Shown in pieces: positions 1-64,000 of a stretch of 64,000 nt of DNA. The stretch spans positions 1 through 64,000 of the forward strand of contig CAIOVX010000084.1 in the NCBI GenBank assembly GCA_903861835.1. The letters are read 5' to 3'. Each line of letters opens with the position of its first letter. Position 1 is the stretch's first letter. The DNA comes from Candidatus Firestoneibacteriota bacterium. Its GTDB lineage: Bacteria > Oederibacteriota > D2-FULL-39-29 > CAIOVX01. The notes under the pieces were generated by a model that had not been told where the DNA came from, did no database searches, and was given only the letters and a program-made list of their open reading frames with translations. A program made the position numbers and the translations under genes.

Positions 1-124
1 GTGAGGTAGGATATTTTTCATGCCGGACTACGTCCGGCATAGCAGAATAAGCCGCACTGCGTGCGTCTTGTTCTGTGAGGTAGGATATTTTTCATGCCGG
101 ACTACGTCCGGCATAGCAGAATAA
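1..124 (+). repeat. Two tandem copies of a ~74-bp hairpin repeat unit
   Basis: The first copy (1-50) is cut by the window edge; the second is 51-124. A unit has a GC-rich start (GCCGCACTGCGTGCG), the word TCTTGTTCT, an AT-rich stretch, then a perfect palindrome made of ATGCCGGAC and GTCCGGCAT around a 3-base loop (20-40 and 94-114), ending AGCAGAATAA. Further copies lie at 10684-10756 and 12090-12239. The units carry no open frame and no terminator-like U tract. Confidence 0.85.
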
Positions 125-528
125 CGTTCTTAACGTTTATAACGTAAACAAAAGGCAAAAGTTTGTAACGTTCGTAACGTTCTTAACGTTATAACGTAAA
201 GATAGACTGAAAGAACCAAGCCAAAGTGCAAGCACTAAGCGCTAAATCCTAAACAAAATGCAAAGAATGAGCCTCCCCGTCCTGAAGTCCGGGGTGTCTC
301 TGCTGTAGTGTAAACATTATTCGTGCCAAATTCCCGCCTTTGGCGGACATCCCCGCCATAAATGGCGGGGTGTTCTTTGTCACAAGAGCATAAAAGAAAA
401 GGAGCAGTTAATTGCTTTGGTTGATTGCCTTTTGTACTTTGTTTAGAATTTAGAGTTTAGAATTTAGAATTTAGTGCTTGCTAATGTTCACGTTATAAAC
501 GTTACAAACCTTATAAACGTTATAAACG
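122..528. repeat. Large imperfect palindromic element with 9-bp AACGTT arrays as arms
   Basis: The left arm is an array of 9-bp units with an AACGTT core (122-145 and 161-199). The right arm is the inverted array at about 487-528. Inside them sits a second pair of inverted arms: 226-257 (around CAAGCACTAAGC, CCTAAACAAA) and 437-480 (around TTTGTTTAG, TTTAGTGCTTG). The same organisation occurs at 35918-36142. The centre here is interrupted by another element at 267-394. No gene is visible in 1-561. Confidence 0.8.
267..394 (+). repeat. Nested hairpin-rich repeat element (copy A)
   Basis: This 128-bp stretch from ATGAGCCTCC to GCATAAA is a near copy, in inverse orientation, of 2204-2350. It contains the hairpin CCCCGCC-ATAAAT-GGCGGGG (351-370) and the words CTGCTGTAGTG and ATTATTCGTGCCAAA shared with the other copy. 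It is inserted in the centre of the 122-528 palindrome. The related palindrome at 35918-36142 lacks it, so the junction is visible at 259-266 and 391-408 compared with 36019-36040. Confidence 0.8.
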
Positions 529-561
529 ATAACCTGCTAGATTTGAGGCTTCTATTAAACA

Positions 562-1404
562 ATGAACATACGAAAAGTAATAAACATAACCGTGAGCAGA
601 CCTGCGATGGAAGGCGCGGGGGTTAGACTTCACCGCGCGTTCGGATTCGGAGATACAAAAGCAACCGACCCATTCCTGCTTCTTGATGATTTCAGGGGAG
701 ACAGGCCGGGTGATTATATGTCCGGATTTCCCTGGCACCCGCACCGCGGCATTGAAACGATAACCTATATGCTTGAAGGTGAAGTGGAACACAGCGACAG
801 TATCGGCAATTCGGGCGTTATCGGTGCAGGGGATGTGCAGTGGATGACTGCAGGCAGCGGCATAATCCATCAGGAGATGCCGAAGGAAAGCAAGAACGGG
901 AGAATGGGCGGCTTTCAATTATGGGCGAATCTGCCGGCAAAGAACAAAATGAGCGCCCCGAAGTACAGGGGGTTGACCTCAAAGAATATTCCTTCCGTTA
1001 AAGACGACTCAGGCGAAGTGAAAATAATCTGCGGTGAATACAAGGGCGTAAAAGGCCCTGTGAGGGATATCGCAATCGAACCGGAATATTTTGACGTAAA
1101 GCTTAAGGCGGGAGGCAAGTTTGAACATCTCGTAGCTGACAGGCATAACTGCTTCGCCTACATCTATGGCGGGGAGGCCTCTTTTGGCGGAGAAAAAGCG
1201 GACAACAGATCTCTGGTTTATTTTGGAGATACCGGAACTCTTTCCGTCGTTGCCGGAGAGGAAGGCGCGAGCTTTATTTTAATCTCCGGCAAGCCGCTGA
1301 AGGAACCTGTTGCCTGGTACGGTCCGATAGTTATGAACACGGAAGAGGAACTTGAAACAGCTTTTAAAGAATACGAGAACGGCACTTTTATAAAAAAACA
1401 ATAA
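562..1404 (+). CDS. Pirin family protein
   Basis: A 280-residue bicupin protein of the pirin family, cytoplasmic, with no signal peptide. The N-terminal cupin shows the family metal-site words HPHRGIETITYM and, further on, GIIHQEMP, with GDVQWMTAGSG between them. The C-terminal half is the second cupin-like sheet. Family members bind iron or another metal and some have quercetin 2,3-dioxygenase activity, while others act as regulators; the sequence alone does not decide which. ATG start at 562. It stands alone, with repeats upstream and a secreted-protein gene 92 bp downstream on the same strand. The pair is bracketed by an inverted repeat pair (267-394 and 2204-2350). Confidence 0.9.
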   Translation: MNIRKVINITVSRPAMEGAGVRLHRAFGFGDTKATDPFLLLDDFRGDRPGDYMSGFPWHPHRGIETITYMLEGEVEHSDSIGNSGVIGAGDVQWMTAGSGIIHQEMPKESKNGRMGGFQLWANLPAKNKMSAPKYRGLTSKNIPSVKDDSGEVKIICGEYKGVKGPVRDIAIEPEYFDVKLKAGGKFEHLVADRHNCFAYIYGGEASFGGEKADNRSLVYFGDTGTLSVVAGEEGASFILISGKPLKEPVAWYGPIVMNTEEELETAFKEYENGTFIKKQ

Positions 1405-1496
1405 TACTCCTGCCGCAACCGTCAAAAGGTCTGAAACTATTTTTCCCTTCAAAGGGTCTAATCTGCAGAGAGTAAAATAAGTTTAACGGAGGTCCT

Positions 1497-2126
1497 ATGA
1501 AGAAGGTATTGTTTGCTTTGCTCTGCACATTGTTTTTAGCCGGTTTTGGGGCGGCGGAAGGGGACAATCCGCCTCAGGGCGGAGAGCAGGGACCCGGCGT
1601 AAAAGCCGGCCATGAAGGAAGGCCCGGGAAGCGGTTGGATCCTGACCAGCTGTTAGCGAAATGCCCGGATTGCGCAGATCTTGTTACCCAAATAAAGGTC
1701 AAGCTGGCTGAGATGAAAACGCTTGATGACCAGATTAAGCCTCTCATGGATGCGGCAAAACAGAAACGCGAAGCAGAAGCGGCGAAGTTGAAAGAAACTG
1801 ATCCGGCGAAATATGCCGAGCTGCAGGCGAAGTTGGAAGAACACAAGAAGAAAGCCGCAGGAGCCGGACAGGGAGAACAGGATAAAACTTCGGTTGAAGG
1901 CGGCAAGGCGGCAGCCGACAACGGCGGCGATCGGCAGTCTGCCCCTCAGGGGCACAAGAATAAAGGAGTTGGCGGTCCGGACGGAGCCGATAGAGAGAAA
2001 AGGATGGAAATGATGAAGAAGAACAATCCTGAAACTTATGAGTTGATGGTTAAGAAACAGGCGCTCGGGAAGGAAATAAGGGAGTTGTTTGAGAAGGCGA
2101 AAGTAATTATTGATAATAAAAAATAA
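1497..2126 (+). CDS. Secreted charged hypothetical protein
   Basis: A 209-residue protein I do not recognise. It opens with a clear signal peptide (basic start, then hydrophobic LFALLCTLFLAGFG, cleavage near GAAEG). The mature part is low-complexity, rich in Lys, Glu, Gly, Ala and Gln, and is likely helical or coiled in two stretches (about residues 60-115 and 165-209). A CPDC pair sits near residue 55 and the middle is Gly/Asp-rich and probably disordered. The ATG at 1497 has the Shine-Dalgarno AACGGAGGTCCT directly upstream. A periplasmic or envelope location is inferred. The 9-bp repeat array starts about 10 bp after the stop codon. Confidence 0.7.
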   Translation: MKKVLFALLCTLFLAGFGAAEGDNPPQGGEQGPGVKAGHEGRPGKRLDPDQLLAKCPDCADLVTQIKVKLAEMKTLDDQIKPLMDAAKQKREAEAAKLKETDPAKYAELQAKLEEHKKKAAGAGQGEQDKTSVEGGKAAADNGGDRQSAPQGHKNKGVGGPDGADREKRMEMMKKNNPETYELMVKKQALGKEIRELFEKAKVIIDNKK

Positions 2127-2135
2127 ACATAAAAA

Positions 2136-2377
2136 GTTTGTAAGGTTTGTAAAGTTTATAAGGTTTGTAAGGTGTATAACGAAAACATGAAAAGTTAATG
2201 ATGTTTATGCGCTTGTGCCAAAGAACACCCCGCCATTCATGGCGATACGGGATGTCCGCCAAAGGCGGATCCGCCTCCGGCGGAAATTTGGCACGAATAA
2301 TGTCCACACTACAGCAGAGCCACCCCGGACTTTAGGCAGGGGTGGCTCATAACGTTCGTAACGTTTATAACGTAAAG
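2136..2377. repeat. 9-bp arrays flanking nested hairpin element (copy B at 2204-2350)
   Basis: Degenerate 9-bp units of the GTTTGTAAG type fill 2136-2181, and AACGTT units fill 2350-2377. Between them lies copy B (2204-2350), the inverse copy of the element at 267-394. Its reverse complement shares CTGCTGTAGTG, ATTATTCGTGCCAAA, GGCGGGGTGTTCTTTG and GCATAAA with copy A, and it carries an extra GGATCCGCC hairpin. This accounts for most of the 365-bp gap between 2126 and 2492. Copies A and B point towards each other around the pirin and secreted-protein genes. Confidence 0.8.
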
Positions 2378-2397
2378 CAAAAAAACAAGGTTTTAGT

Positions 2398-2423
2398 GAG
2401 CCTCCTGGGGGACCGGGAGGCTC
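2398..2423 (+). repeat. Short perfect hairpin upstream of the CusR-like gene
   Basis: GAGCCTCC pairs with GGAGGCTC around a 10-base loop. It is followed by AAGTCTTCTTG rather than a U run, so it is a poor terminator. It lies just upstream of the -35 box at 2432. It resembles the GAGCCTCC/GAGCCACC ends of the nested elements at 267-394 and 2204-2350, so it may be a remnant of that family. Confidence 0.5.
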
Positions 2424-2431
2424 AAGTCTTC

Positions 2432-2460
2432 TTGTATCCGGAGCGTTTTAGGTGTAAAAT
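2432..2460 (+). promoter_or_regulatory. Sigma-70-type promoter for the CusR/CusS pair
   Basis: TTGTAT (2432-2437) and TAAAAT (2455-2460) are separated by 17 bp. The predicted start falls near 2467, about 25 bp before the start codon at 2492, with GAGG at about 2481 as Shine-Dalgarno. Confidence 0.6.
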
Positions 2461-2491
2461 GGTCTAAATATATTTCATGTGAGGTACCCTT

Positions 2492-3160
2492 ATGCGAATA
2501 CTGATAGTTGAAGACGAGAAAAAGATTGCTGACTTTCTAAAGAGAGGTTTTAAAGAAGAGGGGCACGTGGTTGAAGTGGTCGTTGACGGCTTGAAGGCCC
2601 AGAGCCAGGCGGAAGCGAACGAGTATGATCTTATTATCCTGGATCTTATGATACCCGGTCAGGACGGTCTTACGGTCTGTAAAAAAATAAGGGAAAAGGG
2701 AAGCACAGTGCCTATCATTATGCTTACCGCAAAGGACCAGCTAAAGAATAAGGTGGAAGGACTGGACGCGGGAGCGGATGATTATGTCACTAAACCTTTC
2801 GCATTTGAAGAACTGCTGGCCCGCGTGCGGGCGGTAGTGAGGAAGGCAGGCGCAGGGCGGGCGGCATTGATAAAAGAAGATGATCTTGAGATAGACCCGG
2901 TTACGCATAAAGTGAAACGCGGCGGCGTGAATATAGATTTAACTTCCAAAGAGTACGCCCTGCTGGAATACCTGGCGAGGAATAACGGGAAGGTTATCAC
3001 CAGGACTATGATTTCGGAACATGTCTGGGATATTGATTTTGACACGGGGACCAATATTATAGATGTCTATATTAATTATCTCCGCAAGAAAATAGACAGC
3101 GGTCATACTGAAAAACTCATCCAGACGGTGAGGGGGCGCGGCTACAGGTTCGGTTTGTAA
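2492..3160 (+). CDS. OmpR/PhoB-family response regulator (CusR-like)
   Basis: A 222-residue two-domain regulator. The receiver domain (1-120) has the acidic pair EDE near residue 7, phosphoacceptor Asp51 in ILDLMIPG, Thr in MLTAKD and Lys in TKPF. The C-terminal winged helix (about 128-222) ends with the usual RGRGYRFGL. It is closest in style to heavy-metal regulators (CusR/CopR/PcoR group), and the following kinase is of the matching type. The kinase gene starts 2 bp after the stop, so the two are co-transcribed from the promoter at 2432. The pump genes at 12345-16613 are a plausible target, which is inference; no shared operator was identified. Confidence 0.9.
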   Translation: MRILIVEDEKKIADFLKRGFKEEGHVVEVVVDGLKAQSQAEANEYDLIILDLMIPGQDGLTVCKKIREKGSTVPIIMLTAKDQLKNKVEGLDAGADDYVTKPFAFEELLARVRAVVRKAGAGRAALIKEDDLEIDPVTHKVKRGGVNIDLTSKEYALLEYLARNNGKVITRTMISEHVWDIDFDTGTNIIDVYINYLRKKIDSGHTEKLIQTVRGRGYRFGL

Positions 3161-3161
3161 A

Positions 3162-4643
3162 GTGTTCACCTCTATAAGGGTACGCATCTTTTTATTTTAT
3201 ATGGTGCTCTTTACGGCCGTGCTGCTGGTATTCTCCATAGCAATCTTTGAACAGCTCAAGACAGATATGTATTCAAATATGGATGAGATGCTGGTCTCGC
3301 GCGCGGAAGGAATAAAGGGTTCAATTGACGCTTACCGGGAAACCGAGAAACTTGAGTACTTGAAAGACGGCAAGCCGCTTCTTTCAATCGCAGAACTTGA
3401 CAGATCGGAATTTATTTCTATAGTCGTGAAACTCCTTGAAGAAGACGAGAAGTATGACCCGCGGCTGCAGAAGTTTGATATTGAACTTTTCGACAGGGAC
3501 GGATCCAGTATCGCCCACTCTACCTCTCTGCCCTACAATATAAACATCCCCGCCGAAGAAAAATTAGCCGCTATGAACGGTACGATGTCTTTCCACGATT
3601 ATATGATAGAGGTGAATGACAGAAGAAAGACTGATATGCGCGTTTTCCTCAGACCGGTTACCGAGGACGGCCGGGTGGTGTACGTGGTGCAGGTTGCGTC
3701 TTCGCTGAGTACCGTCTATGTTTCCCTGAACCGTCTGAGAATAGGGCTTTTCGTCCTGCTGCCTCTAAGCCTGCTGCTTGCCGGACTGGCAGGCATTTTC
3801 CTGACAAGGTTTGTGCTCACGCCTGTTAATCAAATGATAAAAAGCGCGAGAGGCATAACCGGTTTGGATCTGAAGCAAAGAATACATGTTCCAAAAACCA
3901 ATGACGAGCTCCAGCACCTTGCGGAAGTTATTAATGAACTGCTCAGCAGGCTGGACGCTACGGTGGGCATGCAGAAAAGATTCATACAGGATATAACTCA
4001 CGAGTTGAAAACTCCGATAACTGCGATAAAGGGACAGATAGAAATTTCTTTCCGCCGGCAGAGGAGCAGCAGCGAATATCGTACGATACTTGAAAGCACC
4101 CGCGATGATATGGACCGTCTCGGGAAGATAGTTGAAAATCTGCTCATGTTAGCCAGGTTTGAGAGTATGGAAATAAAACTGACGAAAGAAGAGGTTGACC
4201 TCTATTTTGTTGCGGCAAAGTCGGTCAAGAACCTTAGACTGCTGGCGCAAAAACGCGGCATAAAGCTCTCTATGTCCGGTGAAAGCCTGCTGGTTTTTGG
4301 AGACGAGATGTATCTTGAAAGCCTCGCGGGCAACCTTATAGAGAATGCGTTGAAGTATACAAAACCCGCCGGCGCCGTAGAAGTCAGGACGTATAAGAGA
4401 GGCTCCCTGGCCGTGCTTTCAGTAAAAGACAGCGGTATAGGCATCGGCAAGTCAGATAAGCTTCATATATTTGACAGGTTCTACAGGGCTGACAAATCAA
4501 GATCTGCCGAGGGCTATGGTCTGGGTTTAAGCATTGTCAGGTCAGTTGCCGAGGCGCACGGCGGCACGGTCTCGGTAAGAAGTAAGGCGGGGCAGGGTTC
4601 GGAATTCATCTTCACAATGCCGCTTAATATTAAGAAAAAATAA
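3162..4643 (+). CDS. Heavy-metal-type sensor histidine kinase (CusS-like)
   Basis: A 493-residue membrane kinase. One transmembrane helix lies near residues 8-28, a periplasmic sensor loop runs to about 185, and a second helix (GLFVLLPLSLLLAGLAGIFL) is followed by a HAMP domain. The HisKA domain has its phosphorylated His280 in THELKTPITAIKG. The ATPase domain has the N box NLIENALKYT, G1 DSGIGI, the F box FDRFYRAD and G2 GYGLGLSIV. All catalytic boxes are intact. Length and order match CusS/CopS kinases that sense periplasmic copper or silver; the metal itself cannot be read from the sequence. The start is GTG at 3162, two bases after the regulator stop. Confidence 0.88.
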   Translation: MFTSIRVRIFLFYMVLFTAVLLVFSIAIFEQLKTDMYSNMDEMLVSRAEGIKGSIDAYRETEKLEYLKDGKPLLSIAELDRSEFISIVVKLLEEDEKYDPRLQKFDIELFDRDGSSIAHSTSLPYNINIPAEEKLAAMNGTMSFHDYMIEVNDRRKTDMRVFLRPVTEDGRVVYVVQVASSLSTVYVSLNRLRIGLFVLLPLSLLLAGLAGIFLTRFVLTPVNQMIKSARGITGLDLKQRIHVPKTNDELQHLAEVINELLSRLDATVGMQKRFIQDITHELKTPITAIKGQIEISFRRQRSSSEYRTILESTRDDMDRLGKIVENLLMLARFESMEIKLTKEEVDLYFVAAKSVKNLRLLAQKRGIKLSMSGESLLVFGDEMYLESLAGNLIENALKYTKPAGAVEVRTYKRGSLAVLSVKDSGIGIGKSDKLHIFDRFYRADKSRSAEGYGLGLSIVRSVAEAHGGTVSVRSKAGQGSEFIFTMPLNIKKK

Positions 4644-4673
4644 TCATAATCTAATAATTATTTAATCCTCCGG

Positions 4674-4682
4674 TGTTATACT
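4674..4682 (+). promoter_or_regulatory. Extended -10 promoter upstream of small secreted protein
   Basis: The word TGTTATACT contains a TGn extension followed by a TATACT -10 box. No convincing -35 box lies 17 bp upstream. The predicted transcript would start near 4690, about 60 bp before the ATG at 4751, so this small gene probably has its own promoter in addition to read-through from the kinase gene. Confidence 0.5.
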
Positions 4683-4750
4683 TATCACAGATAAAGAAAG
4701 ATTCTTCGCGCTTAACTTACAAGACAGAATCGTGCCAAAGGAGGCATCAA

Positions 4751-5089
4751 ATGAAAAAGTTAGTTCTTGCGGTATTCGCAGCGGCGATCCTTTTTGCAGG
4801 AGCGGCGATTGCGGAAGAGTCCAAAGCAGCCAAAGCAGCCGAACCCAAAGCTGCAAGCGCCAAAGAAACTTCTAAAGTGAAAGTTTTCAAAGGTGAGATT
4901 CTCAGCATAGACAAGGAAAAGTGCGAAATCACCGTAAAAGGCAAGAAAGAAGAGAAAACGGTAAAAGTAGAAGCGAAACTGCTTGAAGTGCTCAAGGTCG
5001 GCGATAAGGTGAGCGTTTCGGCTAAAGGGAAAGTTGAAAAGATAGAGAAAGAAACGAAGAAATCCGAGAAGAAAGCGGAAACAAAGTAA
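4751..5089 (+). CDS. Small secreted lysine-rich hypothetical protein
   Basis: A 112-residue protein. The ATG at 4751 is chosen because AAAGGAGG precedes it and because it gives a clean signal peptide (MKKLVLAVFAAAILFAGAAIA). An Ala/Lys/Glu-rich linker follows. A small beta-rich core (about residues 45-95) carries the pattern FKGEILSIDKEKCEITVKG and VGDKVSV, which resembles small OB/SH3-like periplasmic domains. The tail is lysine-rich. Position after the metal-type two-component pair suggests an envelope stress role, but no function can be assigned. A strong terminator follows at 5113. Confidence 0.7.
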   Translation: MKKLVLAVFAAAILFAGAAIAEESKAAKAAEPKAASAKETSKVKVFKGEILSIDKEKCEITVKGKKEEKTVKVEAKLLEVLKVGDKVSVSAKGKVEKIEKETKKSEKKAETK

Positions 5090-5112
5090 GTTCAGCAGAA
5101 CTTGCAATCAAG

Positions 5113-5146
5113 GCAGGGCAGTCCAAAAGATTGCCCTGCTTTTTTA
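5113..5146 (+). terminator. Intrinsic terminator after small secreted protein gene
   Basis: GCAGGGCA (5113-5120) pairs with TGCCCTGC (5132-5139), followed by seven T residues. It ends the 2.5-5.1 kb transcription unit. Confidence 0.88.
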
Positions 5147-5168
5147 TTATCCGGCGGTATCATTACTA

Positions 5169-5198
5169 TTGAGGTTTTTTGTTTGATTCTGGTATCAT
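5169..5198 (+). promoter_or_regulatory. Promoter of the P3B-type ATPase gene
   Basis: TTGAGG (5169-5174) lies 18 bp from an extended -10 box, TGG plus TATCAT (5193-5198). The start codon at 5230 would give a leader of about 25 bases, so there is no room for a long Mg-sensing leader like that of Salmonella mgtA. Confidence 0.5.
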
Positions 5199-5229
5199 AA
5201 GCCAGATTGATTTCCAAAAGGGCAGATGA

Positions 5230-7836
5230 GTGAGCGAAAAGAATATTCCCCGCGTACATAATAAACTAAAGCCCCAGGTATACGATTTTGATATTGTGAA
5301 TTGTCCTTGCTCCGAACTCTTTGAAAAGCTTTCAACCTCCGCGAAAGGCCTTTCCTCCGCAGAAGCTTTGAGACGTATGGAGGATTACGGTTACAACGAA
5401 CCCGCTAAGAAAAAGAAGAGGGCCTTTGTTCTTGAGGCACTCTCGAAATTTTTGAACCCTCTCGTGATTGTCCTTATGGTAATCGGCGCTTTCTCGTTCT
5501 TCTTCGGAGAGAAAACAAGCGCTTTAATCGTTTTCGTGCTGGTGCTGATAAGCGTAGGCATAACTTTCTTCCAGGAAAGAAAATCAAACAAAGAAGCCGA
5601 GAAGTTGTCGGAGCTCGTCCGCACGAATGTCACTGTTTACCGCAACGGGAAGTCCATAGAAGCGCCGATCAAAGAACTGGTGCCGGGAGATATAGTTGAC
5701 CTGTTTGCGGGCGACATGATCCCGGCCGACCTCCGCATTATCTCAGCGAAAGATCTTTTCATCAACCAGGCAACGCTGACCGGTGAGTCCATGCCGGTAG
5801 AAAAACTCAGCGAAAATAAAAAGCAGTCCGGCGCAACCGCGGATGCGGATAATATAGCTTTTATGGGTTCCTCTGTGGTCAGCGGCACGGCGCTCGGCGT
5901 AGTTATCAAAACGGGTTCCTTCACGCAATTCGGAAACCTTGCCGTAAGACTCTCGACGATGACCGTGCAGACCAGTTTTGAGAAAGGCGTCAACAGGTTT
6001 GTCATTATTATGATAAGGGCGATGATTGCCCTTGTCATCTCTATCTTCGCCATAAATGCCTTAGTTAAAGGCGACCTCGTCGAGGCCTTCCTTTTTGCTA
6101 TAGCAGTAGCCGTAGGTCTGGCGCCTGAAATGCTGCCGCTTATTGTCACTCTTAACCTGTCTAAGGGCGCGATAGCGATGTCAAGAAAACAGGTTATTGT
6201 AAAACGCCTGAACTCCATTCAGAATTTCGGGGCAATGGATGTGCTCTGCACAGATAAGACCGGCACACTCACTATGGATCACATCATACTTGAGAAGTAC
6301 TGTGATGTGGTCAAGGAACCCGATGAAGAGGTTTTAAAATTAGCGTTCCTGAACAGCTTTTATCAGACAGGATTAAAGAACCTGCTGGATAAGGCGGTGC
6401 TGAATAAGTCACGCGGTCTGAAAGCCGCGCTGAAGACAAAATACAGCAAGGTAGATGAAATACCTTTTGATTTTCAGCGAAGAATAATGTCGGTAGTTGT
6501 GGGCGCCGAAGGCAGGTTTACCATAATCTCAAAAGGCGCCCCGGAAGAAATCTTCAAAAGATGTGTAAAATATGAGCTTGACGGCGACCTCTTTGATATT
6601 GAGCCGCTTATCATGGCCGACCTGAAGGAAGAGTACGACAATCTTTCAAAGGACGGGTTCAGAGTAATTGCAATCGCGTACAAACATATAGATTATACCC
6701 AAAACAAATTTTCCAAGGACGATGAAAGCGGTCTGGTCTTGAAAGGTTATGTCGCGTTCCTGGATCCCCCAAAGGAATCAACCAAGTCTACTCTGGACCA
6801 GATAAAGAAGCTGGGCATAGAAGTCAAGGTGCTCACCGGCGATAATGAACTCGTTACCCGCAAAATCTGTTCGGAAGTCGGACTGGACATCTTCGGACTT
6901 GCAACCGGAGACCAGATTGAATCCCTGACCGATGAAGAGCTAAGTGAAGTGGTTAAAATAACGACGGTCTTCGCGCGCTTATCCCCGGTCCAGAAAGAAA
7001 GGATAGTGCGGGCGCTGCACGATAACGGGCGCATAGTCGGCTTTATGGGTGACGGAATAAATGACGCTCTCGCGCTTAAGGCTGCTGATGTCGGTATTTC
7101 CGTGAACAATGCCGCAGATATAGCGAAAGAATCTGCGGATATTATTCTCCTCCAGAAAGATCTAAGCGTCCTGGAAGACGGGGTAATTGAAGGGAGAAGG
7201 ACTTTCGGTAATATAGTTAAGTATATTAAAATGGGTTCGAGCTCAAACTTTGGCAATATGTTCTCAATGACCGGGTCAAGTCTGCTTTTGCCGTTTCTGC
7301 CTATGGCGCCAATTCAGGTGCTGTTGAATAATTTTCTTTACGATATGTCGCAGACTGCTATCCCCACAGACGAGGTAGACGCGGATTACATAAAAAAACC
7401 CAGGAAATGGAACGTGCAGTCCATCCAGCGCTTTATGGTAAGGATAGGCCCTATATCTTCAATATTTGACTACCTGACCTTTGGCCTGATGTGGTTCGTT
7501 TTTCACTGCACAGACAAGACAGATCCAAATCAGGTGAGTCTGTTTCAGACCGGTTGGTTTATTGAATCCCTGGTCAGCCAGACTCTTGTGATTTATGTTA
7601 TCAGGACCGGGAAAATACCTATCTTGCAAAGCAGACCGAGCAGTTTCCTGGTTTTTTCAACGCTCTCTGTAATAGCCATTGGCATTATCCTGCCCTTTAC
7701 CCCGCTTGCAGCGAAACTGCACTTTGTAATCCCGCCGCTGAAATACTTCCTGTATCTCGCGGGCATGATGCTTGTGTATCTCACGCTGGTCTATTTCCTG
7801 CACCAGAGGTTTATCAAGAAGTTCGGAGAGGAGTAA
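5230..7836 (+). CDS. Magnesium-type P-ATPase (P3B, MgtA/MgtB-like)
   Basis: An 868-residue P-type ATPase with a cation-ATPase N-terminal domain (1-90). The A domain has TGE at 184-186. Phosphorylated Asp342 lies in DKTGTLT, and the P-domain hinge GDGIND has Asp608. The segment DMSQTAIPTDEVDADYI after the hinge is characteristic of the MgtA/MgtB branch rather than Ca or heavy-metal pumps. About ten membrane helices fit the length (family about 900). The expected reaction is ATP-driven Mg2+ uptake across the inner membrane. The start is GTG at 5230; an overlapping ATG at 5226 is out of frame. It has its own promoter and is not obviously tied to the neighbouring metal regulator. Confidence 0.88.
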   Translation: MSEKNIPRVHNKLKPQVYDFDIVNCPCSELFEKLSTSAKGLSSAEALRRMEDYGYNEPAKKKKRAFVLEALSKFLNPLVIVLMVIGAFSFFFGEKTSALIVFVLVLISVGITFFQERKSNKEAEKLSELVRTNVTVYRNGKSIEAPIKELVPGDIVDLFAGDMIPADLRIISAKDLFINQATLTGESMPVEKLSENKKQSGATADADNIAFMGSSVVSGTALGVVIKTGSFTQFGNLAVRLSTMTVQTSFEKGVNRFVIIMIRAMIALVISIFAINALVKGDLVEAFLFAIAVAVGLAPEMLPLIVTLNLSKGAIAMSRKQVIVKRLNSIQNFGAMDVLCTDKTGTLTMDHIILEKYCDVVKEPDEEVLKLAFLNSFYQTGLKNLLDKAVLNKSRGLKAALKTKYSKVDEIPFDFQRRIMSVVVGAEGRFTIISKGAPEEIFKRCVKYELDGDLFDIEPLIMADLKEEYDNLSKDGFRVIAIAYKHIDYTQNKFSKDDESGLVLKGYVAFLDPPKESTKSTLDQIKKLGIEVKVLTGDNELVTRKICSEVGLDIFGLATGDQIESLTDEELSEVVKITTVFARLSPVQKERIVRALHDNGRIVGFMGDGINDALALKAADVGISVNNAADIAKESADIILLQKDLSVLEDGVIEGRRTFGNIVKYIKMGSSSNFGNMFSMTGSSLLLPFLPMAPIQVLLNNFLYDMSQTAIPTDEVDADYIKKPRKWNVQSIQRFMVRIGPISSIFDYLTFGLMWFVFHCTDKTDPNQVSLFQTGWFIESLVSQTLVIYVIRTGKIPILQSRPSSFLVFSTLSVIAIGIILPFTPLAAKLHFVIPPLKYFLYLAGMMLVYLTLVYFLHQRFIKKFGEE

Positions 7837-7912
7837 TAGCCCGGCAAAAGTCTGCGGTATCGCGAAAAACACAGGTCAAAGCAAGCCCTTTTGTTCAAAG
7901 CACCTTTTCTTA

Positions 7913-7955
7913 TTGAAATAAACGGTATTAATTGTTATATTGTGAACCTGTTCAC
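7913..7955 (+). promoter_or_regulatory. Promoter with palindromic operator at the predicted start site
   Basis: TTGAAA (7913-7918) and TATATT (7936-7941) are 17 bp apart. Immediately after the -10 box is the perfect inverted repeat GTGAAC-CT-GTTCAC (7942-7955), which would cover the transcription start. That arrangement fits a repressor-bound operator controlling the aldolase gene at 7994. Confidence 0.6.
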
Positions 7956-7993
7956 TGTGAAGTGTTGACAATTATTGAGACTTAGGAGGAACA

Positions 7994-8947
7994 TTGTTCC
8001 GCGAAAAAATCAAACTACTTGACGCAACGATTCGCGATGGCGGGCTGATGAACGCCCACAAATTTGAGGACAGGTTTGTGCGCGAGGTCTACCGCTCGGT
8101 ATCCGAAGCAGGAATTGATTATATTGAGCTCGGCTACAAAAACTCAAAGAAGCTCTTTTCTCCGGAGAAATTCGGCAAGTGGAAATTCTGTGAAGACGAA
8201 GATATCCTGAAAGTAATAGACGGCATACCCTCAAAGACCAAAATATCGGTTATGGTGGATGTTGACAGGGTAGATCCCGCCGATGTTAAACCCAAGAAGA
8301 ACAGCCCGGTTACGATGATACGCGTTGCTTCCTACATTAAGGATATCGACAAGGCGATAGCGCTTTGCAATCAGATGGCGGACAAGGGCTACGAGACTGC
8401 GGTAAATATTATGGCTATTTCAAAGGCGCTGGACAATGAAATAAATGAAGCGTTTGAACAGCTTGAAACGGAATGCAAAGCGCAGGTAATCAACATTGTA
8501 GATTCCAACGGGGCGCTTTACCAGGAAACCGTGGAATTTCTCGTGAAAAAGGCAAAGTCCATTATTAAGAGCAAAGAGATCGGCTTTCACGCGCACAACA
8601 ACCAGCAGCTGGCTTTCTCAAATTCAATTGAAGCCATCATCCACAACGCGAACAATATTGACTGCACGATTTATGGGTTGGGAAGAGCTGCGGGGAACTG
8701 CCCGACGGAACTTATGCTCGGGTTTCTCAAGAACCCGAAATATGATATTAGGCCCATACTGGATGTCATCTCCAAGGAATTTATCTCGCTTCGCCAGCAG
8801 ATTGAATGGGGCTATGTTATTCCCTACGCGATTGCCGGGATACTGGACGAGCATCCCAAGGCAGCGCTTGCTTTGCGCGAAAGCGCCCAGAAAGAGAATT
8901 ACCGAGAATTCTGGGAAAGCCTGGCTATGAGCCCGGACGAAGCCTAA
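7994..8947 (+). CDS. HMG-CoA-lyase-like aldolase (4-hydroxy-2-oxovalerate aldolase type)
   Basis: A 317-residue TIM-barrel enzyme of the HMGL-like/DRE family. The N-terminal LLDATIRDGG is the catalytic Asp/Arg motif (a variant of DTTLRDG). The metal ligands are in GFHAHNN, with EIGFHAHNNQQLAF followed by GLGRAAGNCPTE, as in aldolases related to DmpG and HMG-CoA lyase. Members cleave or form C-C bonds next to a carbonyl using a divalent metal. The substrate is unknown; similar genes often sit in cell-surface polysaccharide loci, which is not the case here. The start is TTG at 7994, preceded by a perfect TTAGGAGGAA. A terminator follows at 8969, so it is monocistronic. Confidence 0.8.
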   Translation: MFREKIKLLDATIRDGGLMNAHKFEDRFVREVYRSVSEAGIDYIELGYKNSKKLFSPEKFGKWKFCEDEDILKVIDGIPSKTKISVMVDVDRVDPADVKPKKNSPVTMIRVASYIKDIDKAIALCNQMADKGYETAVNIMAISKALDNEINEAFEQLETECKAQVINIVDSNGALYQETVEFLVKKAKSIIKSKEIGFHAHNNQQLAFSNSIEAIIHNANNIDCTIYGLGRAAGNCPTELMLGFLKNPKYDIRPILDVISKEFISLRQQIEWGYVIPYAIAGILDEHPKAALALRESAQKENYREFWESLAMSPDEA

Positions 8948-8968
8948 AAAACATTGAAGGAATCAACG

Positions 8969-8997
8969 CCGCCGGCACTGAGCCGGCGGTTTTTTTT
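8969..8997 (+). terminator. Intrinsic terminator after the aldolase gene
   Basis: CCGCCGGC (8969-8976) pairs with GCCGGCGG (8982-8989) around ACTGA, then eight T residues. Confidence 0.92.
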
Positions 8998-9079
8998 ACC
9001 TCCGGAATTTCCCCAACAAACAGCCCACACAATTTAGCGTTTATGATAGAATATTATAGGTTAGTTGAACGGAGGGTCT

Positions 9080-9643
9080 GTGGAACAAAATGTTTTTGAA
9101 GCCGTATTTCAAAATATGCCCATGCCTGCTTTTGTTGTAGGCAGGGATGTTGAAATATTTTCATACAACAAAAAGGCAAAAACAGACCTGCTCGGAAGGA
9201 ATGCGGCAGCGGCAATAAATAAGAAGACCGGAGGCGTGCTGCACTGCATGAATTCTTTGGAAACGAAGAAAGGCTGCGGCCACGGCGCGGCCTGCAAGGA
9301 TTGTGTCATACGAAATTCGGTGTATGAAGCGTTTAACGGCAGATCCGCATTCCGGAAAACCACTGCTTTGGAAGTGAAGAGAGGCAAGAAGAAAGTGAAT
9401 ATGAGCGTTGTTCTTTCCGCTGTCAGGTTGAACAAAGACAGAGCCCTTCTTATGATAGAAGACATAACTGAGCTTCTCCAGTTACGAGAGCTGATACCTA
9501 TTTGCGCGAGCTGCAAAAAGATAAGGAATGACAGCGATGTCTGGGAGCGGATAGAGATATATATCGGCGAGAGGACCGGGACGGATTTCACTCATTCCAT
9601 CTGCCCTGATTGCCTGAAAAAGCTGTACCCGGGAGAGAAATAA
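9080..9643 (+). CDS. Cysteine-rich PAS-domain protein with C-terminal CxxC domain
   Basis: About 187 residues. GTG at 9080 is preferred over the in-frame TTG at 9065 because the Shine-Dalgarno GGAGG (9071-9075) lies between them. Residues 1-125 form a PAS domain carrying a cysteine cluster, CMNSLETKKGCGHGAACKDC, which could hold an Fe-S cluster or act as a redox switch. The last 50 residues match a module often found at the end of PAS or receiver proteins: PICASCKKIRND, then W, then HSICPDCLKKLYP. That module has four cysteines in a zinc-ribbon-like layout. There is no output domain, so it may be an adaptor or sensor for a partner kinase. The gene continues 14 bp later into the TIM-barrel gene. 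Confidence 0.8.
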   Translation: MEQNVFEAVFQNMPMPAFVVGRDVEIFSYNKKAKTDLLGRNAAAAINKKTGGVLHCMNSLETKKGCGHGAACKDCVIRNSVYEAFNGRSAFRKTTALEVKRGKKKVNMSVVLSAVRLNKDRALLMIEDITELLQLRELIPICASCKKIRNDSDVWERIEIYIGERTGTDFTHSICPDCLKKLYPGEK

Positions 9644-9657
9644 TCCGAGGAGGCCCT

Positions 9658-10680
9658 TTGGAAACCGGAATAAGTTACTTCGGCAACAGAATGCCGAGAC
9701 ACATAGAAAAAGACCTCAAAGACATCAAGAAACACAACTGCACTTATGTGCTGCACACCTGCTCGGAGATTGACCAGGCCTATTACCCGGGCACCATGAA
9801 AGAAATAGTAAAAATATCCCACGACAACGGTTTGAAAGTTCAAATGAATTCCTGGGCGGTAGGAGGGGTTTTTGGCGGAGAGGCCTATTCTCTTTTTGTT
9901 ATGCAAAATAGCGGCGAGATGCAGGAACTCGCGAACGGGAAAAAAGTTCCTGCGGCCTGTCTAAACAGCAAAAAGTTCAGAGTTTTCCTGAAGAAGTTTA
10001 TTGAAAATTGCGTAAGCTACGGGATTGACACTTTTTTCTGGGACGAACCGCACTTTTACCTTCCGTGGCATTTTGGCGACGCCCCCGGTGATTACGGCTG
10101 TTTCTGTCTGAAGTGCAAAAAACTTTACAGAGAACAGTACGGGAAGGCAATGCCCAAGAAACAGGAAAGCACCATAGAAGAGTTCCGCGAAAAATGCGTT
10201 GTCTCTCTGCTTAATGAAATAAACCCGGTCATTAAACGCGGACGCGTGGAAACAGCGATTTGCGTGCTGCCGAAACTGATAGAAGGAGAAAATTCCGGAA
10301 CAGGCGATTGGGATAAGGTTGCCTCTTTGAAGGGAATTGATTTGTTCACGACGGATCCCTACTGGACAATGCATTTGAAACGGCCGGGCTTCAATGTCGA
10401 AGAATTTGTCAGAAGGAATTCTGTCAATGCAATCGCAGCCGCGAAAAAATACGGCAAAAAAGCCGGTATTTGGGTGCAGTGTTACTCCATAAAAAAGGGT
10501 GAAGAGTACAACCTGGAAACCGCAGTAAGAACGGCTTTTGACTGCGGCGCCAGGGATATTGCGGCCTGGGGCTACGGCGGTACTTCATATATGAGCCAGC
10601 TTGCCTGCGGGAGACCGCAGTACTGCTGGGATTTGTTGGGGGAATTGTATAAGGAATGCCATAAGAAGAGCAAAAGTTAG
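9658..10680 (+). CDS. TIM-barrel protein of unknown function, glycoside-hydrolase-like
   Basis: About 340 residues. TTG at 9658 is chosen because GAGGAGG lies at 9647-9653; a TTG at 9610 lies inside the previous gene. No signal peptide is visible. The sequence alternates strands and helices like a (beta/alpha)8 barrel: TYVLHTCSE, LKVQMNSW, IDTFFWDEPHF, ETAICVLP, IDLFTTDPYW, AGIWVQCYS, RDIAAWGYGG. Acidic residues sit at strand ends (WDEPHFY, TTDPYW), as in hydrolase barrels. Several cysteines (CFCLKCKKLY) cluster near residue 150. It resembles uncharacterised glycoside-hydrolase-like families; the substrate is unknown. A repeat unit begins 3 bp after the stop. Confidence 0.6.
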   Translation: METGISYFGNRMPRHIEKDLKDIKKHNCTYVLHTCSEIDQAYYPGTMKEIVKISHDNGLKVQMNSWAVGGVFGGEAYSLFVMQNSGEMQELANGKKVPAACLNSKKFRVFLKKFIENCVSYGIDTFFWDEPHFYLPWHFGDAPGDYGCFCLKCKKLYREQYGKAMPKKQESTIEEFREKCVVSLLNEINPVIKRGRVETAICVLPKLIEGENSGTGDWDKVASLKGIDLFTTDPYWTMHLKRPGFNVEEFVRRNSVNAIAAAKKYGKKAGIWVQCYSIKKGEEYNLETAVRTAFDCGARDIAAWGYGGTSYMSQLACGRPQYCWDLLGELYKECHKKSKS

Positions 10681-10683
10681 TAA

Positions 10684-10756
10684 GCCGCGCTTCGCGCGTC
10701 TTGTTCTGATAGGCAGGTATGTTTCATGCCGGACCAAGTCCGGCAGGGCAGATTAA
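10684..10756 (+). repeat. Single ~74-bp hairpin repeat unit with short AACGTT array
   Basis: This has the same structure as 51-124: GCCGCGCTTCGCGCG, TCTTGTTCTG, then ATGCCGGAC paired with a slightly decayed GTCCGGCAG. It is followed by AACGTTCTTAACGT. It begins 3 bp after the stop codon of the preceding gene and lies in direct orientation to the two units at 12090-12239. Confidence 0.8.
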
Positions 10757-10828
10757 CGTTCTTAACGTAAACAAAAAAGATTAAAAGATCGAAAACGTTT
10801 AGAACACAACAAATGAGGGGAAAGAAGG

Positions 10829-12016
10829 ATGAAAAAAACTGGAGTTGTCATAGCTGTTTTGTTTGTTCTTTGCGCGGGAGCGGGGGCAAGGATGTCGGAG
10901 GTATGGACAAAGACTTTCACGCTTGAAGCGGAAGATACCGAGTTAGCCGGGGATATCGGTGTTGAGTGGAAGGGCAATGGCTTTTATGTGACCGGACTTA
11001 GGTGCGTGCCGGACGGGACCAATATACGCGGTACTGTGGCGGTTAGAAAACTTGACGCTGACGGAAAAATAGTGTGGAAACAGATTTGCGATATCGGGCT
11101 TGGTGGAGTTGACAGTAAAAACACGCTCGCCGTAGATGCTTCAAATAATGTCTATATAGGCGGTTTTAAGTATGTTGAAGGAAAGGGAAGGAGCGCCTGG
11201 ATAAGAAAATACGATCAGAATGGGAATGTTCTCTGGGACAGAACCTGGGAGAACCTTTACGGCAGCAGGGATGCAAAGATAATGGATCTGGCTGCCGCTC
11301 CCGACGGCAGCCTCTACGCGGTGGGTTACAAATATCTTGATAACCTTACCCGTGAACTCTGGCTTAGGCGCTACGATCTTGATGGGAACGAGCAGTGGTG
11401 CAGAACTTACGGCGTCTCTTCGCTGCCTAACGAGCAGGAACAAGGGCTGACCGTGGATGTCTCAGGGAATGCTTATGTTGCCGCATATCAGGACGGCGAC
11501 AATCAGGAAGTTTATCTTGCCGTGAAGAAGTACGGACCGGACGGGAATCTGCAAAAGACTATGAGTTTGCCGGATGACAGGGTTCGGGCCAGGGTCGTTA
11601 ATGAAATTGCGGTAGACCTCTCAGACAACCTGTTTGTTCTCGGCTCGGAATCAGTTTTCTTTCAGGGCAGGAATATTTTTATCAGGAAAATATCTCCTTC
11701 GGGAGGCAATCTCTGGTCTATCTCATATCCTAATACTGGCTACCAAGGTTTTGGCGGGAACGCCATAAAGTTTGACAGTGAAAATAATGTTTATGTCTCT
11801 GCCACAGGCAGCGGTGAAAAAACCGAGAAGAAGTACAGCTGGATTTTAAAATTAGACAGTGACGGCAATAAACTGGAGGCTATGGATTATTCCGGTTATT
11901 CCTACGGGGTCGATTTCTCGGTTGGCAGGAATGGCGATATCTACGTGCTTGGGACCGGCGCTGATGCGACAGGTAATGCGGAGATATGGGTGAAGAGGTA
12001 TGCGCAAATACCTTAA
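10829..12016 (+). CDS. Secreted beta-propeller (SBBP-repeat-like) protein
   Basis: A 395-residue secreted protein. The signal peptide covers about the first 20 residues (VVIAVLFVLCAGAGA). The rest is six to seven degenerate repeats of roughly 50-60 residues, each with a core such as KLDADGKIVW, KYDQNGNVLW, RYDLDGNEQW, KYGPDGNLQ, KISPSGGNLW and KLDSDGNKLE. Each core is followed by a blade with the pattern NVYIGG or DIYVLG. This is the hallmark of SBBP/NHL-like beta-propellers, usually extracellular and of unknown ligand. The start is ATG at 10829 after GGGGAAAGAAGG. It stands alone, with repeat arrays on both sides. Confidence 0.8.
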   Translation: MKKTGVVIAVLFVLCAGAGARMSEVWTKTFTLEAEDTELAGDIGVEWKGNGFYVTGLRCVPDGTNIRGTVAVRKLDADGKIVWKQICDIGLGGVDSKNTLAVDASNNVYIGGFKYVEGKGRSAWIRKYDQNGNVLWDRTWENLYGSRDAKIMDLAAAPDGSLYAVGYKYLDNLTRELWLRRYDLDGNEQWCRTYGVSSLPNEQEQGLTVDVSGNAYVAAYQDGDNQEVYLAVKKYGPDGNLQKTMSLPDDRVRARVVNEIAVDLSDNLFVLGSESVFFQGRNIFIRKISPSGGNLWSISYPNTGYQGFGGNAIKFDSENNVYVSATGSGEKTEKKYSWILKLDSDGNKLEAMDYSGYSYGVDFSVGRNGDIYVLGTGADATGNAEIWVKRYAQIP

Positions 12017-12020
12017 AGGC

Positions 12021-12278
12021 GGTTTGTAACGTTCTTAACGTTCATAACGTTTGTAACGTAAGACGGTAAAAAGTTAGTAAGGTTTGTAAGCCGCGCTTCG
12101 CGCGTCTTGTTCTGATAAGTAAGATATTATTCATGCCGGACTACGTCCGGCATAGGAGAATAAGCCGCAGCTCCGCTGTGTCTTGTTCTGCAGGGTAAGA
12201 TATATCTCATACCGGACTACGTCCGGCATAGCAGAATAAGGTTTATAACGTTCTTAACGTTCGTAACGTTTGTAACGT
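12021..12278 (+). repeat. AACGTT arrays enclosing two tandem ~74-bp hairpin units
   Basis: AACGTT 9-bp units occupy 12021-12060 and 12240-12278. Two tandem hairpin units lie between (12090-12163 and 12164-12239), each with the ATGCCGGAC/GTCCGGCAT palindrome; in the second copy the left arm has changed to ATACCGGAC. The array starts 4 bp after the stop codon at 12016. This explains nearly all of the 328-bp gap before 12345. Confidence 0.85.
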
Positions 12279-12329
12279 GAGGCGGAAAGCGGCTAAAATT
12301 TTGAAACTTTAGTTTCTGGTTGCTGTCTG

Positions 12330-12338
12330 TGGTATAAT
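12330..12338 (+). promoter_or_regulatory. Extended -10 promoter directly in front of the CusB-like gene
   Basis: TGG plus a perfect TATAAT (12333-12338). The expected transcription start is 12344-12346, which coincides with the ATG at 12345. No Shine-Dalgarno is visible before that ATG, so the transcript may be leaderless. No good -35 box is present at 17 bp. Confidence 0.6.
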
Positions 12339-12344
12339 GGACTT

Positions 12345-13340
12345 ATGAAAAAAGCATTGATTCTCATAATAGTTTTTGCTGTTGCCGCGCTTGCGCTTTT
12401 TGCGGGGTGCGCGGCGAAGGCGCAAGGCGACAAGCTGTATACCTGCCCGATGCACGCGCAGGTACTTTCTGACAGGCCGGGGCAATGCCCTATCTGTGGA
12501 ATGGATCTGGTTCCTGTCAAAGAAAACGCGAAACCGGCATCAAGCGCTCCCGCTGCAATAACTATCAACAGCGGGCAGGAACAACTTATCGGAGTTAGAA
12601 CCGAGAAGGCAGGAAAAAGAAAGATGGTTTACACGGTCAGGGCCGCCGGCAAGATTGCGCATGATCCCGAACTCTATAACGCCGTAATCGAATACCGTCT
12701 GGCCGTAAGGTCCTTTAAAGAAGCGGAAGGGGAAGCCAAGGACCAGGCAAAATCTTCGCTTGCTTCGGCGCGGGTCAAAATGCTTCACGAAGGGCTTTCC
12801 GAACAAATGATAGACGCTTTTGCTTCATCCAAGGAAGAACCGGAGTATCTCCTCTTTGCGGGGAAACCGGGAGGCAAACTGCTGGTTTACATCCAGGTTT
12901 ATGAATCGGAGATAAGTTATGTGAAGGAAGGAGCCCAGGTTGAAATTTCCGCGGTCTCATTTCCAGGCAGAACCTATCAGGGGAATATTCTCTCGCTTGA
13001 CACATATGTGGATAAAGACACCAGAACTTTAAGGGCAAGAGCGGAGATAAAGAACACTGACGGCACTCTCAGGCCTGAAATGCTTATTACTGCCGCCGTC
13101 AAATGCGCTCTCGGAGAGCGGCTGGCAGTCCCTTATGACGCGGTCCTTGACACCGGCATCAAACAAAGTATTTTTGTCCGGACTGCTCCCGGAATTTATG
13201 AGCCCAGACAGGTTAAGGCGGGCGTAAAGGGAGAAGGTTATATTGAAATCATCTCAGGAATAAAAGAAGGAGAAGAGGTAGCGATTTCGGCTAACTTCCT
13301 GCTGGATTCCGAATCCAAACTCCGGGAGCTCAGAAAATAG
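12345..13340 (+). CDS. RND efflux periplasmic adaptor (CusB/CzcB-like) with heavy-metal-binding domain
   Basis: A 331-residue membrane-fusion lipoprotein. The signal peptide ends in the lipobox LFAGC with Cys22. Residues about 32-58 form a heavy-metal-binding domain, YTCPMHAQVLSDRPGQCPIC followed by GMDLVPV, as seen at the N-terminus of copper/silver adaptors. The remainder holds the adaptor's barrel and membrane-proximal domains (VYESEISYVKEGAQVEI, then GNILSLDTYVDKDTRTLRAR). It should link the RND pump at 13368 to an outer-membrane channel. It is somewhat short for a CusB (about 400 residues). It is probably regulated through the extended -10 promoter at 12330. It is likely a Cu/Ag or other heavy-metal system. 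Confidence 0.88.
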   Translation: MKKALILIIVFAVAALALFAGCAAKAQGDKLYTCPMHAQVLSDRPGQCPICGMDLVPVKENAKPASSAPAAITINSGQEQLIGVRTEKAGKRKMVYTVRAAGKIAHDPELYNAVIEYRLAVRSFKEAEGEAKDQAKSSLASARVKMLHEGLSEQMIDAFASSKEEPEYLLFAGKPGGKLLVYIQVYESEISYVKEGAQVEISAVSFPGRTYQGNILSLDTYVDKDTRTLRARAEIKNTDGTLRPEMLITAAVKCALGERLAVPYDAVLDTGIKQSIFVRTAPGIYEPRQVKAGVKGEGYIEIISGIKEGEEVAISANFLLDSESKLRELRK

Positions 13341-13367
13341 CACGGCTCTGAAAACTTACGAGGTCTA

Positions 13368-16300
13368 ATGCTAGAACGGATAGTGGATTTCTCAGCACGG
13401 AACCGTTTTTTGGTTATTATTCTGGCGGCCGCCGCAGTCTTTGGCGCTGTTTACTGCCTCTACAACATTCCGCTTGATGCCATCCCCGATCTTTCCGACA
13501 CCCAGGTTATTATTTATTCAAAATGGGACAGAAGCCCGGACATAATTGAAGACCAGGTTACCTATCCAATAGTTACCAGCCTGCTCGGCGCTCCCAAGGT
13601 TAAAGCGATACGCGGTCTTTCCGACTTCGGTTTTTCCTATGTCTATGTGATTTTTGAAGACGGCACCGATATTTACTGGGCAAGAAGCCGGGTCCTGGAG
13701 TACCTGAATAAAACAGTTTCCAAACTTCCCCAGGGAGTTACCACGGAAATAGGACCGGATGCCACCAGCGTCGGCTGGGTCTTCCAGTACGCCCTGGTTG
13801 ATAAAACCGGAAAGCACGGAGCTTCGGAGCTTAGGAGTTTTCAGGACTGGAACTTGAAGTATCATATTCAATCGGTGAAAGGAGTCGCGGAAGTAGCGAC
13901 CGTCGGAGGTTATCAAAAGCAATACCAGGTCAATGTAGATCCCGGGTCTCTTGCCGCCTACAATGTGCCGCTCTCTGCCGTTATTGAGGCCGTAAAGAGC
14001 GGTAACAGCGATTCGGGAGGACGGCTGATAGAGATATCAGGAGCCGAATATATGATACGCGGGCGCGGTTACGCGAAGAGCGCGGAAGATATCGGAAATA
14101 TCGCCGTCAAGAGCGTTAACGGCACTGCGGTACTGGTCAAAAATGTAGCGAAGGTAACCGAAGGCCCGGATATCAGGCGGGGCGCGTCTGATTTGAACGG
14201 CGAGGGCGATGCGGTGAGCGGCATAGTTATAATGCGCCAGGGCGAGAACGCGCTGAAGGTTATAAATAGTGTGAAAGAAAAGCTCGCCGAAGTCAGAAGC
14301 TCGCTTCCCGAGGGAGTGGAACTCGTCACGGTCTATGACCGTTCCGAGCTTATCAAACGCGCGATCGCGACCCTCAGATCGCAATTATTTGAAGAGATGC
14401 TGATCGTGAGTTTAGTAATCCTGCTTTTTCTCTGGCATTTCCCCTCGGCTTTTGTGCCGATAATAACGATACCTGTCTCAAGTTTGCTGGCCTTTATCCC
14501 GATGTATTTTATGGGAATCACCTCAAATATAATGTCGCTCGCCGGAATTGCGATTTCTATCGGCGTGCTGGTGGACGGCGCTATCATTGAAGTTGAGAAC
14601 GCCTACAAACGGCTGGAGTTGTGGGAGCACGGGGGAAGGATAGGTGATCCGCACGAAATCAGAATACAGGCCTTAAAGGAAGTTATTCCTTCCGTATTCT
14701 TTTCCCTTCTCGTTATTGCGGTCGCGTTCCTGCCTGTTTTTACGCTTGTCGACCAGGAAGGCCGTCTCTTTCGGCCTCTTGCTTACACCAAGACGCTCGC
14801 GATGGCCATTGCCGCCCTGCTTGCTCTGACGCTGGACCCGGCTATCAGGCTTTTGTTTATGAGGATGGATAAGTTCACTTTTAGGCCGGCCTGGGCCGCG
14901 AAAACCGCCAACTCTCTGCTTGTCGGCACTTACCATAAAGAAGAAAGGCATCCGGTGAGCAGGCTGCTCTTCCGTTTATACCGTCCGGTCTGCGAGTTCT
15001 CGCTGAAACATTCAAAGGCGGTTATTCTCTCGGCAGTTATTCTTATGCTGGCTACGGTTCCGGTATTCCTGCGGCTCGGGTCGGAATTTATGCCTCCTTT
15101 AAACGAAGGCACCGTGCTTTACATGCCGACCACGCTTCCAGGAATTTCCGTTACCGAAGCCAAAAAACTTTTGCAGGCCCAGGATAAATTGCTCAAAGAG
15201 ATGCCGGAAGTGGAGAGCGTCTTCGGCAAAATAGGCAGGGCAGAAACTTCTACGGACCCAGCGCCTTTTTCTATGATGGAGACCGTTATAGTCCTCAAAC
15301 CCGAGAACGAATGGCGGAAGAATGAAAGGTGGTATTCGAATTTGCCCGTATTTCTTCAGGCGCCTTTCAGGCCTATTTGGCGCGACCGGATAAGTTATAA
15401 CAAATTAATCGCAGAGATGGACAGCAAACTGAATATTCCGGGGGTAACCAATGCCTGGACTATGCCCATTAAGGCCAGGATAGATATGCTCTCTACCGGG
15501 ATACGCACGCCTATCGGCATAAAGGTAATGGGGCGCGACCTCAAGGTTATCGAGGGCATCGGGCTTGACATTGAAAAGGCCCTCTCCGATGTAAAGGGAA
15601 CCAGAAGCGTGCTCGCGGAGAGGTCTTTCGGCGGCTATTATCTGGATGTGAGATTCAACAGGAGCAAACTCGCAAGTCACGGGATTTCTATGGATAGCGC
15701 CCAGATGTCGGTCATTTCCGCTATCGGCGGTGAGACCGTTACTCAGACCATAGAAGGGCGCGAGAGATACTCTGTCAGCGTAAGGTATCCCAGGGAATAC
15801 AGGGATGACAGGGAAAAACTAAGCCGGATACTTGTGGATACGCCTTCCGGCGCGAGGATACCGCTCTCCGAGGTTGCCGACATTTCTCTTTCAAGCGGCC
15901 CTTCTATGATACGCGATGAAAACGGACTGCTTACGGGTTATGTCTATGTGGACCTTAAGGGAACGGATGCGGGTTCCTATGTGGAAAGAGCAAAGGCGGC
16001 AGTCAGCGGGCAGGTCAAAGTTCCAGAGGGTTACTCGCTTATTTGGAGCGGACAGTTTGAGAATATGCAGCGGGTAAAGGAGCGGCTTAAGATTGTGATA
16101 CCGCTGGCCCTCTTTCTGATAATACTGCTGCTCTATGCAAATACAAAGTCGCCCGTTAAGACGCTTATGGTGCTGCTTGCGGTCCCTTTCTCGCTGGTGG
16201 GAGCGGTCTGGGCGCTCTATCTGCTCGGTTACAATCTTTCTATTGCCGTCTGGGTGGGCATGATTGCCCTGCTCGGGCTTGATGCGGAGACAGGCGTCTT

Positions 16301-16613
16301 TATGCTGCTCTTTCTTGATCTCTCCTATAATTCCATGAAGGAAAAAGGAGAGTTGAAGAATGAAGAGGATTTGAAAGCCGCGGTGATTCACGGCGCGGTG
16401 AAACGCATACGCCCTAAAGCCATGACCGTAACGGCGATTCTGCTCGGGCTGCTTCCCATTATGTGGTCCTTCGGCGCAGGAGCAGATGTGCTGAAACGCA
16501 TCGCCGCTCCGATGATTGGCGGTGTTATTACAAGTTTCGCGCTGGAGCTCTTGATTTACCCTTCGCTCTATTTTATTTGGAAAAAGAAGGCATTGAAAAG
16601 TTCAGGTTATTAG
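13368..16613 (+). CDS. Heavy-metal RND efflux pump (CusA/CzcA-like)
   Basis: A 1081-residue inner-membrane transporter of the HME-RND family, close to the usual 1040. It starts with the conserved ...IVDFSARNRFLVI and IPLDAIPDLSDTQVIIY. It has twelve predicted helices in two halves, each with a large periplasmic loop. The fourth helix carries the proton-relay acidic residues in SIGVLVDGAIIEVEN, and the second half has IALLGLDAETGVFML. The pump exports a metal cation from periplasm or cytoplasm using the proton gradient. ATG at 13368 is 27 bp after the adaptor stop, so the pair is an operon. No TolC/CusC channel gene follows, and the matching two-component genes lie 7.7 kb upstream. Confidence 0.93.
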   Translation: MLERIVDFSARNRFLVIILAAAAVFGAVYCLYNIPLDAIPDLSDTQVIIYSKWDRSPDIIEDQVTYPIVTSLLGAPKVKAIRGLSDFGFSYVYVIFEDGTDIYWARSRVLEYLNKTVSKLPQGVTTEIGPDATSVGWVFQYALVDKTGKHGASELRSFQDWNLKYHIQSVKGVAEVATVGGYQKQYQVNVDPGSLAAYNVPLSAVIEAVKSGNSDSGGRLIEISGAEYMIRGRGYAKSAEDIGNIAVKSVNGTAVLVKNVAKVTEGPDIRRGASDLNGEGDAVSGIVIMRQGENALKVINSVKEKLAEVRSSLPEGVELVTVYDRSELIKRAIATLRSQLFEEMLIVSLVILLFLWHFPSAFVPIITIPVSSLLAFIPMYFMGITSNIMSLAGIAISIGVLVDGAIIEVENAYKRLELWEHGGRIGDPHEIRIQALKEVIPSVFFSLLVIAVAFLPVFTLVDQEGRLFRPLAYTKTLAMAIAALLALTLDPAIRLLFMRMDKFTFRPAWAAKTANSLLVGTYHKEERHPVSRLLFRLYRPVCEFSLKHSKAVILSAVILMLATVPVFLRLGSEFMPPLNEGTVLYMPTTLPGISVTEAKKLLQAQDKLLKEMPEVESVFGKIGRAETSTDPAPFSMMETVIVLKPENEWRKNERWYSNLPVFLQAPFRPIWRDRISYNKLIAEMDSKLNIPGVTNAWTMPIKARIDMLSTGIRTPIGIKVMGRDLKVIEGIGLDIEKALSDVKGTRSVLAERSFGGYYLDVRFNRSKLASHGISMDSAQMSVISAIGGETVTQTIEGRERYSVSVRYPREYRDDREKLSRILVDTPSGARIPLSEVADISLSSGPSMIRDENGLLTGYVYVDLKGTDAGSYVERAKAAVSGQVKVPEGYSLIWSGQFENMQRVKERLKIVIPLALFLIILLLYANTKSPVKTLMVLLAVPFSLVGAVWALYLLGYNLSIAVWVGMIALLGLDAETGVFMLLFLDLSYNSMKEKGELKNEEDLKAAVIHGAVKRIRPKAMTVTAILLGLLPIMWSFGAGADVLKRIAAPMIGGVITSFALELLIYPSLYFIWKKKALKSSGY

Positions 16614-16712
16614 CGGCCTTCTGAACTATGACCGGTCTCATCCTGCATTTCCGCTTAAATCCTGTATAATTTAGCTGAAATTATTCGAAGAGATCAGCAT
16701 TCCGGAGGGGAT

Positions 16713-19157
16713 ATGAAAGTTCTCATAGTCGGCGGAGTTGCCGGCGGAGCGTCAACAGCAGCGAAGCTTAGAAGACTCGACGAGCAGGCGGAAATAATAA
16801 TGTTTGAGCGCGGCGCGGAGATCTCCTACGCGAACTGCGGAATTCCCTACCACATAGGAAATGTTATTAAAGACCGCAGTCAGCTTACCATAGTTTCAAA
16901 GCAAGAGTTTGAGGATATGTTCAGGGTAAAAGTCCGGACGCTCTCCGAAGTGCTCTCCATTGACAGGGCAAACAAGAAAGTCAAAGTGAAAGACCTGCAG
17001 CGGAACGAAACCTACGAAGAATCCTACGACAAACTTGTGCTTTCTCCGGGCGGCCAGCCGGTAAAGCCGCCGATTCCTGGAATAGAATGCGCCTGTATTT
17101 TCACCGTAAGAAACCTTGCGGATATGGACGCGATCAAGAGCTATATCAACGCAGCCGCTCCTAAAAAGGCGCTGGTTGTCGGCGCGGGATTCATAGGCCT
17201 TGAGCTTGCGGAAAACCTCGCAGGGTTGGGAATGCTGGTCTCGGTTGTGGAACTAGCGGGGCAGGTAATGAATCTGATGGATTTTGAGATGGCTGCGATT
17301 ATTCACCAGCATATTAAAGCAAAGAAGGTTGAGCTTTACCTAAACGACGGGGTTAAAGAGTTTAAGAACGGTGACGGCTGCATGACGGCGGTGCTTCAGT
17401 CAGGAAGAGTTATAAAGGCTGATATAATAATACTTTCCATAGGTGTTAAGCCGGAGATAAAGCTGGCGAAAGAAGCCGGTCTTGAAATAGGGAAACTCGG
17501 CGGCATTAAAGTAGACAGCGGGTTAAAAACTTCGGATCAGGATATTTACGCGCTCGGCGACGCCGCGGAAACCAACGATCTGGTCTCTGATTTGCCTGCT
17601 CTGGTTCCGCTCGCGAACGCTTCTAATAAACAGGGGCGCGTGGCTGCGGAGAACGCGCTCGGCGGCAGCGCGGTTTATGCCGGCACGCCGGGAACTGCCA
17701 TAGCCAAGGTATTCGACCTGACCGCAGCAATTACCGGCAGCAGCGAAAAACTGCTCAGGAGACGCGGAATAAAATACGACAAAGTATTTCTACTGCCGTC
17801 TTCGCATGCCGGTTATTATCCCGATGCTTTCCCGATGACTATGAAACTGCTCTTTTCTCCCGAAGACGGCAGAGTGCTCGGAGGGCAGATAGTCGGGCTT
17901 GACGGAGTAGATAAGCGGATAGATGTAATTTCAACGATGGTCCAGCTTAAGCGGACCGTCTATGACCTGGCCGCGCTTGAACTTGCCTATGCGCCTCCCT
18001 ATTCCTCGGCGAAGGACCCTGTAAATCTCGCGGGAATGATCGCGGTGAACCAGCTAAAGAACCGGAATATCGCGGTATTTTGGGATGAGGTTAATGGGCT
18101 TAAGGAGGACGGCGCGCTTTTCGTGGACGTAAGATCGCCGCTGGAATTTGACATCTCCCATATTGAAGGAGCCGTGAATATCCCGCTCGTAACCCTTCGC
18201 GGCAGGCTGGCGGAAATACCTAAAGACAGAAAGGTGGTCGTTTACTGTAATCAGGGAAAGACTGCCTATTTTGCGCTGACCATACTCCTGAATTCGGGCT
18301 ACAAGAATGCAGTGAATCTGAGCGGAGGCATCAAAGTGTACTCGGCCGCGTCAGCCAAGCAGGAGAACACGGGTATATTTGAGAATGTAATGGTGCACAA
18401 GGCGGAGGACATTATGCAGGTAAAGCCCGGAACAGGCAGAATAGTCGAGATAGACGCGAGCGGACTTCAGTGCCCCGGTCCGATAATGGCGCTGGCAAAC
18501 AAGATGAAGGAAGTTGATCTTGGAGATGTTGTGCGCATCACGGCAAGCGATCCCGGGTTCAAGAACGATATCTCTGTCTGGTGCGAGAAGACCGGCAATG
18601 TGCTGGCTTCTCTGAAAGATGAGAATAAAAAATTAGTTGCTGAGATACAGAAGGGGCAGAGGTCAGAGGAAAAGAGCGGGGTTATTCCGCACGATAAGAC
18701 CATAGTGGTCTTTTCGGGAGACCTGGACAAAGCCCTCGCTGCCTTTGTTATAGCGAACGGCGCTATTTCTATGGGGCGCAAGGTCACAATGTTCTTTACT
18801 TTCTGGGGCCTGAATATTCTGAGAAAATCCAAGGGCCCGGCAGTAAAGAAAGGGCTGCTGGATAAGATGTTCGGAATAATGATGCCCAAAGGGAGCGGCA
18901 AGCTGGGGCTCTCGAAAATGAACATGGGCGGCATAGGTCCTAAACTGATCCGCTATGTTATGAAGAATAAGAACATCAATTCGCTGGAAGACCTTATGGG
19001 CGCTGCAAAAATGTCCGGCATCAGGATCATTGCCTGCCAGATGTCAATGGATGTAATGGGCATAAAGAAGGAAGAGCTGATTGACGGCCTGGAGATCGGC
19101 GGGGTGGCGAATTATCTGGGGTCGGCGGAGGATGCGGATACTAACCTCTTCATATAA
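16713..19157 (+). CDS. FAD-dependent disulfide reductase-rhodanese-TusA-DsrE fusion
   Basis: An 814-residue fusion with four domains in order. Residues 1-445 are a CoA-disulfide-reductase-type FAD/NAD(P)H oxidoreductase with the dinucleotide motif GGVAGGAS and active Cys42 in NCGIPYHIG. About 455-545 is a rhodanese with Cys512 in VYCNQGKTAY. About 575-650 is TusA with Cys587 in GLQCPGP. About 660-814 is a DsrE/DsrF-like domain. All three persulfide-carrying cysteines are present. Related fusions are known and handle polysulfide or persulfide sulfur; here sulfur could be relayed from domain to domain. A good Shine-Dalgarno (CCGGAGGGG) precedes the ATG. It is monocistronic, with a terminator at 19245. 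Confidence 0.92.
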   Translation: MKVLIVGGVAGGASTAAKLRRLDEQAEIIMFERGAEISYANCGIPYHIGNVIKDRSQLTIVSKQEFEDMFRVKVRTLSEVLSIDRANKKVKVKDLQRNETYEESYDKLVLSPGGQPVKPPIPGIECACIFTVRNLADMDAIKSYINAAAPKKALVVGAGFIGLELAENLAGLGMLVSVVELAGQVMNLMDFEMAAIIHQHIKAKKVELYLNDGVKEFKNGDGCMTAVLQSGRVIKADIIILSIGVKPEIKLAKEAGLEIGKLGGIKVDSGLKTSDQDIYALGDAAETNDLVSDLPALVPLANASNKQGRVAAENALGGSAVYAGTPGTAIAKVFDLTAAITGSSEKLLRRRGIKYDKVFLLPSSHAGYYPDAFPMTMKLLFSPEDGRVLGGQIVGLDGVDKRIDVISTMVQLKRTVYDLAALELAYAPPYSSAKDPVNLAGMIAVNQLKNRNIAVFWDEVNGLKEDGALFVDVRSPLEFDISHIEGAVNIPLVTLRGRLAEIPKDRKVVVYCNQGKTAYFALTILLNSGYKNAVNLSGGIKVYSAASAKQENTGIFENVMVHKAEDIMQVKPGTGRIVEIDASGLQCPGPIMALANKMKEVDLGDVVRITASDPGFKNDISVWCEKTGNVLASLKDENKKLVAEIQKGQRSEEKSGVIPHDKTIVVFSGDLDKALAAFVIANGAISMGRKVTMFFTFWGLNILRKSKGPAVKKGLLDKMFGIMMPKGSGKLGLSKMNMGGIGPKLIRYVMKNKNINSLEDLMGAAKMSGIRIIACQMSMDVMGIKKEELIDGLEIGGVANYLGSAEDADTNLFI

Positions 19158-19191
19158 TGGTTCTCAGCTTAGAAATGGTTTAGGCCAAACG

Positions 19192-19336
19192 GCAAGCAAT
19201 AAGCTCGAAATTCGAAACAAACACAAAAGGCAAAGTGCAAAAAGACAGGCGGTAAGCTTTCGGGCTGCCGCCTGTTTTTTAGCTTCTTTGGCGCTCCGTC
19301 TTTGCTTCTTGCTTTTTATTTAGTATTTAGTGCTTG
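19192..19336. repeat. Decayed palindromic element around a terminator
   Basis: The left arm (CAAGCAATAAGCTCGAAATT, then CGAAACAAA) and the right arm (TATTTAGTATTTAGTGCTTG) resemble the inner arms of the elements at 226-480 and 35918-36142. The AACGTT outer arms are missing. The terminator at 19245-19280 lies inside. Confidence 0.5.
19245..19280 (+). terminator. Intrinsic terminator after the disulfide reductase fusion gene
   Basis: ACAGGCGG (19245-19252) pairs with CCGCCTGT (19268-19275), followed by a T run to 19280. Confidence 0.85.
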
Positions 19337-19387
19337 GACTCATCTTTTTGTGAGTGTTTTTAGAGTGCAACTGCCTCATAAACAGGT

Positions 19388-19393
19388 TATAAT
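19388..19393 (+). promoter_or_regulatory. -10 box of the DEAD-box helicase gene
   Basis: A perfect TATAAT lies 59 bp before the ATG at 19453. The best -35 candidate at 17 bp spacing is GTGCAA, which is weak. Confidence 0.4.
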
Positions 19394-19452
19394 GTAACGC
19401 GGATCGAAAATGCCCGCCCGGAAAACCGGACTGACTGACACAAGGAAGAAAA

Positions 19453-21048
19453 ATGGAAAAACTCAAGTTTGAAGAAATGAATCTTTCGCCTGAAATAAAA
19501 AGGGCAGTTAAGGACATGGGGTTTGAAGAGGCCACCCCGATTCAATCCCAGGCAATACCGCTGCTCCTTGAAGGAAAGGATGTGCTCGGACAGGCTCAAA
19601 CCGGAACCGGCAAGACCTGCGCTTTCGGAATACCTATACTTGAGAAAATAGACACTAAGGACAGGTCGCTGCAGGCCATAGTGCTTTGTCCTACCAGAGA
19701 GTTGGCAATTCAGGTAGCAGAAGAAATAAAACAGCTTTCAAAATATAAAAGAGGCATATATATTCTCCCTGTTTACGGCGGACAGCCGATAGACAGGCAG
19801 TTGAAAGCGCTCGCGCAGGGCGTCCAGCTTGTGATAGGAACTCCTGGAAGGGTTCAAGACCATATTGACAGGGGAAGTCTGCGTCTTGACAAAGTAAAAA
19901 TTGCCGTTCTTGACGAAGCAGACGAGATGTTGGATATGGGTTTCATAGAGGATATAGAAAGAATACTGAGGAAGATGCCGAAGGAAAGGCAAACTCTTTT
20001 TTTCTCGGCTACCATGCCTCCGGCTTTCTTGAAGCTGACTGAAAAATACCAGCGCAAGCCCGCGCACGTAAAGGTAGTTCACGAGCAGCTCACCGTGCCG
20101 AGCATAGAACAGTCTTTTTATGAGGTTAAAGACCCGATTAAAGTAGAGGCCTTGACCCGCCTCATAGACTTTCACAATTTGAAACTTGCGCTCATATTCT
20201 GCAATACAAAAAACGGGGTAGACACTCTGGTTGAACACCTGCAGGCCCGGGGATATTCAGCGGAAGGTCTCCACGGTGATTTGAAACAGGTCCAGCGGGA
20301 TCGCGTGATGGGAAAATTCAGAAGAGGAGCAGTTGATCTGCTCGTTGCCACAGATGTCGCCGCGAGAGGTCTGGATATAAACGATATAGAAGCAGTCTTC
20401 AACTACGATTTGCCTCAGGATGAAGAGGCCTATGTCCACAGAATCGGGCGCACGGCCAGGGCCGGCAAGGCGGGAAAGGCTTTTACCTTTATCACCGGCA
20501 AGTCAGAGTTTTTCAAGCTAAAGAACATTCAGAAATACTCCAAAGCGAAAATACACCAGAAAGGGCTGCCGTCCTCTGAAGATGTAGGCGAAATCAGGAA
20601 GACCCAGCTTGCGGACAAGGTAAAAGCGGTCATCAAGGATTCAGACATGAAGAAGCAGATAGATATGATAGAGGCGATAATCCTGAATGAGGATTTCGGT
20701 TCTATGGAGGTCGCGGCCGCGCTCTTGAAGATGCTTATGGGAGAGACTGTTGAGACAGAGAAGAGCGAGTACGATCAGGACGACCTTGAGAATACAGGCG
20801 CCGCGCCCGGCAAGGTAAGGCTTTTCGCGAGCGTAGGCAAAGAGCAGGGCTTGACGCCGCGCGATATGATAGATTTCCTTGCGAAAGAGGGAAAAATAGA
20901 TTCGCGGCTCGTTACAAAAATGTTCATGCACGACAGGTTTACTTTTCTGGAAGTTCCCATGGAGAATGCGAAAAGCCTGCTTCGCGCCGTTAAGGATAAG
21001 CAGGTAAAGGGTCAGAGGATACACCTGGCGCCCGCCCTTAAAAGATAA
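19453..21048 (+). CDS. DEAD-box ATP-dependent RNA helicase with DbpA-type RNA-binding domain
   Basis: A 531-residue helicase. All core motifs are present: Q motif (ATPIQSQAIP), motif I (AQTGTGKT), PTRELA, TPGR, DEAD starting at residue 154, SAT, and motif VI (HRIGRTARAGK). After the two RecA-like domains (to about 370) comes a linker and then a C-terminal fold (about 455-531) matching the DbpA RNA-binding domain (VRLFASVGKEQGLTPRDMID ... FTFLEVP). This places it in the DeaD/CsdA group, which works in ribosome assembly and cold-stress RNA unwinding. ATG at 19453 follows AGGAAGAAAA. It appears to be monocistronic; an inverted repeat begins just past the stop. Confidence 0.93.
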   Translation: MEKLKFEEMNLSPEIKRAVKDMGFEEATPIQSQAIPLLLEGKDVLGQAQTGTGKTCAFGIPILEKIDTKDRSLQAIVLCPTRELAIQVAEEIKQLSKYKRGIYILPVYGGQPIDRQLKALAQGVQLVIGTPGRVQDHIDRGSLRLDKVKIAVLDEADEMLDMGFIEDIERILRKMPKERQTLFFSATMPPAFLKLTEKYQRKPAHVKVVHEQLTVPSIEQSFYEVKDPIKVEALTRLIDFHNLKLALIFCNTKNGVDTLVEHLQARGYSAEGLHGDLKQVQRDRVMGKFRRGAVDLLVATDVAARGLDINDIEAVFNYDLPQDEEAYVHRIGRTARAGKAGKAFTFITGKSEFFKLKNIQKYSKAKIHQKGLPSSEDVGEIRKTQLADKVKAVIKDSDMKKQIDMIEAIILNEDFGSMEVAAALLKMLMGETVETEKSEYDQDDLENTGAAPGKVRLFASVGKEQGLTPRDMIDFLAKEGKIDSRLVTKMFMHDRFTFLEVPMENAKSLLRAVKDKQVKGQRIHLAPALKR

Positions 21049-21051
21049 AGC

Positions 21052-21139
21052 AAATTCGAAATCAGCAATCTGAAATTCGAAACATAGGCAGCAAAGGTTT
21101 TGAATTTGTTTCGAATTTCATGCTTCGAACTTCGAATTT
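21052..21139. repeat. Long AT-rich inverted repeat after the helicase gene
   Basis: The left arm, with AAATTCGAA and GAAATTCGAAAC, is mirrored by GTTTCGAATTTC and CTTCGAATTT. The arm sequence resembles the CGAAATTCGAAACA stretch at 19202-19217. It begins 4 bp after the stop codon and may end transcription, although it lacks a U run. Confidence 0.7.
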
Positions 21140-21227
21140 GGTTTTCTTCCTACTATGATTTTCATCATAACCGCCCTTTCAATATCAGGTTATAGTTTAT
21201 TATAAATAATGCTTTAAAGGGGGTTTT

Positions 21228-21719
21228 ATGGACAAGAAACTTTCAAGTGCAATAAACGAACAGATAAACTCTGAGTTGTATTCGGCATACCTTTACAAGG
21301 CAATGTCGGAAGATTTTAAACATAAGAACTGGGATGGAGTCGCGCAGTGGCTGAAAGTGCAGGAAAGCGAGGAAAAGAAGCACGCTGAGAAGCTTATCAG
21401 CTTCCTGAACGATAGGGGTGAAAAGGTTGTTCTGAAAGCAATACCCCAGCCGCCAGTTGCCTGGAAAACAGCGCTTGACTGTTTTGAACAGGTTTATGAT
21501 CATGAAAAAAACATTACCAGGCAAATAAACGCGCTTGATGACCTGGCTTCAAAGGTTGACGATAAACCGGCGAAGATAATGTTGCAGTGGTTCATCAGCG
21601 AGCAGGTTGAGGAAGAGAAAAACTCTTCGTATATCGTTGAGAAACTTAAGCTGGTCAAGCAGGATTCCGGAGGCTTCTTTATGTTTGACAAGCAGTTGGG
21701 GAAGAGAGGGCAGAACTAA
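21228..21719 (+). CDS. Ferritin (non-haem, bacterial Ftn type)
   Basis: A 163-residue four-helix-bundle iron-storage protein. The di-iron ferroxidase ligands are visible as Glu in NEQINSELYSAYLY, the ExxH in VQESEEKKHAEK, and a later Glu pair near QVEEEK. It has no signal peptide; it oxidises Fe2+ and stores the mineral in a 24-subunit shell in the cytoplasm. Length is normal for FtnA (about 165). ATG at 21228 follows AAAGGGGG. A terminator lies right after the stop at 21728, so the gene is monocistronic. The adjacent ferredoxin-like gene may share an iron-related role. Confidence 0.94.
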   Translation: MDKKLSSAINEQINSELYSAYLYKAMSEDFKHKNWDGVAQWLKVQESEEKKHAEKLISFLNDRGEKVVLKAIPQPPVAWKTALDCFEQVYDHEKNITRQINALDDLASKVDDKPAKIMLQWFISEQVEEEKNSSYIVEKLKLVKQDSGGFFMFDKQLGKRGQN

Positions 21720-21727
21720 CAAATAGG

Positions 21728-21761
21728 GGCCGCTCCGGTTAGTGCCGGAACGGCCTTTTTT
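21728..21761 (+). terminator. Intrinsic terminator after ferritin gene
   Basis: GGCCG-C-TCCGG pairs with CCGGA-A-CGGCC, followed by six T residues. The stem starts 9 bp after the stop codon. Confidence 0.92.
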
Positions 21762-21771
21762 ATGCGACAGG

Positions 21772-21792
21772 ATGACACCAACGAGGTGTCAT
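21772..21792 (+). promoter_or_regulatory. Perfect hairpin or operator upstream of the ferredoxin-like gene
   Basis: ATGACACC (21772-21779) and GGTGTCAT (21785-21792) are perfect inverted repeats around a 5-base loop, 22 bp before the GTG at 21815. It could be an operator or an mRNA stem next to the Shine-Dalgarno. No partner site was found elsewhere in the window. Confidence 0.4.
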
Positions 21793-21814
21793 TATGCGCT
21801 GCCGGAGGACTCAA

Positions 21815-22660
21815 GTGCCTAAAAGGAAGATAATAGAAATAGACGAAAGCAAGTGCAATGGCTGCGGGGCCTGCGTGCCAAACTGCCCTGAGGGCGCATT
21901 TAAGGTAATTGACGGCAAGGTGCGGCTGATAAGCGACCTTTTCTGCGACGGGCTTGGGGCTTGTGTGGGACACTGCCCCGAAGGGGCGTTAACCGTTGTT
22001 GAGCGAGAGGCCGTGCCTTATGAGGAAGCGAAAGTTATGGTGAACATCGTCAAGGCAGGCAAAAATACAATCCTGGAACACTTGAACCATCTTAAAACTC
22101 ACGGCGAAAAGAAATTTCTGCAAATAGCGCTGGATTATTTGAAGGAGCGCAACATAAAGATTGATTTCGAAAAAGAGGATAAGCCGGCGCCTAAAAGCGC
22201 CTGTGGTTGTCCCGGCTCGACGAGGCAGGATATGAGAGGGGAAGGCGAAGAAGAGGCCTGTGAGGGTAAAGCAGGAGAGATTCACGCGACAGGCAAGTCG
22301 CAGCTGCGTCAGTGGCCGGTTCAAATAACCCTTGTGCCGCCGAGCGCACCGTATTTTGAAGGAGCCGATTTGCTGATAGCGGCTGATTGTGTTCCTTTTG
22401 CCTACGCTAAATTCCACGACGACCTTTTGAAAGACAAAATTGTTATTGTCGGGTGCCCAAAACTTGACGACACAGAGTTTTACGAGGAAAAATTCACGGA
22501 AATATTCAAAGAGAATAATATAAAGTCAGTTACTGTTGCCAGAATGGAAGTTCCCTGCTGCGGCGGAATCGCAATGGCGGCAAAGAAGGCGCTGGCTGAG
22601 TCGGGGAAGAAGATAGGGTTTTCGGAAGTGGTTATAGGGATTAAGGGGAATAGGCTTTAA
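21815..22660 (+). CDS. 4Fe-4S dicluster ferredoxin-type protein
   Basis: About 281 residues. GTG at 21815 is chosen over the in-frame ATG at 21794 because GGAGG lies 6 bp before the GTG. The first 65 residues hold two cluster motifs: CNGCGACVPNCPEG, and a second, CDGLGACVGHCPEG, in which the usual second Cys is Leu. The remainder (about 110-281) is a conserved domain with YFEGADLLIAADCVPFAYAK and VPCCGGIAMAA, seen in stand-alone bacterial ferredoxin proteins of unknown partner. It is probably a cytoplasmic electron carrier or iron-sulfur sensor. A C-rich linker (SACGCPGS) sits near residue 130. Confidence 0.85.
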   Translation: MPKRKIIEIDESKCNGCGACVPNCPEGAFKVIDGKVRLISDLFCDGLGACVGHCPEGALTVVEREAVPYEEAKVMVNIVKAGKNTILEHLNHLKTHGEKKFLQIALDYLKERNIKIDFEKEDKPAPKSACGCPGSTRQDMRGEGEEEACEGKAGEIHATGKSQLRQWPVQITLVPPSAPYFEGADLLIAADCVPFAYAKFHDDLLKDKIVIVGCPKLDDTEFYEEKFTEIFKENNIKSVTVARMEVPCCGGIAMAAKKALAESGKKIGFSEVVIGIKGNRL

Positions 22661-22701
22661 AGCGGTTGTAACTTGAAACCAAAACCTGATTAAACAAAGA
22701 A

Positions 22702-22816
22702 GGTTTATAACGTTCTTAACGTTTATAACGTTTGTAACGTAAAGCAAACCTTGGCAAACCCTGATAAACCCTGTTCAATCATGTTTACGTTATAAACTTT
22801 ACGAACGTTATAAACC
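22702..22816. repeat. Inverted AACGTT element between convergent genes
   Basis: It opens GGTTTATAACGTT and closes AACGTTATAAACC, with 9-bp AACGTT units in both arms and a 40-bp centre. The right end stops one base before the stop codon of the minus-strand nitroreductase. It has no internal gene and may act as a bidirectional terminator. Confidence 0.85.
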
Positions 22817-22817
22817 A

Positions 22818-23357
22818 TCATTTGTTAAACTTATATGTTTCTTCAATTCGCCTGCGCACTTTTTTACGCGTTTCGTTTGATTCCGCATACCCTACCGGCA
22901 CGATAATATCAACCTTTGAAGACGCGGGCAGCCCCAGGACTTTTTTTACTCCTTTTTCGTTGAACCAGCCCATCCAGCAGGTGCCAAGCCCGAGTTCAGC
23001 CGCTTGTAAAATAAAATGCTCTACGGCAATGCCGATATCTATAAGATAATATCTCGTATCCCTGACCAGATTGCCTATTCTTGACGCAAAAGTACCGCTT
23101 TCGGAAAGAACCACTACGATAGCTCCTGCTTTTTCAGGCCAGGATGCCGTGTAGGGAGCGGAGAACGCAGCCCGGCAAAGCTCATTTTTCAGAGCCGGAT
23201 CATCAACTATGATGAATTTCCAGGGCTGGGAGTTGCAGGCGGAGGGAGCCAGTCTTGCAGCTTCAACGCATTTCAGCAGATCCTCACGGTTTATAGTCCT
23301 GCCGGAGAATTTCCTGCAGCTTTCGCGCTTATTGACAAGTTCCAGAAAGTTTTCCAT
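22818..23357 (-). CDS. Nitroreductase family protein
   Basis: About 179 residues, minus strand. ATG at 23357 is chosen because GGAGG lies 5 bases upstream; a longer in-frame start would run through the promoter. It is an FMN-dependent nitroreductase-fold enzyme. RESCRKFSG near the N-terminus and APSACNSQPWKFIIVDD supply FMN phosphate and ring contacts, and QAAELGLGTCWMGWF with GYAE are typical of the C-terminal half. These enzymes reduce quinones, nitro compounds or flavins with NAD(P)H; the substrate is unknown. Its promoter overlaps that of the divergent sensor kinase gene. Confidence 0.9.
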   Translation of the reverse strand: MENFLELVNKRESCRKFSGRTINREDLLKCVEAARLAPSACNSQPWKFIIVDDPALKNELCRAAFSAPYTASWPEKAGAIVVVLSESGTFASRIGNLVRDTRYYLIDIGIAVEHFILQAAELGLGTCWMGWFNEKGVKKVLGLPASSKVDIIVPVGYAESNETRKKVRRRIEETYKFNK

Positions 23358-23373
23358 GAGTGCCTCCGGCGTA

Positions 23374-23402
23374 ATAATACAGCATAAATGGCGCATTATC
23401 AA
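23374..23402 (-). promoter_or_regulatory. Promoter of the nitroreductase gene (minus strand)
   Basis: Read on the minus strand, TTGATA and TATTAT are separated by exactly 17 bp. The transcript would start near 23367, just upstream of the Shine-Dalgarno. Confidence 0.65.
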
Positions 23403-23417
23403 CGAAATACCTTGCTG

Positions 23418-23423
23418 TATAAT
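23418..23423 (+). promoter_or_regulatory. -10 box of the divergent sensor kinase gene
   Basis: A perfect TATAAT on the + strand. Its -35 region (about 23395-23400) overlaps the -35 of the minus-strand nitroreductase promoter, so the two transcripts could compete or be co-regulated. Confidence 0.45.
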
Positions 23424-23519
23424 GAAAAACATTGACAATCGTCTCATTTGGGGTTAGTCTTTAATTGGCGACATCTTAAAGACGGAAGCATTTCATCGCC
23501 TGACCGCTCAGGAAGGTGT

Positions 23520-25943
23520 ATGAAAGCAAAAGCTGTTCCCCATAAAAAGGTCCAGAAAACAAGGAAGAAGCGCGCCCTTCCGGTTAACGCTAAGCCTATT
23601 CACTCCGGTAAAATGCAAAAAAGTTTTGCTCGGTCTGCCTTGGGAAATTTCAATCAAACGCAAGCAGAGCAAAACTACAAAATGTTGTTTGACAATATGT
23701 TGGTTGCCGTTGTCTACACTCAACTGGTCATTAAGTCTGGAAAGGCAGTTGACTTTATACACCTTGCGGTTAACGGCGCTTACGAAAGAATAACCGGATT
23801 CAAAAATGTTGCAGGCAAAAAAATATCAGAGCTGATTCCGGGCTTCTGGAAGCACGACAGTTTATTGCTTGATGCCTTGAGCCGTGTGTCGGCGACAGGA
23901 AAGTCAGAATGCATTGAAATCTTCATACCTCTGCGCAAGTCCTGGCATAATGTAAGCATCAGCCGTACAAAGAAGAACTTTCTTCTCACGATTTTTGACG
24001 ACATAACAAAGAGTAAAGAGCTAGAGCTTAGGTTGAAAGCAAGCGAAGAAAGATTCAGGGGGCTTTTTGAGTCTTCACCGGAAGGGGTGACCGTGTCTGA
24101 CGCTTCCGACAGGACAATAATGGCCAATAAAGCGTTCTACACCCTGCTCGGCGAAAATATGCCGCGCGAAGGTGAGCACTTTAACCTGAAGTTTGCAGCG
24201 ACGAGGTATTTTGTTAAAGAAGAACGAAAAAGAATTTTCGAAGACAGAGCAAGAGCGCTTGTAACCGGAGACGCAACCCCCGCTATATATACAATAAAAC
24301 AAAGGGGCGGGGCTCTCAAAAAAGTAGAAGTTGTCAGATATGTTCTCAAGGATGGGAAAGGGGACAATACCGGACTGGTTGCTGTTTTTCGCGACGTAAC
24401 GGAAAAGTTTGATAAGGAAGAACGTATCAGGAAAAGCGAGGCCCGTTACCGGATGTTATCCGAAAATATTTTGGATGTCGTCTGGGTATTTGACAAACAT
24501 CTTCGGTGTTCGTATGTCAGTCCGTCCTATCGTTCCTCAAGAGGAATAGCACCGGAAAGTGTCATCGGAAAGAGCCTCAAAGAGTTTGTTGATAAAAGAA
24601 GTTATGAGGAAACGAAGAAGGTTACTTCGGAATTGTACGCGTATGCCCTGGCCAAAGACCCCCGCGCAAGAATTGCGAGAATTGTTGAGAACAGGCTCAA
24701 GACAGCTTCCGGCGAATACATATTTGGAGAGGCAAAAATCAATGTGCTGTGGGATGAGAGCGGCGAGCCGATCGGCTTTGTCGGAGTAACGAGAGATGTT
24801 ACCGAGAAAAAAAGGCTTGAAGCAAGACTGATGCAGTCGCAGAAACTTGAAGCCGTTGTCCAGCTTGCCGCCGGGGTTTCCCACGAGTTCAATAATCTGC
24901 TGACTATAATGCAGCTCTCGGCTGAACAAGCTTTATTGCTAAATACTAAAGAGGCCTATGAAAGGTTGGCAGGTGAAGTATTAGCCAGCACAAACAAGGC
25001 GGTAAATATAACCAGAGCACTTAATGAATTTGCAAAGAAGCCAAAGACGGAGAAGCGTGAGCTTGACATAGCCGAATGCCTGGACAAGGCAATTGACCTG
25101 ACAGGAATTAAATACTCGCGGCACGGCATCCAAATTGTCAAGGACTACGAAAAACCCCCTAAGACTCTGACTGATGAGAAACTGCTGCTTCAAGTTTTTA
25201 TCAATCTGCTTAATAACGCTCATCAGGCGATGCCTTCCAAGGGAACCCTAAGCGTTAAGGTTTGGCGTTCGGAAGGGAATATTTTCGTCAGCATACGGGA
25301 TACAGGTGCCGGCATAAAAAAAGAGAACCTTGATAAAATATTCACTCCTTTCTATACAACGAAAGGAGCTTTCGGCTCAGGAGAACACGCTGGCACCGGG
25401 CTTGGGCTCTCCGTGAGTTATTCAATTATTAGAGACCTGGGCGGCGAGATAAGCGTTGAAAGCATTGAGGGGAAAGGGAGCAAATTCACGATTTCTATAC
25501 CGGTAATTGCGGCAAGCGCGCCGGTTTTGGAAACGCCGATCCTTAAGAACCCGACAGCAGCGAAGACAGGTAAGATACTTGTTGTTGATGATCAAAAGCC
25601 CATACTTTCGATTATGAAAACCATGCTCGAAACCGCCGGGTATACCGTTGAGACAGCCGAAAGCGGGAAAGCCGCGCTGCTGGTTCTTGAACAATTCCAC
25701 GCCAATGTGCTGCTGCTTGATCTGGTCATTCCGGGCACAAATATTGAAATATTGCTTGGCGATCTCACGGCGCTTTTCCCGGAAATAAGAGTAATAGTTA
25801 TGACGGGCTTGGGGGAGGCTGGAATGAGAAACTGGCAGGCTATCCTGGATAAATACTGCGTTTGCGGAGTTGTTCAGAAACCTTATGAATTCTCAAAGCT
25901 GAAACAGGAAATTGACAAGTGCCTTGGCCCGCGTAGCTGTTAG
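23520..25943 (+). CDS. Hybrid PAS sensor histidine kinase with C-terminal receiver
   Basis: About 807 residues, soluble. ATG at 23520 is chosen with AGGAAGG upstream. Three PAS domains lie in order (about 50-180, 185-305, 310-440). A NtrB-like HisKA follows with His455 in VSHEFNNLLT. The ATPase domain has N box NLLNNAHQAM, G1 DTGAGI and G2 GTGLGLSVS. A receiver runs from about 681 to the end, with Asp734 in LLLDLVIPG and Lys in VQKPYEF. All phosphotransfer residues are present. It is the first gene of a run of six signalling genes on the same strand; the next regulator starts 21 bp later. Confidence 0.88.
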   Translation: MKAKAVPHKKVQKTRKKRALPVNAKPIHSGKMQKSFARSALGNFNQTQAEQNYKMLFDNMLVAVVYTQLVIKSGKAVDFIHLAVNGAYERITGFKNVAGKKISELIPGFWKHDSLLLDALSRVSATGKSECIEIFIPLRKSWHNVSISRTKKNFLLTIFDDITKSKELELRLKASEERFRGLFESSPEGVTVSDASDRTIMANKAFYTLLGENMPREGEHFNLKFAATRYFVKEERKRIFEDRARALVTGDATPAIYTIKQRGGALKKVEVVRYVLKDGKGDNTGLVAVFRDVTEKFDKEERIRKSEARYRMLSENILDVVWVFDKHLRCSYVSPSYRSSRGIAPESVIGKSLKEFVDKRSYEETKKVTSELYAYALAKDPRARIARIVENRLKTASGEYIFGEAKINVLWDESGEPIGFVGVTRDVTEKKRLEARLMQSQKLEAVVQLAAGVSHEFNNLLTIMQLSAEQALLLNTKEAYERLAGEVLASTNKAVNITRALNEFAKKPKTEKRELDIAECLDKAIDLTGIKYSRHGIQIVKDYEKPPKTLTDEKLLLQVFINLLNNAHQAMPSKGTLSVKVWRSEGNIFVSIRDTGAGIKKENLDKIFTPFYTTKGAFGSGEHAGTGLGLSVSYSIIRDLGGEISVESIEGKGSKFTISIPVIAASAPVLETPILKNPTAAKTGKILVVDDQKPILSIMKTMLETAGYTVETAESGKAALLVLEQFHANVLLLDLVIPGTNIEILLGDLTALFPEIRVIVMTGLGEAGMRNWQAILDKYCVCGVVQKPYEFSKLKQEIDKCLGPRSC

Positions 25944-25964
25944 CCCGTCACGGAAGAGGGACGC

Positions 25965-26681
25965 ATGAAAAAGACAATCCTGGTTGTAGATGACGATGAA
26001 ATAAATCTAAAGCTGCTTGATGCTCTGCTTTCTCCCGAAGGCTACAGTCTGGCATTCGCCGTCAACGGAAAACAGGCTCTTGAGCGCCTTGAGTCAGCAG
26101 AGGTTGATTTGCTCCTCCTTGACCTGATGCTTCCCGAATTATCCGGTTTTGAAGTGCTTAGGCGCCTCCGAGATAATGAAAGATTCAACACCCTGCCGGT
26201 TATCATAATTACGGCGCTCAAGGATAGCGGGAATAAGCAGCAGGGGCTGGCTCTCGGGGCGGATGATTATATCACTAAACCTTTTGACACAAATGAACTG
26301 CTCTACAAGGTCAATGCCCAGTTAAGAATGACTTCCTTTAGAAAGCAGTCTAAACAAATCTCGGCGCTTATTACAAGCCTTGCCGGGCTTAACGAAGGCG
26401 TTATATTAACCGACAGTGATTTTGTTCCGACTAACGTCAATTTAAAGGCGAGAGAGTTGCTCGGAATGAAAGATGTCCCTGCAGACCTGATGAAGTATTT
26501 TCAGGAGAATTTTGAGACAACAATTGTCGCGGAGTCAAAACGGGCAGGCTTTCTGCTGCAGCACAAGAACGGCAAACCCGGCGCAGGTCTGCTTTCGCTT
26601 ATAATAGAGCCGGTGAAGGACAAAGAGTGCTGCATAGAATGCTATATTTTCATTGTGAATAAACAGTCCGGGTGGAAATGA
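25965..26681 (+). CDS. Response regulator with C-terminal PAS-like domain
   Basis: A 238-residue protein. The receiver (1-120) is complete: DDDE near residue 9, phosphoacceptor Asp53 in LLLDLMLPE, Thr in IITALKD, and ADDYITKPFD. The remaining 115 residues (LITSLAGLNEGVILTDSDF ... CCIECYIFIVNK) look like a PAS-type sensory fold rather than a DNA-binding or enzymatic output. It may therefore modulate a kinase by contact. It lies in the same operon as the flanking kinases, 21 bp after the previous gene. Confidence 0.82.
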   Translation: MKKTILVVDDDEINLKLLDALLSPEGYSLAFAVNGKQALERLESAEVDLLLLDLMLPELSGFEVLRRLRDNERFNTLPVIIITALKDSGNKQQGLALGADDYITKPFDTNELLYKVNAQLRMTSFRKQSKQISALITSLAGLNEGVILTDSDFVPTNVNLKARELLGMKDVPADLMKYFQENFETTIVAESKRAGFLLQHKNGKPGAGLLSLIIEPVKDKECCIECYIFIVNKQSGWK

Positions 26682-26747
26682 ACGGTTCAATAGAGAAAAA
26701 GCAAATCGGGTGTAATCCGCAGGCAGGCAAATTATTTCGGGGGTTAA

Positions 26748-28358
26748 ATGCCGAAAAAAATAGCTGACAAAAGTAAAACTGCCGGAAGTCTGAAGCTGTC
26801 CGCGGCCTATAGAATGCTGGATGTAATTCTGGAGGCGGCAAAGATACGCGGCAGCATAGTAGACAAGAAATTCAACCTCGTTTTTGTTGACCGCCTGACC
26901 AGAAAGGGACTAGGAGCAGTCAAAGGAAGATTGTGCTTTGAGTATTTCAGAGGAAGAGCAAAACCCTGCCGCGGCTGCCTGATCCGGGCGGCCGCCCGCA
27001 AACGGAACTCTCACAGCACGGAAATCTATAACGAAAAAGAGAAGAAGTGGAAGCGGATTACAGTAGTGCCTTTTACAGGCAGTGACGGCAGAGAGCTCTT
27101 CTCCGAGATAAAAGTAGATATTTCCGCCGATGTCAGGGCCAGAGAGATATTTGAGACGTTAAGCCGCGGCTACGAGGACAGGGAAGAAAGGTACAAAGTC
27201 CTTTTCGGTAGCGCCAATATCGCCTGGATCGTGGCGGAAGCTGCGAGCGGGATAATTGTTGACGCGAATTTTGCCGCGGAAAGACTGACCGGGCGTACCA
27301 GGCAGGAACTGATAGGGATTGACCGTATCAAACTTCATCCCCCCGAGAAAGAGGGACTTTACAGGCAGCACTTCAAAAAACATGTTGCCCTGGGGGATAT
27401 TCAGGCAGCTGAAGCGGTAGTGCTCCGGAAAGACGGAGGACGCGTGCCCGTGGAGATTAGCGACGTGCGCACGGACTCAGGCGGCAAGAAGTATATTCAA
27501 GGCCTTTTCGTGGATATTTCAAAAAGGAAAGCTGCCGAGGAATCGCTTCTGCGCTACCAGGCAGGACTTGAAGAAACCGTCCGAAAGCGCACCGCGGATT
27601 TGAAGGCCGCGAACGACGGGCTTGTGGCGAAGAGTTCTGAACTGGAAAATGCAATACTGGCTGCAGAGCAGACGAGCCGCCTGAAAAGCGATTTTATCGC
27701 GAGTATGTCTCACGAACTGGGGACGCCGCTGAACGCCATAAACGGTTTTTCCTCGGTCTTGTTGAAAGAAAAATACGGAAAAATGAACGAGAAGCAGCGG
27801 GAGTACGCGGATATAATACAGAAGAGCGCGCAGCTGCTTATTTCCCTGGTTGACGAGGCCCTGGATCTTTCAAGAATAGAAGCGGGTAAATTTGAACTTG
27901 AAAAGAAAGAATTTGACCTGAGCCAACTTATAGAGGGCACGCTTAATCTGTTCAGGGAGAAGGCTTTAGAACACGGTATTTCTCTCTCCACGGAGCTTTC
28001 GAAAAGCCTATTGGTGCGGGCCGACAAAAACAAAATAACACAGGTTGTTTTAAACCTGCTTTCAAACGCGTTGAAATTTACTCAGGACGGCGGTATGATA
28101 GGGGTTAAGACGGAAGTTATTTCCACCGAGGCCGTGGTCTCGGTTTGGGACAACGGAGTGGAAATTAAAGAAGAGGATAGAGAGAGGATTTTTAACAAAT
28201 TTGCCCAGCTTAAAGATCCCCAGTCGCGAAATACGGGCGGCAGCGGGCTCGGGCTGGTCATTTCAAAACGTCTGGTTGAGCTGCACGGCGGCAGAATGTG
28301 GCTGGAAAGCGGGGGGAAGGCGAAACGGACAGTATTTGTTTTCAGCCTTCCGGCATAA
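26748..28358 (+). CDS. PAS sensor histidine kinase with variant H and G1 boxes
   Basis: A 536-residue soluble kinase. An N-terminal region (1-130) has a cysteine pair in GRAKPCRGCLIR. A PAS domain with a PAC segment spans about 140-270, followed by a coiled coil (YQAGLEETVRKRTADLKAAN). HisKA has His322 in SHELGTPLNA, where the usual Arg after SHEL is Gly. In the ATPase domain the N box is NLLSNALKFT, but G1 reads DNGVEI (Asp468), lacking the second Gly. G2 is GSGLGLVIS. Catalysis is probably retained but altered. The ATG at 26748 is preceded by a G-rich stretch, CGGGGGTT. The next kinase starts 2 bp after the stop. Confidence 0.85.
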   Translation: MPKKIADKSKTAGSLKLSAAYRMLDVILEAAKIRGSIVDKKFNLVFVDRLTRKGLGAVKGRLCFEYFRGRAKPCRGCLIRAAARKRNSHSTEIYNEKEKKWKRITVVPFTGSDGRELFSEIKVDISADVRAREIFETLSRGYEDREERYKVLFGSANIAWIVAEAASGIIVDANFAAERLTGRTRQELIGIDRIKLHPPEKEGLYRQHFKKHVALGDIQAAEAVVLRKDGGRVPVEISDVRTDSGGKKYIQGLFVDISKRKAAEESLLRYQAGLEETVRKRTADLKAANDGLVAKSSELENAILAAEQTSRLKSDFIASMSHELGTPLNAINGFSSVLLKEKYGKMNEKQREYADIIQKSAQLLISLVDEALDLSRIEAGKFELEKKEFDLSQLIEGTLNLFREKALEHGISLSTELSKSLLVRADKNKITQVVLNLLSNALKFTQDGGMIGVKTEVISTEAVVSVWDNGVEIKEEDRERIFNKFAQLKDPQSRNTGGSGLGLVISKRLVELHGGRMWLESGGKAKRTVFVFSLPA

Positions 28359-28360
28359 AA

Positions 28361-29473
28361 ATGACAAAAACTATAGAGAACAGAATTTTGGCCGTGGCGG
28401 TTCTTTGTTCTGTCTATTTTCTTGTGCTTGCGTTCTTTTCCGGAAAGGCGGGCGGGATAGTCGCGGCGCTCTCTATTTTTCCGGTCGGCGCTTTAGGCTA
28501 CTATTATAACTGGAAAGTAGGCGCCGTTTCCGGAGCAGTTGTGGGCGCCATAAACATGGCATTCTTTGAAATCTTCGCCAAAGTCAACATCTTCCCCGAC
28601 AGAGAAGTAATAGGTTGGAGCATCAGTTCGGCGATGCTTATAGCGGTCGGCGGTTTTACCGGCTACCTGCATTTTTTAACGACGCGCGTGCGGGAAGATG
28701 CCAAAGAACTCAGAGAGCTGGAAAAAGAGCTTGCCCTTTACAGGGGAAATATAGAAACTATTTGCGCGGAACGTACGAAAGAACTGACCAACGAGAAAGA
28801 GCAGTCGGAACACGAGAACAGGTCAAAGAGCGAATTTCTCGCTAACGCCTCGCATGAACTCAGGACACCGCTGAATTCCGTGCTGGGGTTCGCGGAAATC
28901 CTGCGTGACGGAAGATACGGAAAACTAAACGAGAAGCAGGAAGAATATGTGGCTATAATACGCGAGAGCGGCAAGGAAGTCCTGCGGCTCATAGATGACA
29001 TAGTTGACCTTTCCAAAACCTCGTTCGACGGCAGCGGTCTGGACGTCTCCTGGTTTTCCATAAAAAGTATGGTGGAGCACGAGCTTTCTATAGTGAAAAT
29101 TCAGGCGCTTAAGAAACAGGTCGCCATCGAAGTGGAAGTGGCTGGAGGCATAGGCGGCATACTGGCGGATGAATTAAAAATAAAAAGAGTGTTCTATAAT
29201 CTGCTGGACAACGCGGTGAAATTCACGCCGCCCGGCGGGGCAGTTAAAGTAAGGGTAGAAAAAACCAATGACGGGATCCGGGTTTCGGTGGTCGATACGG
29301 GCAGAGGGATAGAGAACGCAGGCCGGCTTTTTAGCGGTTCAGCGGCGGGTCAGGGTCTTACAACCGTGAAAAATATAGTAGAACTGCACGGAGGAAAGGT
29401 CTGGGTCGTAAGCAGCGGTAAAGGCGCAGGTTCCGTGTTCTATTTCTCTCTGCCTTCCGCAGTGAAGGCATGA
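28361..29473 (+). CDS. Membrane sensor histidine kinase with shortened ATP lid
   Basis: About 370 residues. ATG at 28361 lies 2 bp after the previous stop. Four hydrophobic segments form residues about 8-105 (ILAVAVLCSVYFLVLAFF, GIVAALSIFPVGALGYYY, and others), a DUF4118/MHYT-like membrane sensor with no large loop. A coiled coil leads to HisKA with His165 in ASHELRTPLNSVLGF. The ATPase domain has the N box NLLDNAVKFT and G1 DTGRGI, but the segment between G1 and G2 is short (ENAGRLFSGSAAG) and G2 reads GQGLTTVK instead of GxGLGL. It is partner to the upstream soluble kinase and to the response regulators in the operon. Confidence 0.85.
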   Translation: MTKTIENRILAVAVLCSVYFLVLAFFSGKAGGIVAALSIFPVGALGYYYNWKVGAVSGAVVGAINMAFFEIFAKVNIFPDREVIGWSISSAMLIAVGGFTGYLHFLTTRVREDAKELRELEKELALYRGNIETICAERTKELTNEKEQSEHENRSKSEFLANASHELRTPLNSVLGFAEILRDGRYGKLNEKQEEYVAIIRESGKEVLRLIDDIVDLSKTSFDGSGLDVSWFSIKSMVEHELSIVKIQALKKQVAIEVEVAGGIGGILADELKIKRVFYNLLDNAVKFTPPGGAVKVRVEKTNDGIRVSVVDTGRGIENAGRLFSGSAAGQGLTTVKNIVELHGGKVWVVSSGKGAGSVFYFSLPSAVKA

Positions 29474-29502
29474 TGTTTAAAACCGGTCAGAAATGAGGGG
29501 AA

Positions 29503-30906
29503 ATGCTTATAACAGATAAACGGTCATTTAAGAAGAACCTGATAGACCTCCGCTGGCTTACAGTCACGGCTACGGGTTATATGGCTATTTTCTCAAATCC
29601 CCATTTCCAAAACCTTGATTATGTCCACGTGTTGGTGGTTTTCTTTGTGCTTTCCAATATTGCCCTGTATTTTGTTAAACCGGAAAAGTTTGAATCTGAC
29701 GGCGTGAAATACTCAATATTTCTTGCCGATATAGCGCTGGTCTCGCTCAATATTTACCTGACCAGGAATTTCGGGAGCGATCTTTTCTTTCTGTATTTTA
29801 TAGTGATAGTTATTACCGCTCTCGGGCAGGGAATTAAAGGAAGTATTATTGCCACTTTCGTTGCTTCCTTGGTCTATTTTATACTTGTTATGAGGGGCTC
29901 CGTTAATATTTATGATGTTAACCTTTTCCTGCGGATACCTTTCCTTTTTGTAATAGGGCTTTTCTCCGGGTTTCTGGTAGAGGATGTTAAGAAGGAGAAA
30001 ACGCGTTCCGGGGAGCTGGAGCTTCTCCTGGACGCCACGGATGCCGTAAACAGGGCTTTGAATATGCCTGACCTGCTCGCGGCAGTTAAGGCTGCAATGG
30101 AATCCGTGAAGACCGTGGAAGACTGGGACCTTTTACTTAACACGGGCGGCGGGGAAAGTATCATAAAGCTCAGGACCGGGGAAGTACTGCCTCTTAAGGA
30201 ATTGGGAGAGCGGTTCCGCAAATTTATGATAAGCGGCGGTTCGTATTTTAGGGACAAAGAAGCCAATTATTTCCACGTAATGCAGGGAACAAAATCAATG
30301 GGCGCGCTTAAGATCCGGCTAAAAGAGAACGCGTTGGTTACCAAGAACGAAACCGCGTTCTTTATGACCTTTGAGAACGAACTGGTGCTGGCGCTTGAGA
30401 GACTGAGGCTCTATGAGGAGCTCAGGAGGCTTTCCGAGATAGACCGGCTGACAGGGCTCCTGAATTACGGCAGGTTCCTGGAACTGCTGGATGAACGCAT
30501 AAAGCACATAGCGAAACCCTTTGTTATTGTGATGATGGATTCCGATAACTTTAAGACCTATAATGATACTTACGGGCACATAGCCGGGAATACTTTCCTG
30601 AAAAGTGTCGCGAGAGAGCTTGAAAAGATAATCAGGAAAGACGATATTGTTGCCCGCTACGGCGGAGACGAGTTTGTGCTGCTTTTGGAGACGGTTGAGC
30701 CGAGGATGCTGGGCTATATAAAAGAAATCAAGAGCAAGATAGAGAATAGTATCAATTTGGACGAAAATAAGATACAAGTGACTTTCAGCATAGGATACGC
30801 GGTTTTCCCGCAGGACGGCAGGACTTCGGAAGGTATTCTGGCTTGGGCCGACAAGTCGCTCTACAAAGCGAAATCAATGGGCAAAAACAGGGTAGCCTAC
30901 CTGTAG
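29503..30906 (+). CDS. Membrane diguanylate cyclase (GGDEF) with GAF-like domain
   Basis: A 467-residue protein. Five or six membrane helices occupy about 10-165. A GAF-like region with the phrase LLLDATDAVNRALNMPDLL follows at about 170-300. The GGDEF domain (about 305-467) has RLTGLLNYGRF and the active site RYGGDEF with its first Gly at 387. An RxxD inhibitory site (RKDD) sits just before it, so product inhibition by c-di-GMP is expected. It makes c-di-GMP from two GTP. ATG at 29503 follows GAGGGGAA, 29 bp after the kinase stop. Confidence 0.92.
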   Translation: MLITDKRSFKKNLIDLRWLTVTATGYMAIFSNPHFQNLDYVHVLVVFFVLSNIALYFVKPEKFESDGVKYSIFLADIALVSLNIYLTRNFGSDLFFLYFIVIVITALGQGIKGSIIATFVASLVYFILVMRGSVNIYDVNLFLRIPFLFVIGLFSGFLVEDVKKEKTRSGELELLLDATDAVNRALNMPDLLAAVKAAMESVKTVEDWDLLLNTGGGESIIKLRTGEVLPLKELGERFRKFMISGGSYFRDKEANYFHVMQGTKSMGALKIRLKENALVTKNETAFFMTFENELVLALERLRLYEELRRLSEIDRLTGLLNYGRFLELLDERIKHIAKPFVIVMMDSDNFKTYNDTYGHIAGNTFLKSVARELEKIIRKDDIVARYGGDEFVLLLETVEPRMLGYIKEIKSKIENSINLDENKIQVTFSIGYAVFPQDGRTSEGILAWADKSLYKAKSMGKNRVAYL

Positions 30907-30923
30907 GCCTAAAGGGAGAGGAA

Positions 30924-31337
30924 ATGACGAGCGTTTTTTCCGGCGATGAGACCATACTGGTAGTGGACGACGAAGAAAAGATCAGGATCTCCATAAGGGA
31001 GGTGCTGAAACATCACGGCTACAAGGTGATGCTCGCTGCTGACGGGGCGGAAGCCGTTAAGATCTATAAGAAAAACAAAGAAAAGATTAAGCTCGTTATA
31101 ATGGACTTGATGATGCCGGTGCTTAACGGAAAAGAAGCGACTGAAAAACTGAAAGAGATAAACCCCGAAGTTAAGATAATCCTTTCAAGCGGCTACCTGG
31201 GTACGGAGATGGGCGTTGAAATGCTTGCGGATGAGTCTGTCAAGTACGTGGAAAAGCCGTTCCACCTCCAGGAATTGATTTACGCAGTGAGAGCCGGTCT
31301 GGACGCCGTCAAGATAAAGAAAACAAACCCGAAATGA
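30924..31337 (+). CDS. Single-domain response regulator (CheY-like)
   Basis: A 137-residue receiver without an output domain. ATG at 30924 is chosen because GGGAGAGGA precedes it. The key residues are DDEE near residue 16, phosphoacceptor Asp61 in VIMDLMMPV, Ser in LSSGYLG, and Lys in VEKPFHLQEL. The GKEATEKLKEINPEVKIILS style matches receivers that pair with hybrid PAS kinases and NtrB-like kinases. It closes the signalling run; the start is 17 bp after the diguanylate cyclase stop. Confidence 0.9.
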   Translation: MTSVFSGDETILVVDDEEKIRISIREVLKHHGYKVMLAADGAEAVKIYKKNKEKIKLVIMDLMMPVLNGKEATEKLKEINPEVKIILSSGYLGTEMGVEMLADESVKYVEKPFHLQELIYAVRAGLDAVKIKKTNPK

Positions 31338-31344
31338 CGCTTAC

Positions 31345-31358
31345 GCCCGGTTTACCGG
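31345..31358 (+). terminator. Weak hairpin after signalling operon
   Basis: CCCGG and CCGGG pair around a short TTTA loop, followed by TCGTTCTTGG. The stem is short and the U tract imperfect, so termination efficiency is doubtful. Confidence 0.3.
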
Positions 31359-31449
31359 GTCGTTCTTGGGCCGCCGAAATAAGCCTATTTCACCTCTTTT
31401 AGCGCAATAACTCCCCGCAACAAGTATGGAACTGCTTCCATATTCACGC

Positions 31450-31478
31450 TTTACACCAATTAAAATATGATTTATAAT
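31450..31478 (+). promoter_or_regulatory. Promoter of the proS operon
   Basis: TTTACA (31450-31455) and a perfect TATAAT (31473-31478) are separated by 17 bp. The transcript would begin near 31485, followed by the palindrome CCGGCATTAATGCCGG (31490-31505) and the Shine-Dalgarno AAGAGGAG. Confidence 0.8.
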
Positions 31479-31528
31479 GATACTCGTATCCGGCATTAAT
31501 GCCGGCAAGGCGACAAGAGGAGATTAAA

Positions 31529-33241
31529 ATGAAATGGTCCAGGGCATTGTTACCGACTTTGAAAGACGCGCCGGCTGACGCGGAAATAGTAAGCCACAAA
31601 TTGATGATCAGGGGCGGTTATATCAAGAAAACCGCTTCGGGTATTTACAGCATAATGCCGATCGGGCTTCGCGTGCTGCAAAAGATTGCAGCGATTATCA
31701 GGGACGAAATGAACAAGGCAGGCGCGGAAGAATTGCTGATGCCTATTCTTTCCCCCGCAGAACTCTGGACAGAGACCGGGCGCTGGAGTCTTTACGGCAA
31801 AGAAATGATGCGGGTCAACGACAGGGCGGACCGTAAGTTCGCGCTGGGACCCACGCACGAAGAGGTAATCACCGACATAGTCAGGAGCGAGGTCAGATCC
31901 TACCGTGATCTGCCGAAGAACCTTTACCAGATACAGATAAAGTTCAGGGATGAGATACGCCCACGGTTTGGGTTGATAAGAGCGCGCGAGTTTATGATGA
32001 AGGACGCGTATTCGTTTGACAGGGATGAGAAAGGCGCCGAGGCCGTCTACGCGGCGATGTTTAAAGCCTACGAGAATATCTTCACGCGCTGCGGGCTGAA
32101 ATTCCGCGCGGTTGAAGCGGAATCAGGGAATATCGGCGGTTCTTTCTCCCACGAGTTTATGGTGCTTGCCTCAACCGGAGAGGAGACTATAATTCATTGC
32201 GAGAAATGCGGCTGCGCCGCGAACCGCGAGCGCTCCGGCGGCAAGAGCGGGTTCACCGGCAATGCTTCCGAGGCGGAAAAGCCTTTAGAAAAAGTCAGCA
32301 CCCCGAAAATGAAAAGCATAGACGAAGTGGCTGCCTTTCTTAAAAAGAAGCCGTCGGAACTTGTGAAGACGCTTATATGCTTTGTGGACGGTGAACCGGT
32401 TGCCGTGCTCCTAAAGGGCGATGATGACCTTAATGAACATAAGCTTAAAAGACAAATGGACGCTACGGAAGTCTTTATGGCCGACGCCAAGTCCGTTGAA
32501 AAGTTGACTTCCGCTCCGGTGGGTTTTGCCGGGCCGGCGGGACTAAAGAACATAAAAATAGTGGCGGATGAATCGCTGAAATTAATGAAGAACTTTGTGA
32601 CCGGTGCAAACGAAGCAGATACACACCTGCAAAACGTCAACCACGGCAGGGATTTTAAGGTGGACGCTTTCTTTGACCTCCGGTTCGCCTGCGAAGGTGA
32701 TTCCTGCGTTTCCTGCGGGCATACTCTCAACTCCCAGAAAGGCATTGAGGTGGGGCATACTTTTAAACTCGGGACAAAATACACGGAAAAAATGAAAGCT
32801 GATTTCCTTGACGAAACCGGAAAACGGCAGACGCTGATAATGGGCTGCTACGGCATAGGCGTGTCAAGAATGATGGCCGCGGCAGTTGAGCAGTGCAATG
32901 ATGCGGCCGGAATAATCTGGCCGTTGGAAATTGCCCCCTATCACGCGGTAATAACAGCCATCAATTATCAGGATGAAGCAATTAAAGTTGCGGCAGACAA
33001 ACTCTACGGGGCGCTTTCTGCCGCCGGAATTGAAGTCCTGCTGGATGACCGCGAGATGAGCGCGGGCTTTAAGTTTAAGGATGCCGAGCTCATAGGAATA
33101 CCGATCAGGATTACTGTCGGAGCCAGGGGCCTGAAAGAGGATTCTTTCGAGATAGCCGTCAGAAAAACGAAGGAAACCATTATGATAAAGACCGGCGAAG
33201 CCGTAGCCAAAATAAAGGAGCTTGCCGCTCATGCCGGGTAA
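31529..33241 (+). CDS. proS: Prolyl-tRNA synthetase (bacterial type with YbaK insertion)
   Basis: A 570-residue class II synthetase that charges tRNA-Pro. ATG at 31529 is chosen because GAGGAG lies 7-8 bp upstream. The N-terminal half has motif 2 (KFRDEIRPRFGLIRAREFMMKD, seen in part). The YbaK-like editing insertion for Ala-tRNA-Pro lies at about 249-360 and ends at GANEADTHLQNVNHGRDF. Motif 3 (GCYGIGVSRMM) and the anticodon-binding domain (about 465-570) follow. Length matches bacterial ProRS (about 570). The next gene overlaps its end by 11 bp, giving an operon. Confidence 0.96.
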   Translation: MKWSRALLPTLKDAPADAEIVSHKLMIRGGYIKKTASGIYSIMPIGLRVLQKIAAIIRDEMNKAGAEELLMPILSPAELWTETGRWSLYGKEMMRVNDRADRKFALGPTHEEVITDIVRSEVRSYRDLPKNLYQIQIKFRDEIRPRFGLIRAREFMMKDAYSFDRDEKGAEAVYAAMFKAYENIFTRCGLKFRAVEAESGNIGGSFSHEFMVLASTGEETIIHCEKCGCAANRERSGGKSGFTGNASEAEKPLEKVSTPKMKSIDEVAAFLKKKPSELVKTLICFVDGEPVAVLLKGDDDLNEHKLKRQMDATEVFMADAKSVEKLTSAPVGFAGPAGLKNIKIVADESLKLMKNFVTGANEADTHLQNVNHGRDFKVDAFFDLRFACEGDSCVSCGHTLNSQKGIEVGHTFKLGTKYTEKMKADFLDETGKRQTLIMGCYGIGVSRMMAAAVEQCNDAAGIIWPLEIAPYHAVITAINYQDEAIKVAADKLYGALSAAGIEVLLDDREMSAGFKFKDAELIGIPIRITVGARGLKEDSFEIAVRKTKETIMIKTGEAVAKIKELAAHAG

Positions 33242-34238
33242 AAAAGCGCTCATGCTCCTGTCCGGGGGACTGGACAGCACAATAGTTCTGGGTCTTTTAA
33301 AGCAGCAGGGAGTTGAAGTCGAAGCTGTGCATTTTACCTCGCTTTTTTGCACCTGCGGGGGAAAGGAAGGCGGCTGCGGAACCGCTATGAAGGCCGCTAA
33401 ACAGCTGGATGTGAAATTGCATGTTGTCCGCAAGGGCGACGATTATATAGAGCTCATCAAGAAGCCGGCGCACGGCTACGGTTCCAATATGAACCCGTGC
33501 ATTGACTGCAGAATCTATTCCTTTAAGAAGGCCCGGGAAGTAATGGATAAGATCGGCGCCTCCTTTATTGTGACCGGGGAAGTGCTGGGACAGCGCCCGA
33601 TGTCTCAGAGAATGGACGCTATGCGGCTCATAGAAAAGGAAGCCGGTATGGAGGGGCTTGTTGTCCGCCCTCTGAGCGCTCAGCACCTGCCTGAATCTAT
33701 ACCTGAAAAAGAAGGTTGGGTGGACCGTTCTAAGTTTCTCGGTATTTCCGGGCGCGGCAGGAAAGAACAGATAAAACTGGCAGAAGAACTTAACATAAAA
33801 GATTATCCCTGTCCCGCTGGCGGCTGTCTGTTGACCGACCCGGGTTTTGCGGTGAGGCTCAAAGACCTGCTGGCTCACAATAAAGAAGCGTCCGGCAGAG
33901 ATCTGTCGCTTCTGAAGTACGGAAGGCGTTTCAGACTCTCCGATGATGTTCTTCTTTTGGTAGGTAGAAACGAAGGGGAGAACGGGATACTTGAAACCCT
34001 GAGGACCGGCAATGAAGTATTAATGGGAGTCAAAGATGTGCCGGGCCCGAATTCTCTTCTGCTCGGAAAGCTCACGGCAGAAGATGTGCTTTTTGCGGCT
34101 TCCGTTACCGCAAGGTTCGCGGATGTGGAAGACAGAAGCAAGCCGGTAAAGGTGTGGTACAAAAACGGCGACGGCAAGGAGCACGCAATTGAGGCAACTT
34201 GCGCGGAAGAGAAAGATTATCTTGCCTTCAGGGTTTAG
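33231..34238 (+). CDS. PP-loop tRNA-thiolation-like protein (ThiI/MnmA type)
   Basis: About 335 residues. ATG at 33231 is chosen because AAAGGAG sits 10 bp upstream, while a TTG at 33222 is too close to it. The N-terminal PP-loop ATP pyrophosphatase motif is SGGLDS (residues 11-16). Cysteines in CTCGGKEGGC, NPCIDC and CPAGGCLLTDP occupy places where tRNA sulfurtransferases carry sulfur or a cluster. The C-terminal part (GRRFRLSDDVLLLVGRNEGE ... PGPNSLLLG) resembles the small domain of unknown function that follows many such proteins. Expected role: adenylate and thiolate a tRNA uridine. It overlaps proS by 11 bp, so it is co-expressed with a tRNA synthetase. Confidence 0.8.
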   Translation: MPGKKALMLLSGGLDSTIVLGLLKQQGVEVEAVHFTSLFCTCGGKEGGCGTAMKAAKQLDVKLHVVRKGDDYIELIKKPAHGYGSNMNPCIDCRIYSFKKAREVMDKIGASFIVTGEVLGQRPMSQRMDAMRLIEKEAGMEGLVVRPLSAQHLPESIPEKEGWVDRSKFLGISGRGRKEQIKLAEELNIKDYPCPAGGCLLTDPGFAVRLKDLLAHNKEASGRDLSLLKYGRRFRLSDDVLLLVGRNEGENGILETLRTGNEVLMGVKDVPGPNSLLLGKLTAEDVLFAASVTARFADVEDRSKPVKVWYKNGDGKEHAIEATCAEEKDYLAFRV

Positions 34239-34240
34239 GC

Positions 34241-34891
34241 GTGAAAAAAAATAATTTAATAAAAGTGGTGGTGACTTCAGGCCCGACCAGGGCCTATATT
34301 GACAGCATACGATATATCTCTAATTATTCCACAGGCAGGCTCGGGAGCCTGACGGCGGATAAACTGGCGGGAGAAGGTTTCAAGGTGTCGTTTATTTACG
34401 GGAAAGGCAGCCTGCTCCCGAAGAGCCGCGGGATCAAGTTGATAGAGATAGAAACGGTCGCGGAGCTTTTGAAGGCCTTGAAGGCGGAATTGCGCTCAGG
34501 GGCTAGAGCGGTTGTGCACGCGATGGCTGTTCTTGATTATGAGCCTGAAAAAACAATAAAAAGAAAAGTTAAATCTGACAAAAAGTTCTGGGCCGTGAAG
34601 CTGAAGCGAACGCCAAAAGTAATAAATGAAGTAAAAAAGGTTTCACCGGGAGTTCTCCTTGTAGGGTTCAAACTTGAACACGGAAAAGGGGAAGCAGGAT
34701 TGAGGAAGGCTGCGGAAGGGCTCTTCAAAAAGAGCGGCGCGGATTTTGTGGTAGCCAATGATTACGGGCATATAAAAATGGGACAACATAAAGCAATTGT
34801 TTTAGGCGGAGACGGAAGCCGTGTATCGGTTTCAGGTAAAGAGAATATCGCTGAAACGATTGTTGATTGCATAAAGGAGAGATTATGCTGA
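34241..34891 (+). CDS. Phosphopantothenate-cysteine ligase-like domain (CoaB-like)
   Basis: A 216-residue stand-alone CoaB-like protein. GTG at 34241 lies 2 bp after the previous stop. The N-terminus has VVVTSGPTRAYIDSIRYISN, then YSTGRLG, matching the CoaB pattern (VTxGPTxExID-VRxxSNxSSG). FGxxxE-type segments are replaced by VGFKLE. CoaB joins phosphopantothenate to cysteine in coenzyme A synthesis. In most bacteria it is fused to CoaC; here the CoaC-type protein is a separate gene at 36168. It overlaps the next gene by 7 bp. Confidence 0.8.
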   Translation: MKKNNLIKVVVTSGPTRAYIDSIRYISNYSTGRLGSLTADKLAGEGFKVSFIYGKGSLLPKSRGIKLIEIETVAELLKALKAELRSGARAVVHAMAVLDYEPEKTIKRKVKSDKKFWAVKLKRTPKVINEVKKVSPGVLLVGFKLEHGKGEAGLRKAAEGLFKKSGADFVVANDYGHIKMGQHKAIVLGGDGSRVSVSGKENIAETIVDCIKERLC

Positions 34892-35916
34892 AGATAGGGA
34901 TTGTAGGTGCCGGCAACATCGCGAATGCTCATATGGAAGGCTGGAAAGAAATAAAAGGCGCGAAAGTGATAGCGGTCTGCGATGCGGATCTTGAGCGGGC
35001 AAAAAAGTTTGCGGAGCAGTATTCAATACCTGAGGCAGTAAGCGGCGCCCCGGAGCTCTTTAAGAGAAAAGATATTGATGCTGTTGACATTTGCACCCCA
35101 AACCTGCAGCATTACACTCTTTCCGTGGCTGCCATGAAGGCCGGCAAGCACGTTCTTTGCGAGAAACCGCTTGCCATGAACCCGGCGCACATTCAAGAGA
35201 TGATAGCCGCTTCAAAAAAGTACAAGGTAAAGCTCACCGGAATTTCAAACCAGAGGTTCTGCGCCGAGGCGCAGGCCATAAAGAGATTCATTGATTCCGG
35301 GGCTGCCGGGAAAATATATTACGCGGAGGCCAGATGGCTGAGAAGGCGCCATCTCCCCGGCTGGAATTCCGGGTTCCTGTTGAAAAAGCTGGGCGGCGGC
35401 CCTTGCCTTGACATAGGAGTGCACGCTCTTGACGTGGCGATGTATTTCATGGGAAATCCGAGGCCTGTTTCGGTCTCCGGAATATCGGGAAATTTCATTG
35501 CCAAGAAAGGAGCTCTCAATCTTTGGGGTCCCTATGACAAAAATATTATGGATGTAGAGGATTTCGCGGGCGGGTTCGTGCGTTTTGACAACGGCGCCGC
35601 TCTCTCGCTTTCCTGCAGTTTTATGTCTAATATAAAAGACAAAGAAGAAAATACCATCAGACTCTTCGGAGATAAAGCCGGAATAAGCTATCCGTCGGCG
35701 GAATACTACACCGAAAAGGCAGGTTCTTTGATAGACGGAAAAATGAGCCATCTTAAGGCGCAGGCCGGCCATACAGTCGAGATAGCAAAGTTTGCAGATT
35801 TCATAACCGGCAAGAGCAAAATCAATCCGCTTCCTCCCGAGCAATCTCTTAACGCCATTAAGGTCCTCGACGGGATACACAGGTCGCAGAGGGCGGGAAG
35901 GGAGATAAGATTTTGA
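34885..35916 (+). CDS. Gfo/Idh/MocA family oxidoreductase
   Basis: About 343 residues. ATG at 34885, within ATGCTGA, overlaps the CoaB stop and has AAAGGAGAG upstream. The N-terminal Rossmann fold has GIVGAGNIANAHMEG, and the EKPLAMNP motif carries the conserved Lys of this family. The C-terminal alpha/beta domain has GGGPCLDIGVHALDVAMYFMG, which includes the catalytic His region. It is an NAD(P)-dependent dehydrogenase acting on a sugar or sugar-like cyclic substrate. The substrate is unknown, and its placement next to CoA-synthesis genes does not reveal one. The AACGTT repeat element begins one base after its stop. Confidence 0.9.
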   Translation: MLKIGIVGAGNIANAHMEGWKEIKGAKVIAVCDADLERAKKFAEQYSIPEAVSGAPELFKRKDIDAVDICTPNLQHYTLSVAAMKAGKHVLCEKPLAMNPAHIQEMIAASKKYKVKLTGISNQRFCAEAQAIKRFIDSGAAGKIYYAEARWLRRRHLPGWNSGFLLKKLGGGPCLDIGVHALDVAMYFMGNPRPVSVSGISGNFIAKKGALNLWGPYDKNIMDVEDFAGGFVRFDNGAALSLSCSFMSNIKDKEENTIRLFGDKAGISYPSAEYYTEKAGSLIDGKMSHLKAQAGHTVEIAKFADFITGKSKINPLPPEQSLNAIKVLDGIHRSQRAGREIRF

Positions 35917-35917
35917 T

Positions 35918-36142
35918 GGTTTATAACGTTACTAACGTTCTTAACGTTTTTAACGTAAAGCTAGAGTAAAAGAATCAAGGCCAAAGTGCAAGCACTAAAC
36001 GCTAAATCCTAAACAAACTGCAAAAAGAAAAGGAGCAGTTAATTACTTTGATTGATTGCCTTTTGTCCTTTGTTTAGAATTTAGAGTTTAGAATTTAGTG
36101 CTTGTTGTTATTTACGTTACAAACGTTATAAACGTTATGAAC
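35918..36142. repeat. Complete palindromic element, empty-site form
   Basis: The outer arms are AACGTT 9-bp arrays (35918-35957 and 36110-36142). The inner arms are CAAGCACTAAAC with CCTAAACAAA (about 35989-36019) and TTTGTTTAG with TTTAGTGCTTG (about 36069-36103). The centre reads CTGCAAAAAGAAAAGGAGCA, uninterrupted. In the sister element at 122-528 this centre holds the 128-bp element at 267-394. The left end begins one base after the stop codon of the oxidoreductase gene. Confidence 0.85.
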
Positions 36143-36167
36143 TGATTAGTTCTATTGAGAGGCGCTT

Positions 36168-36716
36168 ATGCTTAAAGGAAAAACGATTCTAGTGGGGGTT
36201 TGCGGGGGAATAGCGGCTTATAAGATCTGTTCTCTTGTAAGCGCTCTCAAACAAGCCGGGGCCGTCGTTGATGTTGTGATGACGCAGAACGCTCAGAAGT
36301 TTGTCACCCCGCTTACATTCCAGAGTCTTTCCGGCAGGCTGGTCCACACGGATATGTTTGCGGCGGTTGAAGCCGGTAACTGGGAGATAGACCATATCGC
36401 GCTTGCCAAGAGCGCGGATTTAATTGTTATTGCTCCCGCGACAGCTAATGTCCTGGGTAAGCTTGCCAACGGGCTCGCGGATGACCTCCTGACGACTACC
36501 GTGCTGGCGGCGAAAGCTCCGGTGCTTCTTGTTCCGGCAATGAACACGGGTATGTGGGAAAACGCTATCGTAAGGGATAATGTAAAGAAACTCGGAAAGT
36601 TCGGTTTCCGTTTCCTCGGACCGGCTAAAGGCAAGCTGGCCTGCGGGGATTCCGGAAGCGGCAGGATGACAGCTCCTGAAGAAATACTTGAAGCAATTAA
36701 AAAAATTGCCGGTTGA
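36168..36716 (+). CDS. Phosphopantothenoylcysteine decarboxylase (CoaC-type flavoprotein)
   Basis: A 182-residue flavoprotein. The order of motifs is that of CoaC: GVCGGIAAYK at the start, the His in NWEIDHIALAKSAD, PATANVLGKLANG, the substrate motif PAMNTGMWENA, and the Cys in ACGDSGSGRM. It decarboxylates phosphopantothenoylcysteine using FMN, following CoaB in coenzyme A synthesis. It is the size of a CoaC domain alone (about 180), with no CoaB domain attached; the CoaB-like protein is 1.3 kb upstream. ATG at 36168 follows TTGAGAGGCGCTT. It is probably transcribed with the following Fis-type regulator. Confidence 0.9.
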   Translation: MLKGKTILVGVCGGIAAYKICSLVSALKQAGAVVDVVMTQNAQKFVTPLTFQSLSGRLVHTDMFAAVEAGNWEIDHIALAKSADLIVIAPATANVLGKLANGLADDLLTTTVLAAKAPVLLVPAMNTGMWENAIVRDNVKKLGKFGFRFLGPAKGKLACGDSGSGRMTAPEEILEAIKKIAG

Positions 36717-36733
36717 TCTTCGGCGGGGGCATA

Positions 36734-37348
36734 ATGGCTAACATCCTTGTTGTTTCTAATAACCCTCAGGCAACCGCAGCCGCAGGAGGGCTGCTTATGG
36801 AGGCGGGGCACAGGTGCTTTGCCGCCTCAAGCGTTAAGCAGGCCCTCGCAATACTGGATAAGGCCTCGCCGGATATGGCTTTTGTGTATCACTTTCCTCC
36901 GGAGTCAGACGGTAAAATTATTCTGGAAATGCTGAAGAAGAAAGAGCGGACTCTTCCGGTGGTATTCCTTGCCGGTTCAGACGACGCGGATACGGCTATC
37001 TTAGCCGCTAAGGCAGGAGCCGAAGATTGCATCTCCAAGACAGAGCTTAAAAAAAAGTTACTGCTTACAGCAAACTCGATATTGAAAATATCCGGACTTT
37101 TACGCGAGAATAACGGGCTCAGAGAGTTCATCAGCAAGAATTTTATCCCGGCGCGCCAGTCCGGTCCCGTGAGCCTGCTTGAAGCTGGGAAGCAGGCGGC
37201 AAGCGAAGCGGAGAAAAGATATATTATCAAGACCCTGGTGGAGTGTGATTGGAACAAGAGCAAAGCGGCTAAGGCCTTGCGGATAGATTACAAGACGCTT
37301 TTTAACAAATTGAAAGAATACGGGCTCAATATCATTGAAAAACAGTAG
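36734..37348 (+). CDS. Fis-type DNA-binding regulator with degenerate receiver
   Basis: A 204-residue protein. ATG at 36734 follows CGGCGGGGGC. Residues 1-115 have the receiver fold, but the key residues are missing: the acidic cluster is S8-N9-N10, and the phosphoacceptor position holds Tyr52 in the segment FVYHFPPE. The conserved Lys (SKTE) remains. Residues about 160-204 form a Fis-type helix-turn-helix (IKTLVECDWNKSKAAKALRI). There is no AAA+ domain between them. It therefore cannot be phosphorylated in the usual way and may sense something else or act constitutively. Its target is unknown; the next gene is a diguanylate cyclase. Confidence 0.8.
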   Translation: MANILVVSNNPQATAAAGGLLMEAGHRCFAASSVKQALAILDKASPDMAFVYHFPPESDGKIILEMLKKKERTLPVVFLAGSDDADTAILAAKAGAEDCISKTELKKKLLLTANSILKISGLLRENNGLREFISKNFIPARQSGPVSLLEAGKQAASEAEKRYIIKTLVECDWNKSKAAKALRIDYKTLFNKLKEYGLNIIEKQ

Positions 37349-37584
37349 CCGGAGCAACGCGAACCGGAGAAGCGGCGTACGAGTCCTTTTCAAGCCTTTT
37401 GATTTGACTTTTACGGACATAAGTGTTAAAAAAAATACTGAAATAATATAGCTTTTAAAGATGTAATCAGGGGAAAAACCGGTTTTATACCGTAAATGGC
37501 GAAGAAAACCGGGTCTTAAATCGGGTAGGCTTAATCGAGGGCTCAGGTTTATTAGCGCTGCAGCTCCCGTAGCACGCGGAGAAT
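37349..37584 (+). other. 236-bp leader region before the second diguanylate cyclase
   Basis: It contains a promoter at 37404-37432 and, further on, an inverted repeat made of CCGGTTTT and AAAACCGG near 37465-37505. I compared it by eye with the c-di-GMP riboswitch consensus and saw no match. No open frame of note. Confidence 0.4.
37404..37432 (+). promoter_or_regulatory. Promoter of the second diguanylate cyclase gene
   Basis: TTGACT (37404-37409) lies 17 bp from TAAAAA (37427-37432), which has the TGn extension. The leader to the start codon would be about 145 bases. Confidence 0.5.
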
Positions 37585-38793
37585 ATGATGAAAAATATCC
37601 TGGAATTCATAAAAAGATCCAGCACCGTATTTGTCCTGGCACTCTTCTTTGTCTTGTTTCTTAACGGCAATCTTCCCAAAACGCTCCAGATAGAAGCTTT
37701 TTTGGTTCTTTTGCTTTCCATCCTTGTGGATATCCGCAACTTCAATATGTTCAACCGTATTCTGGATTCTAACAGAAAGCTCCAGTATATAGACGAACTG
37801 GCTTCGGCAATGCGGCATAGTGTTAAGCTAAAAGAGGTGCTCGAACTGGTTATGAAAAACCTGACCTCAGAACTTGGTTACGATCGTGTCCTTGTATTCT
37901 CTTTTGAACACAGAGGTTACAAAAAGGATGTGCTCGTTCCTATGGCCGGCCTGAATATGCCGATGGACCGGCTTGAGAACTTTTACTTCAAATATGACAA
38001 GGCTGAAGATATTGTTCCAAAGAGCGCGATTGATAAGAAGCCTTATATTGTCAAAAACGGAAGAGAAGACCATAGGTGCTCCCAGAGCTTCGTTGAGTTG
38101 CTGGATCTTGAGGAGTACGTGGTGATTCCCATGATCAGCAAGAGTCTTATTGTAGGGGTACTGCTTGCGGACAATCGGTTCAATAACAGAAAGATTCAGG
38201 AAAGCGATCTTACTCCGCTGGCCATGTTTTCTAATCACGGCGCGATGGCCATAGAAAATGCCAGACTCTATGAGAAGATTGAGGCGCTGGCAGTGACAGA
38301 CGGACTCACGCAGGTTTATAATCACAGATATTTCCAGGATGCGCTTAAGGCGGAATTAAACAGACTTGAGAGGTACAGCAAGGAAAAATCAGAGAGTGTT
38401 TCTTTGATGATGCTTGATATAGATAATTTCAAAAAATATAACGATATCTACGGGCATCAGTCCGGCGATGCTGTTCTTACGGAGATAGGTCTTATACTTA
38501 AGGGGCTTTCAAGAAAAGTTGATATAGTCGCGCGCTACGGAGGAGAAGAATTCGTAGTGATGATGCCTGCGACCCCAAAAGAAGGCGCTGCCATATTTGC
38601 CGAGCGCGTGCGCGCAGGCATAGAAACTTATAAGTTTGAGATGCGTGACGGCCAGCTGCTGCATGTGACTGTAAGCGTCGGAGTCTCCACCTATAGTACT
38701 GACGCCAAAACTCCTCAGGCTCTGATAGAGTTGGCGGATAAATGCCTGTACCGCGCCAAGTCCGAGGGGAAAAACAGAGTCTGCATCAGCTGA
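37585..38793 (+). CDS. Diguanylate cyclase (GAF-GGDEF)
   Basis: A 402-residue protein. Two hydrophobic segments near the N-terminus (SSTVFVLALFFVLFLNG and QIEAFLVLLLSILVDI) anchor it in the membrane. A GAF domain spans about 70-225. The GGDEF domain (about 235-402) has LTQVYNHRYFQ, the active site RYGGEEF with its first Gly at residue 319, and an RxxD inhibitory site (RKVD). It produces c-di-GMP. ATG at 37585 is followed by a second ATG; GCGGAG lies upstream. Its neighbour upstream is the degenerate-receiver regulator. Confidence 0.93.
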   Translation: MMKNILEFIKRSSTVFVLALFFVLFLNGNLPKTLQIEAFLVLLLSILVDIRNFNMFNRILDSNRKLQYIDELASAMRHSVKLKEVLELVMKNLTSELGYDRVLVFSFEHRGYKKDVLVPMAGLNMPMDRLENFYFKYDKAEDIVPKSAIDKKPYIVKNGREDHRCSQSFVELLDLEEYVVIPMISKSLIVGVLLADNRFNNRKIQESDLTPLAMFSNHGAMAIENARLYEKIEALAVTDGLTQVYNHRYFQDALKAELNRLERYSKEKSESVSLMMLDIDNFKKYNDIYGHQSGDAVLTEIGLILKGLSRKVDIVARYGGEEFVVMMPATPKEGAAIFAERVRAGIETYKFEMRDGQLLHVTVSVGVSTYSTDAKTPQALIELADKCLYRAKSEGKNRVCIS

Positions 38794-38868
38794 TACCTAA
38801 GGCACTTGGCGACTTAGACGGTTTACTCTGGATTTATTTGTAATATTTTTATCCCGGGAGGGCGCAGC

Positions 38869-39594
38869 ATGCGGGCACTGGTGGTAATTCCAACATATAA
38901 CGAGAGGGATAATATAGAGCGCCTGTTGCGGGTCGTTTTGTTGGCCGATCCCGTGCTTGAAGCGCTCGTGGTTGATGATAACTCCCCGGACGGAACAGCC
39001 GCGGCAGTCCGTGAAATGGCAAAAGCAGACCCGAGAATACACCTGATTGTGCGCGCCGCAAAACTCGGGCTGGGTTCCGCCTATGTTGCGGGCTTTCGCT
39101 ACGCGCTGGAGAATAATTATGCCCTTGTCTTTGAGATGGACGCTGATTTCTCGCATGACCCTGCGGTGCTGCCTGACCTGATTGCTGGGGCTAAAAAATA
39201 TGATATTGTCATAGGCTCTCGTTATAAGAACGGGATTAGCGTGGTTAACTGGCCCTTAAGAAGGCTTATCCTGAGCCTGATGGCCAGTTTATATGTAAGG
39301 ATTATCCTCGGGCTGCCGGTGAATGACTGCACCAGCGGTTTTAAATGTTTTAACCGAAGGGTGCTGGAAGGCCTCGATTTAGGTAAAGTTAAATCTGATG
39401 GTTATTCCTTTCAGATAGAGATGAATTACCGCGCCCACATGGCAGGGTTCAGGCTGGGCGAGGTTCCTATAATATTCAACGATAGAAGAGCCGGCCATTC
39501 AAAAATGAACAGCAAGATTGTCTATGAAGCTCTGCTTGTTGTCTGGAAGCTGCTCTTCGAATTCCTGTTCAAAAGAAAGAAGGAGCTTTTATGA
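38869..39594 (+). CDS. Polyprenol-phosphate sugar transferase (dolichol-phosphate mannose synthase type, GT2)
   Basis: A 241-residue GT2 glycosyltransferase. It begins VVIPTYNERDNIERLL and has VVDDNSPDGTA, the metal site MDADFSHDP and the product-side motifs GSRYKNG and DCTSGFKCFNR. No transmembrane domain follows, as in short bacterial polyprenol-phosphate mannose synthases. It should move a sugar, probably mannose from GDP-mannose, onto undecaprenyl phosphate at the inner membrane. The stop codon overlaps the tyrS start as ATGA, so both are translated in sequence. ATG at 38869 follows GGGAGGGCGCAGC. Confidence 0.9.
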   Translation: MRALVVIPTYNERDNIERLLRVVLLADPVLEALVVDDNSPDGTAAAVREMAKADPRIHLIVRAAKLGLGSAYVAGFRYALENNYALVFEMDADFSHDPAVLPDLIAGAKKYDIVIGSRYKNGISVVNWPLRRLILSLMASLYVRIILGLPVNDCTSGFKCFNRRVLEGLDLGKVKSDGYSFQIEMNYRAHMAGFRLGEVPIIFNDRRAGHSKMNSKIVYEALLVVWKLLFEFLFKRKKELL

Positions 39595-40814
39595 AAAGCG
39601 TAGAAGAACAGCTCAAAGCCCTGAGAAGAGGCGTTGTGGAGATATTGAGCGAGGATGAACTGAGGGCAAAACTCAATAAATCCATTGCTTCAGGGAAGCC
39701 CCTTCGGGTCAAGCTCGGCATAGATCCGACTTCTCCCGATGTGCATCTGGGCTTTACGGTACCGCTTAGAAAACTTAAGACCTTTCAGGAACTCGGGCAT
39801 CAGGTGGTTATCATAATAGGCAGCTACACCGCGATGGTAGGGGATCCTTCCGGCAAAAATTCAACGCGCCCGCAATTATCCGAAGAGGCCGTAATGGCCA
39901 ATGCAAAATATTACAAGGAACAGATCTTTAAGATACTTGACGAAAAGAAGACGGAGGTTGTTTACAACGGCACCTGGTTTTCAAAATTTTCCTTTAACGA
40001 TGTTATTTCGCTTGCCAGTAAGATAACGGTCGCGAGCCTTCTCGAGCACGATTATTTTCAGAATCGTTACAAGAACGGCATTCCCATTAGTCTGCACGAG
40101 TTTATTTATCCGCTGATGCAGGGCTGGGATTCAGTTGAGGTCAAAGCGGACATCGAGATGGGCGGGACTGACCAGAGGTTTAACATCATAGTAGGCAGGG
40201 CGCTCCAGAAAGAGAACGGGCAGGAGCCGCAGGTGGCGCTATTTATGCCGATTTTGGCCGGTCTTGACGGCAAATCTAAGATGAGCAAGAGCCTGGGCAA
40301 CTACATCGGCATCTCGGAAACTCCAAAAGATATGTTCGGTAAGGCGATGTCCATACCCGATCCTCTTATGGAAAGCTACTTTGAACTGCTCACCGAGGTA
40401 TCGCTTGAAGAAATTGATAAAGTGATCAAGGGTGTCGCAGACGGAAGCCTGCACCCCAGGGGCGCCAAGGTGATGCTCGCGAAAGAGCTGGTAAAGATGT
40501 ATCACGGGCAGGAAGCGGCTGAAAGGGAAGCGCTCGAATTTGACCGAGTTTTCTCGGATAAGCAGCTGCCGTCGGAAGTACCTGAAGTTGAAGTGTCTAA
40601 ACAGGAATTACAGGACGGAAAGATTTGGATAGTCAAGCTCATAACTCTTGCAGGGCTTGCCTCGGGAAGGAACGAGGCCGGCAGGCTGGTGGACCAGGGC
40701 GCGGTTACCCTGGACGAGGCAAAGGTTGATTCTGCGAAGAACGCCGTCAGTTTAAAAGACGGCAGCATACTTAAGGTGGGTAAGCGGAAGTACGCGAAAA
40801 TAAAACTGAAATGA
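39591..40814 (+). CDS. tyrS: Tyrosyl-tRNA synthetase
   Basis: A 407-residue class I synthetase. The HIGH-type motif is HLGF at residues 52-55, and the KMSKS motif is at 230-234 (GKSKMSKSLGN). The tyrosine-site segment MQGWDSVEVKADIEMGGTDQ is intact. An S4-like RNA-binding domain follows at the end (GRNEAGRLVDQGAVTLD). Length fits the second bacterial TyrRS type (about 400-420). ATG at 39591 overlaps the previous stop by 4 bp. The next gene begins 11 bp after its stop. Confidence 0.95.
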   Translation: MKSVEEQLKALRRGVVEILSEDELRAKLNKSIASGKPLRVKLGIDPTSPDVHLGFTVPLRKLKTFQELGHQVVIIIGSYTAMVGDPSGKNSTRPQLSEEAVMANAKYYKEQIFKILDEKKTEVVYNGTWFSKFSFNDVISLASKITVASLLEHDYFQNRYKNGIPISLHEFIYPLMQGWDSVEVKADIEMGGTDQRFNIIVGRALQKENGQEPQVALFMPILAGLDGKSKMSKSLGNYIGISETPKDMFGKAMSIPDPLMESYFELLTEVSLEEIDKVIKGVADGSLHPRGAKVMLAKELVKMYHGQEAAEREALEFDRVFSDKQLPSEVPEVEVSKQELQDGKIWIVKLITLAGLASGRNEAGRLVDQGAVTLDEAKVDSAKNAVSLKDGSILKVGKRKYAKIKLK

Positions 40815-40825
40815 AAGGAGCAGTG

Positions 40826-43129
40826 ATGGGCAAGTATGGATATCTAAGTTCTGACGGAAGAGAATATGTTATCACAAGGCCGGACACTCCTAAGCCCTGG
40901 TTAAACTATCTTTCCAACGAGAAATATGGCTGCTGCGTAACGCAGGTTATGAACGGTTTCTCCGTCTCTGACCTTCCGAGCGGTTGGAGAGTTACAGAGC
41001 GGGGGAGGGACCTTAGGCCAGGCAAGTATGTTTACATAAGGGATAACGACACCGGCGAGTTCTGGACCGCTAACTGGGATCCTATTCAAAAGAAAGGACA
41101 ATCCTACAGGTGCAGGGCCGGCATAGGTTACCAGATAGTAGAAACAAAATACAAAGGGCTGGAAATGTCGTTTCGCGTTTTTGTGCCTCTCAAGGAAACC
41201 GCGGAACTCTGGACCGTGAAATTCAAGAACACGGGAAAGAAGAGCCTCAATCTCAGCGTATTCCCCGTCACTGAATGGCTGCTTTTCGACGACCTGGTGG
41301 CTTGGGATGTTTACGGATGGTACCAGTCCGGCTTTTACGAGAAAGCAACGCGCGCGGTGGTAGGGCAGCTTACCCACCCTTCTAAGTTTGGCCTCAAACT
41401 ATTCGGCTATATGAAAAGCATTGTAAAGGAAAATGCTTTTGAAACGAGAAGAAAGGTATTCCTCGGGCCCATCGGAACCTATTCCGCCCCTGATTCAGTT
41501 AAGAACGGGAAATTGGCAAACAGCGTTTGTTCGGCAGAAGAAGTTGTCAGCGCTGTTCAAAATAATATTCTGCTTAAATCCGGAGAGGAAAAGAGCTTTG
41601 ATTACCTTGTCGGTTTCGGTCAGAAGAAGGAACGGGCGGCGGCCTGCCGGAAATACGCGTCAGGAAGAGCAGTTGAAGCAGAGTTTAGCAAAGTGCAGGC
41701 CTACTGGGAAGAAAGGATTCAGAAGGTAATGATTCGCACTCCTGACACAGAGTTTAATAAAATTGTGAACTTCTGGCTCAAGTACCAGCTGCTTCAGGTT
41801 ATAAGGTGGCAGAGAGGTTTTTATATCGGGTACCGGGATGTTCTTCAGGATGCCAGAGGAATAGTCCCTCTGGACGCTGAAACTTCAGCGAAACGCCTCC
41901 TTGAGGCCTTGAGGTTTCAAAGGCATAACGGCACGGCGTTTCGTCAGTACACGGATGACGGCTCGGGTCGCGCCGATTCGAGGGATTACAAAGATTCTCC
42001 GGTCTGGATAGTCTATGCAACCGCGAAATATCTAAGGGAAACCGCGGATCTTGAATTTCTCCGGAAAAAAGAAAAATACTACGACAAGGGAACAGATACG
42101 GTCTATGGACACTGCCGGCGGGCAATTGAATGCCTGCACCGCGAGCGCGGTTCGCACGGTCTTACGCTGATAGGGCAGGGCGATTGGAATGACGGGCTCT
42201 CGCATGTCGGTATCAAAGGGAAAGGGGAGAGCGTTATGCTCTCAGAACAGTTTGTAGTTGCCTGCAGGGATATGACCTTCATCGCGGAGGCGGCAGGAAA
42301 GCGCGCGGACGAAGAACATTTCGAGCGCTGGGCTGAAGAGATGGCGGCAAATATTCAAAAGCACGCCTGGAACGGGAGTTGGTTTACCAGATGTTTCTCG
42401 GACGAGGGAAGGCCGATAGGCACTCCGAAGGATGACGAGGGGAAAATATATATTAATTCGCAAACCTGGGCAATACACGCCGGGATAGCCACGGCTGAAC
42501 AGAAAGAGAAAATATTTAAGAGTTTTGATACGCTCCTTGCCGCTAAGTTTGGCCCGCGCGCGGTATTTCCGCCTTCCACCTATTTTAAGCCGTGGATAGG
42601 CAGAACTACCCTCAATCAGCCGGGTTTTGCCGAGAACGGCGGAGTTTACTGCCACGCGGCTGCTTTTAAGATACGCGCAGATTTGCTCGAGGGCAGGGGC
42701 AATATTGCGTTTGAAGCCTGGAAAAAACTGCATCCGCTCTGGCTTGACCCTGATGAGACCAAGGCCGATCCCTATGTGTTTGCCAATTGCTTTCACGGGC
42801 CCGAGAGCCCGCTGGCCGGAGAAACTATGTATTCCTGGCTGACCGGGACTGCCACCTGGATGTTCGAGAACGCCACGGATTTTATGCTCGGCGCGAGAGG
42901 CAACTTTAACAGTCTGCTTCTTCTGCCGGTGGTGCCTTCCTCCTGGAAAGAGTTCGGCATAGAGCGTGTTTTCCGGGGAGTGAAATTCAAGGTCAATTAT
43001 CACAACCCCTCCGGAAGACAGAGCGGCGTGAGGTATTTTATGCTAGACGGCAAAAGAACGGAGGGTAATTCCATTCCGCTTCAGGCCGCAAAAGGCAGGA
43101 AAGAGGTGACAGTAAATGCTTACTTGTAA
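40826..43129 (+). CDS. GH94-type beta-glycan phosphorylase (cellobiose or chitobiose phosphorylase family)
   Basis: A 767-residue cytoplasmic enzyme. ATG at 40826 follows AAAGGAG; an ATG at 40811 lies in the previous gene's end. The N-terminal beta-sandwich opens GKYGYLSSDGREYVI, a hallmark of this family, and carries NYLSNEKYGCCVTQVMNG. The (alpha/alpha)6 barrel contains RDVLQDARG and the catalytic acid region GDWNDG (Asp near residues 453-456). These enzymes split a beta-linked disaccharide with phosphate to give a sugar 1-phosphate. The exact substrate cannot be read. The 3' end overlaps a phosphohexomutase gene by 14 bp, which fits processing of the sugar 1-phosphate. Confidence 0.88.
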   Translation: MGKYGYLSSDGREYVITRPDTPKPWLNYLSNEKYGCCVTQVMNGFSVSDLPSGWRVTERGRDLRPGKYVYIRDNDTGEFWTANWDPIQKKGQSYRCRAGIGYQIVETKYKGLEMSFRVFVPLKETAELWTVKFKNTGKKSLNLSVFPVTEWLLFDDLVAWDVYGWYQSGFYEKATRAVVGQLTHPSKFGLKLFGYMKSIVKENAFETRRKVFLGPIGTYSAPDSVKNGKLANSVCSAEEVVSAVQNNILLKSGEEKSFDYLVGFGQKKERAAACRKYASGRAVEAEFSKVQAYWEERIQKVMIRTPDTEFNKIVNFWLKYQLLQVIRWQRGFYIGYRDVLQDARGIVPLDAETSAKRLLEALRFQRHNGTAFRQYTDDGSGRADSRDYKDSPVWIVYATAKYLRETADLEFLRKKEKYYDKGTDTVYGHCRRAIECLHRERGSHGLTLIGQGDWNDGLSHVGIKGKGESVMLSEQFVVACRDMTFIAEAAGKRADEEHFERWAEEMAANIQKHAWNGSWFTRCFSDEGRPIGTPKDDEGKIYINSQTWAIHAGIATAEQKEKIFKSFDTLLAAKFGPRAVFPPSTYFKPWIGRTTLNQPGFAENGGVYCHAAAFKIRADLLEGRGNIAFEAWKKLHPLWLDPDETKADPYVFANCFHGPESPLAGETMYSWLTGTATWMFENATDFMLGARGNFNSLLLLPVVPSSWKEFGIERVFRGVKFKVNYHNPSGRQSGVRYFMLDGKRTEGNSIPLQAAKGRKEVTVNAYL

Positions 43130-45125
43130 TCTGGATGAATTGCGGTCCAGAGGAATATATTTCATAGACAGCTGGCAGTCAAACCGTGTGGCAGTTGTTT
43201 CCGGGGGTTTCGCTGCCGAGGCGCTGAAACTTCCTATATTCGGGAAGAAGCTTCTTCCCTGCGTCATAGATCTTGCGAAACTAAAAAGGAGCCTGCAGGC
43301 AGTGAAGAACAAAGACCTGGCGGTGCTTTCGTCGCGCGTTAAGATCTTCGGCACCGACGGGGTAAGAGGGGTTGTTTCCCTTGAGAGACCTTCCGCCGGA
43401 AGCAATTTCCTCCAGCTTTTTTCTTTGTCCCATAAACTCACGCCGGAACTTGTCCGCAATACCGCGCGCTCTTTTGCCGCGTCGCTCCTGCTTTCCGGCA
43501 GCGCGAAGAAGGGCGACACGATTCTTGTGGGTGAAGACGGCAGAGATTATTATGACGGAAAACCTTTTAAGTCTGCGCTTATTGACGGTCTGCGCCTCGG
43601 TGGTTTTGAGGTCGCGGACGCGGGTGTGATCGCAACTCCCGGTTTGCCGGTCATTATGGCCGTCAAGAAATATAAAGCCGCGGCAATGCTTACTGCCTCG
43701 CATAACCCGAGCAACCAGAACGGGGTTAAATTCTTTGTTGAGGGCTTAAAGGTTTTACCGGAAGGTGTCTGCGGCGATTACGCCATCACCGCCGGAGTTT
43801 ATGGTCTGCTTTTTGGACTGGAAGGGGGCGTCAAGCCGCCGCCGCGCGGGAGAGCGCTGTATGAATCAGGCACTATCTACTCAGAAGTAACTGCCAAAGC
43901 GGTGCCTTTCAAGGAAGGGCTCAAGGGTCTGGAGCTAATATTTGACCCGGCTAACGGCGCCGGGACAGTCTTCGGGAAACGCATCTTTAGGGCGCTTCAC
44001 ATTAAAGCAAAGTGTGTTAATGACGATCCTCGCGGCTACAATATTAATCAGGGCGGAGGAGTTGCTCTGTTGGAAGGGGTTGAGAAGTTTGAGTATTCCG
44101 AGAGTCAAAAACACCTCCCGCAGGCAGTCAAAGAACTGATCGCGGATAATATTGCTTACGGCCTGGTCCTTGACGGTGACGGCGACAGATGCTACCTGCT
44201 CGCGAACAACAGCCTGAGAAAAGCGGTATATGTGATCAATGGCGATAAGCTCAGTTTTCTCATAGCGAGATACCTTAAGGCCTCGGTGCCGGAAGGGATA
44301 TTCATTAACACTGTTGAAAGCGACCTTATGGCTGCGCTCTCGGCGGAGAAAGAGCTGGGTCTTAAAACCCGGCTTGCCTGTATCGGAGATAAATGGGTTG
44401 TTAAGGCCCTGCGTGACGGCGAAAAGCTTCTGGTCGGCGCCGAAGAGTCCGGCCATATAATTGTTCCGGTAAAGGCGGGCGGAAAAACGGTATATTGCGG
44501 CAACGGGGTCTTTACGGGACTGCTCGCTCTTTCGCTTATCAAACGCTACGGCTGCACAATGAAAGAGGTTTGTTCTCCTTACGAAGAAGGGTTCCAAAAA
44601 ACCTTCTACACTTACCTGGTTGACAAAACGCTCTTCCAGCGCGGAAGCGCTGTCTTTGACAGCGACAGGGAAATAGCCGCAGCTGAATTCAAAAGAGTGA
44701 AAAAAGCAGCAGGTTTTGAGGGCGAGCTGCACGAAACAGTTTTTGAAGATGATCCTGACATGCTTTATCTCGCCTTGAAAGCGGGCAAGCATAATGAGAC
44801 TGTGGGAGCCATATTTGCCAGGAACTCCGGGACAGAGAATAAAACGGGTGTTTATGTGAGGGGCGCGCCGGACCTGTCAGGTCTGCTGCTGAAACTGGCT
44901 TTTAAACTGGTGGAAAATCACAGATTCTGCCTGAAGGACAAAAATAATCCCGACACGGCTCTTGAAAAAGAGGCGCTCCGCCTGCTTTCGGCCGGGCACG
45001 GACTGAAAGCGGCAGACCTTAAGCACGCCTGCAAATCTAACGAAGCGCATCTTAAGGCCTTCTTTTACGGTTTGGCCAAAGAATATCCTGAATACAAAAC
45101 TGAAATAATGAAAACAGTCTCCTGA
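43116..45125 (+). CDS. Long phosphomannomutase/phosphoglucomutase-type protein
   Basis: A 669-residue alpha-D-phosphohexomutase, much longer than the usual 450. An N-terminal extra part (1-75) precedes the core, whose domain 1 begins at IFGTDGVRGVV. The phosphoserine loop is TASHNPSN with Ser195. The metal loop is DGDGDR with Asp353. The sugar-binding loop is GAEESGH, and the phosphate-binding part NSGTENKTGVYVRG is followed by a further 70-residue helical tail. All catalytic parts are intact. It moves phosphate between C1 and C6 of hexoses. It overlaps the GH94 gene by 14 bp and so is probably coupled to it. Confidence 0.88.
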   Translation: MLTCNLDELRSRGIYFIDSWQSNRVAVVSGGFAAEALKLPIFGKKLLPCVIDLAKLKRSLQAVKNKDLAVLSSRVKIFGTDGVRGVVSLERPSAGSNFLQLFSLSHKLTPELVRNTARSFAASLLLSGSAKKGDTILVGEDGRDYYDGKPFKSALIDGLRLGGFEVADAGVIATPGLPVIMAVKKYKAAAMLTASHNPSNQNGVKFFVEGLKVLPEGVCGDYAITAGVYGLLFGLEGGVKPPPRGRALYESGTIYSEVTAKAVPFKEGLKGLELIFDPANGAGTVFGKRIFRALHIKAKCVNDDPRGYNINQGGGVALLEGVEKFEYSESQKHLPQAVKELIADNIAYGLVLDGDGDRCYLLANNSLRKAVYVINGDKLSFLIARYLKASVPEGIFINTVESDLMAALSAEKELGLKTRLACIGDKWVVKALRDGEKLLVGAEESGHIIVPVKAGGKTVYCGNGVFTGLLALSLIKRYGCTMKEVCSPYEEGFQKTFYTYLVDKTLFQRGSAVFDSDREIAAAEFKRVKKAAGFEGELHETVFEDDPDMLYLALKAGKHNETVGAIFARNSGTENKTGVYVRGAPDLSGLLLKLAFKLVENHRFCLKDKNNPDTALEKEALRLLSAGHGLKAADLKHACKSNEAHLKAFFYGLAKEYPEYKTEIMKTVS

Positions 45126-45126
45126 A

Positions 45127-45720
45127 ATGAACAGCCAAAAGAAAAACATCCGCAAAATTCTGCCGTTGGCTCTCCTGATAGGTCTTGCGTTCTTTGCCGT
45201 TGCCGGGAGCGACTGGTTCTGGAACGCCTTAAGCCCGATTACATATAAGAGCCTGCTTTACAAGAATGCGGGTATCTATAAAGTAGACCCGCTCCTGGTC
45301 GCGGCTATTATAAAATGCGAGAGCACCTTTAATCCTCTGGCTGTCTCCAGCGCCGGCGCAGTCGGCCTTATGCAGTTAATGCCGGAAACAGCCGCCGAAC
45401 TCGCTCTTGAGAAGAAAATAGATTATGTGAACTCCGAAGAACTTTACAAGCCGGAAATAAATATTGAAATCGGCTTCTATTATATTCAGAAACTCAGGAA
45501 GCGCTACAAAGGCAGCCTGGTCCTTGCTCTCGCTGCCTATAATGCAGGTCTTAAGATGGGTGACGAGTGGGCGCAGACAGGCGCAGGTAAAAAATCAGGC
45601 GACGAGCTCGACGTAATTACCTATCCTGAGACCCGGCAGTTTGTCTCGGACGTGTTAAACGCCTACACACATTTCAAAGTGGCGCGAAAAATCAAAAGAC
45701 TGCTTCAGTTTAAGGGGTGA
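45127..45720 (+). CDS. Soluble lytic transglycosylase (Slt family)
   Basis: A 197-residue envelope enzyme. One N-terminal hydrophobic segment (ILPLALLIGLAFFAVAG) serves as signal or anchor. The SLT domain contains the catalytic Glu65 in KCESTFNPLAVSSAGAVGLM, followed by QLMPETA and later LALAAYNAG. It cuts the glycan strand of peptidoglycan with formation of an anhydro-muramyl end. ATG at 45127 is one base after the previous stop, in a packed operon with the phosphohexomutase. Confidence 0.93.
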   Translation: MNSQKKNIRKILPLALLIGLAFFAVAGSDWFWNALSPITYKSLLYKNAGIYKVDPLLVAAIIKCESTFNPLAVSSAGAVGLMQLMPETAAELALEKKIDYVNSEELYKPEINIEIGFYYIQKLRKRYKGSLVLALAAYNAGLKMGDEWAQTGAGKKSGDELDVITYPETRQFVSDVLNAYTHFKVARKIKRLLQFKG

Positions 45721-45742
45721 GAAGGCTGCCCGGGAGGGTTAA

Positions 45743-46906
45743 TTGAAATATTTGGCCGCTCTGCTGATTTCGGTAATGCTTGCGCTTCCCGTTTTCCCGG
45801 AGACAAAACTTTCTGAGCCGGCCGGCAAGGAAAAGAGCAAGGGCGCGGCGCTTCCCGCCGGAAGCCTCGGCATTAGCAGCGTAAGAGCTAAGAGCGGCGG
45901 CAGAATCTTTACGGGTGAAAGCGTTATTCTGACGGCGACCGTATATGACATCAAGGGCGTTCCACAGCAGAACCGCCGGATAGACTTTTCCGCGGTAAAG
46001 GGCGCAGGCAGGAGCGCGCCGACATTAGTCAAGGCAACAGGCATAACCGATAAATACGGGAATGTGTCGGTTGAAATGATTGCAGGCAGCGAAGCGGCTG
46101 AATTTAACGTAGTCAGGGCCTTGGCTCCCGGAGTCAAAAATCCGAACGCAAATTCGGCGTTATTTAAGATAAAGGCCTGGAGCCCCCCTTTAGAGCGGCT
46201 TGCCGCAAATTACTCCAGTGTCGAAGACTTTTCCGCGGCAAGGATAGACTCAGGCGTCGCGGGGGGAAAAGAGCTTTCGGAAAGCAGGACACTATATTTT
46301 GCCAGGAAGCCGGATATGTCTAAATCCGTTAAACAGGCAAACTCCGCAAGTTACACGATTTTCAAGGGAGGAGTGTCTTGTTCTTATGCTCCGGAAAGAA
46401 ATCCCTTGAAGACCGACATTGCCGCGATAATGGGAGTTCCCTACGCGCAGGTGAATTACCAGTACGCTCCTGAAAGTTTTCTCGCGGCTCATGCGGTACA
46501 GGTTAAGTTGGTTGATAAGCCGGGCGCTGATGAAATGTATTGCGTCGAGGCAGCGCCGAAAACGGAGAACAAGGCATATTCTTGCATGGTAATATACATT
46601 GATTATATCACAGGCCTTGATGTGGAAGTGGATAAGTACGGCCCGGATAAAACTATTGCGTCTCGCAGCGTTATAAAACGGGCTGCCCAATACGACCTTT
46701 CCCGCGGCTGCATGACAGGCAGAGTTTACGATAGCGGCAGGCCTTCTGCGCCAAACGGCGCCGAGGAGGAGTTGTCCTGCTGCTGGATCCCGGTTGAAAC
46801 AGAGACCACAACTTATTTCGGCAGCGTGAACACGGTTATAAGGACAAGGTTTGAGGATATAAAAGTAAATACGGGGATTAGCGAAGCGGAGTTTACTATT
46901 CCATAA
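45743..46906 (+). CDS. LolA-like protein with N-terminal Ig-like domain
   Basis: A 387-residue secreted protein. The start is TTG at 45743, after CGGGAGGG. A signal peptide covers about 20 residues (LAALLISVMLALPVFP). Residues about 30-150 look like a bacterial Ig/invasin-type domain (ILTATVYDIKGVPQQNRRID ... ITDKYGNVSVEM). The last part (about 190-387) is a LolA/RseB-type half-barrel: MVIYIDYITGLDVEVDKYG and IRTRFEDIKVNTGISEAEF are characteristic. Such proteins bind lipids or lipoproteins in the periplasm. The fusion to an Ig-like domain is less usual. It is 22 bp behind the transglycosylase gene. Confidence 0.78.
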   Translation: MKYLAALLISVMLALPVFPETKLSEPAGKEKSKGAALPAGSLGISSVRAKSGGRIFTGESVILTATVYDIKGVPQQNRRIDFSAVKGAGRSAPTLVKATGITDKYGNVSVEMIAGSEAAEFNVVRALAPGVKNPNANSALFKIKAWSPPLERLAANYSSVEDFSAARIDSGVAGGKELSESRTLYFARKPDMSKSVKQANSASYTIFKGGVSCSYAPERNPLKTDIAAIMGVPYAQVNYQYAPESFLAAHAVQVKLVDKPGADEMYCVEAAPKTENKAYSCMVIYIDYITGLDVEVDKYGPDKTIASRSVIKRAAQYDLSRGCMTGRVYDSGRPSAPNGAEEELSCCWIPVETETTTYFGSVNTVIRTRFEDIKVNTGISEAEFTIP

Positions 46907-46933
46907 ACGCTTTTCCGGCGAAGTACGCATTAA

Positions 46934-47099
46934 GGTTTATAACGTTATTAACGTTCTTAACGTTTGTAACGTAATGCGCATAAAGGGAAAAAGGTTTACT
47001 TTATTAACTTTCGTAACGTTTACAACGAAAAGAATGGAATAATGATTTGTACTTTGTCTTACGTTATGAACCTTACAAACGTTACAGACGTTACAAACG
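46934..47099. repeat. Inverted AACGTT element upstream of mutS
   Basis: It begins GGTTTATAACGTT, with 9-bp units to about 46975. The right arm from about 47060 is GTTATGAACCTTACAAACGT and further units. The centre carries a degenerate additional array (GGTTTACTTTATTAACTTTC). It lies between the LolA-like gene and mutS, ending 23 bp before the mutS start. Confidence 0.85.
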
Positions 47100-47122
47100 A
47101 CCGTATTGGTCTTGGAGAGTAG

Positions 47123-49789
47123 ATGTCTTCTGAAATAAATCTTACCCCCATGATGAAACAGTACCGCGAGATTAAGGATAAATATCCTGACGCGATACTT
47201 TTCTTCAGGCTCGGTGATTTCTATGAGATGTTCTTCGAAGACGCGAAACTCGCGTCTTCTATACTCTCCATTGTGCTGACGAAAAGAGGGTCCAAGGGTC
47301 CTTCGGGAACGGGTATAGAAGTTCCGATGTGCGGCATTCCGTACCATTCCTCGCTGAACTATATAACCAGGCTGATAAAAAGCGGGCAGAAGGTGGCTGT
47401 CTGCGAGCAGGTGGAAGATCCAAAACTCGCTAAGGGCATTGTCAGAAGGGAAGTCGTAAAACTTATCACTCCGGGCACCGTAATAGACGACGCTTTGCTC
47501 AATGCAAAAACAAATAACTATCTCGCCGGGCTTTCGGTGTCAGGCGGGAAGGCGGGGCTGGCCTTCGCTGATATTTCAACGGGCGAGTTTTATGTCACGG
47601 AGCTTGAATGGACTGAGCCGCCCGAGGCCGTGCTTGAAGAACTCTCGCGCTTCCTGCCGTCTGAAGCTTTGCTGCCTGAGTCGCTTGAGAAAAGTTCTCC
47701 GGCTTTTACCGCAGCCCTGAAGGGAAGGGGTGTTCTTCTTAATTTTAAGGACGATTATGTTTTTGATCCGCTGCAGGCGGAGTCGCGGCTTAAAAAGCAT
47801 TTTAAAGTGGCCTCACTTGAAGGTTTCGGAATAAACGTAAACAGCCCGGCCCTCCCGGCCGCCGGAGCCGTGCTTGAATACCTGCTGGAAAGCCAGAAGA
47901 ACTCAATTTCCCACATAAACAGGCTGATTCCCTATAGCGCAGCCGGGCACATGATAATTGATGATTCCACGAGAAGGAATCTTGAACTGACCGAGAAAAT
48001 GACAGACGGCAGCCGCGAAGGCACGCTTTTCGGAGTTCTGGACAAGACGGTCACTTCCATGGGCGGCAGGCTGTTGCGTAAATGGATAATGGAACCGCTG
48101 CTATCCGTAGAAGGTGTGAACGAAAGGCTGGACGCTGTTCAGAAACTCAAAGAAGACGGAATCTTACGCGGAGAACTCCGGAAGCTGCTCTCGCAAATAA
48201 TTGATCTGGAACGGGCGGCGGGAAAGATAGGCTGCAGATCAATAAACCCCAAGGAGCTCATCGCGCTCAGGAACACGCTGGAGAAAGTGCCGGAACTTGC
48301 GGCAAGGCTTGCAGCAGCCGGCGCCTCCTTGCTTTCCAAAACAGCGGCGAAGCTAAATCCGCTTTCGACGGTCTCGTCCGAAATAATGAAGAGTATAAAC
48401 GAGGAGCCTCCCGTTTCTATTAAGGAAGGCGGAATATTCAGGGACGGCGTGAACCCCGAACTTGACAAACTGCGTTCCGCGAGCCGCGGGGGAAAGGACT
48501 GGATACTGGCATTTCAGGAGAAGGAGCGCAAACGCTCCGGGATTTCCACTCTCAAGGTGGGTTTCAATTCTGTCTTCGGCTACTATATAGAAATCAGCAG
48601 GGCCAACCTCTCTTCGGTTCCCGCCGATTACGCGAGAAAGCAGACCCTTGCTAACGCAGAAAGGTATATCACTCCGGAGCTTAAAGAATACGAGACGCTG
48701 GTGCTTTCCAGCGAAGAAAAAATAAGCGCTCTTGAACTCGGGCTCTTCATTGCGCTCAGGGAGCGCCTTAGCGCCTCAATACCCGCGCTTCAGGCAAACG
48801 CGGGCGCTGTTGCCGCGGCTGATACCCTGGCGACGCTGGCCGAGACTGCCGCTTCAAATAATTACAGCCGGCCTGTGATGGACGAGTCGGGCAGTCTCTC
48901 GATAAAAGGCGGAAGACATCCCGTAGTTGAGCTGCTGGTGAAAGGTGATTTTATTCCAAACGATACGGAACTTGACACCGAGACGCGCCAGCTAATAATC
49001 CTTACTGGTCCTAATATGGCGGGAAAATCAACCTACCTTCGTCAGACAGCGCTGATAACGCTTATGGCTCAGCTCGGTTCCTTTGTGCCGGCGGACAGCG
49101 CGGTTATAGGGATAGTAGACCGGATCTTTACCAGGGTAGGGGCTTCCGATAATATTGCGCTCGGGCATTCCACGTTTATGGTGGAGATGATAGAGACCGC
49201 AAATATTCTTAATAATGCCACCTCCAGGAGTCTCATAATTCTTGATGAAATAGGAAGGGGTACGGCTACCTTTGACGGGATAAGCATTGCCTGGGCGGTC
49301 GCGGAGTTTATAGCCACAGACAGCAAGCTCGGAGCAAAAACTCTTTTTGCGACGCACTTTTATGAACTCACGGAAATGGCATTGACAAGCTCGAGAGTGA
49401 GAAACTATAATATACTTGTTAAAGAAAAGAATGATGAAATAATCTTCTTAAGAAAGATTGTTGAGGGAGCGGCTGACAGGAGTTATGGTATTCAGGTTGC
49501 CAGGCTGGCCGGGCTTCCGAGAGAAGTCCTTGAAAGAGCGAAAGAAATTCTTCTAAACCTGGAAAAAGCCAATTACGATGAAGAGGGGCGCTCAAAGATA
49601 GGCGCCACCAGCATTATCACAACCCAGCTTCCCATGTTTGCCGATCCCCCCGAGGTAAAAAAAGCGCCTAAACCGGAAGTAACGCCGCAAGTAGTTAAGG
49701 ACTTAAGAGCGCTTGACATAGAAGGACTTACACCCATACAGGCATTGAACAAACTGGATGAATTAAAAAAGAAAGCAGACGGAAAGTAG
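47123..49789 (+). CDS. mutS: DNA mismatch repair protein MutS
   Basis: An 888-residue mismatch sensor of the MutS1 group. The mismatch-reading domain has the Phe-x-Glu motif in FRLGDFYEMFFEDA. The core and clamp follow, then the ATPase with Walker A GPNMAGKST (629-637), Walker B in IILDEIGRGTATFDG, and the C-terminal helix-turn-helix. A short C-terminal tail has the EGLTPIQALNKLDELK dimerisation element. All catalytic parts are present. ATG at 47123 follows TTGGAGAGTAG. No mutL is in the window. Confidence 0.97.
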   Translation: MSSEINLTPMMKQYREIKDKYPDAILFFRLGDFYEMFFEDAKLASSILSIVLTKRGSKGPSGTGIEVPMCGIPYHSSLNYITRLIKSGQKVAVCEQVEDPKLAKGIVRREVVKLITPGTVIDDALLNAKTNNYLAGLSVSGGKAGLAFADISTGEFYVTELEWTEPPEAVLEELSRFLPSEALLPESLEKSSPAFTAALKGRGVLLNFKDDYVFDPLQAESRLKKHFKVASLEGFGINVNSPALPAAGAVLEYLLESQKNSISHINRLIPYSAAGHMIIDDSTRRNLELTEKMTDGSREGTLFGVLDKTVTSMGGRLLRKWIMEPLLSVEGVNERLDAVQKLKEDGILRGELRKLLSQIIDLERAAGKIGCRSINPKELIALRNTLEKVPELAARLAAAGASLLSKTAAKLNPLSTVSSEIMKSINEEPPVSIKEGGIFRDGVNPELDKLRSASRGGKDWILAFQEKERKRSGISTLKVGFNSVFGYYIEISRANLSSVPADYARKQTLANAERYITPELKEYETLVLSSEEKISALELGLFIALRERLSASIPALQANAGAVAAADTLATLAETAASNNYSRPVMDESGSLSIKGGRHPVVELLVKGDFIPNDTELDTETRQLIILTGPNMAGKSTYLRQTALITLMAQLGSFVPADSAVIGIVDRIFTRVGASDNIALGHSTFMVEMIETANILNNATSRSLIILDEIGRGTATFDGISIAWAVAEFIATDSKLGAKTLFATHFYELTEMALTSSRVRNYNILVKEKNDEIIFLRKIVEGAADRSYGIQVARLAGLPREVLERAKEILLNLEKANYDEEGRSKIGATSIITTQLPMFADPPEVKKAPKPEVTPQVVKDLRALDIEGLTPIQALNKLDELKKKADGK

Positions 49790-49867
49790 GGGAACAAAAA
49801 GGCTTAATTTTGTGTCATAATCGGAAGCTTTGCCAAATTAAACGGTTTCACTTTACCAGGAGGGACC

Positions 49868-50797
49868 TTGATCAAAGTATCCAAGCTGACCAAGTATTAC
49901 GGCCCGACGAGAGCGGTTGAGGATGTCACCTTTGAGGCTGAAAAAGGCGAAATCATCGGCCTGCTTGGTCCAAACGGCGCCGGCAAGACCACTATTATGA
50001 GGATGCTGACGGGGTATTTTGCCCCGACTTCCGGCACAGCGAAAGTAGCAGGTTTCGACATAATAGAAGAGCCGATGGAAGTAAAGAAGCGGCTCGGGTA
50101 TCTCCCGGAAATTCTTCCGCTCTACTATGAAATGGTAGTCTCGGACTATCTTGAGTTTGTCGCAGAGATTAAAGGTATACCTTTCAAGGAACGCAGGGCG
50201 AAGGTGGCAAAGGCGCTTGATCTTGCAAGAATAGAAGACGTAAAGCACAGGATTATCGGCCGGCTCTCACGCGGCTACAAGCAGAGGGTCGGCTTGTCGC
50301 AGGCGCTGCTCAGCGATCCGGAAGTTCTTATCCTTGACGAGCCGACCATCGGGCTTGATCCTAAGCAGATAATCGAAATTAGAGAACTTATCAAAAGCCT
50401 GGGCGGTTCCAGGACGGTGCTTTTAAGCAGCCACATACTTCCCGAAGTCAGTATGACCTGCGAGAAGATAATTATCATCAACAAGGGCAGGGTCGCGGCC
50501 ATTAGCGACAAGGCAACAATCGAAGGCAAGGACCGTGTTTTGCTTAAAGTTAAAGGCGATCCGGAAAAAGCCGCAGCAGCGCTCTCCAAAGTCAAATCAA
50601 TCGTGAGCATTGAGCAAGCCAAAGAAGGTCCTTATGCGGTTCTTACGCTTGAAGGCGAGGGCAAAGCGGATATCAGAGAAGACATCTTTAAAGCGGTCGT
50701 CGAGTCAGGTTTGGTTCTGGTTGAAATGAAACTGGCCTCCCATAGTCTGGAAGAGGTATTTCTTAAATATACCGCCAAAGAGGAGGACGCCCGATAA
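49868..50797 (+). CDS. ABC transporter ATP-binding protein (GldA type)
   Basis: A 309-residue ATPase. The start is TTG at 49868 after CCAGGAGGGA. Walker A is GPNGAGKTT starting at residue 34; the signature is LSRGYKQRVGL; Walker B with Glu is LILDEPTIGLDP; the H loop is in LLSSHILPEV. A C-terminal extension of about 90 residues is typical of ABC-2 exporters. It is the first gene of a four-gene unit (ATPase, permease, GldG-like, DUF4340), an arrangement found in gliding bacteria and in many non-gliding ones. It overlaps the permease gene by one base. Confidence 0.92.
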   Translation: MIKVSKLTKYYGPTRAVEDVTFEAEKGEIIGLLGPNGAGKTTIMRMLTGYFAPTSGTAKVAGFDIIEEPMEVKKRLGYLPEILPLYYEMVVSDYLEFVAEIKGIPFKERRAKVAKALDLARIEDVKHRIIGRLSRGYKQRVGLSQALLSDPEVLILDEPTIGLDPKQIIEIRELIKSLGGSRTVLLSSHILPEVSMTCEKIIIINKGRVAAISDKATIEGKDRVLLKVKGDPEKAAAALSKVKSIVSIEQAKEGPYAVLTLEGEGKADIREDIFKAVVESGLVLVEMKLASHSLEEVFLKYTAKEEDAR

Positions 50798-51507
50798 TGA
50801 ACGCCATCTGGTCTATCTCGAAAAGAGAATTGAGAAACTACTTTGTCTCTCCCATAGCCTATATTATCCTGGCCGTCTTCTTTATCATCTGCGGTCTTTT
50901 CGGGTACATAGTTTATGTCGCCAAGGCGCCTTACGCGCAGGTCATATACATTGTCAGCTTAATGACGAACATCTTTATGTTTTTAAGCCCGATGCTGACG
51001 ATGCGCCTGCTCTCCGAGGAGAAAAAACAGGGAACCATGGAACTGCTTTACACCTCGCCGCTTACCATTACGGAGATAGTGCTGGGAAAGTATCTCGGAG
51101 CCGTGCTCTTCTTCGGCGTGCTCTTCCTTATCTCGCTGGAGTTTCCGATATTCCTGCTGCTCTACGGCAAACCTGATATTCCGGTAATGCTGGTTTCACT
51201 GCTGGGATTCGCGCTTGTCGGCTGCACGCTTATCTCTATGGGCATGTTCGCGTCTTCTCTCGCCGAGAGCCAGGTGGTTTCGGCGATTATAGGTTTCGCG
51301 CTCGTGATAGTGTTCTGGGTAATGGAATTCTTCTCAAGCGCGGTCTCCGGCAGCGTCGGGAACTGGCTCGCGACTCTGTCTCTCAGCAAACATCTGGAAT
51401 CATTCAGCAAAGGCGTATTGGACGGCGGGGACGTTTTCTTCTTCGCTGCCATGAGCTTTATGTTTGTATTTCTTACAATCAGGCGCTTAGACTGGAAACG
51501 CTGGTAG
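50797..51507 (+). CDS. ABC-2 permease (GldF type)
   Basis: A 236-residue integral membrane protein with six hydrophobic segments. It begins IWSISKRELRNYFVSPIAYI, the typical opening of this permease family. RLLSEEKKQGTMELLYTSPL marks the cytoplasmic loop that contacts the ATPase. It acts with the preceding ATPase as an exporter of unknown substrate. ATG at 50797 overlaps the last base of the previous stop. Confidence 0.92.
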   Translation: MNAIWSISKRELRNYFVSPIAYIILAVFFIICGLFGYIVYVAKAPYAQVIYIVSLMTNIFMFLSPMLTMRLLSEEKKQGTMELLYTSPLTITEIVLGKYLGAVLFFGVLFLISLEFPIFLLLYGKPDIPVMLVSLLGFALVGCTLISMGMFASSLAESQVVSAIIGFALVIVFWVMEFFSSAVSGSVGNWLATLSLSKHLESFSKGVLDGGDVFFFAAMSFMFVFLTIRRLDWKRW

Positions 51508-51524
51508 AAGGGGGCATATAAAAA

Positions 51525-53039
51525 GTGAAAAAAATACTTGAGGCCTTAAAAAACTTTATAAAGAACAGAGACCTGAGGTTCGGTTTGTCGGCCGTGTTTC
51601 TTACACTGGCTACGCTCTGCATTATCTGGTTCGCCGGCAAGTTACTTTCCGACAGTCCGCTGCGCCTTGACTTGACGGAGAACAAGATCTACAGCCTGTC
51701 AGACCAGACCAAGAGGGTCATGAAAGAACTGAAGGCCGAAGTGAAAGCGACGGCCTTTGTAAGGAAACTGGGGACGGAAGCCAAATATATAGAATATATG
51801 CTCACGGAAATGGGGCGTAATTCAAAGAAGTTCAAATTTGAGATTATAGATATAGACGTGGATCAGGTAAAGTGGCAGAAATATATGATTGGCGAGGCCA
51901 ATATCGTTGTTTTTGAGACCGGGGAAAACCCGGCGGAGGCGCAGGGCGCGGCGCAGAAAGACAAGAAGCCGGCTCCCTATAAACGCAAGGATGTGAAGCA
52001 GCAGGATATTTTCCAGGTTGACCCGTACAATCCGCAGAAGGCAGAGCCGAAAGGCGAGCAGGCTTTCATAAATGCCGTGTATTCTCTGACGGAAGATAAA
52101 CAGCGCGTCGTCTATTTTAGCGAAGGGCACAAGGAACTGAGTATAGGACTGGCCGACAGGAACGGGCTCTCTGAACTGGCAAATTACCTGAAGACGGAGA
52201 ACTACTATATCAAGACCGTAAAGATAGCGGCGGAAGGCGGAGTTCCCGAGGACTGCGATCTTTTAGTCGTGGCCGGACCGCTTAATCCTTTCTTCGACAA
52301 GGAAGCTGATGCGGTAAAAAGTTATCTACGGAACGGAGGGAGAGCAGTATTTATGCTTAATCCGGATACCTGCAGCGGTCTTGAGAAAACTCTGGAATAC
52401 TGGAATATAAAACTTGAGAAGGGAGTGATACTTGACAAGCGCTCCTTCTTTCAGCCGGTGCTTCCCATCCCCTCATATAAGATACACCCGATAACGAGTC
52501 CTCTGAACAAGGATCAGGTGCCGTTGATTCTCCCGTACTCCAGGGGTATATCCGACATTAAGGCGAAACTAGACCCCCGGGTTGTTTCCAGGGACGATTT
52601 ACTGGTGAGTTCCGAATCAAGCTGGGCTGCGGCTGAACTTAAAAACGGCGAGAAGCCTTCGTTCAAAGAAGGGCGTGACATTAAGGGGCCTCTTGCCCTG
52701 GCGGTAGCAGTTTCGGAATTTGTTAAGACGGACCCGAAGAAAGCGCCGATAGACGCTGAGGCCAAAGAGACCCAGTTTGTTGTTGTCGGTTCCAGTTTTT
52801 TCATTTCCAACCAATGGCTGACCCAGTCAAGGGGGAATCTCGATTTCTTTATTAATTCCATCAACTGGATGCTGAAACAGGAGAACAAAATATCCATCCG
52901 GCCGGCCGCGGATGACTTGAAGCGCCTTGAGATAACGCCTCTAAGGGCAAATATCATGTTTCTGGCAGTGGTTGTGCTTGTCCCGCTTGCCGTTATCTCC
53001 GCCGGAATATTTGTCTGGCTGAAGAGAAGGTCTAAGTAA
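51525..53039 (+). CDS. GldG-like ABC-associated protein
   Basis: A 504-residue protein with one N-terminal and one C-terminal membrane helix. The start is GTG at 51525 after GAAGGGGGC. It has the usual opening DLTENKIYSLSDQTKRVMKE and the central TEDKQRVVYFSEGHKE. The large extracytoplasmic part shows the fold of sugar-binding-like GldG proteins. It carries a Lys/Ala/Gln-rich insert near residue 145 (AQGAAQKDKKPAPYKRKDVK). It is the third gene of the ABC unit. It probably forms the outer part of the transporter complex. Confidence 0.88.
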   Translation: MKKILEALKNFIKNRDLRFGLSAVFLTLATLCIIWFAGKLLSDSPLRLDLTENKIYSLSDQTKRVMKELKAEVKATAFVRKLGTEAKYIEYMLTEMGRNSKKFKFEIIDIDVDQVKWQKYMIGEANIVVFETGENPAEAQGAAQKDKKPAPYKRKDVKQQDIFQVDPYNPQKAEPKGEQAFINAVYSLTEDKQRVVYFSEGHKELSIGLADRNGLSELANYLKTENYYIKTVKIAAEGGVPEDCDLLVVAGPLNPFFDKEADAVKSYLRNGGRAVFMLNPDTCSGLEKTLEYWNIKLEKGVILDKRSFFQPVLPIPSYKIHPITSPLNKDQVPLILPYSRGISDIKAKLDPRVVSRDDLLVSSESSWAAAELKNGEKPSFKEGRDIKGPLALAVAVSEFVKTDPKKAPIDAEAKETQFVVVGSSFFISNQWLTQSRGNLDFFINSINWMLKQENKISIRPAADDLKRLEITPLRANIMFLAVVVLVPLAVISAGIFVWLKRRSK

Positions 53040-53078
53040 CGCCGGTCTGCGAAAAGAAATATTGAAACGGAGGAAAAG

Positions 53079-54425
53079 ATGAGCCGTAAGAAAAACAGAT
53101 TCCTCGGAACCTATATAGTCGTCGGGATAGCTGTTCTGCTCGGCGTTTATGTCTACCAGTCTGAAAAAGGCGGCCGGGTTGACAGGTCTGCCGTGCGTAT
53201 ATTTGATGTTGATAAAGAAGATATTACCGGAATAGAACTGTCCAATGTTGCGGATAACACTTTGATCTCGTTGCAAAAGAGCGGCAAGAATTGGAAAATG
53301 CTCAAGCCGGGTGATTATGAGCTTGACAAGGGCGAAGTGGAAGGTCTGGTCAATAATATTGCCGACCTGCGGGTTGAACGGAAGGTCAAAGAGAACGTAA
53401 CTGACTTTGCTGCCTACGGTCTTGACAAACCCTCCTACAAAGCGGCTTTCATAGAGAAGGGCAAAAGACGCGTTTATCTGATCGGCAACAAGAACCCGAC
53501 GCAGGTTTCATATTATGTGATAGACGAGTCCGGCAAGGACCTTTACACGGCTTTCAATTATAGCGTAGAAAACCTGAAGAAAGACTTGAAGAGCCTTCGC
53601 AAAAAATATTTAACCGACCTGGAACCGGAAAAACTAACGGCACTTTCCATAAAGCTCGATACGAAAGAGGTTAATCTTGAGAAGACGGGAGATAAATGGT
53701 TCATAAGTCCGTATAATTATGAATGCGACAAGACCGCTGTGAGCGACCTTATCGATCGCGTCAAGAATCTCAAGGCTATTGATTTTATCGAGGACGCGCC
53801 TAAGTCGCAGGTGAAATACGGGCTGGAGTCGCCCAGGGTCATAATAACCGCTGTTTCCGGCGCCGAGAAGGTAGTCATACTGGTCGGAAAGAAAGTGGCG
53901 GAGAAGGAAGAGGATTATGTAAAGGTTGGCGGCAAAGCGGCCGTTTACTCCGTTGACCGGTATTTTACGCAGAGTTTCAATAAAACCTATAACGATTTCA
54001 GAAGCAAGAACCTGCTCGTTTTAAAACCGGCTGAGATAACTGCCGTAGAAATTGAAAAAGGCGGGAAAAAAATAGCTGTCTCGAAGGACAAGTCGGGTAA
54101 ATTTAAGTTGGATAAACCCTATAATAAACCTGCTGATCTTCAGGTGCTTGACCTTGTCAATTGCCTTTCCTCGTTGACGGCGCAGAAATTTACGGACGAC
54201 TCCGGCAAGAGATTTGAGAAATACGGCTTGAAAGTCCCAACTGCTTCCGTAGCGCTTTACGCGCAGACAGGGGGCGAGAAGAAACTTAAGGCTAAGCTGC
54301 TTCTTGGCTCCGCCGAGAAAGACGACCTGTATGTAAGGTTCGATGGAGAGGAACCGGTTTTTGCAGTTTCAAAAGCGCTTCTTGATAAATTAACAGTTTT
54401 GGATAGTATTGCAAAAGCCAAGTAA
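53079..54425 (+). CDS. DUF4340 protein, partner of the GldG-type ABC system
   Basis: A 448-residue protein with one N-terminal membrane helix (GTYIVVGIAVLLGVYVY). The rest is made of DUF4340 repeats, each with the pattern W.....YECD, VSDLIDRVKNLKAIDFIED and YGLESPRVIIT. DUF4340 proteins regularly follow GldG-like genes, but their job is not known. ATG at 53079 follows ACGGAGG. It is separated from the GldG-like gene by 39 bp in the same operon. Confidence 0.88.
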   Translation: MSRKKNRFLGTYIVVGIAVLLGVYVYQSEKGGRVDRSAVRIFDVDKEDITGIELSNVADNTLISLQKSGKNWKMLKPGDYELDKGEVEGLVNNIADLRVERKVKENVTDFAAYGLDKPSYKAAFIEKGKRRVYLIGNKNPTQVSYYVIDESGKDLYTAFNYSVENLKKDLKSLRKKYLTDLEPEKLTALSIKLDTKEVNLEKTGDKWFISPYNYECDKTAVSDLIDRVKNLKAIDFIEDAPKSQVKYGLESPRVIITAVSGAEKVVILVGKKVAEKEEDYVKVGGKAAVYSVDRYFTQSFNKTYNDFRSKNLLVLKPAEITAVEIEKGGKKIAVSKDKSGKFKLDKPYNKPADLQVLDLVNCLSSLTAQKFTDDSGKRFEKYGLKVPTASVALYAQTGGEKKLKAKLLLGSAEKDDLYVRFDGEEPVFAVSKALLDKLTVLDSIAKAK

Positions 54426-54462
54426 AATGGAGTTAGGTTTAAGAATGAAAGCCGGAGGCTGA

Positions 54463-55443
54463 ATGGACAGGTACATTGCTGTTTTTCTTTGTGCTGTGGT
54501 TTTTTCCGGTTGTGCCGCGCAGAAAGATATAATTAAGGACAATAAAGCTGTTTTAGCTGCTGCATCGGCTATTGAGCTGGCAAAACAGGATGCAGCGGCC
54601 GCGCGCGAAGCCGGAGCGGAAAAGTCAGCGAAGGACCTCCTGGCTTCCGCAGAAGAAAAAATTGCAGTGGCTGAAGACGCTTTTACAAAGGCCGACTATC
54701 AGGTAGCAACGGTATTTGCCGGCAAGGCAGACGCGGACGCGCTAAAGGCGAAGGACAGAGCCCTTGCCACAAAGGCGCTAAATGACGCCGGTGACGATGT
54801 GCGGCGCGCGAAAGAAGGCGGCGCGGAAAAAGAAACCAACGGTTTTGTCGCCTCGGCGGAAGAACTCCTTGGGAAAGCACGGGCGGCATTCGCGCTCGAA
54901 GATTATAAAAAGGCGGCGGAGTTTGCCTCCTTGGCTTCAGAAAAAGCGCGGGAGGCACTGCGGCTTCTTGAATTGAGCGGCAAAGTTTTGGCGCTGATAA
55001 AGGAAGCCGAGACCGCTATCGCCGATGCTTTGAAAGAGGGCGCCGGGAAAAAGGCTCCGGAATTGCTCGGCTCCGCGCAAGGAAATTATGACGCGGCGGT
55101 AAAGAGCAACGGCAGCGGAGACTATGTGAATGCGATTTCTCTCGCCTCAAAGGCGCTGGATGACGCGAAGGCGGCGCTTTCGGCTTGCGCGGCGGTACGA
55201 ACTCCGGAATATATAGTTAGAAAAGGGGACTGTCTGTGGCGGATCTCTGCAAAAAAAGAAGTTTATGACGACCCTTTTCTGTGGCCGATGATACTGAAGG
55301 CTAATTCAGATAAGATTTCAGATCCGGACTTGATATATCCGCAGCAGGACTTTATCCTGCCGGCTTTGGCGGGAGAAGGAGCTAAGGATTCTGCCAGAAA
55401 AGACGCGCTAAAGCACATCAGCGAAAAAAAGAAAGGCAAATAG
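54463..55443 (+). CDS. Lipoprotein with helical repeats and C-terminal LysM domain
   Basis: A 326-residue lipoprotein. The lipobox is FSGC. Three helical repeats of about 65 residues (cores AAAREAGAEKSAKDLLASAE, VRRAKEGGAEKETNGFVASA and IADALKEGAGKKAPELLGSA) form a coiled, Ala-rich rod of the DUF4398 kind. A LysM-type domain follows near the end, YIVRKGDCLWRISAKKEVYD, and binds peptidoglycan glycan. It is probably an outer-membrane lipoprotein that bridges to the cell wall. ATG at 54463 is 37 bp after the DUF4340 gene. Confidence 0.85.
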   Translation: MDRYIAVFLCAVVFSGCAAQKDIIKDNKAVLAAASAIELAKQDAAAAREAGAEKSAKDLLASAEEKIAVAEDAFTKADYQVATVFAGKADADALKAKDRALATKALNDAGDDVRRAKEGGAEKETNGFVASAEELLGKARAAFALEDYKKAAEFASLASEKAREALRLLELSGKVLALIKEAETAIADALKEGAGKKAPELLGSAQGNYDAAVKSNGSGDYVNAISLASKALDDAKAALSACAAVRTPEYIVRKGDCLWRISAKKEVYDDPFLWPMILKANSDKISDPDLIYPQQDFILPALAGEGAKDSARKDALKHISEKKKGK

Positions 55444-55470
55444 CCGGAAGTAACCGGCAAGGACAAGGCC

Positions 55471-56619
55471 ATGGATAAGGGATCCCTGTTACTGAAAAAC
55501 TGCAGGGTTTTTGCGCCTGAGGAAATGAAAGGAAGGAAAGATATCCTGATGATTGACGGCAGGATAAAGAAGATCGCGCCTAAGATACGCTTGCAGGACG
55601 GTATTCCTGTCATAGATTGCAAGGGCAGGATTGCGGCCCCGGGTTTTATTGACCTGCATATTCACGGTGCCGGCGGGGCGGATGATATGGCGGACACAGG
55701 CGGAGCGCTTCAGACCATGTCTTTGACCATTGCCCGGGCCGGCGTCACCTCTTTCCTGGCAACCGCCGTTGCGGCGCCTATAAAAGAGAATAAGTATCTA
55801 AGTCAGATAGGGGAAGCGGTTAAGGCAGGTTTGCCCGGGGCGCAAGTGCTGGGTACTCACATAGAAGGGCCGTTCATAAACGTTACGAAGAGAGGAATGA
55901 TAAGGGCCGATACCATTCACAGGTCCTCGCTTAAGCTTTTGAAACAGCTAATCAAAGAATCTGGCGATACTATCAGAATGCTGACTGTCGCTCCGGAGAT
56001 ACCGGGCAACATAGAACTCATCAGGTATATGAAGAAGCATAATATAGTTGCTTCTCTGGGGCATACTATCGCCTCCTATGCGCAATCTATGGAGGGAATA
56101 AAGGCAGGCATAACCCAGGCAACCCATATTTTCAACGCAATGACAGGCTTAAATCACAGGGAGCCCGGGGCCCCGGGAGCAATATTTGACAGCGAGACGG
56201 TAGCAGCCCAGCTGATAGTTGACGGCAAGCACATCAGCCCGACTGTCATCAGGATGATCTACAAACTGCTGCCTCCGGAGCGTATCTGTATAATTACCGA
56301 CAGCATGCCCGATCAGGGCCTCACGGACGGGCATTATAAATTTTACGGGACGGAATATGACAGCGTAGACGGCACCTGCTATTATAAAGACGGCACGCTG
56401 GTAGGAACCGCGGTAGCCCTGAATGAAATGGGCAGAAGATTTATGAAATACACCGGGGCCACACTCGAAGAGGTGCTTACGATGCTTTCCTGGTCGTCAG
56501 CCAAGTCACTCGGGCTTAAGAAGGGAAGGATAATTGCGGGATACGACGCCGATGTGGTCATTACAGACGAAAAGCTGAAAATTTACGGGACGGTGGTCAA
56601 GGGTCGGTTGGTGGTCTGA
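55471..56619 (+). CDS. nagA: N-acetylglucosamine-6-phosphate deacetylase
   Basis: A 382-residue amidohydrolase. The metal-site elements are FIDLHIHGAGGADDM, HIEGPFIN, and HIFNAMTGLNHREPG with the substrate-binding Asn/His. The last third has the catalytic Asp in ITDSMPDQGL. It removes acetate from GlcNAc-6-P on the way to glucosamine-6-P in amino-sugar recycling. Length is normal. No nagB or nagE is next to it. ATG at 55471 follows the LysM gene by 28 bp. The next gene starts right at its stop codon. Confidence 0.92.
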   Translation: MDKGSLLLKNCRVFAPEEMKGRKDILMIDGRIKKIAPKIRLQDGIPVIDCKGRIAAPGFIDLHIHGAGGADDMADTGGALQTMSLTIARAGVTSFLATAVAAPIKENKYLSQIGEAVKAGLPGAQVLGTHIEGPFINVTKRGMIRADTIHRSSLKLLKQLIKESGDTIRMLTVAPEIPGNIELIRYMKKHNIVASLGHTIASYAQSMEGIKAGITQATHIFNAMTGLNHREPGAPGAIFDSETVAAQLIVDGKHISPTVIRMIYKLLPPERICIITDSMPDQGLTDGHYKFYGTEYDSVDGTCYYKDGTLVGTAVALNEMGRRFMKYTGATLEEVLTMLSWSSAKSLGLKKGRIIAGYDADVVITDEKLKIYGTVVKGRLVV

Positions 56620-59319
56620 GTGCCGCCGTCGATCAGTCTCCTAAAATATCCTTTCAGGACGGTTGACGGCAAGGATCCTTTGTTGGCTCTGCTGATCCGG
56701 TTGCTTTCTGAAAACAAGAAAGTCTGTTTTATCGCGCCTTCCGAAAGAAGGGCAGATTTCATAAAGTCTGAGATTACAACGGACAAGTTTAGCGCCTACA
56801 GTCCGGACAGCCTTGCGCTCAAGCTCCTTGGCCGTACCGGCAATAAATTAATCAGCGAAGAACACCGCACGCTCTTCTTAATCAGTCTTCTCGATTCAAA
56901 TCCTGCGCTGTCAGGTTTTTTTGGCAAGACTCCCGGAACGCTTTCAATTCTGCTGGACCTGATAAATGACCTCAAGCTTTCGTTGCATCACAGGAACCTT
57001 CCTGCATTAAGAAAAACTATCAGCGAGCACCTCGCCGGTTCTGACCGCGTGCTTGAAAGGTCTATGGCCGCTGCCGAGATACTTGATGTATACTGCAAAG
57101 AACTCACAGTCGCAGGGGTTTCAGACAAGGCTGATCTGCCTATGCTTGCCGCCGCCGCAGTGAGCTCAGAAGACGTCGTTTTTGAACAGGTAGTCTTTGA
57201 CGGCTTCTATGACCTGCCTCCGGCCCAGAAAGAGTTTTTTACTGCAATAATAAATAAATCTTCCGGGGTGACAGCGGTAATTCGCCAGACCGCCGAGCAG
57301 GAAACACGTGACGCCGGAGAAAACGAGTTTTATGCTTTTACCAAAGAGTTCAAGGGCGCCAAAGAAGTTGCCGCCCTCAAAGGAGCCGCTCCGAGGTTTC
57401 CTTCCGGAGTCAAAGTGGCTAAAACAATGTCGCGTGAAGACGAGGTGAGATGGCAGGCAGCCGAAATTGTAAAACTCACTAAAGAAGGGAAGGTTGATCC
57501 GAAAGAAATAACCGTCACTTTTCCTTCAATGTACGCCTATTATCCTTATATCAAAAGAATATTTGGCGAAGCTAATATAGAGTTCAACTCGTCTTTTGAG
57601 TATGATCTTGCGACTTTTCCGCAAGTAAGCGCCGTTGTGAACCTGCTCGAATGTGTGCTTGAGGACTATCCAAGGCGCAGGCTCACGGAAGCGGTTACTT
57701 CGCCGCTCTTTACGGCTTTCTCCACTGAGGCCAAAGAAGTAATCGCATGCGCGTCAAGGGATGCCGGGATAATTTCCGGAGCAGCCAAATGGGCTCAGTT
57801 TTCAGCCAACCTTAATAAAAAAAGCGTGCGTGGCAGGTTTTACTCAGACAAGAGCGAGGAAGTTAAGAGAGTCGGAGAAGAAATAAATATTTTCATAGAA
57901 CGCTCAAAACCTGCGCAGGAAATGACACTCTCAGAGTTTGCGGATTATGTCCGCGCCATGCTAAAGCTCGCGGGCTGCGCTTTCGGCGGAAAGGGACCGC
58001 TTCTCGCGTTTGAATCTCTGCTTGCCTCAGTAGGCTCCTACAGCGGTTCCGGGGCCGGGAAAAAGCAAACTTTTAGTTATCTCTGCCGTGTTTTCATAGA
58101 CATGCTCAAGAAAGCAAAGTACGGGCCGAAAGGGGAGATTTCCGGCGTCAAGGTGCTCGGAATACTTGAAACCCGCGGAGTTGAGGCGCGCCATATTTTT
58201 TTTGGCGGACTAAATGACGGGGAGTTCCCCTTGCGACCAAAACAGGAGATGGTTGTCCCGGACAGGCTTAGGAAAAAACTGGGTCTGACCTCCTTTGAAA
58301 AGCGCATTGCTCTGCAAAGATTCCATTTCTACAGACTGCTGGAGACCCCGCTTGAGGACATTCATCTCTCCTACCCTGTTCAGGATAGCTCCAGATTGCT
58401 GCTCCCGAGCAATTTTCTTCCGGCGGAGCTTCCCGGATTTACTCTTTCACCTAATAAGGAACCGGCAGGAGGACCGCAAAAACCCCGGGAAAAAGAAACC
58501 GGGACTTCGGTTGCAGCGTTCCCCGAAAAAGTGTTAAAGGCATTTGCCCCTGAGATGTTTATTAGTGTAACTGCTTTTGATGCCTATATAAAATGTCCGC
58601 ACTCCTTTTACCTGGAGAAAATACTAAAGTTAAGGCCTTTTGAAGAACCTTCTTATGAAGTGGCCGGAGCAGACTATGGCAGCATAATGCACGACTCTAT
58701 GGAAGCGGCTGTCGTTGAGGGGGAGAAGACTTCGGAAGGGTTAAAAAAACTTCTGAAAGACGCCTTAGAAACGAGATTACTGGAAGAGTCCTTTCCTTCC
58801 TTTTGGAAGGATTTTATCAGGCAAAAGGTTGAGGTTGCGGCTTTTGCGATAGGAAAACAGGAAGAAGCTCTGTCAGCGGAATATGCTTATGTTTTATATA
58901 CTGAAAAAGCACTTTCAGGAGAGCTAATACCGGAAGTCTTGAAAGTGAAAGGGCGGGTTGACCGGGTCGACTGTTCAGGAAGAGACCTCCTCGTTATAGA
59001 TTATAAAACAGGCAGTCTGGCCGGAATCGCAGCAGGGCAGACCTCGCGATTTGAGAGCTTGCAGCTGCCTCTCTATGCGGCTCTGCTGGAAAAAGAGTAC
59101 CCGCAATATAAGGTCAAGGAACTTGCTGTTTTTGACCTTACTGCAGGGAAGTTAAAGAAGGTAAGAACAGAAACAATCGGCGAGATGATAAGTGAAGCAG
59201 TTTCGAAGGCAGGGAGAATAATTGAGTCCGTAAGAAAGGGAGAGTTTCCCCGCAATAGAAGCGAAAAGTGCCGGTTTTGCGGTTATGCCGGTTCCTGCGC
59301 CGGCACAGATTCTTATTGA
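56620..59319 (+). CDS. AddB-like PD-(D/E)XK nuclease-helicase-fold protein
   Basis: An 899-residue protein. The start is GTG at 56620, directly after the nagA stop. The N-terminal half has an inactive helicase-type fold similar to AddB/RexB (ITVTFPSMYAYYPYIKRIF, VKVLGILETRGVEARHIFFG, LSYPVQDSSR), but there is no Walker A (the start reads LKYPFRTVDGKDPLL). The C-terminal nuclease has RVDRVDCSGRDLLVIDYKTG, with four cysteines for an Fe-S cluster in CPHSFYLEKIL and CRFCGYAGSC. These are typical of AddB. It is expected to work with an AddA-type helicase in double-strand break repair; no such gene is in the window. Confidence 0.8.
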   Translation: MPPSISLLKYPFRTVDGKDPLLALLIRLLSENKKVCFIAPSERRADFIKSEITTDKFSAYSPDSLALKLLGRTGNKLISEEHRTLFLISLLDSNPALSGFFGKTPGTLSILLDLINDLKLSLHHRNLPALRKTISEHLAGSDRVLERSMAAAEILDVYCKELTVAGVSDKADLPMLAAAAVSSEDVVFEQVVFDGFYDLPPAQKEFFTAIINKSSGVTAVIRQTAEQETRDAGENEFYAFTKEFKGAKEVAALKGAAPRFPSGVKVAKTMSREDEVRWQAAEIVKLTKEGKVDPKEITVTFPSMYAYYPYIKRIFGEANIEFNSSFEYDLATFPQVSAVVNLLECVLEDYPRRRLTEAVTSPLFTAFSTEAKEVIACASRDAGIISGAAKWAQFSANLNKKSVRGRFYSDKSEEVKRVGEEINIFIERSKPAQEMTLSEFADYVRAMLKLAGCAFGGKGPLLAFESLLASVGSYSGSGAGKKQTFSYLCRVFIDMLKKAKYGPKGEISGVKVLGILETRGVEARHIFFGGLNDGEFPLRPKQEMVVPDRLRKKLGLTSFEKRIALQRFHFYRLLETPLEDIHLSYPVQDSSRLLLPSNFLPAELPGFTLSPNKEPAGGPQKPREKETGTSVAAFPEKVLKAFAPEMFISVTAFDAYIKCPHSFYLEKILKLRPFEEPSYEVAGADYGSIMHDSMEAAVVEGEKTSEGLKKLLKDALETRLLEESFPSFWKDFIRQKVEVAAFAIGKQEEALSAEYAYVLYTEKALSGELIPEVLKVKGRVDRVDCSGRDLLVIDYKTGSLAGIAAGQTSRFESLQLPLYAALLEKEYPQYKVKELAVFDLTAGKLKKVRTETIGEMISEAVSKAGRIIESVRKGEFPRNRSEKCRFCGYAGSCAGTDSY

Positions 59320-59344
59320 AGTGCAAAAGGGCTGGTTGTATAAT
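59316..59344 (+). promoter_or_regulatory. Promoter of small secreted beta-rich protein gene
   Basis: TTGAAG (59316-59321) and a perfect TATAAT (59339-59344) are 17 bp apart. The -35 overlaps the stop codon of the AddB-like gene. Confidence 0.8.
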
Positions 59345-59373
59345 AAAAACGATAAGTATTTGTAAAGGAGGAA

Positions 59374-59904
59374 ATGATGAAAAAGTTCTGGTTTTCTGCG
59401 ATAGTAAGTATTTTGATGTTCCTTGCGGTAGGCGCCGCGGCGAAGAGCACCACAATCCTGAATGTCAATAAGGGCGAACTGCCAGATGATTCCAGTGAGT
59501 GCAGCCCTTCTCTGACCGAAGAGAATGTAGCGAAAGAAGGCGAGTTTAGCATGAAAGTAGAATTCAACAAGGCCGGCTGGCTCGGGATGTTCAAACCCAA
59601 AAAGGGTTCGTGGACAGGGTTTAAAAAATTGAAATTCATTCTTGTCAATCCATCGGAAAGCGTCATAAAAGATGTCGGTTTTTGCGTGAAAGGCGCAAAA
59701 ATGACAAACACGCCCGAGAACAGGAAAGACTTTAAATTTGAGATACCGGCAGGCAAGAAAGAGTTTACACTTAATCTTGTCGGGGAAATCTGCAATGACG
59801 GAAAGTCCCCGCTTGACATCAATCAGGTGTATATCTGGAATTTCTGCAACTATACGGACCAGAAAGTGTCATTCTATGTCCAGAAGGTGTGGTTGGAAGA
59901 TTAA
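59374..59904 (+). CDS. Secreted beta-sandwich-like hypothetical protein
   Basis: A 176-residue protein with a clear signal peptide (KKFWFSAIVSILMFLAVGAA). The mature part is beta-rich: SMKVEFNKAGWLGMFKP, WTGFKKLKFILVNPSES, FEIPAGKKEFTLNLVGE, INQVYIWN, VSFYVQKVWLED. The pattern, with paired Trp residues and a strand that ends in the last line, resembles carbohydrate-binding jelly-roll domains, but this is only a fold impression. ATG at 59374 follows AAAGGAGGAA and is followed by a second ATG. It has its own strong promoter and terminator, so it is a monocistronic gene that may be well expressed. Confidence 0.7.
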   Translation: MMKKFWFSAIVSILMFLAVGAAAKSTTILNVNKGELPDDSSECSPSLTEENVAKEGEFSMKVEFNKAGWLGMFKPKKGSWTGFKKLKFILVNPSESVIKDVGFCVKGAKMTNTPENRKDFKFEIPAGKKEFTLNLVGEICNDGKSPLDINQVYIWNFCNYTDQKVSFYVQKVWLED

Positions 59905-59935
59905 TTTAAATACAAATATAGTAACGCGAATATAA

Positions 59936-59964
59936 AAAGGGCCTCTGAGAAGAGGCCCTTTTTT
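59936..59964 (+). terminator. Intrinsic terminator after the beta-sandwich protein gene
   Basis: AAGGGCCTCT pairs with AGAGGCCCTT around GAGA, followed by T residues. The AACGTT element starts right at its end. Confidence 0.92.
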
Positions 59965-60084
59965 GGTTTATAACGTTCATAACGTTTAAAACGTTCATAA
60001 CGTAAAAATAAACAGAATTTGTAGCGGTTTGCCACGGTTTGCATTTCGTTACAAACGTTAAGAACGTTAGTAACGTTATAAACC
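59965..60084. repeat. Inverted AACGTT element between convergent genes
   Basis: The left arm begins GGTTTATAACGTT and the right arm ends AACGTTATAAACC, with 9-bp units in each and a 40-bp centre. The right end is 10 bp from the stop codon of the minus-strand speE gene. Confidence 0.88.
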
Positions 60085-60094
60085 GCACTTAGTA

Positions 60095-60997
60095 TTATTT
60101 ATCTAACACATACTTCTTCAATTTCTCAAATTTATCGAACGATTTCTTGTCAGTGGAGACCCTTCCGAATTTCCTGTAAATTGACTCTTCTTCAGGCGTC
60201 GGTTCTAACAGATAACTTGTAGGCGTGAATTGCTCAAAGATATATCCTTTCTTCCTCATCTTTTGGAGGTTCTTCAGTATCCTGTCGTAGGAAAGCGGCG
60301 ATTTTGACGCCATCCTGTAAGTCCACCCCATCGCGAAGCAGGGCATATCCACTCTTGCCGTAAAGATGTTGGGGAATACAGCTTTAACTGTCTTAAAGAT
60401 AGTGGCGAAGGATTCAGGGAAGAGGACGAAATTATCCGTGTGGATAGAGAGAATTCCGCCTTTGTTTATTCTGTTTTCGCACACTTTGTAGAATTCTTTG
60501 GTGTAGAGCATTTTGGACGGTCCGTGCGGCTCCGTGAGATCTATTACCATAACATCGAACTTTTCTTCCGTGTCCTCGAGATAGGCGCGGGCATCCTGGT
60601 AAACTATCTCAATCCTTTTATCCTTGACCACTTTTTGTATTAGCGGATAGTATTTAATGCAGAAATCAACAACCCCTTTGTCTATTTCAACCATCAGGAT
60701 CCTTTTAAGCGAACTCCACTTTACGGCTTCTTCAAGCGCGTAGCAGTCTCCGCCGCCTACTATACAGATGCTCTCCGGGTTCTTATGCGCAAGTAGAGGC
60801 GCGTCTACCAGGTACTGGTGGTATTTGTTTTCGTCGCGCTCAGAGATTTGTATTTTGCCGTCCAGGAAAAGCAGTGTCCCGAAAGTTTCATTTTTAAAAA
60901 GTTCCATTGTCTGGAACGGCGTTTTTCCGTGATAGAGTTTTTTGCCGCCATAAATGTGTCCGAACTGGTCTGTTGTCCATTCTATTTTTTTCTGCAT
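60095..60997 (-). CDS. speE: Spermidine synthase-like polyamine aminopropyltransferase
   Basis: A 300-residue enzyme of the SpeE family. The N-terminal part has the substrate loop MELFKNETFGTLLFLDGKIQ. The cofactor site reads VGGGDCYALEEAVKW, where most SpeE proteins have GGGDGG. The catalytic segment is VIDLTEPHGPSKMLYTKEF, where most have DSTDPVGP. It transfers an aminopropyl group from decarboxylated S-adenosylmethionine to a diamine; the changed motifs mean the exact amine is uncertain. ATG at 60997 has GGGAGG upstream and its own promoter. No speD or speA is nearby. Confidence 0.85.
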   Translation of the reverse strand: MQKKIEWTTDQFGHIYGGKKLYHGKTPFQTMELFKNETFGTLLFLDGKIQISERDENKYHQYLVDAPLLAHKNPESICIVGGGDCYALEEAVKWSSLKRILMVEIDKGVVDFCIKYYPLIQKVVKDKRIEIVYQDARAYLEDTEEKFDVMVIDLTEPHGPSKMLYTKEFYKVCENRINKGGILSIHTDNFVLFPESFATIFKTVKAVFPNIFTARVDMPCFAMGWTYRMASKSPLSYDRILKNLQKMRKKGYIFEQFTPTSYLLEPTPEEESIYRKFGRVSTDKKSFDKFEKLKKYVLDK

Positions 60998-61021
60998 TTG
61001 TTTCCTCCCTTTTGGAACTGT

Positions 61022-61050
61022 ATTCTATACGGAAAACAGCGATAATTCAA
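61022..61050 (-). promoter_or_regulatory. Promoter of speE (minus strand)
   Basis: Read on the minus strand, TTGAAT and TAGAAT are separated by 17 bp. The predicted leader is about 18 bases, carrying the Shine-Dalgarno GGGAGG. Confidence 0.7.
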
Positions 61051-61149
61051 TATTTTTTCTGTGAAAAGGGAAGAAAGAAAAGGACGGGTTCGGGCTTTCT
61101 CTCTGCGATGAAAGGGTTAAGCGGCAAAGCGCGGCAAAACAAATAACCT

Positions 61150-61178
61150 TTGAAAGTGAATGACTAAAATGATACATT
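61150..61178 (+). promoter_or_regulatory. Promoter of GNAT-like gene
   Basis: TTGAAA (61150-61155) and TACATT (61173-61178) are 17 bp apart, with a TGA extension before the -10 box. The predicted start is about 25 bp before the ATG at 61211. Confidence 0.6.
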
Positions 61179-61210
61179 CAACTAAACGATAACTCTTGAC
61201 GGAGGGACAG

Positions 61211-62344
61211 ATGCCCGTAGAAATAAAAGTCGTAAAATCGGAAGAAGAACTTAATAAATTCGTGGATTTTGCCTGGCAGATCTACAAGGGTAATAAGTAC
61301 TGGATACCGAATTTGAAGTCTGAATACAGGAAGATGCTTACGCCCGGTAAATATCCCTTCTGGGACCACGCGGAACGCGAGCTCTTTATGGCCTATAAAG
61401 ACGGAAAACCGGCCGGCAGGGTTGCTGCCATCAGGGACAACAATCATGACAAGGAACACAATGAAAAAGCGGGCTTCTTCGGCTTCTATGAATGTATAGA
61501 CGATGTCGAAGTTTCAACGAAACTCCTGGAAACCGCGGCGCGCTGGCTGAAGGCGAAGAACTGCGAATATATGAGGGGCCCGGCTTCACCCAGTGTTAAC
61601 GACGAATACGGCTGGGTGCTGGAAGGCTTTGATATGGAACCGGCGGTGATGATGCCTTACAATCCCAGGTATTATCTGAAACAGGCGGAAGCCTTCGGCA
61701 TGAGGAAAGTTAAGGACCTTTACGCTTTCCATAAATGCTCGCTTACAGGCATACCCGAGCGCATTGAAAAGATGATGAAGAGGATAAAGAGAACCTCTCT
61801 ATTCAACATCAGGACGCTGGATATGAAGCATTTTGAGAGAGATGTTGCGATAATCAAGGATGTCTACAACAAGGCGTGGGAGAATAACTGGGGCGCGGTG
61901 CCTATGACCAAAGAAGAGATGGATCTTGCCGCGGAAGGTATGAAGCAGTTCTTTGACCCAAAACTTATCATAATTGCCGAAACAAAGGACGGGAACAAGC
62001 CCGCGGGAATCGCCATAACACTCCCGAACTTAAATGAAGTGCTCAAGCATGTAAACGGCTGCGACGGTATTATGGGGCTGGGCCTCCTCGGCTTGCTGAA
62101 GTTTTTGTGGTACAAACCGAAGATAAAGGGCTGCAGGGCGCTGATTGGCGGTTGCTTGAAAGAATACAGGCAGACAGGGCTTATCGCCGAGATATTTTAT
62201 GAGAGCGCGAAGAATGGCATAGAAAGATATGATTGGTGTGAACTTTCCTGGAACCTTGAGGATAATAGAATGGTCAATGATTTTGATGCTGAGCTCGGTT
62301 CTGTACTTTACAAGAAATATAGATTGTACCAGCTGCCTCTGTAA
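61211..62344 (+). CDS. GNAT-fold acyltransferase-like protein
   Basis: A 377-residue protein. ATG at 61211 is chosen with GACGGAGGGAC upstream; a TTG at 61196 overlaps the Shine-Dalgarno. The sequence begins with a small region (FVDFAWQIYKGNKYWIPNL) and has a GNAT-type fold: RELFMAYKDGKPAGRVAAIR and GFFGFYECIDD, then SPSVNDEYGWVLEGF and MMPYNPRYYLKQAE. The second half repeats the pattern (IIIAETKDGNKPAGIAITLP). It matches a widespread family of unknown substrate (YghO-like). No signal peptide. It is monocistronic, with a terminator at 62377. Confidence 0.8.
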   Translation: MPVEIKVVKSEEELNKFVDFAWQIYKGNKYWIPNLKSEYRKMLTPGKYPFWDHAERELFMAYKDGKPAGRVAAIRDNNHDKEHNEKAGFFGFYECIDDVEVSTKLLETAARWLKAKNCEYMRGPASPSVNDEYGWVLEGFDMEPAVMMPYNPRYYLKQAEAFGMRKVKDLYAFHKCSLTGIPERIEKMMKRIKRTSLFNIRTLDMKHFERDVAIIKDVYNKAWENNWGAVPMTKEEMDLAAEGMKQFFDPKLIIIAETKDGNKPAGIAITLPNLNEVLKHVNGCDGIMGLGLLGLLKFLWYKPKIKGCRALIGGCLKEYRQTGLIAEIFYESAKNGIERYDWCELSWNLEDNRMVNDFDAELGSVLYKKYRLYQLPL

Positions 62345-62376
62345 AAAATAAAATTGCGGCAATGAAATATTGAAAG

Positions 62377-62402
62377 GGCGCCGTCTTGGCGCCTTTTTTT
62401 TT
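62377..62402 (+). terminator. Intrinsic terminator after the GNAT-like gene
   Basis: GGCGCC (62377-62382) pairs with GGCGCC (62388-62393) around GTCTT, followed by nine T residues. Confidence 0.9.
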
Positions 62403-62469
62403 CTCCGGCTGCCTGAGCGGTGTCAGTAAAGCGCGCGCGCGAAAAAATGAAAATATTTTAATTTAACAC

Positions 62470-62498
62470 TTGTCAGTTGATGAAATTTGTTCTAATAT
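62470..62498 (+). promoter_or_regulatory. Promoter of the leader RNA / lysine-rich mini-gene unit
   Basis: TTGTCA (62470-62475) and TAATAT (62493-62498) are 17 bp apart. The transcript would begin near 62505 and end at the terminator 62767-62800. Confidence 0.7.
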
Positions 62499-62504
62499 GT
62501 ATGT

Positions 62505-62672
62505 GTGAGAACAAAAAATATAGCTCAGCAAAATCAAGTCCGCTTTTCAATTCCCGAAAAACAACATTGCTTATTTTAATTATAAATATTTAGGGCCGAA
62601 AGGCCTGAAGATGCTAGTGCCGTATCGTAACGGAGGTTGATTTACTTCGCTTGAACGGCAGAGGAGGTGTCT
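62505..62672 (+). promoter_or_regulatory. Structured leader RNA with alternative stems, unknown class
   Basis: It holds a GNRA-type hairpin, GGCC-GAAA-GGCC (62594-62605). Two pairings that exclude each other follow: the local stem CCGT/ACGG (62620-62633), or the longer TGCCGT/ACGGCA (62618-62623 with 62655-62660). The second ends directly at the Shine-Dalgarno GAGGAGGTG (62661-62669) of the mini-gene, as in translation-controlling switches. I matched it to no riboswitch family I know. Confidence 0.5.
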
Positions 62673-62729
62673 GTGGCTAAGAAAATAGCAAAGAAAACAA
62701 AGAAGACTGCAAAGAAGAAAAAGAAATAG
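62673..62729 (+). CDS. 18-residue lysine-rich peptide gene
   Basis: A GTG start with a very strong Shine-Dalgarno, GAGGAGGTG, 3-4 bp before it. The product reads VAKKIAKKTKKTAKKKKK (first residue Met in translation): 12 of 18 residues are Lys, in an AKK repeat like the tails of histone H1-type bacterial proteins. It lies alone between its own promoter and terminator. It could be a nucleic-acid-binding peptide, a leader peptide that measures lysine supply or ribosome speed, or the short coding part of a regulatory RNA. A truncated end of a longer AKK-rich protein is less likely, given the intact signals. Confidence 0.5.
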   Translation: MAKKIAKKTKKTAKKKKK

Positions 62730-62766
62730 GCTTCCGCTTGCGTAAAGCAGGTTTAGTGAAAGGAAA

Positions 62767-62800
62767 AGGGGTTACGGCTAGTCCGGAACCCCGTTTTCTT
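62767..62800 (+). terminator. Intrinsic terminator of the mini-gene unit
   Basis: GGGGTT (62768-62773) pairs with AACCCC (62787-62792), extended inside by CGG/CCG, followed by GTTTTCTT. It is 38 bp after the mini-gene stop. Confidence 0.85.
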
Positions 62801-62827
62801 GACAGGGCCTTAGAATAAACTAAGAGT

Positions 62828-63039
62828 GTTTGTAACGTGGGAACGTTTATCTTTCAGATGCCGGAGAAAACCTCACCCTTTAGGGTGAGGATGAATCCGG
62901 CATGAATAATATTAACACACCTATAAAGAGAAACTCCGGCCTTCAGGCCGCAGAGTTTCATAACGTTTTTAACGTAAGGCGCAGAAGCTAAAACGCGGTG
63001 TACGTTATAAACGTTAAGAACGTTATGAACGTTATAAAC
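62828..63039. repeat. Inverted AACGTT element with nested hairpins
   Basis: The outer arms are AACGTT units (62828-62850 and 62997-63039). Inside lie a two-level hairpin at 62858-62903, with ATGCCGGA/TCCGGCAT outside and CCTCACCC/GGGTGAGG inside, and a second hairpin at 62931-62958 with CGGCC/GGCCG. The outer hairpin arms recall the palindrome of the 74-bp units. The right end is 3 bp from the stop codon of the minus-strand DUF2156 gene. It fills most of the 313-bp gap from 62730 to 63042. Confidence 0.82.
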
Positions 63040-63042
63040 TAA

Positions 63043-64000
63043 TTATATAGTTATTGTGTAAACCCCCAGTTTTTCCACCGGTTTATATAATTCCTTCGCT
63101 GTCTTTAGCCCTTCTATCCCGTCGTGCCCCATCGTGTTAATGTATTTGCAGGCAATAAGTTCCCTGCAGAGCTCTCTGAAAATATACTGTCCCGCCCCTT
63201 TGAATGCCGGGTTTGCGATCTCGAAATACACGCAAAAAGTATCTTCCGAAATGGCTGTGCCGAAGGTATAGGCCGCTATCTCCGCGCCGCATCTTAATAC
63301 CCGGCCGGTAAGACCGAGTTTATCGGGTATAGAAAGTGCTGTCCTGTTGGCTTTCAATGTGTGTTTAAGCAGGTGAAGTTCGTTCTCGAATTTAGTCCTT
63401 TCAAATTTGTGGTTGTACCAGGAGTTAAGGACCGCCGCGCAGCCTTCAAGATCGCCGGATTTATACTCCACGAATGTAATCTCAGCATTCTTCGCGAATA
63501 CATTGCAGAGCCAGCGTGCCCCCTTGTAATTATCTCCTTTTAGTTCTGCCAGCGCGGGACTCTTGTAAAGGAATTCCTCGGAAGATGCGCTCGCGGTTAA
63601 CCCGTCTTTTGCCGCTTTTCCCGCTGTCTCGGCGGAGGAGTTGAAAATAGTTAAGCCATTTGCCGCATTTAACACGGCAAGCAGCCGGGAACTTTCCCTG
63701 CACGCTTTCAATGAATAAGGCAGCGGGGGAAGAGGCATACTATAGTCTTTGCCCGTTCTGGAAAAGAGGCAGAAAGAACCGTCAATTATCTTCCAGAAAT
63801 ACGAGGTTATTTCAGTCCAGATCATATGGTAGGGAAACCCGTAAGCAGAAAGCCTGCCGGAATTGAAGAAATGGCTCCTGAAAAAGAAGCCGGCGTCAGG
63901 CGAGAGGGTGTTCAGGGCATCATTCGCTTTCCCGTTTTGAGCAATGACTTTAAGCGGAACGAAACTCTCTTCCCATTCAATTTCGGAGTCAGAAGGGACT
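63043..64000 (-). CDS. DUF2156 (phosphatidylglycerol lysyltransferase C-terminal-like) protein, partial
   Basis: Minus strand, at least 319 residues, with the 5' end beyond the window. An ATG at 63825 exists, but the frame stays open to base 64000 with conserved-looking sequence (ESFVPLKVIAQNGKANDALN, then SPDAGFFFRSHFF), so the true start lies outside. The rest shows the paired GNAT-type fold of DUF2156: YKGARWLCNVFAKN, EYKSGDLEGCAAVLNSWYNH, YTFGTAISEDTFCVYFEIAN, MGHDGIEGLKTAKELYKPV. These proteins resemble the aminoacyl-phospholipid synthase domain; the substrate is unknown. A repeat element sits 3 bp after its stop. Confidence 0.85.
   Translation of the reverse strand, partial: VPSDSEIEWEESFVPLKVIAQNGKANDALNTLSPDAGFFFRSHFFNSGRLSAYGFPYHMIWTEITSYFWKIIDGSFCLFSRTGKDYSMPLPPLPYSLKACRESSRLLAVLNAANGLTIFNSSAETAGKAAKDGLTASASSEEFLYKSPALAELKGDNYKGARWLCNVFAKNAEITFVEYKSGDLEGCAAVLNSWYNHKFERTKFENELHLLKHTLKANRTALSIPDKLGLTGRVLRCGAEIAAYTFGTAISEDTFCVYFEIANPAFKGAGQYIFRELCRELIACKYINTMGHDGIEGLKTAKELYKPVEKLGVYTITI

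Follow-up and report, generated by a model that had tools for sequence, protein, structure and literature searches.

The window, by which we mean the whole stretch of 64,000 nucleotides analysed here, carries at positions 62470-62800 a mini-gene unit of about 300 bases which is real. As observed in an earlier sequence-only reading, promoter, leader, Shine-Dalgarno sequence (SD), open reading frame (ORF) and 3' hairpin follow each other there as a stand-alone unit, and the whole set recurs in all four genomes that were searched of the Candidatus Firestonebacteria genus (that of the window and G001-G003). We regard it as fairly probable that this is a mini-gene with its own promoter and terminator-like hairpin, making a free polycationic peptide which resembles an H1 tail and binds nucleic acid or polyphosphate. 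Judged from sequence comparison, the unit and its conservation across the order are established; the peptide, going by its composition, would best be read as a tiny nucleoid-binding protein, one of the products that had been proposed for it.

Architecture of the unit

The unit is composed of the following features, given in window coordinates:

62470..62498, plus strand: sigma-70-type promoter TTGTCA-17-TAATAT (TTGTCA 62470-62475, TAATAT 62493-62498)
62486..62515, no strand: perfect dyad TTTGTTCT-N14-AGAACAAA, spanning the -10 element and the presumed start site
62517..62590, plus strand: stretch of the leader that is not conserved in the genus alignment
62593..62606, plus strand: leader hairpin P1, GGGCC-GAAA-GGCCT, whose core GGCCGAAAGGC is invariant in the genus
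62618..62660, plus strand: leader hairpin P2, TGCCGT (62618-62623)/ACGGCA (62655-62660); TGCCGG/CCGGCA in relatives
62631-62635 and 62645-62649, plus strand: stem P3 inside P2, CGGAG/CTTCG; GCGGA/TCCGC in relatives
62620..62633, plus strand: competing short stem CCGT/ACGG, absent from the relatives in the alignment
62660..62667, plus strand: SD AGAGGAGG, directly 3' of P2
62673..62729, plus strand: ORF with GTG start, 18 residues (VAKKIAKKTKKTAKKKKK), 11 of them lysine
62736..62752, plus strand: small 3' hairpin GCTTGC/GCAGGT, kept in relatives with one-sided changes
62760..62800, plus strand: terminator-like hairpin AAGGAAAAGGGGTTACGG/CCGGAACCCCGTTTTCTT with 18-base arms, nearly invariant in the genus

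The leader measures about 168 bases, and the P2 stem adjoins the SD without covering it. A start at another GTG of the same frame, at 62667, would lengthen the peptide by two residues, but this codon overlaps the SD. The hairpin at 62760-62800 ends in GTTTTCTT. By itself, the promoter motif is no more frequent than chance would allow (2 sites against 3.0 expected), and the transcript as a whole folds with unremarkable energy (z -0.77), so that the case for the unit rests on comparison.

Conservation within the genus

From the SD through the 3' hairpin the four genomes are 85-92% identical. In their alignment the promoter block (TTAACACTTGTCAGTTG and TATTATGTATGTGTGAGAACAAA), of which the genome of the window holds a single full copy, is present in 4/4 genomes and nearly invariant, with TATTAT as the -10 in the relatives versus TAATAT in the window, and the P1 core, P2, the SD, the ORF and the 3' hairpins are kept. 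The right arm of the dyad is invariant in these four genomes and the left arm is partly degraded in G002 and G003; the dyad is a possible operator.

When the ORF was compared with those of two relatives, 5/6 and 6/7 of the nucleotide changes were located at codon position 3 and only one residue was changed. Since the changes within the genus are nearly all third-position and synonymous, the 18-codon ORF looks translated; the coding reading is well supported, and the pattern of substitutions shows selection on the ORF within the genus.

The stretch between the stop codon and the 3' hairpin is also nearly invariant. Together with the completeness of so small a unit this would be in line with a dual-function RNA, whose transcript has a base-pairing role of its own while the peptide is a second product, and there is a precedent in VcdRP, a dual-function RNA encoding a 29-aa protein (PMC8672173). 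However, the hairpins largely account for the invariant 3' part and the counterparts in the sister family show no sequence similarity beyond the SD-ORF part; we consider a dual function rather improbable.

The gene neighbourhood is partly retained: upstream, all relatives have an ORF that matches no Pfam profile and may encode a GNAT-type acetyltransferase, and an LPG_synthase_C protein is encoded downstream on the other strand wherever the contig or an overlapping contig reaches. Some further search matches were rejected as copies of the unit: L011 falls on a larger protein with a lysine-rich end and L013/L014 on the N-terminus of a longer ORF; these and L006 are matches to A/G-rich coding or intergenic DNA. 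L005 is the contig-end overlap of the G001 locus and not a separate copy.

Counterparts in the sister family

Using the form of G006 as query, a K-rich counterpart of the ORF (15-20 residues, GTG start, GGAGG) was found in 5/5 genomes of the sister family (f2, with the genus as f1). Genus and sister family together thus contain the mini-ORF in 9/9 genomes of the order, and the check proposed earlier, whether the peptide is conserved in relatives, came out in its favour. The f2 peptides that follow GGAGG and GTG are VAKKKAKKVAKKKAKKGKKK, VAKKAKKASKKKAKKGKKK, VAKKAKKAVKKAVKKGKKK, VAKKAKKAAKKGKKKGKK and VAKAKKVVKKAKKKG. Forward-pattern matches elsewhere in the phylum (G015, G016, G037, G042) were not counted as homologues; the reversed pattern, used as a control, had 0 matches in 45 genomes of the phylum.

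Similarity between f1 and f2 is confined to the SD-ORF part. The f2 ORF contains a codon-sized indel, and its changes are, unlike those in the genus, not concentrated at third positions. The genomic neighbours differ as well: the f2 mini-gene lies behind genes for a flavodiiron-type protein and a rubredoxin, with a thioredoxin-reductase-like gene next downstream in 4/5 genomes and another ORF in between in G008 (these names rest on sequence resemblance rather than on a profile search). The mini-genes of both families likely, but not provably, share their ancestry: their loci differ, and ORFs of such low complexity can become alike by convergence.

Could the ORF have arisen by chance in A/G-rich sequence within a non-coding RNA? 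It is short and of low complexity, and A/G-rich DNA gives lysine codons for free, but the third-position substitutions, the SD kept in all members of the genus, the indel of codon size in f2 and the empty reversed-pattern control all argue against chance, for which we see a slim probability.

The composition of the ORF, 11 of 18 codons being for lysine, and the terminator-like hairpin behind it are also features that a lysine-sensing leader peptide (attenuator) would have, and a lysine-responsive leader had indeed been suggested. No cognate biosynthetic or transport gene lies downstream in the same direction, however: the next gene of f1 runs towards the unit (63043-63999, minus strand), and that of f2 is the thioredoxin-reductase-like gene or another unrelated ORF. 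As no lysine gene follows the mini-gene in f1 or f2, the suggestion had to be given up, and an attenuator is very unlikely indeed.

The 3' hairpin of f2 has 10 pairs with 100% of cells paired and 4 pairs changed on both sides, a covariation score reached by 0/500 shuffles. Since the f2 3' hairpins lack a U-run, their function as terminators is unproven.

Leader structure

The GAAA-capped hairpin P1, pointed out in the earlier reading, recurs with its core unchanged throughout the genus. With regard to the two mutually exclusive stems that had been described for the leader, both exist in the window sequence, but only TGCCGT/ACGGCA (P2) is kept whereas CCGT/ACGG is lost in the three relatives, where the bases it needs are gaps or different. 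Of the two alternative pairings on which a riboswitch-like switch would depend, one is therefore retained in the genus. Among the four sequences, 96.9% of the P2 cells are paired and one pair is compensatory, but with so few sequences 114/500 shuffles reached its covariation score. About half of the f1 leader, namely its first half, is not conserved in the genus. Searches of Rfam at gathering and at relaxed thresholds returned no family, the lysine riboswitch included; a hit to CsrC RNA (RF00084) of 19.8 bits, far below the gathering score of 61, was treated as chance.

The loop strand of P2 (ACTTC in the window, CTCC in the relatives) is complementary to the SD in all four sequences and could pair with it in a pseudoknot-like alternative fold. 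The f2 leader is built differently from that of f1 and contains an invariant segment, TTTGCCAAAGGAGGATA. Its CTTTGCC is complementary to GGCAAAG at the start codon, and in the stem that both can form (L086-L090, about 1500-1620) the loop contains the SD and part of the start codon is paired. This stem is a candidate translational control element; being nearly invariant, it lacks support from covariation.

These observations bear on the possibility of a translational RNA switch, in which the leader would alternate between an SD-open state (P2/P3) and a state with the SD paired to the loop strand or with CCGT/ACGG formed, the trigger for peptide output being temperature, a ligand or the peptide itself as an autoregulator. 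The conserved P1 and P2 with their compensatory pair would fit such a switch, but the rival stem CCGT/ACGG is not retained and the first half of the leader is not conserved; the SD-complementary strand is there in all four sequences, but the predicted SD pairing varies among them; and the f2 stem is suggestive, but f1 and f2 leaders are unlike, with only four and five sequences, respectively, and without a match in Rfam. We hold the switch to be unlikely. The earlier claim of a switch-like leader is weakly supported, given the loss of its rival stem in the relatives and the different construction of the sister-family leader, and the leader is probably an ordinary translation leader rather than a riboswitch.

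Nature of the peptide

The peptide consists of 11 lysines in 18 residues, the rest being A, I and T in addition to the start V/M, and thereby shows the Lys-dominated composition, free of acidic and aromatic residues, of the H1-like tail proteins. Its length of 18 residues lies below the tens to hundreds of residues of their tails. As this length falls short and DNA binding would be expected from composition only, we did not assign the peptide to any named family. No profile of Pfam or NCBIfam matched the peptide type (searched with the 20-aa sister-family form and two longer relatives), and literature searches, with subscription journals outside their coverage, returned no paper describing such mini-proteins. 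Together with the Rfam result this agrees with the earlier statement that no described family with this layout was known. The mini-gene is a very short variant of the H1-like lysine-rich proteins, for which the libraries searched contain no described family.

In the reading that we favour, the mini-gene would express a free, disordered and strongly cationic peptide of 18 residues, equivalent to a few repeats of a lysine-rich tail of the H1 type (AlgP/Hc). As a genetically encoded polycation it should bind nucleic acids, DNA or RNA, or polyphosphate by its charge, and the outcome could be compaction of the nucleoid, association with ribosomes or RNA, or the organisation of granules. The leader hairpins would keep the SD accessible, stabilise the message or tune initiation and would not sense a ligand. 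Peptides of lysine-rich H1-like repeats do bind DNA (PMC9239181), and the lysine-rich tails of HupB and Ku serve DNA binding (PMC7398561). The affinity of this polycation may be low, the peptide being far shorter than the H1-like tails described.

Surroundings in the window

Arrays of 9-base units (ACGTTATAA type) are located at 123-190, 489-530, 2133-2374, 12027-12278, 22703-22740, 35924-36142, 46929-47099, 59966-60077 and 62957-63039. They are apparently intergenic and often occur as pairs of opposite orientation that flank a short core; when up to 2 mismatches were allowed, AACGTTATAAACGTT was matched 59 times in the window against 0.09 expected. Beside the same gene, relatives carry comparable arrays whose unit is altered (GTTTATAAG type). 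Behind the mini-gene unit lies an imperfect 35-base inverted repeat (62845-62916, ATGCCGGAGAAAACCTCACCCT / AGGGTGAGG...CCGGCAT), and G002 has exactly the sequence of 62840-62890, where its contig stops, which would fit a repeated element. A spermidine synthase gene (60095-60997, minus strand) is found near the mini-gene; a link to polyamines is so far only a coincidence of position.

Similar mini-genes beyond the phylum

Genes of such shortness are usually skipped by annotation. We scanned GTDB with a degenerate pattern (GAGG, RTG-GCN-AAR-AAR-NNN-GCN-AAR-AAR and a short lysine end) and obtained 63 stretches. The ORF has no more than 40 residues in 53 of these, with Planctomycetota, Verrucomicrobiota, Acidobacteriota, Omnitrophota, Bdellovibrionota, Chlamydiota and several archaeal groups as sources. 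Tiny M/V-AKKxAKK...KKK genes with an SD occur in many phyla; the composition of the matches proves nothing, as the pattern itself forces lysine richness. An intrinsic terminator was found within 150 bases for 30/49 testable short ORFs (61%) compared with 42/580 random stretches of the same DNA (7%). Given their low complexity, the matches in different phyla could be convergent.

Two Phycisphaerae have a common 16-residue ORF with conserved flanks, and a class-wide search recovered genes of this type whose products range from 12 to 154 residues, mostly with GAAAGGAGGTGA as SD. The 3' region behind the mini-gene is conserved in several of these genomes: L127-L133 show a conserved GTGRGCCGTAACTCAAAATTTTGATTTCAGCTCAC and a terminator with a ACGCCACGG loop about 60-170 bases after the stop of the ORF, behind AKK genes of 12-94 residues. 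Rfam had no match in the two Phycisphaerae loci scanned (L034, L064), and this region is possibly a new structured 3' UTR motif. Two Acidobacteria (L030, L067) share a 15-residue MAKKPAKKAAKKKKK gene with conserved leader and terminator, and a long hairpin into which their leader can fold shows compensatory differences (GGRCGAATTGTAG...CTACAATTCGTCC). Most matches of the search in Acidobacteria were longer or unrelated K-rich ORFs.

Quite tentatively, free H1-tail-like mini-proteins of 11-40 residues might constitute a widespread unannotated class of bacterial and archaeal genes with conserved structured UTRs specific to each lineage, i.e. polycations dosed by their UTRs. If lysine-repeat mini-proteins were common in uncultured phyla, they would represent a minimal chromatin- or RNA-binding protein, and H1-type tails would be able to exist as whole proteins. 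The Phycisphaerae series, with lengths from 12 to about 150 residues, would allow testing which tail length is needed for function.

Comparison with known systems

The dual-function RNAs VcdRP and SgrS/SgrT have in common with the unit a short stand-alone transcript, a small ORF and structured ends, but within the order no part of the mini-gene is better conserved than its ORF, and a target-pairing region is hypothetical. Leader peptides of amino-acid attenuators share the short ORF rich in one kind of codon and the terminator-like hairpin that follows, whereas the mini-gene has no regulated biosynthetic operon behind it. Finally, Lys/Ala repeats are shared with the H1-like tails, i.e. the C-terminal domains of AlgP and PhaF, Chlamydia Hc1/Hc2 and the lysine repeats of HupB, Ku and actinobacterial TopA. 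Both these tails and the mini-protein are free of aromatic and acidic residues and are expected to be disordered and to bind nucleic acids; the known cases, however, are long tails or much larger proteins, whereas the mini-protein is complete with 15-20 residues and has no folded domain.
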